Below the pieces are notes generated by a model that saw only the letters and a list, made by a program, of their open reading frames with translations, was not told the DNA's origin and made no database searches. Both the position numbers and the translations under genes were made by a program. Shown here piece after piece: positions 1 through 64,000 of a stretch of DNA of 64,000 nt. Position 1 is the stretch's first letter. Every line of letters begins with the position of its first letter. The stretch is from Polytrichum commune (lineage: Eukaryota > Streptophyta > Polytrichopsida > Polytrichales > Polytrichaceae), in the NCBI GenBank assembly GCA_950295325.1, contig OX485803.1, positions 36,597,554-36,661,553 of the forward strand, read 5' to 3'.

Positions 1-1107
1 CGTCCTTTCTTTCTTCTCTTACAGGAACTGAAACGGGCAGAGAGAGAGAGAGAGAGGTTGTGAATTCATCACAATGTTAAAAGACTAGATATTGTTAGGC
101 TCGAAAATTCTATTGAGCAAATCATGCCAACAGCACTGTTAGAGCAGGTGAAAAGAGAGCCACAACCATTGTGGGGAAGCTTAGGTTTGCATGTGTTTGC
201 TTCTGCTCTGAAATCCTGGCATCAATTTAGTGAGCTGTGTTGCCGCCAAGTCCTTTACTTCCGTGTGCGGACAGATCGACTCCATTTGGTCAGGCTCAGG
301 GCAGTGACATGTGCATGACTGACTGTTGTGCAACTTGCAGCATGGACAGGAGACAGCAGTTGTACCTTTAAGCCCTGGTGATGACATTGTTCACCACAAT
401 GAAACATTTGAGAGTCCTCCTTGAAATAATTCGCAGACTGGTTTGTGTCTATTTTGGCAATCTCATGTACCATTGCAGGAGGACTCCTCCTGTTGATGCT
501 CAACTCAAATCTATCACTCGCCCTAAGGTCAAATGTTTGAGGGAACCTTTGAGGCAATTATGTCCGTCACCTGACTTAACATGCAACTGCAAAGCTTTCA
601 CACAGGCATGACCTCTGCAGGAAAGGCCTTTCGACAGCATAGCTTGAGCAGGAGAAATAAAACCTAGTAGGAAGAGTATGGCAGTGGTTTCCTTCAGATG
701 CAGAATTGATCAAATAACAAGCCACAGATGAGACACAGACAATTACTAGGCACTTCCAGACTAAGTTCATGTTGGGTATACCAATGTACAAAGTGTGGCT
801 CTCCTTCATCCCATTTGCATTCATAAATGAGGGATAGTTGGAGTTAAGGGAATCACCCTCTTGGGGTTTCAATTCAGGAGGTTGGAATTCCAGAAAAAAT
901 AATGGGTATTCTTCAGAACCAACAAGGTACAAGTACACCATCCTTAAGTATGGCAACAGTCCACCCAATTCAGATATAGATTTAATCAAATCTGAAATAT
1001 GTGAAGGCAATAGCTGATGGACAAACCTAGCAATGTAACTGCATGCATACTTGAGAAAGTATGCAGGCTACTTGTATTGACAAAATCAACGAGTACCTCA
1101 GATTCAT
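1..1107. other. Unidentified left-edge region
   Basis: No gene could be assigned. On the minus strand an open stretch at about 760-1010 has coding-like composition (it reads SEEYPLFFLEFQPPEL) and is followed by a possible GT donor near 782. A second, Cys-rich open stretch lies at 181-387 (it contains CPCCKLHNSQSCTCHC). They could be exons of one minus-strand gene running off the left edge, but I found no family match and no convincing phase-consistent join. An (AG)9 microsatellite sits at 39-56. The region ends where the histone-containing duplication begins. Confidence 0.3.
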
Positions 1108-1317
1108 ACAACACAATCAATAGAGCTCAACATCAGTTATCTCCAAAGAAAGAAAGAACATATACCATGCGCACATATCTGCCACTTACACAAACACAAA
1201 CACAAGCCCAAACACAAACCCAAACCCAAACCCAAGCACAGTTTTTGGTGGGTTCAAAAGAACCCTAAATTTTTTATTGATTTTTTTGGGTTTTTTTCAA
1301 GTCATGGGTTAGACAGC

Positions 1318-3700
<2,383 letters not shown>

Positions 3701-4037
3701 GTTTTTATTTTTTCAAATTTTCAGAGGGAACTGGTGATGACTCATCACCATTTCCATCCGTCCGAGTGTTGTATTATGGATGACATAGTGCATATATTCA
3801 TCCAATATCAGGACGGACTCTGTCTTCCTGAAGAAACCCAATGTTTCATTTGGGAAAACTACTTCAGTATCTCAAATAAAGCAATTAAAACGATTAAATA
3901 CTAATGTCGGCCAAATTTAGCCCCACAGAACAATGATAGGTACAATCACAATTGAATATCTTCATTGTAATTTGATTCATTTCAAGCTTTGCAATCCCAT
4001 CATACTCTATAGTTGGTGAATTACACTATGATGTAGT

Positions 4038-4441
4038 AGGTAATCGTTTTATTGGAAAGGTTATCGGTGCAGAACCGGTTCTGTCAAGGTGGCGAGCCCG
4101 CGAGGTCGAGCCAACTAGACAGAACCCGTTCTGCACTAATGACCGGTTCCAATAAAACAATTACCGGACGTAACCGGTTGGCCGCTTTGTTGAGCCGCGC
4201 AGGTGACCTAAACAGTGGGTCACATGTTGAAATTTGAGCATCCTTAAAATGCCACGTGTCGGAATAGTTCTCATATTCGTTTCAAATTGCTTATAAGCGA
4301 CTTTAAGTGATTCTATAATCTGTCTATATCCGATTTAGATCATAACCGGTTGGGATGTCGAGGTTATCGTCTGCAAACCTGTGTGCTCAGAGCCAATCGT
4401 GTAGTGCCACCTCGGCGAAACAAAGCGGCCAACCGGTTACG
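4038..4441 (+). mobile_element. 404-bp non-autonomous element with two nested hairpins, copy A
   Basis: This element matches 46509-46912 in inverted orientation over exactly the same length. It consists of a 5' hairpin (about 4038-4165; arms contain GTAATCGTTTTATTGG and CCAATAAAACAATTAC) followed by a body flanked by the arms CGTAACCGGTTGGCCGCTTT (from 4169) and AAAGCGGCCAACCGGTTACG (to 4441). The duplicated locus near 10815 lacks it, so it inserted after or during divergence of the H3.3 segment. There is no meaningful reading frame and no clear target-site duplication. Confidence 0.8.
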
Positions 4442-5010
4442 GTCTAGCAGAATCTTCTTCACAACATATCCGTTCACAAGAATTCATAGGAGGCTTCGTT
4501 TCAATTGAGTATTGGTTGATGACCTTGGTTAAAACATTGGCTACAATAGGCTTCCCACAAAAGCAAATTAACCTCTCCAGGTAATCCTACATGTACGGGC
4601 AGTAAACAACAATGTAAGGTGGAGGCACAACATGGCATGCATTATATGGCCCCACTTTTCAGCTATATTCATTGTAATTGTCTTCAGCAAATATTCATAG
4701 GTTGGCAACTTGGCAGTGAGGGCTTCAATATTTCTTGTTTCTTTTTTCTTTTTCTTTCATTCTTTTCTTTTTTGGGGGGAGGGGAGAGTAATTGTCTTAG
4801 GTTTGGGTTTTATTTTCTTTATGCAAGAAGTTGGAGCAACTTCAAGAAAGAAAAAGAAAAAGACAAAGACAAAGATCAAAGGCAATTGATATGTAAGCCT
4901 ATTTCCATTTGGGTTACTATAATGTTATGCCATTTTTCCCTATGTTGTCTCGACTCACGAACACCCTTAGAAGATTATGAAGTAGAGTGGAGAATCTAGC
5001 TTCAAGTGTA

Positions 5011-5470
5011 TTGCTTGTTTGTAGCTTTTAGCAACAAACATTGGCCACCCACACTTTACTCAAGAGACCAAAAACCATGAATAACTGCATATTTCCATTA
5101 AGAAGTGCAATTTTGCAAAACGGCATAAAACTTCCTTTATTTTCTAAACGAACAAGAAGTAAGTAGTGACGCAACTTTAGGGTTGCTTTACACTACAGTG
5201 GAGAAGTCCACTGGTCAGGAATTCTAGGGGAATTTTGAAATTTGATTGGCCGAGAGTGACACTCTTGTCTGGTGGTGGTTTACACTAGGGCCAAGAGTCC
5301 TTTGGTGGAGAACTTTGTACATGGATGTCAACGTGGCGACACATTTTTGAAGGGGAGTTTTCATGAGGTGAAGTTTCTTGGGCAACCTCAAAGTCTCGGA
5401 CAAGAAACTTGGCCTCCGGAGAACTCCAACTTGAATAAAATATTTCTTCCTTAGAGAAATCTTTGTACTA
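5011..5470. repeat. Gene-free; related to the interior of the 13.7-14.1 kb foldback
   Basis: The stretch about 5185-5440 is similar, in inverted orientation, to about 13800-14095. It shares the segment GAAGTTTCTTGGGCAACCTC and the surrounding order of motifs. No gene was found. Confidence 0.55.
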
Positions 5471-6258
5471 TTGTTCTCCCTCTTTAGTATGACACTTTTG
5501 GGGGGGGGAATACAAAAAAAGTCGTATTATTGAGGTGTCATCTTCTCATTAATATGACAAATGACGTAAAGTTGTCATATTATTGAGGGAATGCGAAAAC
5601 ATAAGTAATATGAGCTTTAAAATATATACAATGAGTTTAAGCACTATAGATGGTATGAAATAATAACCTATAGCTCCAAAAAAATACAAATATTCTCAAG
5701 AACTCTTAAAACAAGAGTCCAAAGATCTTTGGTGTTGCTTACCCAAGTTAGTAATTGTCATCTTATCTAAATTCTCATCTAAGTTTTGGAAACTAATAAT
5801 TTCATTAACACCAAAATATAAAGAGTTCTCTCATAAGAAACTAGACAACAATGATGCATGACCTTTAGCATCAAGATATTGGTGATACTATATCACCCGT
5901 GTACAAGGCAACATACTAGGCAAGAGGCCACTCTCACCCTAACCATGTCCATTCTACACTAGTAACCCTAATTACCATTAAGTTCCCAATAATAAGTGAG
6001 GTTCCCAAGTAGTTCCCAAGTGAAAATGGATGTATTTTAGATGTACATAATATAGATGAAAGGAATTCTAGCATTAACTACCTCTTTAATATGACAAAAC
6101 GGAGATTCTAAATGTTGCATTATCGAGTGTTGTAGTCGTATAAAAGAGGGAGTTTTAAACTAAAAAGTTTGGTCTTGCAAAAATGTGTCATAATATTGAG
6201 GGTGTCATAATATTGAGGGTGTTGTATAAACGAGTGTTGTATTAATGAGGTTGGACTA
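5471..6258. mobile_element. Pogo-like non-autonomous element (788 bp)
   Basis: It is flanked by TA on both sides (5469-5470 and 6259-6260). The ends form an imperfect terminal inverted repeat of about 25 bp, beginning TTGTTCTCCCTC on the left and TAGTCCAACCTC on the right (reverse complement). Just inside the right end is the duplicated motif gtgtcataatattgagg. The interior is AT-rich and has no coding content. Its ends resemble those of the neighbouring element at 6768-7796. Confidence 0.6.
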
Positions 6259-6767
6259 TAGCAACATGTAATTTCTTTACAAAATCAATAAGAAGATAAT
6301 GTTACCTACTTATCTACCTTAATTTGGATGTATTATAGAGGTGGAACATTTTCAAAAAACTCTTTTCATGAAAGAAGTTCTAAAACATTGCCGTATGCAT
6401 TTTTTTATCAATTTTTTTTTAAAATATCAATATAATGGTCATTTAGGGGGTAAGGTTTCGACTATGGCAGGTGAACTTCTCCTCTTGGTGAAGTTGTCCA
6501 ATACACTTCTCCTCTAGGTGGTTACACTGCAGCCGGTCAAGACTTCTTAAGGCATTTTTTTATTAGTTTTTTCATCTTCTCCAACATATCATCCCCCACC
6601 TCAAATAACCATGTCTTGGGCTAAAATTCTTGATGGACCCCGAGGGCGGTTTCAAAGTGTTTTCATAGGAAACCCTAAGAATAACATGTTGGAGCTATTA
6701 ATTGCGCTCGTTTCTCTTTCTACTGTTTCATACAGACACTAATATCAAAGTTTGTGTTATCCAACTA
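6259..6767. other. Gene-free spacer between two pogo-like elements
   Basis: AT-rich sequence with no recognisable gene. It contains the degenerate pair aacttctcctctWggtg at about 6475 and 6507. Confidence 0.5.
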
Positions 6768-7796
6768 CAGTCTAACCTTGATAATGTCACCCTTGTTAAT
6801 AGAACACCTTGATATTGTCACCTAAAAGTTTGAAATCGATTTTCATAGTGTAAAACTCCCTCGTTATTGTCCCTATCACCCTTGATAATGTCACTATTTT
6901 TTTTCAAAATCCGTAGTGTAAATGTGATAATATCAAGTATGGATGGATTGTATGGGTGGGCATGGGTTCGATATTATTGTTCATGGGTGAGCATGGGCTA
7001 AAGCAAAGCATATTGGGGGTCGTTGAATGAGCTCTCATTCAATGCTTTCGGCATAGTGGGATGCCTTGTGTAATTTCAAATTTGGTACGTGTTTCGGAGT
7101 CCAAATGCTCAATTCTACATAACTTACTCGCAGTTGTCTGTAAGTTGAGGCCAAAGGTGGAAGTTCACAAACACACAGATCTTTGCCATGGCCAATGCAA
7201 CTCCAACTCCATCTGCATCTCCACTTTCTCCATGCAGATAATAACACTTTATTCCATGTCGAGTTTTGAAATTTTGCAACCACCCATGAGAAAGCTTGAA
7301 CTCGGTATCATATATGCCAAATGAATCCCTCAATTCCTTAGCCTTTTGCATAATGACATCATCAGTTACTACTCCCCTCCGTGCTCTGACATGTCCAAAC
7401 CATAAAACCAAAGCTTTTTCAAGCTGAGGCCATTTTCCAACTCGAGCGCGTCGTACATTGCCTTCACGCACACATGTATCCATGTTCATCCACTTCTCTT
7501 TTGAACAAAGAATCTTGGAAATAGTGGTCCGATCCACAAGCTTGAATTTATGTTGATCCACCATATACTGTGCAAGGTCTTGTTGTTATTCACAATTTTG
7601 AATTAGATTTTACATTCAAAAACATTGAAGTCTCGTATTTGTTATTTTTTAAAATTGTAATTATATTTTGATTTTCTACATATTTTTTGATAATATCACA
7701 TTATGCACAAAATGTGACATTATCAAGCATGTCACACCTTGTTTATATCACACTTTTTGGTGAAACGGAGGGTGTGACATTATCAAGGTTAGGGTG
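6768..7796. mobile_element. Tigger/pogo-like element with internal deletion (1029 bp)
   Basis: The element is bounded by TA target duplications (6766-6767, 7797-7798). The terminal inverted repeats read CAGTCTAACCTTGATAATG on the left and CACCCTAACCTTGATAATG on the right (reverse complement). The interior retains only the N-terminal DNA-binding part of a transposase (7124-7564, minus); the catalytic DDE region is missing. It sits just outside the left edge of duplication copy 2. Confidence 0.85.
7124..7564 (-). pseudogene. Tigger/CENP-B-type transposase, N-terminal fragment
   Basis: The 146-residue reading frame carries the CENP-B/Tigger double helix-turn-helix pattern. A first HTH remnant ends in ISKILCSKEKW. 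It is followed by a CENPB-type domain with WPQLEKALVLWF and a GWLQNFKTRHGIK segment typical of Tigger and Jerky proteins. The frame upstream of the ATG (codons for QQDLAQY) is also coding-like but is closed by TAA, so the N-terminus is damaged. No catalytic domain follows. It lies inside the TIR-bounded element 6768-7796 and is presumably inactive. Confidence 0.8.
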
Positions 7797-7897
7797 TAGT
7801 ACCATCAAGGTCCTTCAAAGTAGTCTGGTCCATGCAGTTTGAAACAAAACGTAAGTGGTATTGCGAGCGTTGACCAAGAACTCTGACTCACCTTCAC

Positions 7898-11970
<4,073 letters not shown>

Positions 11971-12212
11971 TAGTGCAACCTGGGCTTTTGATGTTGTAGT
12001 TGAACAAAGCACCGTACACCGATATTTGGGGTGAGAGGGGATTGTTGCATATGAGCATGCCTCCCATTCATCCATGTTAATACATCTTCATATAATTGTT
12101 TTGGTAACCTCGTCTCAAACTCTCCTCGTTAGACTAAATTAGATTTGTTGAAGCTAATTTTGGTGTCAAATCAACTCCAAGAAAGAAAGAAAGAAAGGAA
12201 AAAAATAATTAA
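11971..12212. other. Gene-free spacer
   Basis: No gene is visible. The spacer ends in a GAAA-rich stretch (12179-12199). Confidence 0.5.
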
Positions 12213-12628
12213 TAACAAGAAAATGGTAGAACCGTGAGGCTCTGTCCTTTATTATGAAAGACTATAATTGTAGTTGCCCACTTTGCTCATGCCAATTCAT
12301 GGCTATTCACTATACCAAACCTTTCTTGGATTTTGTGCACCTTCTTCTCAAATATAGGTCAAGGATTGAAGCTACTCATTTATCACCCAAAAAATTTAAA
12401 ATAAATAATCAAGAACTACTGAAATAACTATAGTTAACTAGATTTCTTTCAATGCATTTTAGGGAGCACTTTTATATATATATAACTAAAGTTAACATCC
12501 ACATTACATAAAGTGGACCAAAAATAACAAGAACAAGTAATATCCAAGTGTGAACACAAAGTGGTTAGGAAAATTGCTCTTGAAACGAAGAAGTTGATGC
12601 ATAGTCTCTATCCTATAGACAGAGCCAA
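12213..12628 (+). repeat. About 415-bp dispersed repeat, copy 1
   Basis: It is directly repeated at 61149-61565 with high similarity. An internal pair GGCTCTGTC (12238-12246) and GACAGAGCC (12618-12626) forms 9-bp inverted ends, suggesting a miniature TIR element whose homology extends about 25 bp beyond the left end. There is no coding content. Confidence 0.75.
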
Positions 12629-12922
12629 TGAATATTGGCCACATGTGATTGTTTCAAAGCGTTTTTGAGAAGATTAGTGAGAGGTACACTCATATGTAAT
12701 AATCCCCTCTTGCTAAAATTGGGTGCTTTGGATGCCAAAATTTAATCAATGTGTGGAGTTATGTAGAGTCAAGATCAATGTGGTAAGAATATATGGCATA
12801 TTTATCTCGAAGAAAAATATATCATTATTATGTGATGTGTAGTTCTAAAAGTATCGGCACATTCTTTGTTGTGGAGTGCACTTGCCTTATTGCACTCCTC
12901 CCTGTAAGGAGCCCCTTAGGAT
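12629..12922. other. Gene-free spacer
   Basis: No gene or clear repeat was found between the 415-bp repeat and the following foldback element. Confidence 0.5.
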
Positions 12923-14663
12923 ACTACACGAATTAGTCCTATTAACGTGGACCACAATACTTCTCTAGAACCCACATTGAATTTCAATTCACACCAACTC
13001 TCTAGTTTAAAATTAGTGTGGTTGTACTAGTTTATTTTTCAAAGTAATTGATGTGGGTGAATATTTTATTGTATACGTATTTTGATTTTAAAGTGACTAT
13101 TTTACATTACATAATAAAGTCACCAAAAGTGGGGACCAACTCAAGTCTCTCCCATATGCGCCACTTCCAACACTTGTGTCACTGACATTTAATTTAAAAA
13201 AATTTAAAAATTTAAATATAAGGAAGTGAGTCATTTCGCTTTGTTTTGGGGCAACAAAACTTTGAGAAAATTTTGAGTACTTTTCTCAAGTTTAATCTTC
13301 TTTGGGGAGTACACAAGTCGTGAGAGGATCAAAGATATGCATGTTTACATAGGTGGCACACAAAATGAGAAGATTCTTAGTTATATAAAGATAAAAACAT
13401 GTCAATGCCTAAAACTTAAAGAAGCCCGGCCTCCCAAACTTTATGGTTACACTCAAACAAGAGATCATTAGGGCATTTCAATCCTAGTTCATCCCCATGC
13501 TTTTTATAATTAACTCTAATGTGTTGGTTGGAAGTCTCAAGGAAGACCATGGAGAGGACCCATGGACCATCATGGCATTTCAACTCAAGTTCTTTCCATA
13601 TTTTATGATTACCTTTTCTATGTTGGTTGGAAGTCTCAAGGAGGATTGAGGAGAAGACGCATAGTCTTGGACCCACGATATTTCCACATGTTAAAAGTCT
13701 CAATATTGTTTAGACTACAATGAAGAAGTGCATTGGTCAGTCAAGAAATTCTGCCCAAGACAAGGCTATTTGAAGCAATGGTTGGCATGATGAACAAGAT
13801 GGAGAAAACAATAAAGAAGTGCCTCAAGTTGGAGTTCTCGTGGAGGTCAAGTTTCTTGTCCTAGGGTTTGAGGTTGCCCAAGAAACTTGACCTTCAAAGA
13901 ACTTCCCTAGCAAAACGCGTTGTCATGTTGGCACCATGTCATTTTTTAATCCATGCTTGAAGTTCTCCACTTGAGAAGTCTTGGCCATAGTGTAAACCTC
14001 GGCCGGTGAAGAACCCATTTCATAACCTATCACACTGTTCCATTCTCCTAGAATTCTTGGACGGTGCACTTCTTCACTGTAGTCTAAACTGGCCCTCAAA
14101 GTGCTCAAAGTGTCCGTCATAAGCGCATTTTTCTATCTTGTGTTGTGGGATGTGCAATATGGACAGAGAAGCTACACTATATAGTCTTATTAGTGTGGGT
14201 GGAAATAATTAACATGGGCTGCACTAATTTTCTAGTCAAGGTGGAATTAACGTGGGTCCAAAACCTCAGGTCTTCCCCTAAGTCTTCACGAAGACTTCTA
14301 ACCAACACATTGAATAATTAGTTACAAGACAAAAGTAGCACAAAATAAAGTAATCGCCCACATTAATTTTCTTCTCGAAATTTAGTGTGGGTGGAAACAT
14401 TTAGCGTGGGACCACACTAAGTTTCTAGCCAAGGTGGAATTAACGTGGGTCCAAGACCTCGAGTCTTCCCCTAAGTCTTCACGAAGATTTCTGACCAACA
14501 CATTGAATATTAGTTACAAGACAAAAGTAGCACAAATTAAAGTAATCGCCCACATTAATTTTCTTCTTGAAATGTAGTGTGGCCCACAGTAACTCATTAT
14601 TAGAATTAGTGTGGGCTCTAGAAAATTAGTGTGGCTCACAGTAATGGGACTATTTGGTGTAGT
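12923..14663. mobile_element. Long composite foldback element (1741 bp)
   Basis: The left end ACTACACGAATTAGTCC (12923) and the reverse complement of the right end ACTACACCAAATAG (ending 14663) start terminal inverted repeats that stay similar for about 60 bp (both contain CTCTAGAACCCACA-like sequence). Both arms carry tandem duplications. The left arm has two units of about 107 bp (13455-13670). The right arm has two units of 192 bp (14191-14382, 14383-14574) that include the left-arm motif in inverted orientation. A smaller foldback (13712-14094) sits in the middle. It contains no transposase. Confidence 0.65.
13712..14094. repeat. Inner foldback with hairpin core
   Basis: The outer arms are GTTTAGACTACAATGAAGAA on the left and GTTTAGACTACAGTGAAGAA as the reverse complement of the right. 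Its core (about 13840-13895) is itself a hairpin, with GGTCAAGTTTCTTG facing CAAGAAACTTGACC. A related sequence occurs inverted at 5185-5440. Confidence 0.65.
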
Positions 14664-15463
14664 TTAATCGGCTGACGGTGTGCACAATCAAGTCGTCGGC
14701 TGCGTGAATCGACACTGGAGTCAAAAGCCTCTAAATACATCTTTAGCATTTGTGTCAAGACTTTCAATAACAATTTGCCAAGGTATTTACACTTGTGTAT
14801 TTTGCAATCTATCTGGACATCTTAGTCAGATCTGAAACTCCCCGTTGCATGCTCGATCGTTGCACAATGGAGAAGAAGAGAATTTATCGTGTTCGAGCGT
14901 ACCTCTCACCCATTCAACATAAAAACTTCAAAGACTCCCGATAGGTTTGTTGCCGATTCATCTCAAGTGATCTCGAGCACACTAATGCCGGGTGTTTAGA
15001 GCTAGTTCCGGTGTCAAATCAACTAAAAAAAGGTATCCTCCGGACTGCATATTAGGTGATTTAGGGTTTTTGTGCTGGATGAATGAGAGGTGCACTCGTA
15101 TATGATAATTATTCCCTCTGTGCACAATGGATGCACATATGTGTGACGGTGTTAGATGCTATCCTTCCCTACAACTGTGAAACCGTAGCATATTGCGTTT
15201 ACTTGTAACATTTTCTGTCATCGTATCAATAAATGCCGAATTGTGTTATTGAGAGTGCAAGAATGTGAAAGGGTATGAACCCGAAATGGTCTAGAATGAT
15301 GTCGACGGAGGATGTCCTTTGGTAAGTATGCATTTCTGAGGAAACATGTCGCAGGCTATAAGAATTTAAGGTGGCTCTTCGTCCATCCTCCTCGTCTCCA
15401 ACATGACAGTATAGCTGCTTGCTCCTTGGGCTGGTCTAAAAACAACGTCTTGTAACAATTTTT
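14664..15463. other. Intergenic, downstream of the PCD-domain gene
   Basis: About 800 bp without a recognisable gene or repeat. The right part (about 15250-15463) is probably the 3' UTR of the minus-strand gene that ends at 15464. Confidence 0.45.
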
Positions 15464-18400
15464 TTACTTCGCTTTAGGATTTGATGGTGTTGGAAGCGTA
15501 GAGGAGACATATCTCTCGAGAACGATCGCCTCCCTTTTCTTCTCGTCCGCGTATTCTTCAGGATCCAAAGACCCATCTCGGAAACCTTTCAACAGCGGCT
15601 TGCGAAGTGCAAAGCCTCCGACCGCGTCGCACGGCACAAAGTCGGGGTGGTTACGTGTGATCTTTGCGATCTGCACAGCCTTCGCCTTCTCTTTCAGTCC
15701 AGGCAGCTGCTGCTCTGCAATCTTCTTGGCTGCCTCCTGAATGGAAAGACCAGTGCCCCCTGCCTCGGCATAGATCAGGATCAACGAGTGCAAAAGAGTT
15801 GCTTTGTCTTTACGATCGTCCTCCTCAGCTAACCTGCTCGAGAAATTACATGCGTCCCCATCATGTAGAGGTAAGAAAAACAATTACCATGAATGAATGT
15901 TAACACAACACATCTACACTGATGATAGGTTGCCCCACGCTAATACCATCGATAATAGATTTTTTGCCAAATTTACTTCAACAGTAAATAATTTCTCCTG
16001 TGGTTGCTATGTGGATGAGTAAACAAAGTTATAAGGTTTTGTAATCTGGTGTGATCCCAGGTGATTTCCATGGGTAAAGGGGCAACCGATTCGGGAAGGC
16101 AACCTGATTGCACAAATCTATGTGCATTCACCATTGATTGTGAATCACTGTCACAGAAAGTAATTTAGCAGCAATCACTTTGTACTCCATGTAAGGTATG
16201 CGTGGTTTATATGCTCACTCTTCTGAATTGGACCCCTATGTTTGAGTGCTAAGGTAGATGTGCCTGAATCCAACAACGCAATAATCTGGACATCTATATT
16301 TGAATGGTATGTGGTTAGGTGGGGATCTAGGAACAGACATAAAAAAGACATTTGTTTAGAAGAAATTGGAATCTGTGCTCAAAATATGCTAACCATTCTA
16401 GGTTCAATAGTCAACATAACTGAGGGAATCTATATGACTGCTTGATGACCACTTTGATAATCAATGTGAAATTCAAATGAGCTCCAAAAACTATGAGGCA
16501 AATGGCTATGGGATTGATTTGGTTTTGCTCTTCATCTCGCACCGATTGTGTGTTTCATATCCTATGAGAAGTAGGTGCAGAGAGAGAAGTATCTCATTAA
16601 CGCATGTCTACCTTATATGGCAAGGCTTGTAGTAAAGAATGGACACCAAAATGACTCAGGTTACAATGAGATTGGAATACATGGTCAAAACATCATTCTA
16701 GGTTCAATACCTAGTTAGTGCAATTGGAAAGGTCTATATGATCATTTTGAGAGGGAGAGGAACTTCACTTTGACCACTTATAACTTTTACATATCGTGAA
16801 AGTCCAATTCTGAAACTTGAAATGACACTGTGCCTGATTCATCACAATTGCTCACCAGATGAGGCAATTCCTGGTCCAATCCAACAGCCATAATCGTCTG
16901 TGGAGTTGAAAGTGCCCACAATGGGGCCACACACCTTCCATAAGTTGATGTGGTGGTATAAGTTTGTACAAAATAGGAGGGAGATGGTTACCTGACCGTG
17001 GAGATGCTTCTTCTTTTCTTCAAAGATTCCAGGTCCTCCCTTCAAGAATGCAACGAGCAGTGTGAGGACTGTGTTACCTGGTAGAAGTGGTAGTGGGAAT
17101 TGGCCAACACTACTTGGATGATGGACATCTCTAAATAGAGAAAAAGTGGTAACAAAGTTGCGTGACAATCTTAACGGCACAACAGAGAGCACCTGACAGT
17201 AAATGCACTGATTACGGTAAATACTGTGGGCCACACTATTGAGCCTTTTTCCACACTTCCAACACTGGGGATAATATTGTGGGTGCACACTATTTACCAA
17301 TACTCAGTATTAAACATAAGAGGTCCACGTTGTAGGTATTAAAAATGGAGTGCATGTGAAAGACCTCCAACCTAGGGTCAGGTGGTGATTATATCACTTG
17401 GGCATGACAAGTGTAACTATCTTTGTAGTTAATATGGAAGGGAGGGCAGAGAGCTGGGCACTAGCTCAGGAAAGGAAGTCAGGATTTGACGGCTTACATT
17501 TGATTGTTTGGCTGCTGGGCTTCAGGTATTGGAGGTGAAGTATCTGGCACCCAATTTACACTATCGTGTAGTGAAGGTTTTCTTCCAGGTACAGAAGTTT
17601 CCATGTATTGAACATCAATGCTGTTGATACGAGCTGCCATATTGAAATCCAACATGGACAGACCTCTGAGTGGTGCAGTCATGAGCACAACGGTCACTGT
17701 TTGATAATCTGTCAGATGGAGGTCCTGCCCGAAATTATGCATATTCATAAGTGTCTGTAACGTAATTATCGTCCTCCATCACAATTTTATGCAACACATA
17801 TAGGTCTTACATGCAAATGTGGTAAGTAGTGCAATTATATTGCAAGAATGCGGTAAGTCCTGAATGTCAGGTAATTTGACTAAAGCAAAAAGTCATAACA
17901 CTATCACAATCCAAGGAGAATAAGCTTTGAAATAGGAATCACTCACCGGATGATGACCTGCCTCCTCAGCCAGCTGCGCCACTGAGTTGAAGAATTTGAT
18001 ACCTGCTCACAGCAAGGAATGAAGTTTTCAAGAATGAGGGTACAACCTTCATATTATCTGGTTCCAAACGGTATGGGCAGGAAAGGACTTTACACCCAGA
18101 AGTATGACCCAACATTGATCGTTAAGCACCAGAAATCAGGACATATCAAAATGAGGAGATATAAAGACTCAACCTTCAGAGAAGTCCCTGGTCTGAAATG
18201 TTCTGGATATAAATCTTCTATCTTGTGAGAGCTGCCAATCCGACACAGCCTTCAACCTGTCTTCCAACTCTGTATCTGGTACCAGCTGTGGCCAGTCCAG
18301 TTTCAGTGCATCAACACCACCTTTGCCCACGTCCTCTTTCTTTAATATTTCTGCAGACACACATATCTGTACACTTCAGTAAATGCAGAATGCAAAAAGA

Positions 18401-20776
18401 AATCTCTGTAACTTTGGCATGTCTCTGATTATTCACCCATCATGTATGGCGTTGGTTTACATTTTGATGGACTAGCTATGAAAATCATATTTTTAATATT
18501 CATGATTGGACTTAAATTTGCGAAGCAGTAATCCTCAACATTAATTGGAGTCCCAAAGGTTGGTAGTACAAGAAATGAACACGCTACCTGAGCCAGTTTG
18601 AGAGCCATCTGCTTGAGGACTTATGTACCCAAGTCTGCAATACAGTGAACTTCTTAGAGCAGCCCGTGCAAGTAAAATCCCATGAGTAGATACTTCTCAT
18701 TAGAAGGTAGCAATAACAGGTGGAGAACCCTTGCACCCAGGGAACACAAATACTTTGCGTCAACAAAGTCTATATGCAGTACCTAGAGATACTATACTTT
18801 AGCCAGAATATGAGCTTGAACCAGATTCACCTAGGTGTTGAGAGGAGGCTCACAAGTGGGGATTCTCCTTCATCCATTTTGGAGAGTACTGCACATCACT
18901 TTCGTCAATACGTATGGCTAAGTTGAAGTCCTGGAGGGAAAGGCCTTGCACAGCAGGCGTGGATAGCACCAAACTGACATTTCGAGAGTCTGTCAAGTGC
19001 AAATCCTGCTCAACTTCAAATGTCACAATGTTGTCTTGAGGAGAAGCTAAAAGTAGATTGGACAATGCTTATGAAAACATTGGACCCTGGATATGGTTTT
19101 AAGGCCATGCTAGAGCTGTCTGTGTTGTTCGCCAGCTTTGACAGGGCTCACCTGGTGAATCAGTCTTTCAATTCTACCATAACCTAGTTGGCAAAGGTAG
19201 AAGGTGTCCAATCCCCACCCCCTTACTTGAAGCAAGAAACCTTCAGAATGCCAAACTTGTGTTGTGCAAATAGGGAATTAACCTGTGGAAAATGGCCAGA
19301 ATAAATGTGAAAATGAAGGCCTATGAGTCATCACTTTCAACTCCCTAAAACTAATGGAAAGACTTTGACATAGGGTTGGAGACGCTGCAAATCTCTGGGC
19401 ATAGTATTGCTGACCTTGCACTAGGCAAGGTTACAAGTTACGAGGGTCCCTAGTTTGTCTTAGCCATGTCTCAGCGATGTCATGCATTACAATGAGTTTT
19501 TTAGGGTTTACTCTCTTCAACAAACCGAATCACAAAGCAATGCAGATGACAAAGGTGATTCATGACCTGAATCAATGGACCCAATGGTCAAAATCCACAG
19601 CTTGCACAATCCAGAGAAACTGCAATCAGGTTCCCTCCTAACAACAAAGTAGTGAACATCTAGACATTAATGGTACATTCTCAAGAGCAGGGTTAGTGGT
19701 TTTACTGGATGATGACCCTCCACCTCTGCTAATTGTGCAATTTGGTTGAAAAACTTCAGACCTGTACAACCATGTCATGGTCCTCCATTACATAGGTGCT
19801 AAAGACAAACTTGAAAGAGCAAAGACAACATAAGAGATGTTAAAAGTAGGACACTATCGACGTAACTATTTTATACAGTAGGGAGGTTCGCAACAATTGA
19901 AGGATTTGAAAAATTATTCATGAAGAATGAGATTCAGTGAATTTGCTGCTTCCTCTGTGTACTGCAGCAATTGTATAAGAACTATCAGAAGCTCACCTTC
20001 AGCAAAGCTCTTGGCCACAAATGTCCGAAATATACTTTTCCTGTCCGGGGCAAGCTCCCAGAGAGGAATTCCCTTCATCCTTTGCTCACAATCCTCAGCC
20101 GATAACTGGAAACAACATTTCAGAACGGCAATGAGTCAGTCAGATGCAAATATTCATCATATTTCAATCTTAGTGGATGTGACCATCGCAAACACAGCAC
20201 ATTACCAGTAACAAATTCTCTTCACAAATATGAGCTCTCTCCACCTCAATTTTAGGTCATGCTCAGCCCAGAATTATCTTGCAGCCACCCTTAATCCACT
20301 ACACTCAGACGAGCTTTGATGAGGATCCAAACATCTATCTCTGTGTCAATGTTTAGATCAATGAACATGTCTTGTCTTATACTTCTGAAAACTGATGACT
20401 TTTTCGTGAATTTACCACGCGGAACGAATGACTCACACCTACAAGTACAAACCGTGCAACTGACATTTGGAAAAAAATACTCTAGTAACATGTCATAAGT
20501 CCTCATTTGTAAACCTCAGTCAAATATGCTACCCCCCTAACCTTCTTTGATTCCTTCCGCTGTTTAAGCTTCCATTCTCCCCATTCCACACATCCAATCA
20601 TTTACTTCACTCTCGTGCCTCACACAAGGAGATCAAACAATTTCAAGTGCTTCGACTCCATGTCAGTGAGTAGAATTCTAATTTCTCATCAAGTATAGCG
20701 AGCAGCCTGACCACTAATTATAAGCAGAATATTGTATATTTACCTGGGTGAGATTGACGTCGAAGTCGCCTCCCAT
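15464..20776 (-). CDS. Two-PCD-domain protein with C-terminal winged-helix-like region
   Basis: The nine exons are 20744-20776, 19997-20105, 19706-19761, 18854-19005, 18588-18634, 18174-18350, 17947-18002, 17498-17724 and 15464-15833. They sum to 1227 nt (408 residues) with every junction GT-AG and in phase. Residues about 11-115 and 150-260 are pterin-4a-carbinolamine dehydratase (DCoH/PCD) domains. Each has the pattern KFFN...AQLAE...GHHPDLHLTD, and each has a 56-nt exon carrying that core, so the second domain arose by internal duplication. Both keep HHP, but the third catalytic His of animal PCD is Pro in domain 1 and Ala in domain 2. The last exon (DRKDKATLLHSLILIYAEAG... then GGFALRKP) looks like a HARE-type winged helix; that call is tentative. 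No organelle leader is seen, so a cytosolic or nuclear location is likely. A recycling or coactivator role is inferred only. Confidence 0.75.
15834..17497 (-). other. Intron 8 of the PCD-domain gene, with repeats
   Basis: A 1.66-kb intron. It contains one full (about 16230-16630) and one partial (about 16630-16930) copy of a dispersed repeat also seen near 27300, 40786 and 53555. An open minus-strand stretch at 16842-17300 lies largely within repeat-like sequence. It could not be joined in phase, because the next frame opens with TAA. Confidence 0.6.
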
Positions 20777-21276
20777 TGTAAAAACAAGATGTAAGGCAAG
20801 ATCAGGGGCTTACAGAAAGGGCTTAATTTAGGCAATGTGGACAATGAATTCTATGGAAGGATAAGTAGTGTATGTTCTTCACATGAAGGCCAAGCTTAAG
20901 TTAGCTTTCCGGATAGCAAAGCTTGCCATAGCTTTTCCACTCTCGATGAGATGTTTCTGTCGCTTCACTCCCAAAGGTTTCACTTCCAAACTTTTCCCAA
21001 TACCTAAATAATAACAGTATCTACCTAATAATATCCCTGCATACGGAACGTCCATCGATGACATACGCCTTTCGTCGCCATCCATTCATCCGCCTTTCAA
21101 TGTCCTAAAGCTGTGGCCAATTTTGGGTCACACATACAACACTGCACAACAGTCCATCCGCAATCCATAACACCAACGCAAAACCCAAAAACCCAAAAGC
21201 CCCAACAACTCAACATTCTCACGTAAAGCACATCAGCAGCACCACCGAAATTTGTCTCCCTCCACCACGAGCAACA
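20777..21276. promoter_or_regulatory. Shared 500-bp head-to-head intergenic region
   Basis: The minus-strand PCD-domain gene starts at 20776 and the plus-strand peroxiredoxin Q gene at 21277, so one 500-bp interval must hold both promoters and leaders. No clear TATA box was recognised. The stretch 21175-21270 is C- and A-rich with no thymine runs, as expected of a plant leader. A minus-strand open frame at 20879-21085 could be an alternative first exon, but this is unsupported. Confidence 0.6.
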
Positions 21277-23234
21277 ATGACGACAGCTCTCACCACATCT
21301 GCGGCAGGCGCCATCGCCTCTTCATGTGTTGCAGTCGCAGGAGGCGCCATTACTACTAAGTCCAACAACAACGTGACTATGTCGTTTGGCAATTCTCACT
21401 TCTTCTCCAGCTCCACTTTGAGCCTGCAAAGCTCATCAGCTGTCGTGAACGTGCAGCGGCCTGCCCGCCGCACCAACCTCATTGTCTGCGGCAAGGTTAG
21501 TGGAGTGCTGGAAGCTTTTGATGTCTCAATATGCCCTTGAGAGTTGCAATTCAGTTTGTTTACCATAACAGAGCAGGATAAGTGCATGTCAAGGCCTAAG
21601 AAATGAGCTCAGTACGTAATTCTGTGGAGGTGAAATTATCTGCTGTTGAAGGAATGTATTGAGTGGTGGAAGCTTTTCATGTGTCATATACCCTTGAGAG
21701 TTGCAAATCGGTTTGTTTACCATACCATAGCAGAATAAGTGACGTCAAGTTCAAAGAAATGAGCTCAGTAGGTGATGCTGTGGAGGTGACAAATTCCATC
21801 CGTTTAAGGAATATATGGGTCAATTTCTTGTGGCATGGATGTGTAGACATTGCAATGTAGAAATTGTCCACCACATTCGACAAACTGTACTGCAATATGG
21901 CATTTACCATGTAGGATGATCATCCTACGCAAGTTTGGGCGTGAATTTCTCTTCCTGGCTAATCCCAAAGAGGGTTAGGATTAACACATGTCATTGTCAG
22001 AGAAGAAGTCTAGAAGAACTTCGCCATCCTCTGTCTACATGCAGATTTGGGTCCGAACGATTAGCTTGGAAGGCACAATTTTTTAGTGTTTGCCCTGCCT
22101 TAAATTCGCACACTCTCACCAATCTTCCCTCAACCTACAGGCAGTTGTTATTCAAAGTAGGATAATAACAGTTTAAGAATCCAAGTGCTTTCAACGCTCG
22201 TTTTGTTCCAATCCCTAAAGCCCCCGGCCCCCCACATCATCTGTTGTATGTGTCTCATACCAATTTGGTGGGAAATCAATTCTGGAATTTGGAGGGTGCC
22301 AGGTCTGCAAAGTTTTTACTGAAATGAGAATGTTTGCATACAGATATCAAAGGGAGATGTGGTTCCCCCAGTCGGGCTGAAAGACCAGGATGGCAAGTTG
22401 GTGAATCTGGACAAGTTCCGGGGCAAGCCTTTGGTGCTGTACTTTTACCCTGCTGATGAGACTCCTACTTGCACTAAGCAGGTACGCAGTTTATCTCAAA
22501 TTTCTCTTGAGCCCTAGAGATTGCATCTGCTAAAGATTACAACCAATATGACCTCTATTCCAGTATTTCATATAGATTGACTCAGGACATCATTTGTTTA
22601 GAAAGTTACCACAATTCTATTTTTACTCTAATTTCATGCCCTTGTCTGCGATCACAGGCTTGTGCTTTCCGAGATTCATATGAGAAGTTCAAAAAGGCAG
22701 GTGCGGAGGTTGTGGGAGTTAGCGGTGACACTCCTGAATCTCACAAGGTACGTGTTCTATTTACTGCGTTGGATCCCAAACCTTGATAATAATCACTAGT
22801 AGTTACAATTTCAATCTACTTTGGGGCGAATCAAGCATGGCTAGGTTTAGGATACCCACGGGTAAATTTTTTGATACCATTATTGATGTTGATTGTTGAT
22901 ACCATGCATTCACCTATATACCAGACCAAACACAGGTTACCACCTCCTTATCCTGGCAACCTGTTTAGTTTCCTCAAAATTCTCTCTACATTGACTAGTT
23001 ATATATCACTTGTGGCAGGCATTCAAAGCCAAATACAGACTGCCATTCACACTCCTCAGTGATGAAGGAAACAAGCTGCGCAAGGATTGGGGCATCCCCA
23101 GTGATTTCTTTGGATCGCTTGCCGGACGACAAACCTATGTGATTGACAAGGACGGCAAAGTTCAGCTGATTTTCAACAACCAATTCGAAGCTGAGAAGCA
23201 CATTGTCGAGACTTTGAATTTCCTGCAAGGCTAG
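21277..23234 (+). CDS. PRXQ: Peroxiredoxin Q, chloroplast type
   Basis: This thiol peroxidase reduces hydrogen and alkyl peroxides, using thioredoxin as electron donor, in the plastid thylakoid lumen or stroma. The exons are 21277-21495, 22344-22481, 22658-22747 and 23019-23234, all phase 0, giving 220 residues, close to the usual plant PrxQ length. Residues 1-70 are Ser/Ala/Thr-rich with few acidic residues and end near RRTNLIVCGK, a plausible transit peptide. The mature domain begins KGDVVPPVGLKD. The peroxidatic Cys is residue 116 (ETPTCTKQ) and the resolving Cys is residue 121, the C-x4-C spacing of the PrxQ class. The usual Gly before the peroxidatic Cys is Thr here. The GRQTYVIDKDGKVQ segment is conserved. 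Intron 1 contains a tandem duplication. Confidence 0.95.
21504..21820 (+). repeat. Tandem duplication in PrxQ intron 1 (about 158 bp x 2)
   Basis: Units start at 21504 and 21662 (both run GGAAGCTTTT, then CCCTTGAGAGTTGCAA). They are about 80% similar. The first unit begins only eight bases into the intron, so the donor-proximal part was duplicated without creating a second donor. Confidence 0.75.
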
Positions 23235-24660
23235 CATGATACATTGCCAGTAGTAGCCATGAAAGTGGCAGTCTTGGTGAACAATTTTGCATTCCTTCTA
23301 GGATCTTGAAGGAGCAATCAATGGAAGTAGGTCATCGAAGCTCCAGTGGGTTGATTGGCTGTTGTGGTGTTTTTTCCACATTGGAAGTAGACGTAGTACA
23401 CCTTCACCACTTCACTGTACATAAGGACTTCAAGTACTTGTAAGCACTCCTTCAATATATCTTGTAAACTGGGTTTCAATGGTTGAGAAATTTATTTGTG
23501 CAGATTACAGCAGTGATACCTAGTAGTTCAAGCTAGGAACTTTCACAGGTTCCACTAGCTAAAATTATTTCTCTCTGTTCCAACTTAAGCAATCTATCAA
23601 ATTTCTTCAGATAAGTAGGTCATTGGGCTGCAGAAAAATTTGTGAGAAACTTTGATCAGAACGAGGAACCTACACTGAGGTAAGTACCACATAAAACTCT
23701 GAATGGTAGATGACCCGGTCTATTTGTAGACATTTTTGCCCTGTTGGTGCACGCACAATAAGAAACACATGTGTAGGGTTTGTACATTAACACAGTTCGA
23801 GATGAAAAGAGAGCAATTCAGTCACTCTAATCAGCTCCCACAACTCCTTTTCCAACAGCATTTCCTCGTGTTGCAATTAATGTGTACAGATTGCATTATT
23901 ATGCATAAACATGTGTAGCCTCTCCTCGGAGAAAACTACCTTACATACACTGCAGAGTCATTTACACAACAGAGCTGGTTGTGGTGATGGTTAGCCACAA
24001 TGATCAATTACACCTACATTTTTTGTCATTCACACTTGTCTTGTGCAAATCCTTGTGGTTGATGGTGGGGTTAGTCTTGTAAATCGCGATCTAGCATTGT
24101 TTTAGGTCTTGGGCTCAAAAGAAGATTGAAGCGGTTATAATCCTTGCTGGCTTTAGATTGTAGTGTTAAAGTGGTTGCCTCAACTTTCTCCCCAGACGTC
24201 CGCCTTGAAGCTCTCTAGTGGGGTAAGGGCCGGGCTGGTTAGCATTCATTATGCCTTCTCCATAGAAATAGAAAGTACAGAAAGCAAACCACTGACACTA
24301 CCACAACCATAACCACCCCTAATATAAACGACTCTTGGGATGCAGCCCAACATGTATAATCAGTTCGCCCTTGTGAATGGAACTGTGCTATCCTGAGCGT
24401 CCGAAGTGAGCATGGGTTGCAAGTGGCATGAATTGTGACTGTCATCACCCCCATAAAGTAATTGACATCATGGAGGACGGAAGATTCAAGCCAAACACTT
24501 ATGATTCCCATGAGGCGTGAAGTTGAGAAGGTTGCTACCAATTCTTACTGCAATACCTAGAACAAAAAAACGGGTAGATGAATGTGCTCACAATGTTATT
24601 TCATTAGAATTGTCATTACATTACAATTCTACAAAAGAAGAAGAAGCCCTAAACTATTGT
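23235..24660. other. Convergent intergenic region between PrxQ and the PQ-loop gene
   Basis: The 3' ends of two genes face each other here. The part to about 23500 is probably the PrxQ 3' UTR. I see no gene in the rest. Confidence 0.5.
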
Positions 24661-25365
24661 TTACTCCACCTTCTTGACCTTTACATCCTCCTCGGAGGAT
24701 GAGGCGGACCTGTATGCGACAATTTGGGAGACCATCACTCCATTTGTGAGAATCCCCAGCACGCTCCCAACCACCATGCTCACAGGAGCCTTCTCCTGAA
24801 TGCTTGTGAACGTGCGCACCAAGCAACCCGCAAACGACATGAAGTTTGTCAGGAAACTCAACTGCCCCGTGCTCTTGGCTTGGAAGTTTTGATAGATTTG
24901 TGGGAGCTTGGCACCAAAGAAAATGGCATGCTGGCACGCATACAGCGCCTCGAAGAGCGTCGGGTCCAACTGGCCTGCGAGAAGGCTCGGGGCCAGCGCG
25001 CAGTAAAGAGCAGATTTGACCACCATCCCAGGGCCTTTCTTAGGGGAGTAATAGTAAATCAGTGCCAGACATACCAGACATTGCAGCAAAATGAAGAGAA
25101 GCTCGCCATACGCCGAGAACGGAAGCTTCTTGAACAAACAGTAGGCCAATGCAATGGTGAAACCTGCGACTTCGAGCTCAAATGATGCCACATTCAACCC
25201 CTTGATGCTCCTGTTCTTCACAATCACAAAGATCTGTGGCACCTTGAGAAGCACTGAGCCAAACACTATGCAGTAGCCTAACACCTTGGACAACACTGGA
25301 AGCACACACTCTTTTGTAGGCATGTGGTAGTTCTCCATGGACTCTATCAAACATGACACATCCAT
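24661..25365 (-). CDS. MPDU1-like PQ-loop membrane protein
   Basis: This is a homologue of mannose-P-dolichol utilization defect 1, an ER membrane protein needed for use of dolichol-linked mannose and glucose in N-glycosylation and GPI-anchor assembly. The frame is a single uninterrupted exon of 234 residues, close to the family length. The start chosen is the ATG at 25365; in-frame codons further upstream contain no other ATG. Both PQ-loop motifs are present, at residues 43-44 (LKVPQIFVIVKNRSIKGLN) and 155-156 (KLPQIYQNFQAKSTGQLS), each within the expected hydrophobic helices. About seven hydrophobic segments span the protein and it ends in a charged tail (SSSEEDVKVKKVE). It converges with PrxQ. 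Lack of introns is unusual next to the intron-rich neighbours. Confidence 0.92.
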   Translation of the reverse strand: MDVSCLIESMENYHMPTKECVLPVLSKVLGYCIVFGSVLLKVPQIFVIVKNRSIKGLNVASFELEVAGFTIALAYCLFKKLPFSAYGELLFILLQCLVCLALIYYYSPKKGPGMVVKSALYCALAPSLLAGQLDPTLFEALYACQHAIFFGAKLPQIYQNFQAKSTGQLSFLTNFMSFAGCLVRTFTSIQEKAPVSMVVGSVLGILTNGVMVSQIVAYRSASSSEEDVKVKKVE

Positions 25366-27289
25366 ATTTGCAAAGGCAATGCCCTCACTTAAACCCAACA
25401 CAAAAACCCCACACCAGGAAGCACAGAACTTGAAACCCTAAAATCTCAAATCCTCAACAATATGAGATATATCCCTACAGATCCTCGACGCATGCTCCTC
25501 CTTACCCTAAGATCTGCTACCAAAACCCTCAAATTTGTAGCAGCTTCTCTAGTCTTATGTGTTTTTAAGTGTGTCTGTGCGTCAAAACCAATGTGATGAC
25601 CTAACTTTCTTCTGCAACGTGTTTCTTTTGATATTTCTTCGCATTAACTTAGAAGCGAACTGCAAAATGCTACAAGCTTGCATCAGGTGGAAGAAATGAT
25701 GCAACAAAACAGACCAAAAGCGCAGTCCACTTTCTAATTCAACCGATTCACAATGTTCAAGTCCGATTCAACCACTTCATTGCATTGGAGGCACGCGCAA
25801 GAAAATTTCAAGGATGAGGAGAGTTTGGTGGATTTTGGGTCCACAGAGTTGGGGCTATTTTCGATCGAGGCTGGCAGTAGCGACATGTAACAGGTTTCAT
25901 ACGTATATGTACATTTCTAGGTCTGAAAATGTACATATTAGAAGAAAATTGTTCATAAAAATCTATGAGCAATTTCACTTCAAGAATTCAAAAGATACTC
26001 ATGGTGACTTGAAAACATACCTACACTTATCATCCCAATTAGTGTGTGTGATACTCATTCCCAAAACACGCACTATTTTGTCAAGTCTCAAAATTAGTGA
26101 GGGTTGGAAATTTTTACCGAGCGATACTTAAATTTATGAATACATGCTCATTTACCATACATTTCAAAGAAAATTAATGTGTGCTCTAAGGTGCTTGCAG
26201 AGTGGATAAGAAGAAATAAATGCAAACACATGTTCATCCGTGAATAGTGCCAAGATGAATAATGTGAGTGCTTTCAGTGAATAGTGTTGCTATGAATAGT
26301 GTCAAGATGAACAATGCTTCTTGTATCTTTTGGTGACGTTAATTTCATAGCGTAAAGAAATTTAGCATCACCATCACGAATCTCCCACACACTTTTAGCC
26401 CTCCCTCACCAATTGGGATAATCAGTGTAGTAAGCCCACCCCTTGCGTTCTAAATATAGAAATAAATACTTACACATTGCCAAGAATCGATGAAAGTTGT
26501 GGGATTTTTGTGATATGTAATTTGAGTGCACCTATCATGAATTGTGACTTATAATAAATTCTATGCATATGTATTTTTTAAAGTTAAAAATGGACATGTA
26601 TGAAAATTGTACATATATGTAATCTATGATTGTCACGTCAAGAAATCATTGATATTCACTTTGACTTCAACAGTAGTAAGTTTAACTCTCAAGGTCCTTG
26701 TTTGGATTTGCTTAACATGTGCATGTGTAACTTGTTGTTTTTTTAATCAAACCTCTATGTATTTTGATATATATAAAAGTGGCCATAAATAGGTGCATCC
26801 ACCTTATGGTTGTTTTGCTTTGCTTTGTTTTATACTTGAGATTTGTTTTGTATATTACTATATGTATTAACAATCTTTCAAACTTCTTATTATGACCACA
26901 AGAAATTCTAACTCATTTTGTCACGCAACCCTCAGTCATGCATGTAAAAACGGCCCCTAGTTTGAGATGATTAGCAATTCCAAATCAAGATTGCAACCAC
27001 TTCCCTCATGGTTTTTAGAGTGCATATCATGGATATTTAGTTCTCTATCAAAGCTCACGTTCTCTTTCTTCTTGATTGATCATTTATCCACCACCCCTCC
27101 CCCCCCCCACACACACACACTTATGTTCACTTTATAATTGTTAACAATGTTTGAGCTAATCTCTCTAAACATCCATGATTTTGGAGTACGTTCTTATGTC
27201 CAACACCTGACTACACACCACGTCAAATTCTAGGAGTTTAATTAAGATAAGGAAGGTGTGTTGACCTTATGTGGTCACTTTTTGTAGCT
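25366..27289. other. AT-rich intergenic region
   Basis: There is no gene. It contains a short internal repetition near 26240-26320, where GTGAATAGTG and AAGATGAA-AATG motifs recur. The promoter of the PQ-loop gene should lie just right of 25365. Confidence 0.5.
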
Positions 27290-27540
27290 AACGTCCTATA
27301 TTTGAGTGGTACATGGCAACGGCTATAGTTAAGAATGAACACCAAAATAACACATGTTATGATGAATTTGGATTATGTGCTCAAGATATATTAACCATTA
27401 TAGGTTGATAGTGAACATGATTAGGAGGGCATGTCTTTATGATTTGCAAGTGCCAATCAAATGATATAATCCCAAGTCCCATCCGAGGGTCAAAATTGTG
27501 TTTGGAGTTGGAAATGCACACAATGGAGACACATATGTTA
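27290..27540 (+). repeat. Member of the 16.3/40.8/53.6-kb dispersed repeat family
   Basis: It shares blocks with the copy at 16230-16930, including the phrases GAACACCAAAAT, TGTGCTCAA-ATAT-TTAACCATT-TAGGTT and, further on, TTGGAGTTGGAAATGCACAC. It is divergent and non-coding. Confidence 0.6.
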
Positions 27541-28290
27541 GTCCTTCACCCTTAAAGGGCGCTAATGGTTTCTTGAAAGTGAGGTGACCTAAGGTGCACA
27601 AATTTTAATGTGTAAATCTTGTTCAAAAGATTCCCATTCATACAATTAGAATCTAAATAAAACATATTGACATGGCAAAAATCCACATGTAAGATTTTGA
27701 TTGCGAGTTTTAATAAACAATGCGTATCAAGCCCATATCAAGGCACAATATATAAAAGATTGCATCCCAAGGCCCAAACTAATGTTTGCACAACATAGTT
27801 TGAAGGGGTGGGAAAAAGACAATCATGTGTAAGGTAGAGGCTCATATTTCCGAGCGGGTTGTAATTCCGACCCCTACGAACAGTGTCAGCTGACCAGAAG
27901 GTGACTTGGGGGGAGCGCAAAAGCGACCACAGAGGTGCTTTTAGGCGTCATGGTCGGTTATAGGTCCTTCCTTAGTTGGGGTGGGGGGTCTCTGTGGATG
28001 AAAAATGTAGGGTCGTTGAGCGGAAACCGGATCCTAGGCGGTTGAGGTTAATTCCTTGCGGCTCATAAATTGAACATATTGGGGGGTGATTTTTGAATAA
28101 AGATGATCATTTTTGGGAACCACAACGTGGGCTTAGAGTGACGGTTTGCTCTTAATTAAAAGCCATAGGGAACAATTGTGCCTATAAGTTTGGTTGGTTG
28201 TGTGAGCAAAGGAGGCAGTTTTGGAGGGTTAGGAAGGAGCGGACTAAGGTTATTAGAGGAGGAGTTCTAGATGCATCAGGAGTGGAGCAA
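27541..28290. other. Region upstream of the pogo-like transposase
   Basis: No gene. The reading frame stays open from 28198 without an ATG until 28291. I found no TA-flanked inverted repeat matching the right side of the transposase gene. Confidence 0.4.
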
Positions 28291-30608
28291 ATGGAGAGGA
28301 TGGAGGGGTTTGAGAGTAGCCAAGATTTTGTGCAAGAAATACAGTTTGATGCACAAGAGTTATGTTATGGCCAGAGTCCAGAGGATAGTCTAGGCTTTGA
28401 GGACTACATGACAAGAACTCAGCATGGAGCAAGAGCTAGATATAGAAATTCTCAACCAACCTTGCATTTCAATTCCAATGGCCATGAGGGTCTGCATAGA
28501 GGTCACAACAATGTAGTCGGAGAGAGTGGAGGAGACATGAGGTATAACCTGAGAAATGGTACATCTACTTGGACACCATGCATACAAGGCACTTCTAGGA
28601 TTAGGGAAGAAGGGGAGAACATCAATATGGGGATCCACGAAGGAGGGGATGGTGTGCCACAAAGTCAGCAGGAGGAGCAAGGCATTCAATCAAGGGCTCC
28701 AATCAAGAAGACAGGAAATTGGACAAGTGCACAACTTCAACAAGCATTGGATGCAATTACAGATGAAGGCATGAAGATACGGACAGTATCTCGCAAGTTT
28801 GGTATTCCCCCAACCTCTCTTAGAGATCATTTGTTTGGCACAGTTTTGGGAAGGAAGAGAGGGCCAAAAACTGTCCTAAATGAAAGTGAGGAAAAAAAAT
28901 TGGTAGACTATTGTTTTAAGATGCAGGAATTGGGCCACCCTTTAACTCCACTGCAACTGAAGTTGAAGGTGACACAAACTACTCAGACTAGGGATACCCC
29001 CTGGAATGACATTGGAGTCCCAGGAAAGTCATGGTTGAAGTCCTTTAGACAAAGGCATCCTGAACTAGTTGCTAGGAAGAGCCAACCCTTAGAACTTGGT
29101 AGGGCTAGGGGTTTGTACCCAAATACTGTGGCAACTCTATACTGCAATCTAAAATACTTGTACAATACCTTCAAGTACCGTGCTGGACACATCTGGAACT
29201 GTGATGAATCTGGTGTACAAGCTGGGAGGAGTGGAGGGGCCACAGTGCTTGCAAAATTGGGCTCCAAATCGGTACACACCATTGAGCCAGATCAGAGGGA
29301 ACACCTATCAGTTCTATCATGCATCAATGCTGAAGGGGGTAAAATTCCTAACTTCTACATCTTGAAGGGTACATATTTCTTGAAGGACTATGTTGGCAAG
29401 TGTGAGCCAGATGCAGTGATGGCTATGCAGCCCAATGCATGGATGACGAAATGGCTCTTCCAATCATGGATTTTACATTTCATAGGGACTTTGACCAAAA
29501 CAGTGGGAATTAGTGCAGAAAACAGACATTTACTTGTGCTGGATGGCCATAATTCACATGTAACTCTAGAAGTCGTGACATTGGCTATGAATTCAGGGTT
29601 AGACATCATTTCACTACCATCCCATACTTCCCATACCTTACAACCTCTGGATGTCTCATGTTTCAAGCCATTTAAGACTGCCTTCAGACAAATTAGAGAC
29701 TCTTGGACCCTGCTCAACAAAGACAAGAGGGTGGAAAAACAGATATATGTGAGTGGACATCCCAAGCACTTGAAAAATCACTCACAACAAAGAACATAAA
29801 GTCTGGTTTCAGAAAAACTGGGATATGGCCATTTAATGAACATGCAGTTCTAGGAAGCATGCAACCAAGCAGAGGATTCGAAGAGGGGCAGGAGGGCTAT
29901 GTTCCCTCTGTGATTGATGAATCAGAGGGGGAGGAATGTGTGCATGGCGAGGAATCTGGGGGTGGCGGGAATTCTGTTGGGGGGTTGGTTTTAGGTGACC
30001 AAGGCGACCACGAACAAGATGAAGACCATGACGATGACGGTGACGATCAGGGCGGGTATAGAGCCTCTGCAGGGGGCTGCAGAGGGGTGCAACACATTGG
30101 AACCAGAATCGAGGAACCTGTAGCCATAGGAACAGCCAATGTCAGTCGGCATTTCTATGTTGACGTCCAAAATCCAGAAGAGAGCAACTATGACAGAGCA
30201 GAGCAGCACATTGTAATAGATCCGGGATTCTTAGCAGAGGTTCAGACATCAAACGATAATAACATACTGCAGTTCTTGTCATTGCCTGAGCTAATCCCTG
30301 CCAAAAAACGAAAAAGACAGCAGCCTCTGCTGGACTTCACACAGAGCATCATTCTAACATCCAAAGATTACAGCAAGGGTCTAGAGGAGATTTTGGCTAA
30401 AAAAGAAGCAACTGCGGCTGCTGCACTGAAAAGGAAGGAGGAGAAGGAGGCCACAAAGGAGCAGCGCAAGGCACAGAAAGAGCAGCAACAAAAGGAGAAA
30501 GAGGATCGGGCGAAAGCAAGGGCTGAAAACAAAAAAAAAACTCGAAGCTCAAGCCAGAAGGGGCGTACCTGCAGCGCGCCCCCGAAGGGGTCGAGGAAAC
30601 TCGGCTGA
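28291..30608 (+). pseudogene. Pogo-like transposase broken by a one-base frameshift
   Basis: This is a Tc1/mariner-superfamily (pogo) cut-and-paste transposase. From the ATG at 28291 the frame runs to 29799. It has a psq-type helix-turn-helix at residues about 144-180, a CENPB-like segment, then a DDE_1 domain with its Asp triad visible at about 305 (WNCDESG), 418 (VLDGHNSH) and 454 (LQPLDV). After a run of five A (29735-29739) the homologous frame shifts by one and continues (CEWTSQALEKS, SGFRKTGIWPFN) to the stop at 30606-30608. One extra A would give a single frame of about 772 codons. The C-terminal 100 residues are Lys/Glu-rich and coiled-coil-like. No terminal inverted repeats were recognised. 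It could be a recent pseudogene, an assembly error in a homopolymer, or slippage-expressed. Confidence 0.85.
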
Positions 30609-31320
30609 TGCAGGCGCCGCAGTCCACTCAACCCGCAGCTAGCAGGGGGTCGCTAGGCTTGGAAGATCTCGGTGCAGTCGCCGCAAGGGCTGGGGGCGTC
30701 GAGGGCTGGGCAGCAGTTGTTGCAGGTGCTGCGGAGACTATGTGGACACGAGGCTGGCGACAGGGGGAGGCTGGCTACTACGCCGCACCGGATCAGCAAA
30801 TTCTGGCGCCACGCAGTGAACTCCGCCCCCCCCCCCCGCGACCTGCACCGATTCGGGCACCTCTGCTGCATCCACCCATCACACCTCTGAGTTTCTCAAA
30901 CACACATGCAGGCGCAATGGATCCGTGGACCATGCAGCGCCTCCACCAGCGCCACTATACCCCAGGTGTTCCTCACCCTTTCAATCCACCGCATCCTCGC
31001 ATAGTGGAAGCGGCAGCAGCGAGCAACTATGCTGGAGCGCCCTGAGAAAGTCCGCAGAGCGAGCAACTATGCTGGAGCGCCCTCAGAACCAAAGGCGGAG
31101 GTGTGAGGGCAGGAGGGCAGGCAAAGTTGGAGGAGGCACCAGCGGTTCTGAAGGTGAAGGTGAAGGGTAAAACAACAACAACAACAGCAAAGGGTAAAGC
31201 AGCAACAATAGCAGCAAAGGGCAAAGCAGCAACAGCAACAGCAGAAGGCAGGCTCTCGTCTTTCACACTACTAAGTTAGTCCAGTGCTTTGAAGCATGTC
31301 ATTCTTATATACTACACTCA
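30609..31320 (+). other. GC-rich tail downstream of the transposase, with short tandem repeats
   Basis: An open plus-strand frame (30608-31045) of low complexity is probably untranslated. A 22-bp motif (GAGCAACTATGCTGGAGCGC) is repeated at 31021 and 31061. CAACAA/CAGCAA microsatellite-like sequence follows at 31165-31250. Confidence 0.5.
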
Positions 31321-33671
31321 TGTAAGGGCCGGGACACCAAAAGTATAAATACTATTCCAATACTATTCCAACAATGGTTCGTACATGTACTTCTCAGCTT
31401 TGGCAAACCAAGTACCTACTCGCAATCAGACTGTCATCAGACTCACAATCAGACTGTTTTTTTCTTTAAGCTACTATCTAGAAAATGGATGCTTGTAATT
31501 ATACAGTTTTTAGTTTTTTAGAATTTTTAGAATAGTGCAGACTATAAGTTTTCATCATTCCAACAATTTTTTTCAAATTCTGGTGCTAAGTAACTTTTAA
31601 ACAAGTGACTTCAAATCTCTAACCTCAAAAATGTAAACACAATCTGATGGGCTGTTAAGTCTAGAAAACAGGCCACACAGGCAACTCAATAGAACAGGAC
31701 ATCTGCACAGTATAATGTGAGAATGAAGAAACACATGCCATTTCTTCAGCATTATCTCTGATCCACCACAGTAAAACTTTTGGTCTGATGACCTTGTATA
31801 AGTCTTTCAGGCATAATACCATAGAAATCACCAGCTTTTCTACACTGGCTTTCTCTTAGAGCTTTCAACTTCATAGGTGTTTCCTTCCTTCCTACCTTGT
31901 TAAAACTGTTGTTCAATCGGAGTCAACATCAGATCAACCAGATCAAAATTACACATGAGATCAAATCAGATCAATCAGATCAAAATTGCTGCAGGAAGTA
32001 TTCTTCACCGTCCGATGAGCGCCGATCTACGATAGACTTCAACTTCAGGGAATAATCAAACTTATTTCTCTAGCTTCCCTCTAAGTAGGTTTCACTAAGT
32101 GTGCAGACAAAAGAAACATTCTAACAAGAGATTATTCTGCTATACTTGGAGTAGATTACTGTACAGGTGCACAGACTCTCATAACAGAATTTTGAAGACA
32201 GACAAACAAATGCACAAACAATTTTGTGCACAAACAAACGTGGCTCGCTGAACGTGTTTTGAAGCTGATTGATAAAGATACCTACACACCAACACAAACA
32301 CTCCAATTAGAAAAACATGTTCGTTTGTTCGCTTGTCCTAGACAGAAAATTCAGCCAAACCATGGCCCATCTAAATAAATAACCAGGGCACTTAAAAGAA
32401 AACAAGTGCACCTTTCAAGCAAAAGAGAAGGCTCTCACGCCAATGCCATTGGCTTGTCACAGGGCCATGAGATCAAACATTCACAAAGCACCGACCCACT
32501 AATCCTATATTAATCTCCAACTTTAAAGCGGTCACAACTGTAGTATGAAGACAGGTCCAGCGACGAAGAACTACCAAGTCAAACACAACCTTGAAGTAAT
32601 CCTTCAAGCACAAGAGAAGACAAAAACAGAAAGAAGGTGACAGCAAGAAGGTGACAAAGGCAAATGGTGGCAAGAAGAGAAGGCGAGAAGAGAAGGCGAG
32701 CGGAGAAGGAGTCGTTGGGATGGAGTCGTTGGTGGGGTGGGCGGGAATGGGTGGCGGGGAAAGCACCTTGTGGGGGGGAATGGGGGGCAGGGAAAGCACC
32801 TTGTGGGGGGAATGGGGGGAGAAGTGGGGGGGGGCACTGCTGGGTATCCAGCTCATATATGGACGGAAATGCAATCCTTGCCGCCATCAGCAAGGTCGCT
32901 TTAGGAAGGAGAATCTGACACCATCCACAATTTTTTTTAGCCTTGCAGGTTTAGGCTTAAGTCACCTGTGCTTAGTTTCAGGGTGCCCACTTCTCTAAAC
33001 AGCACCCACTCTATGTGTATCAGATGGTCACTCTAGTGCCATTGTTTTGAAAATTCATAGGTAATTACAGACTTATTGAAAAATAAATTTTTTTTGGGGG
33101 AAGGCCTTCTTCATACTTTGCGGAGCACTGAAATTTTATAAACATTTTGTCCTGTCATTCTTACTATCCAAACCCGAAATTCAGTCGGGAATTGGGTCCT
33201 CTACCTTAGTTATGATGGCCAGAAACACCAAATTTTGCATAGAATTGCACATTGTATTCTTATATGTGCTTTACCATATGTGTACCCCAATCCAAACTTG
33301 TTCCTTTGATTGTAGAATCTCCAAGAGCCCACCCACCGCAAGGTAGGCAATAAACCCCACCTTGCACTAGGAGAATTCTTGAGCATGATGGGGCCAATGG
33401 GCTCAAATTCACGTCAAATTGCCCGCACATTGGTTATTTATTTACTTATGTAGAATCTCACTAGAAAGACAATAAAAGCCTTAACAACGAATTGAACCAA
33501 ATTAGCAACTCAAATCAAATTTAGTTTACTCTAAAGGATTAGGGATGTCTTATACATGATATATGACATTTTGTACAAATCTCCAAAAAATAATGAAATA
33601 ATATGTTATTTGATTTATGGTATTGAGTTTAAACTTTGCACAACTTATTACAAATAGCAAGTGGTGATGAA
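31321..33671. other. Intergenic region with a G-rich minisatellite
   Basis: No gene was found. CAGATCAA-type repetition occurs at 31930-31985. A G-rich stretch at 32731-32837 has a 33-bp period (GGAAAGCACCTTGTGGGGGG at 32758 and 32791) and several runs of six to nine G. The remainder is unremarkable. Confidence 0.5.
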
Positions 33672-34130
33672 ACACGCTAGTAGTGTGAACAAGGCTATTA
33701 TGGAGCCATAGTACCACTAGTAGTGTGACCAAGGCTATCAAGGAGCCTTGGCCGTAAGGATAGGTGGCGATCCAACTAGTGGGAGTTAACTAGTGACAAC
33801 TCCTGTTAACTTTGAAAAGTGGCATGAGGTGAGCACTTTGCGTGAGGACCCAAACTAGCTTGAACTACTGAAAACTTCTCTCTCTAGAAATCCATGAGGA
33901 AGAGAAGTGTCTTATGGCATGAACCACCCCACCATAGAGCCATGAAGAAGATAGACCCTTGCCTTGCAAACCTTCCTCATGCAAAGTGCTCATCCTCATG
34001 CCACTTTTCAAAGTTAAGAGGAGTTGGCACTAGTTAACTCCCACGGCTAAGGTTTCTTAATAGCCTTGCTCACACTCGAGTGGTACTATGGCTCCATAAT
34101 AGCCTTATTCACACTACTAGCGCGTTATAG
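33672..34130. mobile_element. Foldback element with about 160-bp arms
   Basis: The left arm (33672-33840) and right arm (33968-34130) are inverted copies, both reading CGCTAGTAGTGTGAA at the outer end, then AAGGCTATTATGGAGCCATA, and ending near AAAGTGGCATGAGG. The central spacer is about 130 bp. There is no coding content and no clear target duplication. Confidence 0.8.
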
Positions 34131-34317
34131 GTGATAATTAGTGTTGGACGGGCATTTGGCATTGTTACTAACCTCCGGCTCTAGTTTTTAAAGAAAAAAT
34201 AAAAGCAAAGAACTTCTAGTTCTGGGGTTTGAAAGTTTTTCCAAGAAAATAACATTTGGCCTAGTTATTTTTTTTTAGAAAGACTTGGTGGTTTTCATGA
34301 AAGAACCAACAATGAAC

Positions 34318-34984
34318 CTATAATAAACCTCCCACAGGTTTGTCACATGCTTTCACAATAACAATTATCAATCAAAATGATGAGTTGAAGAACTCAATTT
34401 ATATTCCTTGTAATGTCTAATTTCAATTGTAAACCAAGTAGGTCTTGGTCTAAGCTCAACCACCCGATCATAGGAGAGAAACAAAAAAAATCCTCTCTCC
34501 TCCCCTGAGCTTCCTCTTATGCCAAAGACACTACTTTTACATTCTATTTTCACATATAGTAAAAGTGTTTTGTTCATAGCTCCATCTCTTAGTTATACTA
34601 TGAATCTTCTATCTGGTTCTTCTAGAAGTTTCTTCCATCTTTTAACTCGATGTCATTCTTCCAGTTGGAACTGTCTAATTCCAACTTGGTTTATCCAACC
34701 ATTCTTCTAGTTGGATCTGTCTAATTTCAACCAGATTTATCTATTCATTGAGAGTTGTCTAACTCCAATGAATAGCATTCAACTTTCCAAAATTTGGAGT
34801 GGTCTAACTCATGTGCACATATACTCAATCTAGAATGCCATAATTCTAATGCATTAAATGCGGAGCTATCTAACTCCAATGCACATGTTGTCAATATGGA
34901 GTTGTCTAGCTCCCATCATTCTCTGCTTATACACTGGCATAAGTGGTTAGAATGTTCAATCATCCATCAATATTTCTAGTTGCC
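34318..34984 (-). repeat. LTR-like repeat with a palindrome array, copy 1
   Basis: It is homologous in inverted orientation to 61965-62618 over its whole length. It contains six to seven degenerate copies of an imperfect palindrome of the form GGAGTTGTCTAACTCC, centred near 34674, 34720, 34758, 34802, 34840, 34870 and 34905. Arrays of this kind are known as enhancers in Ty1/copia LTRs, but neither TG...CA ends nor a target duplication could be confirmed. Confidence 0.6.
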
Positions 34985-35153
34985 TTACAGAACCGGAGGT
35001 TTTTTAGAAGGTTATTTCACCAGATTTTGATTTTCTAAGAACCACAATTATGAATCAAGTCCAGTTGTTTGAAATTCGAGAGCCACGGTTATCAATTTGA
35101 AGAGTCACCTTGATAACTAAGGGGGGTTGGTGCCAATTTTAATACTCACCCAA

Positions 35154-35460
35154 CACTACACAAAATATGATATTTAGTGTTTGATTAGATTTAGTGTTTT
35201 ACCACCCTACTCTATTCAACACTAATTCTCAATTCTTTGATAATTAGTATTAGACATAAATGCGCCGCCACCGCCTTCCTTGTTGCCACCTCTTTCCTAC
35301 TAAACACTAAATTCGTGCATGTAACTTTCACATATTACCATAGATGATATTTAGTGTTTGAGTTTACATTTAATGTTACTTATTTTCATAGGGTTAGTGA
35401 TATTTAGTGTAGTGTTCGTATTTAGTGTATCTAACACTAAATATCATATTTAGTGTAGTG
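35154..35460. mobile_element. CACTA-type miniature element (307 bp)
   Basis: The left end is CACTACACAAAATATGATAT and the right end, reverse-complemented, is CACTACACTAAATATGATAT, followed on both sides by TTAGTGTT. Sub-terminal TTTAGTG motifs repeat inward, as in En/Spm-like elements. No transposase. The 3-bp flanks do not match. Confidence 0.7.
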
Positions 35461-35823
35461 ATTAAATATACGTGGTATGTACTCGAGTCTGGGTCAATTT
35501 TACTTCATCTTTTATAGACCAAATAAAATCATTATTTTCAATCCTTTGGTGGTTTGTACAAAACACCACGTATCCAGAATAAACACACCCTAGTCCTTTA
35601 AGGGTTACTTAACCAAAGTTGGTTCAGGTTGCTAACCTACTAATGGCTAATTGGGTGGAGATTAGATGCAGGCTCTCCTGAGTGGCACCTCATTGGTCAC
35701 CTGGATCCTCCTGCTGGGGATCTGAACTGGGATCTGAATTGGGACCTGAATTGGCAAGCTGAGACAGAGCCGGAAGACTCTGCGTGTCGGAGCTTCGGAT
35801 GATGTTGCAACAAAATTGTGGCT

Positions 35824-38800
35824 ATGGAGATGCTCCTCTCCGCACCGCTGCTGGGCGTACCCACCAGGACCATGGAGACCGCCTGTGTGGCCCATCACCG
35901 CCCACTGGGAAGGCCAGAATTCACAAAGGGAGGGACGCGGAGTAGTTCGCACCTACTCTGTTTGCCAACATCGTTGTCGTCGTCGTTGTTGAGGAGCGGT
36001 CGATGCCGAGCTCAATCGGGGGGTCAGCCTGGAGGTCGGAATGCGGGTCGTGTGGTGGTCACCAGAGAACACGGAAAGAATGGGAAGCTCATGAAAGCCC
36101 TGGTGAGTGTGCCGTGGTTGTTTCATCACCCACGTGGATCATCAGGGTTTACAAGTGGAAGTTCAGCTAATTTTTCCTGTATGATAGATTCCTCGGTAAA
36201 ATTTAAAATTTGGCCTCTTGCTTTGGATCCTCGAGGGTCCATTTTTGGCTGCTGCTCGATTTGGGGTTTTGTTTTGTTTTGTGTTGTGTTGTGTTTTGTG
36301 GATTCTGGGAGCTGCTGCTTTTAAGGGAAATTCAAGTAGTGTGTGTGTTGCATCCATTTTTTGTATTTTAAATGCATCCTAAAGGATCGTGTCAAATACA
36401 TTGACGAAAACAGAGGATGAGAAAATGTAGGATTACCTCAAGAACAGTGTTTTGTTTGTTTGTTTGTTTGTTTTGTTTTGTTTTTTTAAAATTTATTTAT
36501 TTAATTTTAATATCCGAATTTCTTTTTCTTGTAGCTGGTGTGGCAAAATTACATATGTAATATAAGACAATCTGGCCACAATTTGTGGTTGTGATCATTA
36601 TTTGGTCATCTGCTTTACAAAATTTGTCACACAATTTTCATATCACCTCTGTTTAGGGCCATGTCAAAACGTGTGTGGCCACAAAACAAACTGTTGCTCA
36701 TGAATGCACACTGTGTCAAGTGCAGGAGAGCCGAGGGATTGGGTGTGTGGAGCTGCCGTTAATAGAGCACAGAGAGGGCCCAGACCTGCCCAAGCTTGTG
36801 CAAACCCTCCGCGGTATTTCATCATTTATTGTACACTCGCTCCCCTTTTTCCCCAATCTCTGTGTGCAACATCCTTTTCTTGCTCAACGAACAACCCTTG
36901 TTTCTTGACCTCGTGGCCAAGTCTCTTTGTTACTGCCAGAAATGTGGTAACAGTGAGACCAGTCTTCAGAAGGCTAAAAATTGTAAGTATTCCAGCTCCC
37001 ATTGTTTAGCAGATGGTCATCTCTCATTGTTAAGCAATGAAGAGTTTTGGCAGCTTGTTATCCAATCATAAGGAAGATGGATTCATCCTATCTGTGTAGT
37101 CAAGGTTGGAAGTTTCTTCCTCAATTCAGTCAAAAACTTGTTGCCCCATAATCTCAACAAGCTACCATTGTAGTGGGCTTATTAATGGCTCATTATGGCT
37201 GTTAGGCTTGCATTGTCTTAATAGAGAAATGATTTTACGGAGAACAATGAAATGATGAGATAAAGTAGCTTATATTATTACCCACATCTATCAAGTTGGT
37301 ACTCTCTATGAGGATAGAGCATTGGTTCAGTACATAAGTTGACCATTTAACAGTCTATAGAGCGTTTTCTTCAATGAACAAGTTGATAACATTTATCAGT
37401 GAATGTTTCTTCTTGTTGGAGTCTTTTTCTCTATTGTATCTTGTTTGCAAAACCTTTCCTTTTGTGAACAACATCGTATGTGTGGATTGATGGACTAGCA
37501 TACTATATTCTTGCATTCCCTCTGCACTTACCTGCATCATATTGAAGTGGTGGATTGGATTGGGTCTGCAGAGGTGGAATTTGAGTGGATCATTGTAACA
37601 TCACCAGAAGCAGCAACAGTGTTCCTACAGGGCTGGAAGTACGTCACTGTCTATTTAGAGTTCAATTGTCCCCTCTTTACTATCTTTACGATATCGTGAG
37701 ACCTACATTGTTTGTAAGCAGTCACATTAATGAACAAGCATTTACAGGATGCGTTATTTTTGGCTTCCCTATTTATTGCTGACTGTGACTTCTTGAGTGA
37801 CTTTCTTTTCTCATCACTTGTTAAGTGAGCTATCTATTAGAAATCCCTACAACCAACGGTTAGCAACTATTGCAGCAAAGTTAATTTGAATGATCAATCT
37901 TGAAAACGACAATCAGGCAAAGAAATGTAACAATTAGTCTTGTTTGAGTAGGGAAGCAGGTTTTCCAAAGGTTCGTATTGCTGTGGTTGGTGTTGGCACG
38001 GGCGAGCTATTCGACAACCTCAAGGAAGGGTCAGGCCAATTAGATGTTGCCTTCACACCTTCAAAAGGTTGGTTTCTGCCCAGTTGCTCTAACCCTTCCT
38101 CTGACTCCTTTGCAAAATATAACATGATTCCAACTGATGTTTTGTTTGGCCATTTAAATGTATGTTCGGGCCATTTGAATCTTCTGGGACACCATTGGGA
38201 TAATAGGTCTATGCCTCAATCAGTTGGTTTTAGGGGCTCTAACATGCCAATGTGGCATTCGTGTCCACAGCTACTGCAAAGGTGCTAGCTGCTGAGCTTC
38301 CAAAGCTTAATGAGAATGATAGTCACATTCTCTATCCTGCATCTCTCAAGGCCAGCAATGATCTAGGTATGGGTTATTATGTCCAAATTTTCTGAATTAA
38401 AATGAAGTTTGAGGCACCACCGGTGGCTGATGAAATTTTAGTGGTTTGAATGATATGTTACTAAATTTCTATAATTTTGATGGAGTTTTGTGTACGTTTT
38501 TGCATATGTGATCCTAAGTTGGTCACTAAGATGGGAGTGTGTTGCAATTTGAGTGACTTTGGGGCTGTTACTCTATAATTTCCAGATTTGTCTTTGCCCT
38601 GGTGATAAATGTGAGTTGGGGTAGACGTTCAGGGCAATGGTAGTTGCATTTAGCATGAAAATTTTGGTAACTCAAACAAGTGAGAAAGCTCTCATTTGTC
38701 TTTAATTGATATGGCCACAGAGACTGGACTAACAGAGCGTGGTTTTCGCGTCACACGTATGAATACATACTCAACGGTACATTTCTTCTTGTGATTACAA

Positions 38801-39802
38801 GTAGACTTCTTTGCAAATCACATGGTCTTTGATTTTCTTCATGACATGTGCTTGTTCGTGTTTTAGAGTACTGTTTGTTCCTTGTAATAGCACAAAGGAG
38901 AATTGTCATTTTTCTCTTGCATCTCTGCAAAGTGAACCTTGTATCGAATGATTGAGTTTCTGATTGTGACCATTCTCTGCACTGTATGCAGGAAACTGTT
39001 AGGGGCCTGGATGAGTCTACCATTTCGGAAGCAGCAGCCTCGCCTGTTGCTACATTTGCATCTCCCACAGCTGTCAAGTGCGTGCCAGACTTGTTCAGTG
39101 TCTTAGGTCCAGCTGGGTATTTGTGTTAGCTTCACATGTTCCAGAAAGATGTGAAAAGATCAGAATAGAGGAACTGAGGAGCTTTAAAGTCAGGCTCATA
39201 TCAGCTGTGGCTGGGATGTGTTCTTGTCATCCTCAGTCTCGCAAAAGTTTGTTCATGTTTCTGTAGTATCTCAAAGTTTAGTTCTTGCAGAGCCTGGATG
39301 GAGCTCGTAGCTGGAGCAAGGAAGTGGGAGGGGGCAGCTGCTTGCATCGGCAGCACATCTGCAACTGCAGCACGAAAGGCAGGTTTAACAAGAATTTTTT
39401 ATCCAGAGAGCCCTGGAATAGAGGGGTGTGTGATCTCATCTCAAACACTTTCTTTTTCCTCCTTTTCATAAGTATATTATTTTTCAGACTGCAGCCAAGA
39501 AATTACAATACCACAATCCATTGCCATCAAGATGTGTTACGTTTTTGTTGCAGAATTTTGGCCCAAAAATTGTGTCCTTGCTTTTTCCTTGCATGTATTT
39601 ACTCGAGCATATTGTTTTAAAGCTAGATGTTCTTTTAAGCTAAGGAAGACCATTTGGACTTTCTAAAACACCTTAATATTGTGAAAGAAGCTCTATCTTC
39701 AAGCAACAGGGTTCAATAGTGTGTTGATCGATGTGCAGGTGGGTGGAGAGTATTATGGAAGCTCTTGAGTCACAATCACAAGATGCCAGCATAGTTAAGT
39801 AG
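35824..39802 (+). CDS. UROS: Uroporphyrinogen-III synthase (plastid)
   Basis: It cyclises hydroxymethylbilane, with ring D inversion, to uroporphyrinogen III, the branch point of chlorophyll, haem and sirohaem synthesis in the plastid. The nine exons are 35824-36102, 36726-36813, 37572-37638, 37952-38067, 38271-38366, 38721-38776, 38992-39077, 39291-39425 and 39739-39802. They total 987 nt, or 328 residues, with all phases consistent. Residues 1-75 are a Ser/Arg/Leu-rich leader. The HemD domain begins RVVVTREHGKNGKLMKAL and includes LELPLIEH-like (VELPLIEHREGPD), WIIVTSPEAATVFLQGW, AVVGVGTGELF, LYPASLKASNDL, FASPTAVKAWMEL, ACIGSTSATAARKAGL and FYPESPGIEGWVESIMEAL. These are the family's conserved blocks in order. 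Exon 4 uses a tag acceptor (37949-37951), required to keep frame. No break was seen; it should be functional. Confidence 0.95.
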
Positions 39803-40785
39803 CACAATTTAGTGAAGGTAGAGGTGGCATAAGAATCATGCCTGTATTTGTAATCAATTTTGGTGGAAGGAAGTCCAAAATGGTCTTCCATATATTCAAA
39901 TGCTTTTCCTCTCTGCATATCTATGATTTACAGTTGTTTTATCCATTAGTGAGTATTTATTTTTGGTCATGAATTTGATGTGTATAGAGCCTTTGTGAAC
40001 AGTTTGAGAGATTGCAATCTTTGAAATGAAAACATTGAAGCATCATCCTTCCAATTTCCAGTAGTATGAAGGCAAGGACTTGGACAAAGATGTTGTTTGA
40101 CATAATTTCTGTCAATATGAGAACTACAAGAGGAATGCAATCTGGACAGACATAGGATTAACAGCTGACACACAAACACTCCTGATGTAGTTGAACTCAA
40201 TAACAGCTCACAATGGTGTCAAAAGAATGACTAACTCCTGTAGCATCCAGCAGGGGGCTGGCCACTTACAAATCAATACCCATAATGGGAGCATACTTGT
40301 TGTTTCCTAAGGAAATGTTCCCCCGGACCAGAAGGTTGATTGCCCCAGTTTTTCCCTCTACCGTAGCCTGTTTCTTGCTTAAACTCTGTAAATGATTGAT
40401 TGTTCTTGACTCTTTGCCACATGGCAGTCTGATATTGGTTGAGACCCACGTGGAAATTGTTGTTTGGATTCAAAATGAATGAACCAGGAAGCATATTACA
40501 GGACATATTTGTTTGCCTATCTTCCACAGTGCAATGCATCAACGACCATGTATGTTCCTATCCCTTAAGCAAGACTCCGCTTCACCTTGGATAAGGTTAA
40601 GCTTAAATTTCAACACATCTGAAAGTAAAGTGGAGGATTGGACATCCCCCAGGTAGTGACTTATCTTCATGCAATGTAAGACTTCGTGCCAGTGACTTGA
40701 AATTACCAAACAGAAAAATATTTCAACTTGAGTAAGTGGGCCAAGTTCGGTTAAGGGTTGTCTTGAATGAATACCTATATTCAAG
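39803..40785. other. Intergenic region downstream of UROS
   Basis: The first part is probably the UROS 3' UTR. A minus-strand open frame (40273-40542) has coding-like composition but no recognisable family. Confidence 0.4.
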
Positions 40786-41110
40786 GGTGTGTGGTCAGTT
40801 GTGGTTCCAAGGATAGTCACCAAAAAGAAAAGACATGTGTTTAAAAGAGATTAGGTGTTCAAAATGTGTTAATCATTCTAGGTTCAATAATCAACATAAG
40901 TGTGGTGACTTATGTGATCATTTAATGAGATAGAGAATCTTCACTTTGATAAAGAATAAGCTACTCGTATAAGCTCCGAAAATCAGGAGGAAAATGGTTA
41001 CAGGCACTATTCGGATTTGGATGTGCTACTCATCTTGCACTAATTTCGTATTTCAAGTCCTACAAGAAGTGGGTGCAGGGATGAAATTGTCCATTTAAGA
41101 TCTGCAATCT
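40786..41110 (+). repeat. Member of the about 320-bp dispersed repeat family
   Basis: It aligns with 16305-16630 and 53555-53870 in the same orientation. Shared blocks include CATTCTAGGTTCAATA-TCAACATAA, GAGCTCC-AAAAT-A-GAGG and AGAAGTGGGTGCAG. There is no coding content. Confidence 0.75.
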
Positions 41111-41884
41111 ACCTTACAAGAGAAGCTTGAAAAAACTTGAAGATATTCATACCTCTCATCATCCAATGTCGGCCGCAATTAGTGAGCACAGCTGCCAGAG
41201 AGCGTACAAGGGCCAGTGCACATGGCGGTACCTGCAAAATTCGCAATGAACATCCTGTCTCCACCGATGGAAGTGATGAAGTTAGGTTGAGTACCGATCA
41301 TTTTTCCACCGCTGTTGAAAACAACCTAAAAAGCTGTTGTACTCACTTGGCGTGAGCATCAATTAAACCGATCATGCCATGTTGCATTCGGTGCAAGTTG
41401 GCCTCGACACTTGGCAGGTGGTGTACATGGACAGCTATCCACAAGTTGCATACTTAACAAACCTGCGCAAGCTTATTCTTTCATCTTCCTTCTGTGATGA
41501 CTCTTGGCCATCCGCTACGGTTGGTTACTAATGCTGTAGTGCTGTTCTGTGTAGAAATCTCATCTTTACTGTAGTAGCTTCTCTCTTGTGCAATTGTGAG
41601 TTCTAATAAAGTTAAGCTACGACGTTAGTTACACCATTTTGCAGGAGCCCAACATTAACCAAGTCTCTACACCTTGCTCCTCATGCTTTTAGCAAGGTCC
41701 CGAAGAACGGTGGCCGTAGTTTAGAGTGTCGTAAAGGCATGTGCAAACAGGCTGTTGAAGAATGGCGCAGGAGAGCAATTTTCATGGCGACCCACAACCA
41801 AACACCCTGCATGCGCAGTAGTTCCCAAGGTCTTGTGCGCTTATGGATACACCTGCAATGTGGTGCGCTCTCATGGCTCTCATT
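41111..41884. other. Intergenic, no assignable gene
   Basis: Minus-strand stretches around 41160-41330 have mildly coding-like composition but contain stops and no known motif. Confidence 0.35.
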
Positions 41885-43230
41885 AGACGCCTTCATGTGA
41901 GGGGAAGACATTGCAGTTGAATTTATAAGTGCAAAAGGCCCTTGCGAAATGCCCGGCCCATTTCTCTTTGGTGTTAAGTCCGACTATTATGCCCCTCTAA
42001 TGCCGCCTCCCCACCTCACTTTAGCGAAGCCTAAAAGTTGGTTCTAAAAACACGGCCTCCACACCATCGACATTATCTAGTGCCGAGCCTAGTTAGCAAA
42101 TGATGTGGCAGGGCTTAAAAGTGGAGGTTTTAAGTCTCAAGCACTGACCCAACCTCCCATCGGTACCTAAACATGAGGCAAGAATATAGGACTTTTAAAA
42201 GTGTCGCCTCCCGCCCTTGTGAATTGGTTGCTTTTTAATCTTAGCTATGAGGGCACGAGGAGCTCCATTAACAAAAGCCGATGGTAAGATAGATGAGTAG
42301 TAAGGGATTTGGGGATGGGACAAAAACTATCCAACATTCATTGCTTGGTAGATAAAACCATGAACATGTGTGAAAGCTACTTAACTAAAACCTACTCAAA
42401 AATCTCCGGAGCAATTTGTTGTAGGTGCATTGGGATAGCCGGATGCCTCTGCTATAACCGAGGGAGCTTTACCCGGGTTTTAGGAAAAACTTTGGTTATT
42501 TGGTGAAGTCACGTGGGGAGGGGGCATAAGTGTGGCACCACAATCCGGTAAGTACCATGTACGAGGGCCCATATACCTATGTTGCACTCTCATGGCAACC
42601 TAACTTAACAATGACATTTATCTTCTTGGTAACACTTGAGGCGTGTGGCCACTTGGCTAGTTTTTTTGTCAAGTACAATGTAGATTTAACAGCTGGGAAA
42701 CGAACCACCAACCACTCCATTTGGTTTGGGGTACCTCTCCACTATCATCTGGTAGTTTAGGGTCACCTTGGATTGATAACAACAAGATCTAGATGCCTTT
42801 ATGTGAATGGAACACATTGCAGTTGAATTTATAAGTGCAAAAGGCCCTTGCGAAATGCCCAGGCCTTTTCTCTTTGGTTTTAAGTCCAACTATTATGCCC
42901 CTATAAGTGTTGCACCACAATCGGGTCAATACCCCGAACGAGGGCCCATATACCTATCTTGCACTCTCGTGGCTACCTAACTTAACAATGACATTTATCT
43001 TCTTGGTAACACTTGAGGTGCGTGGCCGCCTGGCTAGTTTTTTGTCAAGTAGAGAGAAGATTTCACAGCCGGGAATCGAACCACCAACCACTTCATTTGG
43101 TTTTCGGTACCTTTCCACTATCATCCGGTAGTCTAGGGTCACCTCGGATCGTTAACAACAAGATTTGGATGCCTTTATGTAAATGAAACACATTGCAGTT
43201 GAATTTGTAAGTGCAAAAGACCTTTGTGAA
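41885..43230 (-). repeat. SINE-like units in partial tandem array
   Basis: Two units of 376 bp start at 42525 and 42901, and the end of a third lies at 41885-42000 (shared GTGCAAAAGGCCCTTGCGAA). On the minus strand the second unit has a perfect RNA polymerase III B-box, GGTTCGATTCCC (43082-43071), about 40 bp after an A-box-like GGATGATAGTGG (near 43125-43114). The first unit has the same position mutated. This supports a tRNA-derived SINE read leftward. No poly-A tail is obvious. Confidence 0.55.
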
Positions 43231-44385
43231 CAACCATGTGTTCACAGTAGATGAAGATTTTTTTATTTTTTTAAATCTGAGTGGCACAGGTGACCTCGTA
43301 CATGGTTCGGTGGCAGGTGCATGTCCATAGAATGACATGCTTCCTACTTGTAAAATAGATGATCATTTTCAAACAAAAGGAGAGAAAATTAGGAACATGT
43401 ATAACTTCTATTGTATAACTGAGAGCCAATTCACATGGGATCCAAACATTATTTAGCTTCAATTGGGAGTTCCACTTCCAAAAGTGGACAAACTCCCAAA
43501 TGTAGCAATAAAGGTCCAAAAATCAACTAAGATGACAAGTTGTATGTGTGCCTAGGTAAATGTATTAAATAACTCATGTTTGCCAAGTGTCCCATACATC
43601 TAATTTAATTAGTTATTGCTTGAACTTGGTAAAAATACGTTGAATCAAAGACACAAGGACAGTGGCAACCAAAGTCATCCAACTCAGAGTTCGGGAAGTT
43701 TTTGAAGCCTTAGTGGCTAATTGCCGGTAGTTGCTACGAAGGGTCGGATTTTTTCCAATTTACGTCGGCAAGAGCCGGTCTTTTGTAAAATCAATCAGCC
43801 AATTGCTTATATTTTCATATTTTCATTGGCCAATATCCGATTAAATGGAATTCATATCAGCACTAATTGTTTGAAAAATGTATGAAAAGTTATTAGAAAT
43901 CATTTCTTAGTACAAAATCTTGAATAAGTGAAAAGAAAGGCATGTTCAAAACTTTAAATTTGAAGAGTTAATATCCTTGGCAGGAATTGAACCTAGCAAT
44001 GCCTTCACCGCTTGAAGGCCAAGGGTCCCCCAATACTTCATAGAAGCAATTAGATTTGGTCATGGAAAGGTTGCATAATTCAAAAAGTTTAAGGTTTAGG
44101 GTACTTCCTCAAGTGCATCATCAGATGCCCTAGACAAATAGCACTCGGGATGCTTCCAGCTGAAATCCAATAACTCACAAGAAGAATCGGCTACATTTCC
44201 GGGACATTTTTTGGTCCATCGGCTAATTGCCGGAGGATTGAAATTATAGTCGGATTGCCATCCGATGGTTGGAAATTTGGACCGGCCATGAGGGGAAATC
44301 CATCGGCTAATAATGAACTAGCCGTCGGTTTTCCCCAAACATAAATCCAACTATCCCCAACCATCACATCTAACCAATCCTCGTA
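43231..44385. other. Gene-free region with one possible SINE head
   Basis: At 43983-44035 the minus strand reads GGTTCAATTCC after a GCGGTGAAGGC-type A-box-like stretch, so it may be another tRNA-derived promoter. Otherwise nothing recognisable. Confidence 0.35.
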
Positions 44386-45132
44386 TAGTCTACCCTCTAT
44401 AAATGTTAACCCTCGGGAGTGGATCAAAGTTAACATTTATAGAGGTGTTAACAGTTCACAATTATAAAATTACTTTTTTGAGCAATATACAAATCTTAAC
44501 ATTTATAAATATAAGCAATTGTGAAGAGTCCTTGTGAGAGAATACCATTCATAAAATTGCAAACCCAATCAAAATTTTATTCAATATCAAGTTTACAAAT
44601 CACGGGTGAAGTATGAATTAATGATTCTTTTGGTGAGATTCATCTGCATGCACAACTTGCAAATATTTCTCAATCTGCACCAACAAACCCACATACTTGG
44701 ACACATCACATGAACGTGATTCCATGTACCTTCTAATGATACCAAAACTAGATTGCAAGTCACTATAAGATGGAATGGGTTCCACCTCACACTCCTCTCC
44801 CTCACAATCATCATGTGAGACATTAGAAGTCCCACCAATAGAACCTAAAACATCCCATACATCCTCTTCGGTGACCTCATATGGATTGTAACGCCCTAAC
44901 GCATGGTGAGAGAGAGAGGAATGTAACTGGATGTGTAGTTTTTATCATCCATATTATGGTTGTATTTCATTCAATAACATTTATAGAGTCAAATTTACAA
45001 AGAAGGGAGTACCATTTTGTTAACAGTTAACACGTTTAACATTTATAGTGTGCAATATGTGGGGAGTACAAGAAAGTTAACATTTAGAGAGGGTTAACAC
45101 TTATAGGTGTAACATTTATAGAGGGTGGACTG
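44386..45132. mobile_element. Tigger/pogo-like deletion derivative (747 bp)
   Basis: It is bounded by TA (44384-44385, 45133-45134 when read with the element ends). The terminal repeats read TAGTCTACCCTCTATAAATG on the left and CAGTCCACCCTCTATAAATG on the right (reverse complement). The interior keeps the C-terminal end of a transposase (minus, 44618-44915) but not the DNA-binding or catalytic parts. Confidence 0.8.
44618..44915 (-). pseudogene. Tigger/CENP-B-type transposase, C-terminal fragment
   Basis: The minus-strand frame reads NPYEVTEEDVWDVLGSIGG, then an acidic segment, then SFGIIRRYMESRSCD and LLVQIEKYLQVVHADESH before a stop at 44618. The dimer-like helix after an acidic linker is the usual end of Tigger-type transposases. 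No start codon or upstream domains are present, so it is a relic inside the TIR-bounded element 44386-45132. Confidence 0.65.
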
Positions 45133-46508
45133 TAGTTGACTCACTACTAGCCCACATCTGACTCACTACTTACTAGGTAGCTTAGCTTGCAATAACTAAA
45201 TATAAATAGCTTAGCAATCCGAGTATAGTTAGCTTGTGTTCCTAGGTTCATAACCTATTGTGAACACATAGTCGGCGGTGACTTCACTACGGTAAGACAT
45301 GCACTTTGAGCATGAATTGGAGAGCTAGAGTACCACCCGGAAATTCTTCAAGAATTTTCATTAACATATACTCGGCTCCACCCATGACTCTCTTGAAGCT
45401 AAATAATGTCATGTCCCAAGTCTTAAGTTCCACTCAAATTAGCAAGTCCCAACTTTTGAGCCTCATTTTTGGTTTATATTCATTAAAGTGGGATCTTCAT
45501 TATTTTATGCAGAAATATTCACGGAACTTGTTTTGAGAGTCGAGCTTTTTGCTCAACCCAACTCTCAACACAATACCCCAAGCCTCACCATCAAAAGTGT
45601 TGCCAAGTAGGCATCCATGTCATAGTCAGGACCTAGGAATTGGGACCTGTGTGAAGCGGCAAGTCCCAACTTCCATGCTCTCAACGGTTGAGATTGCACG
45701 GATTGACCTCAAGTGACTTGGGACTTGGGACCCATGTGAACCGGCCCTGACTGTACAGTTGTTTTTGGATTGGATTTTTAGGAAAGGCTTCTTAAAAATA
45801 CCAAACATTCTTTAACCAACAAAGCTGACTTCAACCAATTCTTTGAAGTGTGCTGGATCTAACCCTTCACAGTGGTGGAGTTGTTGTCTCTGAAATTAGT
45901 GCACAACATTGTACCACCATTTACGCACAACAAATTTTTGGATCAATGCAAGACTACTTCAATTGAAGCTTGAAATGTGATATCCATGTCATTTTATTTT
46001 TGGTCTCAAATGTGATTACTATAAGCTTTACTACAATCAATCAAGCATACAATCAAATCTACGAAACATTAGCAAGCACACTTGAACGCCAAATGTCATG
46101 AGTTGACGCTAATGGTGAAGTTGTTGATCACTGGTAAACCTCGGATATGTCTCAAAATAGGTTAAATGACCCTATTACGTATGTGACACCAAGCACCATA
46201 AGCGTAGTAGTACAACCAATTCAGCCAATAAGATATGACGATAGCAAAAAATATTCAAGTGAAAACTCGAAGTTGTCCATTGTTGTGACTTGTGGCCACT
46301 AAGTGTTGTAGTAAATAGTACTGATAAAACCACAATAATCTCATGAGCCCTCTGGATGGCCTTTTCAAAAGCACATGTCGGAATATGAGTTTATCAGATA
46401 CATGAAGAATGAATGACAAGATGGGTCTCATATCTCTCAAGTATGAACTTGAACCATATTATTATTTTGCGAAAGTTTGAATCGTCTCAACTAAGGGAGA
46501 ATTCAACA
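45133..46508. other. Intergenic, nothing assignable
   Basis: No gene, RNA gene or repeat was recognised in this stretch. Confidence 0.45.
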
Positions 46509-46912
46509 CGTAACCGGTTGGCCCCTTTGTTTCGCCGAGGTGGCACTACACGATTGGCTCTGAGCACACAGGTTTGCAGACGATAACCTCGACATCCCAG
46601 CTGGTTATGATCTAAATCGGATATAGACAGATTACAGAATCACTTAAAGCCGCTTATAAGCAATTTGAAACGAATATGAGAACTATTCCGACACGTGGCA
46701 TTTTAAGGATGCTCAAATTTCAACAGGTGACCCACTGTTTAGGTCACCTGCGCGGCTCAACAAAGCGGCCAACCGGTTACGTCCGGTAATCGTTTTATTG
46801 GAACCGGTCATCAGTGCAAAACAGGTTTTGTCCAGCTGGCTCGCCGTCGCGGGCTCGCCACCTTGACAGAACCGGTTCTGCACCGATAACCTTTCCAATA
46901 AAACGATTACCT
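46509..46912 (-). mobile_element. 404-bp non-autonomous element with two nested hairpins, copy B
   Basis: Inverted copy of 4038-4441 with the same length and the same two-hairpin plan. The pair differs by scattered substitutions. The outermost shared bases are CGTAACCGGTTGG on one side and CGATTACCT on the other. Confidence 0.8.
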
Positions 46913-47307
46913 AATACATATTGATCGAAATTTTCAATCTCCCAAGTCAACAATACATTTGTACAAGAGGTAGTGACGTGAAGAACACCGAATCAAGATG
47001 AAAGAGCAAATGGATGCAGAAGCTTTATTCCAACCTTGAAAAATAGCATTTGTGATAGAAGGAGCATTGTCAAGAACCGAAGGTCACAATACCAATGATT
47101 TAGTCTACAAATCAAACACAACAAAAATTTGTACTTCAGTAAATTTGGACAGATTCTCAAAATCTGAACCTTTTGGTATATCTATGGGTAGAGCCGTAAA
47201 TACACTTTTGATATACCTAAATTTTTATGTGAGATACGTGAATCCTTAGTAATCACTGGAATGTCATGTTATTAAGATGTGATGGAAACAATCAAATATC
47301 TAATGTA
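46913..47307. other. Gene-free spacer
   Basis: AT-rich, without recognised features. Confidence 0.45.
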
Positions 47308-47643
47308 CTCTAACCTCCCTAATATCATGCATGTGGCAATCAAAGTGCATGTGATATTGAAGAGGTATGTAGTGTTAACATGGATGAGTGATAATAGAGA
47401 AATAGTGAAGCATGTGACGTTATGGAATAACACAAAGTCAACACTACAATAATGTCAATGATGACAACCTGATGTGTGCAAGCGTGTGGTTTGAATTCTT
47501 TGATGGATGATTTTAATGACAAAATCTATGATATATGGGAGGGAAATGCGGCAATAAGGAGGGAGATTTAAACTGTGCACATCTATTCCCTAGGGTTTCA
47601 TGATATAAGAGAGGGAGTGACAATACGGAGGTTAGGGTGTGTT
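47308..47643. mobile_element. Possible pogo-like miniature element
   Basis: The left end (after TA at 47306-47307) reads CTCTAACCTCCCTAATATCA. The right end reversed reads ACACACCCTAACCTCCGTAT after TA. The shared CTAACCTCC block resembles the ends of the elements at 6768-7796 and 44386-45132. It is non-coding. Confidence 0.45.
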
Positions 47644-48490
47644 AGCTTTTAAATCTATATACTTGAATATTAAATAATGAAAGTATAATCAAAACAACTA
47701 CTATAACATAATCATAATCAACTCTAAATAATCTATCAGAGGATCCTACCATACAAGACTAACTTAGGATCCTATGATAGATTTCAACATATTGTGATCA
47801 TGAAATTGGACTTAGTCTGATTTTACTTAAAAAACTGTTTAAACCAAAGCAAATGAATCCTCTCCTTGTAAATCTCTCCTTCCTTGTTCCCCATTCCTTC
47901 CCACCTTATGGCTTCCTTGGGTCTTCTTGCCCTCATATACATTGTGTTCATAGAAGCTCTAGTGTGTTTTAATATCATGACTATATGTTAAGAAAAAGAA
48001 GAGGTATGCAAGAAACAATGAAATAACCAAGGAATATAGAACTCAAAGTAGTACTAGTACACAAATTATGGTAATTAGTGTCACTTATTATTTGGAATTA
48101 CACAATACTATCTCTATTAAATATATATCTCATAATTTACCAAAAAATGTCAAATTTTTGTTTGGACATTATAGCACATCACCAACTTTATTTGGTAAAT
48201 AAATCCATGCCAATTATTGAAACAAAGTTTGGTATACTCTCTGCATCCTAACATTTCTATAATGAGTTATTATCATGGATGATTGAAATTTGGGTGAAAA
48301 ATCACTTACTACGGGACAATAATTGCAACATTGTAAATCGACAACACCCAAATACAAGGAATGGCAAATAATGTTAGGTTTACAATTCATGTTGGTTACC
48401 CTACACAAGTGGTTTACAATTGGTATTGAGCAAGACAAATAGGATTGGTGACACTAAATACAATATTTAGTGTAGCTAAACACCCATTGT
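47644..48490. other. AT-rich spacer with a CACTA-end relic
   Basis: It contains no gene. A palindrome CACTAAATACAATATTTAGT (from 48452) resembles the CACTA-type ends seen at 35154-35460. Confidence 0.45.
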
Positions 48491-48700
48491 ATGGCCTTGG
48501 CACATGAGCCCAATAAAATGTGGAAATGGTCCACCACGGTTGTCCACTGTTGTCAGGGTTGCACCTGCCGCAACTCCCAAGGTTGCATGTACGTCCTATC
48601 ACATGAGTCCAGGAAGCCGTGGAAATGGCCCACCACGGCTCTTGGGTTGCATGCCAATAGTTGGCAACATGTACAACCTGGGCCACAACTGGCATCAAAG
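48491..48700. repeat. Direct repeat, about 99-bp period
   Basis: CACATGAG, followed by GTGGAAATGG-CCACCACGG, occurs at 48501 and 48600. There are two copies. Confidence 0.6.
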
Positions 48701-50592
48701 CTAGTCCTTATGATAATATCCCCCGTGTTCTTTTAATCCCCATTAGATCTACAAGTATGATCCAGTTAAATGTTTACAAACTTGCAATGCATTACCAAAG
48801 GGATTAAGAAACTTGACTCCTTTGACAACCTTAGATTTGTTGGGGTGTTCGAGCTTGGCAACATTACCACAGGAATTGGGGAATCCCAAGTTTGCAATAA
48901 AGAAACTATTGCACATGTATACATTTTAGCTCCATAGTAAATTCTAACACCAAGCGTTGTATAGTTGGCAATTCTTTACTCCATCGTATACATAGAGTTT
49001 TTTAATAAAATAAATCATTTCCCCGTTACTACCCAAACCCACCCATCTACTAATGGCAATCACAAGCGCCAGCTTGCCAGCTACACAACTTCAACGGTGT
49101 CATAAGGACTGGGCACATGGACCAACTTTGTTGCCCTGCAGTTGTTTTTAGCCGTTGGGGAGGCAAGATAACTAAACAAGCGACTATACAACACAACACA
49201 AAAATTGCTGCAGCCAAGGCAAACCACCGTACAGGCTACAAAATGCAATAAAAATACAGCTTGTGTTTTACCCCAATGCAATAAACAAACTGCAAGTATT
49301 TTACCCAAAATAACAATGTTTTTTGCCGCAAAATTGCACTGTCACATTCAGATTTTCACTTTTCACTGTTGCTACCCAGGTCCTCTAAGGGCCGCCCAGT
49401 CTGTGGAAGCCCAGGCCATGTGCCCAGCCCAACCTCGAAGTGTGGGATGCAGCCTTGGTTGCAGGCAACTCATGTGCCAGGGCCATGTTGCCCACCAATG
49501 TCAAGAAACCACAAGCCTCTGATGCTAAGAAACACAGTAAGAAACACAAATATTGCACAAAACCACCGTGTACGTGTAGGGCATCTTAACTACAATTAAG
49601 AAGACTAGGTAACTTGAAAACAAGGAGGAGATAAATGCCAACTCCAGTGCCAGTAGCAAGGAGGTAACCCAAAATAGGTATACACCTCTATGGACACAAC
49701 AACCAAGAACATGATGCTCAGAAACACCACGACTCTGACAATGTATACCGGGAAGAAGACTGACAGGATGGTGCACACATGCAGCGGGAGGAAGCGTGGG
49801 CACTGGCACGTACGACATGGCACCATCATAACCAGGTAAGCCGATCACATCTCAAACACTCACCCAAGAGAAAAATGTGAACATCCCAATGCTATCCAGA
49901 TAGACTAGCGAAGGACCCATCTAACTCCAGAGAAATGCCTGCTCCATCATTGGACTAAACACACTTATGTCTGTAAGGGTGATACATAGCAAGATCTCAT
50001 GTCAAACCAGGCACATATATCGACTATCTATTCTTGTAGATCACCAGAAACCAGACAATTGTATTGAGCTAAGGGGTCTTTCACAGTTCCTCTCCAAGTG
50101 AAAGAAGTTCCAAAATTCAGGTGCTCAAGTCACATAGTTAATGTGAACACTTGTACAATGTTGAAACACATAAGACCCTGGTGGCTCTGCTTGACTCTTG
50201 ATGCTAAGTTTGAACTCAGAGGGCCCCAACTACGTACACACAAAGTTTTGAGGTAACCCGAAAAACTATCAGGTTCCCTAATGCGATACAAGTGCAGGTG
50301 CAGGTTCACCCAATCCAGGTTGTTATTGCTTCCATGGCAGACAATTGCAGCTACTGGATGGAAAATATTATCCTCGCTATGCTCTATGATTGCACATGTT
50401 TGGGTTGCTCGCGTCAAACTTACAGGTAGTCCCATTAGACTCGCTTCTGTCCTTCCACTAGATCTCTCCCCCACTGCACCTCTTCTCATCTTGGAGGAGA
50501 ACATTGGCTTTTGATGAGCCCCATGAACTCGACCACAAGACATCCTCAATTTCATTCTACAAAAGCAGTTATCACCTTTCCAATGTGAAATG
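48701..50592. other. Intergenic, downstream of the LRR gene
   Basis: No gene was assigned. A minus-strand open frame at 50130-50555 could be a further 3' exon of the LRR gene, joined from an AG|GTGACA donor overlapping its stop, but this is speculative. Confidence 0.4.
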
Positions 50593-53500
50593 TCACCTAC
50601 TTTTCAGTGCCCATCTAGAATAAGACTTTGGTAGCAGTTTGGCTGCTGAATCTTCACCAAGGGGGCTGGGATCATCCCACGTTGAAGGCCCCCCTGTGCC
50701 TATTTCTGGTTCCCGCAACCCAGTCAGAGCCTCACTTCCCCGCTTCCTTTTCCACACTCCCCCCATGTCTTTCTTCCCATCAACAACAGCAACTACACCG
50801 GAGTCCTGTCGGGCATCTGATGTGGCGGCTTTCCTTTTCGTCTGGGAAGTAATCAACTCTGCAAATGGTTTGTCTGTTGGATCTGCATCTTCAACAACAA
50901 CCCCTGATGCCTTCTGTACAGGTGCTTTGTCATTAGGTGTAGAACTCATTGTTGGCTTAATCTTCGTAATACCTGTATCTCTTGTCTCCTCATCATGCAG
51001 CTCAGCAGTTGCCTTTGTAAATTTGGTTTTCTTGCCTGATGTCCGTTTCACACGACCAGGGACTAGAGGGTGACCATCTAGAATTTGCAGAGTTGGTACC
51101 AACTTCTTCACCTGCGGAACATGTAAGTGCTCAGGTCTACTTCAAAGATTGAATGACCAATAGTGAAGACAGGATGTCAAGACCTCCTATTTGGATACCA
51201 TCAACAACTAGACTTTGTGACCCTATCTGCAAAGCCACCAGATTCAAGCTCTGCCCCAACAGAGAGGTATAACACGTAAAAGTATATAATCTTAAAATAC
51301 ATAACGAAGGTTACCTCCTCAGCAAAATCATCTACCGAGCAGATAGGGCTCCCTCGCAGGTTAAGGTTGGACAGGCTATGCAGCGACTTCAGAACCTGCT
51401 CCCAAAATTCAGAACAACAATACAAAACACCCCAAAAGGAAATGACTAACTACCTGAAAGAAAAAGTTAAATAAAAATAGTTGCACTGTGGAATCTGTAC
51501 CTAAATGTGCAAGTGATAAACAACCACACACTGAGTGACAAAATACAATACCAACCATTATCTATCACTGAACATATGCACAATCAATAACTGTCTGAAC
51601 AAATTGTGAAGAGGTTGCCATTTTGAATCAACAAACTCATGTGCCTGGTGTATACCTGCAGACTGGGCCAACTCTGCAAGTTGTTATTACCAAGGTCGAG
51701 AATGCGAAGGCGGCCATTCCTTTCTAATTCCTTTGGTAGCTCCTGAACATCAACTTCAGGATGAGTAGACTATAAGAGACTTGTCTAGGACCAACATCTC
51801 AGACAATTTGATATGGCAACATCAACATTAAATGATATGTTCAAGATTTGCGGCCATACCGACAGTTGGTTATGTGCAAGACGGAGTTCTTCCAATGCAA
51901 CACATCGCCTTAATGAAGCTCCTAGGATCTGAATTCGACAATGGGAAACTGAAAGCTGACACGGCAGAACAAACAAAGTTAAGCAGAGGAGTACAAAGAA
52001 TCACCATCGATATCTAACACCTAAGCATACTTCAGCCAACAAATGTCCTCTTCCTGACATTTGCAAAGGGTTGAAACATCTTATAACATAAATGCACAGA
52101 CTGCAGATTGGGGGACAACCTTCCCCTTCAGCCTCTTCCCATGTACCTGAGACAGACCTATGATCAATCCATGTACCCTGTACTGAATTCTATGCCCATA
52201 GATGCAGAGAAAAAACATACATTTGCGTACTTAGTTGGTGGATTTCCTTAAAGTTGTTGTAGCAGCAATTGCAGTTCATTCTCATTTTTAGAAGATTCAA
52301 AACAAAGTGGTGCAAGAAATGTAGTGAAGATTTGGGTGACCACACTGTCAAGATTAGCACAATACTCTTGATAGTTAAAAAAGAAACACCAGCATACCTT
52401 TGTAAGCTCTATAAGCTTATTCATAGATTTTCCTAGCTCCCGAATAGGGTTGTGTGATAAAACTGCAAAATAGTCCAATTTGAAGCATCAGATCTCCACT
52501 GAACTAGGTTACATTCTTCTTATCTTACAAGACCATCCGAAAAGGTTTCAATACATTCACCCTGATTTGATACAAAGAGAGTGAGGTTTAGGTAAAGCAG
52601 ATAGCCAGAACCAGGATATTCATAAGAAACTAATTGCAGCCCCCCCCCCCCCCCCCAATTACTACGAAAATCAAACATGGACAAGAAACCAGAACATACC
52701 AAGTGTGTTTAGGTTGATCAGGCCATCAAGACAAGTGACATTTGCAATTTCATTGTCTGCATCACAACCACCACTCAATAGCAGATTTCACTTTGCAGGA
52801 TCTCCAGCCCCTTACTTCTGTAATATTAAAATAAATTCCAAGTTGCATGTTGTAACACACAATTTTAAAGCTTGCACAATTTTAAGGTATTCAGCCTGTG
52901 GCCAGAGCTACACAAGCTCCTTTGCCATCGTTGAGCAAATTGTTGCAAAAGCAACAGAGGAAGCAACCAGGCAAGGAAGCTTACTGTTGAGGATAAGGGC
53001 CCTCAAGTTCACAAGGCTAGAAACTTCAGAAACAGATGTTATAGCATTGCGACTGCCATTCAGCACCTCCACCCAACCAACAATACAGCAAAAAAGCACC
53101 ATCAGTTTCACAAAAAAGGTCAAATGTAGAACAAGAAATGCAACAGCAATGTAGAAACCCTAAAACCAAGGCAGATTGAATTTTCGAAGTATAGTTCAAA
53201 TGCACTTAACAAGAAGAGTGATAAACACTGCATAATTAAACATAATATCTGAACCCAGGTCCAAATTGTGAAATGTCTATGTATTCACTTTGTACATGTT
53301 TGTCAAAGCACTGGCTACCCATGAACTAAGGAGTAAAAGAGAAGTGAAAGTACACCCACTGTGAGTTTTGTCAGCGTTTCCACTCCCTTCAGGCTAGTAA
53401 GCTTGTTGCCTGCAACGGACAACCATTTCAAGCTGGTACACATGGAGATACTCTGCCATGCAAGCCAAGCCACAGCTCAAGCACATTAGTGCTCTCCAGT

Positions 53501-54496
53501 GAAGCAAGCCTAATTCGGCTAATTATCTTAATCCAACACCTATAATTGATTGATGTGTAGTCAGGTGTGGATCTAAGAACAGACACTAAAAAGACACCAT
53601 GTGTTAAAAAGAGATTGACCTATGTGCTCAGAAGTTGTTAGCTATTTTTTGTTCAAAAGTCAATATAATTGGGGGAACTATATGATCATTTAGGAAAGTT
53701 AATCTTTACTTTGATAATGAATAAGATATTCATACGAGCTCCAAAAATTATGAGGAAGATGACTACAAAGTCAATTTGGATTTGCTAATCATTTAAATTA
53801 ATCGCGTGTTTGATGACATAGGAGAAGTGGGTGCAAAGCTAGAAGTGTCTGCTTATCTCATTTATTTGATGTTGAATGATTGAAGACCAAAAAGCCAAAA
53901 GAATTGAACACCATGATGAGAGAGGAATGCTGACCTCAAGGTTGGTAAGGTGGTTGCCAGATATGTCGAGGCGCATCAACCTCGCACATGCGTCCAGCCC
54001 GGCCACCTGATTGTATACCACATCATAGAAGCAGTGGTAGCCTTTTGAGATGTTTGTTCAACACACAGAGTCTTCCAGAATAGGTCATTACTGGGTACTC
54101 AATTTACAGTAACATTCTAATTCACAATGTGCTCTTGAAAACCCAGCAAACTGAAGTAATCGAATAATGACAAGCATATCCTCACTTCTTCCTCACCTCC
54201 TTTAGAGATGTTTGTTCAACATATAAACTTCCAGAATAGGTCATTGCTGCTAAATCAGTTAACAGTATCATTCTCATCTACGATTTGCTCTTCTATATGC
54301 AGAAGAGGAAACCTAGGAATCTGAAGTCCTGGAACAATGACAAGCATGTCTATCCTCACTTTCCAAATGCACAGTGAAGGATGGGAATTAAAGGCACCTG
54401 GTCGAAGTTGCGATTGGGCACGGAGAGTGTCTCGATAGTGGCCAAATCCGAGCCATCGTTCAGCGCAGAAATAAGCGCAGCAGTGAGACGCACCAT
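50593..54496 (-). CDS. SDS22/ODA-light-chain-type leucine-rich-repeat protein
   Basis: The ten exons are 54398-54496, 53935-54006, 53360-53452, 52985-53066, 52700-52756, 52398-52462, 51860-51955, 51656-51742, 51315-51395 and 50593-51111. They give 416 residues with all GT-AG junctions in phase. Residues about 40-235 contain eight or so repeats of the SDS22-like kind (LMRLDISGNHLTNLE, LKWLSVAGNKLTSLKG, LRILDLGNNNLQSWP). They are capped by LSNLNLRGSPIC...LVPTLQILDGHPLVP, the usual LRR C-cap. Several exons each carry about one repeat, suggesting growth by exon duplication. Residues about 260-416 form a charged, probably disordered tail with KRTSGKK and VWKRKRG basic clusters that could be nuclear signals. 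A scaffold role is likely; partner and pathway are unknown. Confidence 0.9.
53555..53870 (+). repeat. Dispersed repeat inside LRR-gene intron 2
   Basis: Same family as 16305-16630 and 40786-41110. It occupies most of intron 2 (53453-53934) of the minus-strand LRR gene, antisense to it. Confidence 0.75.
54047..54362. repeat. Tandem duplication in LRR-gene intron 1 (about 158 bp x 2)
   Basis: Units start at 54047 and 54205 (GAGATGTTTGTTCAACA, then CTTCCAGAATAGGTCATT). They lie entirely within intron 1 (54007-54397). Confidence 0.75.
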
Positions 54497-57400
54497 CTTT
54501 CGAGGCTTTGAAATCTGCAATCACGACAAAGTTCGCTGCATTTGAAACAAGTCTCGAGGGATTTTAAGCTAGTGCAACCTTGTTGGGGAAATTCCGGGCT
54601 TGTCTTCTAACTTAAACCATCGCAATCATAGGCTTGTATTTCCTCGCCATCGCTAAAACCCTTCTCACACCCGCAAACATCTTGGGAGACAATTAGGGTT
54701 TGGTTAAACCCTAAAGAAAATGAGAGAGCCATTTCGGATTCTACATGACATGGCAATGTTGGATTCTTGCCGATTTTTAGTTTCGGGTCATGAGTTAGTC
54801 TAAATTTTAAATACCGGCCACCAATGGGAGACATGGGTATGAGGGCTAAGGGAAAGATTATAAGCAACATTGGCAAACCGGTATATAGGTGAATGCATGG
54901 TATCAATACACAATATCAACACTTTATATTAACGAATCTATGCGGTTCATTTCAAAATTGTATTGCTACTCATATAGTGATATTGATATGTATTACAAGA
55001 GTAGCGAATTTTGTATATTTGCGTCATTATTTGGGTCGATGTCATCCTAATATAATATCAATAGTAGGTAATTTGTACCCAAGCATGAAAAATTCAAGAT
55101 GGTATATTGAACTTGTGTATTCAAAATAAAATTATATCCCTAAATACTCATACCCTTTTTATCGAAGAAAATAGAAATTCCTCAATACAAAAGTGGTATT
55201 AAGAAAAAGGTGAAACCAGTTCAATGTTGGTTATAAGGGTCAATTTACACTGTAGCTTGAGGTCCATGACCATCCAATATATGTCAGTGATGGCGTGTAG
55301 CATCGTGAAGCCTTTATCATGAAATTAGTATAAAATAAAAGATGGGGAATATAAAGGTTGAGGGTTTAATGAACGTACATTCACAACAAAAAGGAAAGCT
55401 CAACCCCCTTATAGAGCACAACCTCTTGTAAAGAAAAATCACTCCACCTACTACCATGTCCCCTCTCAAACCCATATCACAAGACTTGTGTTTCCAACTA
55501 AGGTTTTGGAAATCGATGACAATTGCTACCCCAAACATGTACAAAAGATATGATCCAATCGAATATTTGTTCTTGATCGATGTAGGCCTCATGAAGGGGA
55601 TATGGGTAGACAATAGTCAATTCCATGTTGTTCAGGTCCATAGGCAATAAAATGTGACATAAATAATTGGTGACTAGAATCTTTGTGAGGAAAGACCTAC
55701 TATTGTTTGACCCCTTTGTTACTTTAAGCACTATGTGAGATTTGAAAGCTAGGGTCTCTTTGTTCTATTATGGCTTGAAAAGAATTCGGAAAACAAAATG
55801 GCCTTGTCACAACATTTTTCTGAGTAACGAAGTGTCAATTAGCAAGACTATGATTAGCATGTTAATACTCAATATCATGGTCAATTGCCCCCTATCATGA
55901 GCGTTTGGAAAGAGAGTTTGGAGATATTATATGGCCTATTTCAGAGTGAGTACCGGTTGAGGGTACCTAGGTGTCAATTCATGTTAGACCATAACCATGG
56001 GAGGGGTATGAGATTTTAGAGCATCACATTATGTCTATAATTACGATTGAATTATGGATAGGTTGGGAAGAACAATACATTATGTAAGTTGGGAGCAACG
56101 ACATACGCTAAGTTTGCAGGTTCAAGTACAAATTATGCCAACAACTTTGGGTTACCAAGACAAGACAAAATCAAGCTATCAACTTACTTGCACATGGATC
56201 AGTGCCAACATTAAAGTATTTGGGTTGGTATGGTTGGCTATTTGGCCAACCTTGAAACATCTAGTTTCTACATGCCAAGCCACTTATTGGATTTTGGAGG
56301 ATTATGATCAAAGTCGCAAGAAGGAGATAGTAGTTGATATTTTGTACCAAAATATTTCATACTCATGATATGTTTTACCTCCCATGCTATAACTACTCAT
56401 CCATAATTTTATGACTACCCCCGATGTCGTAAATGGCCATCCCCATCAACAATAGGCTCTATCAATAGGCCATTGATTCTTAGAAGATTCACAACACTTG
56501 AGGAGTGTGAGACAATCTACTTGAACTCCAACAAAAGGCCATTGTCATAGTTTTGACCTAGTGTGCCACATGGAAACCATATTTTGTGTAACACTAGGGA
56601 GATGGTGCAATGAGTGGAACTTCACAATCGACATGAATGTATTCCACCCTAGCTTGCCTATACTAAAGTTGCATTATAGAATTGCCACGTGAGTCTAACT
56701 ATTAGAGACCATGGCCATCACCCATTTTATTGAAAGTGTTCATTTATTATTAAAAATAATGAATTTACAATACCTGGTGTGGGCCATTTGAGCGGTTTCT
56801 CAAGTGGAAACATCTCAAAAATCCTAGGTTGTTGGATGATGATAAAGATCTTTGATGAGAGGTGAAAAAAATCAGAGGCTCGAGATTGATGAGATGTGGA
56901 GGCTAGAATTGATCCAAAATAGTTGAAGCAATGAAGTTTGATAACGTGTGCGTCAACAAGCTAACGAAGAGGCCATGTACTACAACAATTTTTGTTTAAA
57001 TTTTAGATTTGTGAAATCAATGTGAAAGTAATTGAAATGTGACCTTGCAGATAATTAAGTAGACCAATGTGTTGACAATTTGTCCAATGAAAACCAAATT
57101 TAGTGTTCAAGTGAAATGAATCCGATCTATGATATGATGTTTTGAGGATGTAAGGCCATAAGCTAGAGAATGTAGGAGGTGGTAGAACTACCAAGGGCTA
57201 TACTAGGCAAGGTGGTTGAAAGAGGAGAGATTGTCATTATAAATCAAGATATTGTCAAAAACTCTTTTCTTGGGTGGACAAAACTATAGTGATTTTTTGT
57301 CTATTGATTTGTGTATGCCTAGGGAGGTGGTAATAGGAAAGGAATGGGCCCTCCGAAAGGATCTCTCTCCCTTTCTAGTTCTAGTTCTTGATTAATGCCA

Positions 57401-58189
57401 TGTTACATAAAATATTCAAGTTTTTACTCTTACATTAATAGACCTAGCAAAGGTCATCTATGTAAAATAGATGATATAAACTCAGATAATAGCCGCACAA
57501 ACCTCTACAATCGGCACTTTGCCAACACACTCAACGCCGCCTTCGCCAACATTATCAACAACCTATTTCTGCACAAATTGAGTATCAACACCTTGTCCCA
57601 AGCCAATCTCTGCATGTGCATCATGCATTGGTTCATGCATTGGTTTGGGAGTAAAAATATCACCGGGACCTTGTGGGCTTTCAACATCTAAGTCCATATC
57701 CTCGTCACACACAACCGTTTGTTCTTCATGCTTGAGCTTCTGGGTGGCTCCCACATCCATGGGTTGTCCATCTATTGCGCGGGGGATAAGAATATGGATG
57801 GGTCCGCGCTTGATGAGAGAAATGTTGCAAGGTAGGTTGCCGAAATAGGAATGGTTGTTGTGGGAGTTATTGCGTTGGGAAACCCGACGACAAATGTAGG
57901 AACGAGGTTGAGGGAACAATAGGGTGATTTGTTTATAGAAGACAGAGAGTTGCAAATAATTGTACTTGTGATTTATTACAAACTTTTTTTTCTTTTTTTT
58001 TAAATTTCTTGAATATGCTAGTTGTTATATTTTGCAATCAATTACATAAGGTGTTAATCATCCATGTGGTTACCAATACAAGTAGATGAATATTAGGTAA
58101 AAAATACATAATTTCAAATGATTACAACCAAATGCGTTAAATTAATCCATTTAGATCTTATTTCATTTTGGTTTTATGATGCCACTCAT
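54497..58189. other. Region right of the LRR gene, no assignable gene
   Basis: 54497-54720 should hold the LRR promoter and leader. From 54900 to 58189 the sequence is AT-rich. The longest open frame is minus-strand 57563-57955 and has no known motif; it lies downstream of the decayed retrotransposon and might derive from it. Confidence 0.4.
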
Positions 58190-60450
58190 TCGCAAATTGC
58201 ATGAGTTTGTTACGGTCAAGCTGAATTCTTTCGTCATCTAAACGATGTCCTAAAAATTCCAATTTTTGAAGAAATAACTCATTTGCTTCATCTCTGAGGA
58301 TTCAATTATATTCCGATTTTAAATTTATCTGAATAAAGTAGCTAGCATCTACTAATATATCCAATAGTGAATATACTTTAGATAGTGAATTTTTTTTTCA
58401 CCAAAATTTGATTCAAGGCCCAATATGTAATGCATACTCATATTTAATTATTTTTTATTGTAAAGAATACATGTACCCGAAATGACGATTTACTAGGACG
58501 AATACAACCTCTTACTTAGAGCTCAGTTAGTTATTGTTTCAACTCAGTGAATTCTACTTGGTTGAGTCGATATGAAGCCTTATTTGGAGGCTCCGCTCAA
58601 GGCATGAACTCAATCTGGTGGTCCACCTTCCGCTTTGGAGACAACTCATTGGATAGCTCGTTAAGTATAACATTATTGAATTCTTACAAGATTTTGGAGT
58701 TACAATTAGAGACGCAGTGTGGTAGAATTTTTTTAATATTATTTCCAAAGTCTTCGTCTTTTAATATCTATACACAGTGCTCTTCAAATAGCTTAGTTGT
58801 GGTGACTAAGTGAATTTCTATTCCATCTAAGCTAGGTATTTGCATAAAAAATAATGATTTCGGTTGGCCGTCTACACCTACCATCACGTCATATATGCTA
58901 GCATAATTTCTATATCATAGTAATGCATGAATGTATTTTCCAACAATATGTCTACGTCCATAAATCGTACATTATGAAGTCTTCTTCAAAATAATTTCCA
59001 TTTGCCTTGGAATGTACGTCCTTAACTACTCCCGCCGCTTAATACGACTTTTGGATGCAATTTACCTTCATCAACAAGGTGGTTTCCTTTATCTTCAACT
59101 CCAACTTCTCTGCACACTATGATGTTATGAAGTAGAACATGATTATTGTATGAATCAACATAGTTACGTTAGAAATGTTCACTTGTACTCTTAAGTAAAC
59201 TAACATTTTCTCTCTAGATTTATCATTATGAGAATGACTTTGAAACCACCTTCGGAAACTAATATTTTCCGTTTTTTTTCTTCTTTCCATTTTATGCCTA
59301 CTTTTGAAAGATAACACACTATGTGAGTCAAAGTTTATACTAAGCCTTTTAATTTGCTTTTGTTTTGGTGCAATCGAGATATAGTTGAATTCTACTTTGA
59401 TTTTTTTAATAATAATTTAAAACTTTCATGACACTTCCACGTCATATGTCCTAGCGCTTTGCATTTGAAATAAATTTTTTTATTCAACATTTCTTTAATA
59501 TCTACGCGTTTGACTCGCTTGAATCTTTTAGCTGCTTATAACTTCAAGTTCGATCTGCCCTCCACTTTTTCTTTTATTTCAAAATTCCGTTTGTGAACTT
59601 TAGTTTGCCATGGTTGACATTTACCTCAAAAAACCTTTTAGCGCTTGGCTTACCTAGTTGCCCTAACTTATGCATGACCTCTTAGTGAATGATAATGTTT
59701 GAGTAATCTATCATTGTAATAAAAAGGTTTCCCCCCCCCCCCCCCCACATCTTGCATCGAATTCTTTTGTTGAAACTCACAAAAGTTGTACCCATTAGAT
59801 CCAATTGTGATTTTTCCTAGTAATTGTATTGAAGGTAGTTGGATTTGTACTCCTTGGTGTACTTCATAATATTGTAATCCGTATTTTATTTCATTGATCC
59901 CAATGATGACATATCAAATAGACATTAATACGGTTTCCTTGAAGTCTCAATTATTCATTTCTTAAATTATTTCTTTGGTAAGTCCTTTGCTTGACCGTCT
60001 TTCCAAGCGGCGAATATAATCGACAATTCTTCTTTAATGAACAAACTAAAATTTGGAATTCTAATTTTGTTTTCTATATATCTCGACGCATCGTAATATG
60101 TCTCGTACTCCGTCATGAAAACTTTGATATTCCACTGGTTTTTGGTATTCCAAGGTGTCGGTTTCGGGATGTTTTTCATGTATGTCACTTACTTGAGTTC
60201 CCTAACGAGGCTTCTGTATTATTTTTTAAAATTAATGATATCTATTAGGAATTGATTTTGCTTAAACATATTATTTATGATGGTTTTAATTTTTCTGAAT
60301 TAATTTTTAAGCTAGAAGATGAGAGTTTTCCTTCGCCTCCTACCATTTCTTCTGCGTCCTTATCGAATCCATCATCAAAACTCCCCTTATCACTTGGATT
60401 GTTAGGTCCTTCACTCTTGACGAAGTTGGTTGTTGATTTCGTCAATTGAG
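58190..60450 (-). mobile_element. Decayed Ty3-type LTR retrotransposon fragment
   Basis: On the minus strand, from right to left, three remnants follow the gag-pol order. A gag-like stretch lies at 59967-60188 (FMTEYETYYDASRY). A zinc-knuckle remnant lies near 59427-59480, where the first Cys codon has become Tyr (YFKCKALGHMTWKC). The start of a reverse transcriptase follows at 58190-58650, with RKVDHQIE, IRPSKS, YWALNQ (for the usual YRALN) and FLGHRL-like blocks. Stops and frameshifts interrupt all parts, and no integrase or LTRs were recognised. A 17-base C run sits at 59731-59747. Confidence 0.7.
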
Positions 60451-61148
60451 TCCAACTGTGTCTTTTTTTGTGTTGGTATTGGTTTTTTTTGCATAGGCCC
60501 GCGTTTTAAACTTGGGCCATTATTTTTTCCAAGGCCCTTGTTGCTACTTTATCTTGAGTTTTAATTTCTTCTCGTAGCAGGTTCATGTCGCCCTTCTTAA
60601 AGCGCCTTGAAAATGCTATCTTCAGATTATAAGCGTTCTGTTACGAATTCTTTAGTTCTACTCTTTTGCGCTTCACCACAATACCGAGCTAAAATCATTC
60701 GATATCACATGTAACACCACTTTACGTTACGTCCCGTACTTACCTCACGTGAAAGTTAGCTACTCCACTTGTACAAATTACTTGCATGGTTAGTCTGCTC
60801 ATTTTTCCAATCTTGGCTCTCGCCAACGTTGGTATTCTCTTAGGGTCTCCTAGTGTCTAACCCATGGACCACCTCAATGTGCAAGTCCTTAACCGCACAT
60901 CCAACTCCTTTTGGTGTTGTTTCCTACAATTGTGGGATCTTACACCCCTCTCTAATATCCACACTGCCCTGTCAGTAGCTTCCAAGGATCCAATCAAGGA
61001 CCTTCATCTTCCTTGCCACACCTCTTTTAAACCTTGTAGAATGGGACGTAATACAAAATCCCCATAGGCCATGACACATTTGGTAGTCTAATTGGTTATG
61101 AATTGGTAAAGATACTTAATTTTACCAGGGGCATAAAGAAAAAATCTT
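60451..61148. other. Gene-free spacer
   Basis: No gene or clear repeat was recognised. Confidence 0.4.
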
Positions 61149-61565
61149 TAACAAGAAAACGGTAGAACCGTGAGGCTCTGTCCTTTGCTATGAAAGAGTA
61201 CAATTGTAGCTGATTACTTTGCTCATGCCAATCCATGGCTATTCATTATACCAAACCTTTCTTGGATTTTGTGCATCTTCTTCTCAAATACGGGTCAAGG
61301 ATTGAAGCTACTCATTTATCACCCGAAAATTTTAAAATAAATAATCAGGAACTGCTGAAATAACTATAGTTATTAACTAGATTTCTTTCAATGCATTTTA
61401 GGGAGCACTTATATATATAAACTATAGTTAACATCCACATTAGATAAAGTGGACCAAAAATAACAAGAACAAGTAACGTCCAAGTGTGAACGCAAAGTGG
61501 TTAGGAAATTTGCTCTTGAAACGAAGAAGTTGATGCATAGCCTCTGTCCTACAGACAGCGCCAAC
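61149..61565 (+). repeat. About 415-bp dispersed repeat, copy 2
   Basis: Direct copy of 12213-12628. The inverted ends are GGCTCTGTC (61174-61182) and GACAGCGCC (61554-61562), with one mismatch relative to copy 1. Confidence 0.75.
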
Positions 61566-61964
61566 AAATAGTGACGTGTGTTGTGGGAGCTATAGTCTAG
61601 CCGTTTATGTGATATGTGTGAGAGTTTTTGTAAGTATGGAAAGTCGGCCATAGTGATCCGGGAGGGCTCTCGCTCAACATATCAAAGGTATCCTAGGATA
61701 TTAAGTTGATGATTCCCAAAAGTTATTATTGATGGAGTTGGGGTAGGATTTGAGGTTTAAGAGTGATACCTAATTATGTGGCTGCTACATGGAGGCACAT
61801 TTTGGAGTTTAGGGATGATGATGGTTTGTCTCTATTACTTTTCTTCCAACTTGTAAGCCTGCTGCCGATGTTGTTTGAGGTCTCGGTGTTTCATCAACAC
61901 TCCGGAGTGGTGATCCGATTTGCTCTAATCATTGGCGTTGCTGCGAAGGGATATGCTCTAGTGT

Positions 61965-62618
61965 AATAAAACTAGAAATATTGATGGATGAAATGAATAT
62001 TCTAACCACATGTGCCAATGTGTAAGCAAAGAATGATGGGAGCAAGACAACTCCAAATTGATAATATTTGCATTGGAGTTAGACAACTCCACATTTAGTG
62101 TACTAGAATATGACATTCCAGATTGAGAACATGTGCACGATAGTTAGAGCACTCTGGATGAGGTGTAGTGGGATTAAAGCACTCTATATTTAGAAAGTGA
62201 AAGTTGGATGCTATTCATTGGAGTTAGACAACTCTCAATGCATAGATGAATCAAGTTGGAATTAGATATTTCTAATTGGAAGAATGTGATTGAGTTAAAA
62301 GATGGAAGAAGGTTCTAGAAGAACAAAAGATAGTAGATTCATAGTAGAACTAAAAAATAGAGCTATGAATAGAATACTTGTGCTATATTTGGAAATAAAA
62401 GTAAAAGTAATGCCTTTGGCATAAGAGGATGCTTGGGGGAGGAGAGAGGATTTTTTTGTCTCTCTCCTATGGTTAGGTGGCTGAGGTTAGGCCAAGATCT
62501 AATGGTCTATGATCATAATCAAACATTACAAAGAAAATAAATTGAGTCCTTCAACTCATCATTTTGATTGATAGTTGTTATTGTGAAAGTTGGTAGCAAA
62601 CATGTAGGAGGTTTGTTA
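61965..62618 (+). repeat. LTR-like repeat with a palindrome array, copy 2
   Basis: Inverted relative of 34318-34984. It contains six to eight degenerate palindromes of the type GGAGTTAGACAACTCC between about 62040 and 62280. Both copies share the run GGAGAGAGGATTTTTTTGTC in related form. Confidence 0.6.
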
Positions 62619-64000
62619 CATCTAGTCTTCGACATTGCTGCAATCCTATCTACTCTAGTCTTGATGCTTCTATGTTGGGATTGTTGGGGTGCAAGGATTG
62701 CGGTTGAGGCGGAGGGTGGGTTAAGGTTAGAAGGACAAATTGCCATATCAATGTTATCAATAATTAGAAACACTTTTGTAACCCTAGGGCATTGGCTATT
62801 GCATCTTAAGATTTGGCAACGTTTGGGTGCCTTGTTTTTCTCTGAGCTTGTGGTTGCGGTAATGTTCTTGTTTGTAGTCCAATGATCTTTGATGTTGCTG
62901 GCTTGTGTTAAGATTTGAGGTTGCCGTGGGTATGGGGCTCGGCAAGCTTGTGTTTCTGTCTTGGCCTTCATGGCGTTTCTTTGTTGTGCATGGTAATTTG
63001 TCTGTGCTATCGGCATTCCCTTATGCTTGGCTACTTCAACATGCGGTAGGCCTATCTTCTTGGTTCTCTATGAGGTGTGGCACCACAGAGCTTCTCATCG
63101 CAACTCTATTCATTATACATTTTTTTTTTGTGAACACATTTGTGTTGCATGTATATTGTGGTGTTTGTGAAGAACACACATCCCTCTCTGTTACAACCAT
63201 GTTAGAATTTTTTTCTAGAGAAGATGCACATGTCAAGCTTCAGAATCCACAATAACTCAATGAAAATCCCTTCATTTTTTTTTGCATACAAAGTGATTTT
63301 TGTGTAAAATGATAGCGTTGGGAAGGACCTATATTTGCACTCATGAAGTTGAAGCTAAATTGCAATCAAAAGTATTCACATGATTAGGTACACTAGAAAG
63401 CTCATGCCTCTAGAAGGTATACTAGTATTCACATAAAGCTCATGCCTCTAGAAGGTGTACTAGTATCCTGATGTATTGGAGTGAAATACAAGAAAACTAG
63501 AAGTAAGGTGAAAAATTGTTGAGGCAAAATTCACCACTATTCATGAAACCTGGATATCCAAGAACATATTTGTGATGTAAGTACTTGCACCCATCATTGG
63601 CTCCGATTGCCATGTAGGACAAACTGGTAGCCACGTTGGATGCATCTATTCCCTCACCATGCCATGTCAGCACCAAACATATTAGTCATTCGCTTGTCCT
63701 GAGCAGCTGCTTCGTTCAAACATATAGAATCAAATGAAGTAATTATTTCTAAAATGAAAACTCGTAGGCATTCTTTGAATCCAACAATTCTCTAATGTGT
63801 TGAGTAAGGCGCTGGTAATAAGTTTGACAGTTACCTCAAGTGCGACCACTATGCTCAATCAAGACATCACGATTCATGGTAAGGTTTACAGCTCACACAG
63901 CGACACAAGTGAGGTTTGTTCAACTAAAGCTTCAAGCTGAACTCTGGAAATCAAGACAATTACAGCAATCAAGGAAAATGAAGATTCCCATCCTACTGCA
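62619..64000. other. Right-edge region, no assignable gene
   Basis: Open frames on both strands between 62519 and 63255 have no recognisable motif. A 39-bp tandem duplication (AAGCTCATGCCTCTAGAAGG) lies at 63395-63470. Confidence 0.4.

Follow-up and report, generated by a model that had tools for sequence, protein, structure and literature searches.

The 64,000-nucleotide stretch of Polytrichum commune DNA analyzed here (hereafter referred to as the window) contains a predicted minus-strand gene of nine exons (Table 1), in which all eight introns are bounded by GT-AG and the phases are consistent, yielding a product of 408 aa followed by a stop codon. The joining of nine exons in phase into 408 residues had been proposed in an earlier, sequence-only reading of this DNA, and the spliced minus strand bears it out. 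In-frame Met codons are absent from exons 5, 6, 7 and 9, both inside these exons and upstream as far as the nearest stop, and the phase of the exon 9 acceptor is compatible with that of exon 8. Under this model, a single mature mRNA would cover all nine exons, including the exon 8-exon 9 join. Visual inspection places the start of the PCD domain approximately 11 residues past the initial Met.

Table 1. Exons of the predicted gene and features of its last intron (positions within the window).
Feature	Position	Strand	Description
Exon 1	20744..20776	-	ATG start, MGGDFDVNLTQ; upstream in-frame stop (ORF 20714..20809)
Exon 2	19997..20105	-	N-terminal part of PCD domain 1
Exon 3	19706..19761	-	56 nt; core of PCD domain 1, ending in EGHHP
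Exon 4	18854..19005	-	C-terminal part of PCD domain 1; Ser at motif Y/W/F position, Pro at H/W position
Exon 5	18588..18634	-	Linker; no Met
Exon 6	18174..18350	-	Linker and N-terminal part of PCD domain 2; no in-frame Met
Exon 7	17947..18002	-	56 nt; core of PCD domain 2, ending in AGHHP
Exon 8	17498..17724	-	C-terminal part of PCD domain 2 and linker; motif Tyr present, Ala at H/W position
Intron 8	15834..17497	-	1664 nt, longest of the 8 introns; repeat-like sequence and one candidate alternative ATG-first exon
Candidate first exon in intron 8	16941-16856		ATG-first, phase-compatible GTRAG donor
Stretch in intron 8	16252-16615		Resembles, at about 69% identity, sequence close to the type-1 PCD gene of contig C2
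Exon 9	15464..15833	-	Encodes the HARE-like domain (approximately residues 296-367) and the tail; no internal Met; TAA stop

A Pfam search with the predicted protein returned PF01329 (PCD/DCoH) at two places along the chain, with a whole-protein score of 162.4 bits (cut-off 26) and an E of 2.9e-48, in agreement with the two PCD domains of the sequence-only reading, and both halves can be aligned with solved PCD/DCoH chains. The two domains (D1 and D2) are identical at 50 of 91 residues (55%; E 7e-39 for a single comparison), share both of their intron positions, and form a pair with 100/99 support in a tree of 84 rows. Exons 3 and 7, which encode the two cores, both begin in phase 1 and end in phase 0. 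Because the two halves are 55% identical, have common intron positions and pair with 100/99 support, their origin by internal duplication, also anticipated from the equal length and matching phases of these exons, can be regarded as firm on sequence grounds. None of 80 bacterial loci (kept from 82 relatives found, chosen by similarity to D2 and thus no census) carries two PCD domains in one ORF. Unlike PCD/DCoH proteins, the predicted product has two copies of the domain per chain, lacks His or Trp at the corresponding catalytic motif position in both copies, and carries an additional C-terminal domain.

The PCD catalytic motif reportedly described by Naponelli et al. 2008 was used as a yardstick for these domains. 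Both halves depart from this motif, as read from their residues: the H/W position is occupied by Pro in D1 and by Ala in D2, and D1 departs also at the Y/W/F position, where it has Ser. The same motif is complete in 79 of the 80 bacterial relatives, a set selected by similarity to D2, and in the type-1 PCD of the P. commune genome, and the residue opposite the Ala of D2 is His or Trp in all five of the PDB alignments shown. The HHP element is present in both domains, and the motif Tyr in D2. Loss of a single residue need not remove PCD activity.

The assembly searched for related genes comprises 408 Mb in 64 contigs. A PF01329 search reported three places, the type-1 gene not among them; this gene (L024, on contig C2) surfaced as a weak match to D1 (E 0.36), and was recognized and spliced by eye. 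Plant type-1 PCDs are described, in the source of the type 1/type 2 naming, as mitochondrial and active (PMC5972614). L024 shares with D1 and D2 the domain and its HHPDLHL core, but, as far as spliced, it has a single PCD domain, the full motif and different intron positions. The plant type-2 PCD, RAF2 (SDIRIP1), is presented as a factor for Rubisco assembly whose PCD domain is inactive (PMC5859369, PMC5972614). It resembles the protein encoded in the window in having a PCD fold with an incomplete catalytic motif, put to another job in RAF2 and probably here too. However, the type-2-like gene of this genome (L002, on contig C3) is a separate gene and lacks the HHP element found in D1 and D2. 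In the tree it groups with type 1 and not with D1 and D2, through a long-branch join flagged as possibly false.

For the C-terminal 122 aa of the protein, Pfam yields nothing at E<=10. A search of the genome with exon 9 identified eight other matching places at E<=10, seven of them in ORFs that also encode a WRC zinc finger (PF08879), where the region matched by exon 9 is a domain that precedes WRC on its N-terminal side. The fusion protein, in contrast, has no WRC of its own: Pfam reports PF01329 only, and the WRC spacing C-x9-C-x10-C-x2-H has no match in the six frames of the window. The alignments show the tail to be a family domain, present both here and in the seven ORFs with WRC zinc fingers, and one that no Pfam model reports in these searches. 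Neither this sharing nor the departure of D1 and D2 from the catalytic motif had been remarked in the sequence-only reading. WRC and RAF2-like genes both constitute plant families.

The sequence-only reading had likened this tail to HARE-type winged helices. Comparison with hhalign of the eight-sequence tail family with the PF05066 (HARE) domain of the same genome yielded a probability of 67.9%, an E of 4.8e-5 and a score of 29.7, which was not reached by any of 200 shuffles (best 17.2) or of 250 bacterial ORF segments (best 19.8), the latter taken from uninterrupted frames, 250 aa or longer between stops, in the six frames of the bacterial loci, some of these frames being possibly spurious. 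The match spans 35 columns, and its HARE side is one sequence of the same genome, joined from two exons; the 32 genomes behind the 80 bacterial loci provided no HARE matches with which to widen that profile. The tail sequence from the window, used alone, gave a weak match (probability 13.1, score 21.2, against 19.3 for the best of 200 shuffles, none reaching it). The tail profile resembles the genome's own HARE-HTH domain (PF05066, the domain of ASXL and HB1) beyond all controls run, but Pfam's model of HARE gives no match at E<=10 in either the whole protein or exon 9, and reports none in the five WRC relatives scanned (of seven).

Single-sequence fold predictions for exon 9 (122 aa, mean pLDDT 60.1) and a trimmed version (74 aa, 62.7) were of low confidence; both contain three helices, and the first alone two short strands of two residues each. 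With the first model, Foldseek listed 22 PDB hits of E<=10, none of them at E<=0.001, and VIA-align returned no match at Z>=5 for either the first model (95 chains) or the second (37 chains), the best rows for the second being HU proteins with Z of at most 4.2. The matches listed include no HARE or winged-helix chains, which neither supports nor excludes the fold. The likeness to HARE has moderate support, from the family profile match to the genome's own HARE domain, set against the lack of a Pfam match, the far weaker alignment of the tail sequence by itself and the low confidence of the predicted folds. A PDB search with the eight-sequence profile produced eight matches, of which the best, to S100-A10 (E 0.22), was taken as chance.

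The explanation that we favor, giving it about an even chance, is that the 408 aa plant protein consists of a duplicated, catalytically altered, DCoH-like PCD scaffold tethered to a HARE-like and probably DNA- or chromatin-binding module. An alternative that we consider rather unlikely is a tandem PCD gene without the tail, made up of exons 1-8 and ending just past position 17498, with exon 9 belonging to a separate downstream gene. The length of intron 8 and its repeat-like sequence are in keeping with such a boundary, and so is the immediate stop encountered on reading through the exon 8 donor, although every phase-2 GTRA donor produces such a stop. A crude scan of the intron, limited to ATG-led open frames with a GTRAG donor in phase 2, also turned up one exon that might conceivably be spliced ahead of exon 9, a candidate by its splice signals; another peptide from intron 8, considered as a possible conserved exon, matched only itself in the genome, and Pfam found nothing in its ORF at E<=0.01. 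Exon 9, moreover, has no Met and requires an upstream exon, and the fit of its acceptor phase to exon 8 had a one-in-three chance of arising by accident.

A working two-domain PCD enzyme, in which the duplicated domains dehydrate 4a-carbinolamines and the tail is an appendage for stability or interaction, also appears unlikely. Retention of HHP in both halves and of the motif Tyr in D2 would fit an enzyme, as would the scores of two of the five NCBIfam PCD models, the equivalogs NF002017, at 128.6 bits against a cut-off of 80, and NF002018, at 115 against 108, the other three remaining below their cut-offs. Against these stand the Pro and Ala at the H/W position, set beside the complete motif of nearly all the bacterial relatives and of the type-1 PCD. 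That the gene is decaying or not expressed seems very improbable. Copied pieces do exist elsewhere in the genome: contig C7 carries one of 925 nt whose exon 2 contains a TAG, and places resembling exon 2 occur on C1, C2 and C5; however, the broken copies among those seen are the C7 piece and the three exon-2-like ones fetched, whereas the copy in the window is free of stops and frameshifts over 1227 nt and has intact splice sites.

In animals, PCD/DCoH is a textbook example of an enzyme moonlighting as a transcription cofactor, and the DCoH dimerisation scaffold for HNF1 offers an analogy for the PCD pair. By that analogy, the paired PCD folds of the favored, scaffold-and-tether reading may form a covalent scaffold, non-enzymatic or weakly enzymatic, for dimerisation or ligand binding. 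A second analogy comes from RAF2, whose inactive PCD domain acts in Rubisco assembly (PMC5859369, PMC5972614). The HARE-like module, if a winged helix, could recruit the protein to DNA or chromatin, and the whole would then be a nuclear co-regulator, possibly still sensing pterins. A more specific and doubtful proposal is that of a plant-lineage regulator of transcription or chromatin in which the silenced PCD pair, as a built-in DCoH-like dimer, would bind a pterin- or folate-derived ligand and relay metabolic state to chromatin via the HARE-like domain that it has in common with WRC zinc-finger proteins. A protein in which two PCD domains with defective motifs are covalently linked to a module that probably binds DNA or chromatin would constitute a third route of PCD reuse, beside animal DCoH and plant RAF2, and would make a PCD-based plant regulator directly testable. 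Among the papers listed by a literature search, which is a weak test, no title or abstract start mentioned a plant protein with tandem PCD domains or a PCD-HARE combination. Ordinary carbinolamine dehydration would fall to the type-1 PCD on contig C2, a separate gene with the complete motif; since the genome has a locus for Biopterin_H (aromatic amino acid hydroxylase), a canonical PCD has a use there.

The nine exons proposed from the sequence-only reading, running from 20776 to 15464 on the minus strand, could be spliced in silico without a frame break into 408 residues and a stop, with GT-AG borders in all eight introns, upholding the in-phase gene model. Also in agreement with that reading, exons 3 and 7, one in each half, are both 56 nt long with identical entry and exit phases. 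Exons 5, 6, 7 and 9 contain no in-frame Met, either internally or upstream as far as the nearest stop, and the second PCD domain and the tail (the C-terminal 122 residues, encoded by exon 9) therefore cannot start at those exons; the Mets of exon 8 lie only within, or just ahead of, the C-terminal part of the PCD domain. When intron 8 was scanned crudely for stop-free stretches that start with ATG and end at a phase-2 GTRAG donor, one candidate alternative first exon for the tail emerged, at 16941-16856. In our judgement, the first and second PCD domains (D1 and D2) are very probably joined in one predicted gene, and the joining of exon 9 to the remaining exons appears likely. Parts of intron 8 (16252-16615 and 16282-16438) are 69-71% identical to stretches in and after the end of the region of a type-1-like PCD gene on another contig (C2, locus L024), and are probably a dispersed repeat.

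A Pfam profile search of the whole protein matched two stretches to PF01329 (E 2.9e-48) and to no other family, bearing out the two predicted PCD domains, and two of five NCBIfam PCD models scored above cut-off (best NF002017, 128.6 bits against a cut-off of 80). The C-terminal 122 residues had no Pfam match at E<=10. D1 and D2 are identical at 50 of 91 residues, and in a tree of 84 rows, comprising D1, D2, the type-1-like and type-2-like PCDs of the genome and 80 bacterial loci (none dropped), they paired with support 100/99, away from the type 1 and type 2 PCDs, which paired together. Because the tree has few columns and the type-1/type-2 join is possibly a long-branch effect, the D1-D2 pairing alone is firm. 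The identity, this pairing and the 56-nt exons of the same phases substantiate the suggested internal duplication. Intron positions around the HHP core of the type-1-like gene differ from those of D1 and D2, so the gene structure is common to D1 and D2 and not to the type-1-like gene.

The PCD catalytic motif was reportedly given by Naponelli et al. in 2008 as [EDKH]x3H[HN][PCS]x5-6[YWF]x9[HW]x8-15D, and this pattern was applied to D1, D2, the type-1-like and type-2-like PCDs and 80 bacterial relatives. It fits the type-1-like PCD and, with the exception of locus L091, 79 of the 80 bacterial relatives, which were selected by similarity to D2 and are not a random sample. It fits neither D1 (Ser at the Y/W/F position, Pro at the H/W position), nor D2 (Ala at the H/W position, Tyr kept), nor the type-2-like PCD. 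Opposite the Ala of D2, the five PDB alignments shown have His in four cases and Trp in one, and HHP is kept in both D1 and D2. We read these residues as pointing to a dehydratase activity that may be altered or lost in D1 and D2, with a possibly intact pocket. Contig C2 also holds a Biopterin_H locus with two PF00351 matches 1.4 kb apart; in the larger, a single TGA interrupts the matched frame and may mark the edge of an intron. Given this locus and a motif-complete type-1-like PCD in the genome, the classic reaction could run without the tandem PCD protein.

Searching the genome with the exon 9 protein (E<=10) identified nine places. Apart from exon 9 itself, seven lie in open frames 309-371 aa long, with E values from 4.1e-6 to 0.48, and the last is a weak match (E 9.2). 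Genome-wide, PF08879 (WRC) had 13 matches, including all seven exon 9-matching frames; five of these were scanned against Pfam, revealing WRC in every one and HARE in none. The matches of the seven WRC frames to exon 9 define the tail as a family domain, and in the eight-sequence alignment eight columns do not vary (L, G, G, G, L, E, Q, F). The domain lies N-terminal to WRC in the seven frames, whereas in the tandem PCD protein it is C-terminal. Four WRC frames with the HARE-like domain fall inside about 90 kb (C5:6094736-6183329) and are a local gene cluster.

The tail was compared with HARE following the proposal of the sequence-only reading and the finding of one PF05066 domain in the genome, on C6 (E 8.7e-5 for one exon, 0.53 for the other). 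Aligned with hhalign to this single C6 sequence, the eight-sequence family gave a probability of 67.9%, E 4.8e-5 and a score of 29.7 over 35 columns, above the best of 200 shuffles (17.2) and the best of 250 bacterial ORF segments (19.8). Without the exon 9 row the score was 28.4 (best of 200 shuffles, 18.9); that row alone scored 21.2, with a probability of 13.1% (best of 200 shuffles, 19.3). Fold predictions of the tail had low pLDDT (60.1 and 62.7). The proposed HARE-like tail hence holds in part: the profile match makes it likely that the tail family is related to HARE, but Pfam reports no HARE in the tail and the case for the exon 9 sequence by itself is weaker.

To our knowledge, no plant protein with a PCD-PCD-HARE-like plan has been described, and none was found among open-licence papers (titles and abstract openings, part of longer lists, with PCD literature thinly covered). 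By architecture, the tandem PCD protein with its tail, a predicted gene in one genome, adds a new variant to the PCD family. Its two motif-defective PCD domains could form a paired scaffold joined to the HARE-like domain. Published work describes animal DCoH as binding HNF1 and mediating its dimerisation, and RAF2 as having an inactive PCD domain and a role in Rubisco assembly (PMC5859369, PMC5972614). In ASXL proteins, the HARE-HTH is considered a putative DNA-binding domain (PMC7660087). Going beyond the domain assignments, these precedents suggest a nuclear or chromatin-associated co-regulator.

Other features of the window are listed below; the 547-aa frame is a predicted Tc5/pogo-like transposase.

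Further features of the window
Feature	Position	Strand	Details
Direct duplication	1201-10634		spacing about 6.78 kb; three 300-nt blocks listed, 96, 98 and 99% identical
547-aa ORF	28156-29796	+	Tc5-type DNA-binding and DDE_1 domains
PQ-loop protein ORF	24664-25437	-	PF04193, two stretches

Pieces of the gene recur elsewhere in the genome. A copy of 20521-19597 on C7 (L018 1657-2564; 925 columns, 94.5% identity) spans exons 2-3 and introns, with a TAG in exon 2, and no other exons of the gene were found in the 8.5 kb around it. The start of exon 2 matches four further places (C2:16350229, C5:48473720, C1:21239333 and C1:56593736), which were not among the matches listed in a DNA search of the genome; in each of the three examined, a frame change splits the exon and the surrounding 250-270 nt or so are 73-75% identical, as if carried by an older mobile or duplicated element. 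A PCD-like stretch at C2:62033669-62033854 (L001) reads through the usual intron positions, holds a TGA and is probably a processed, broken copy.
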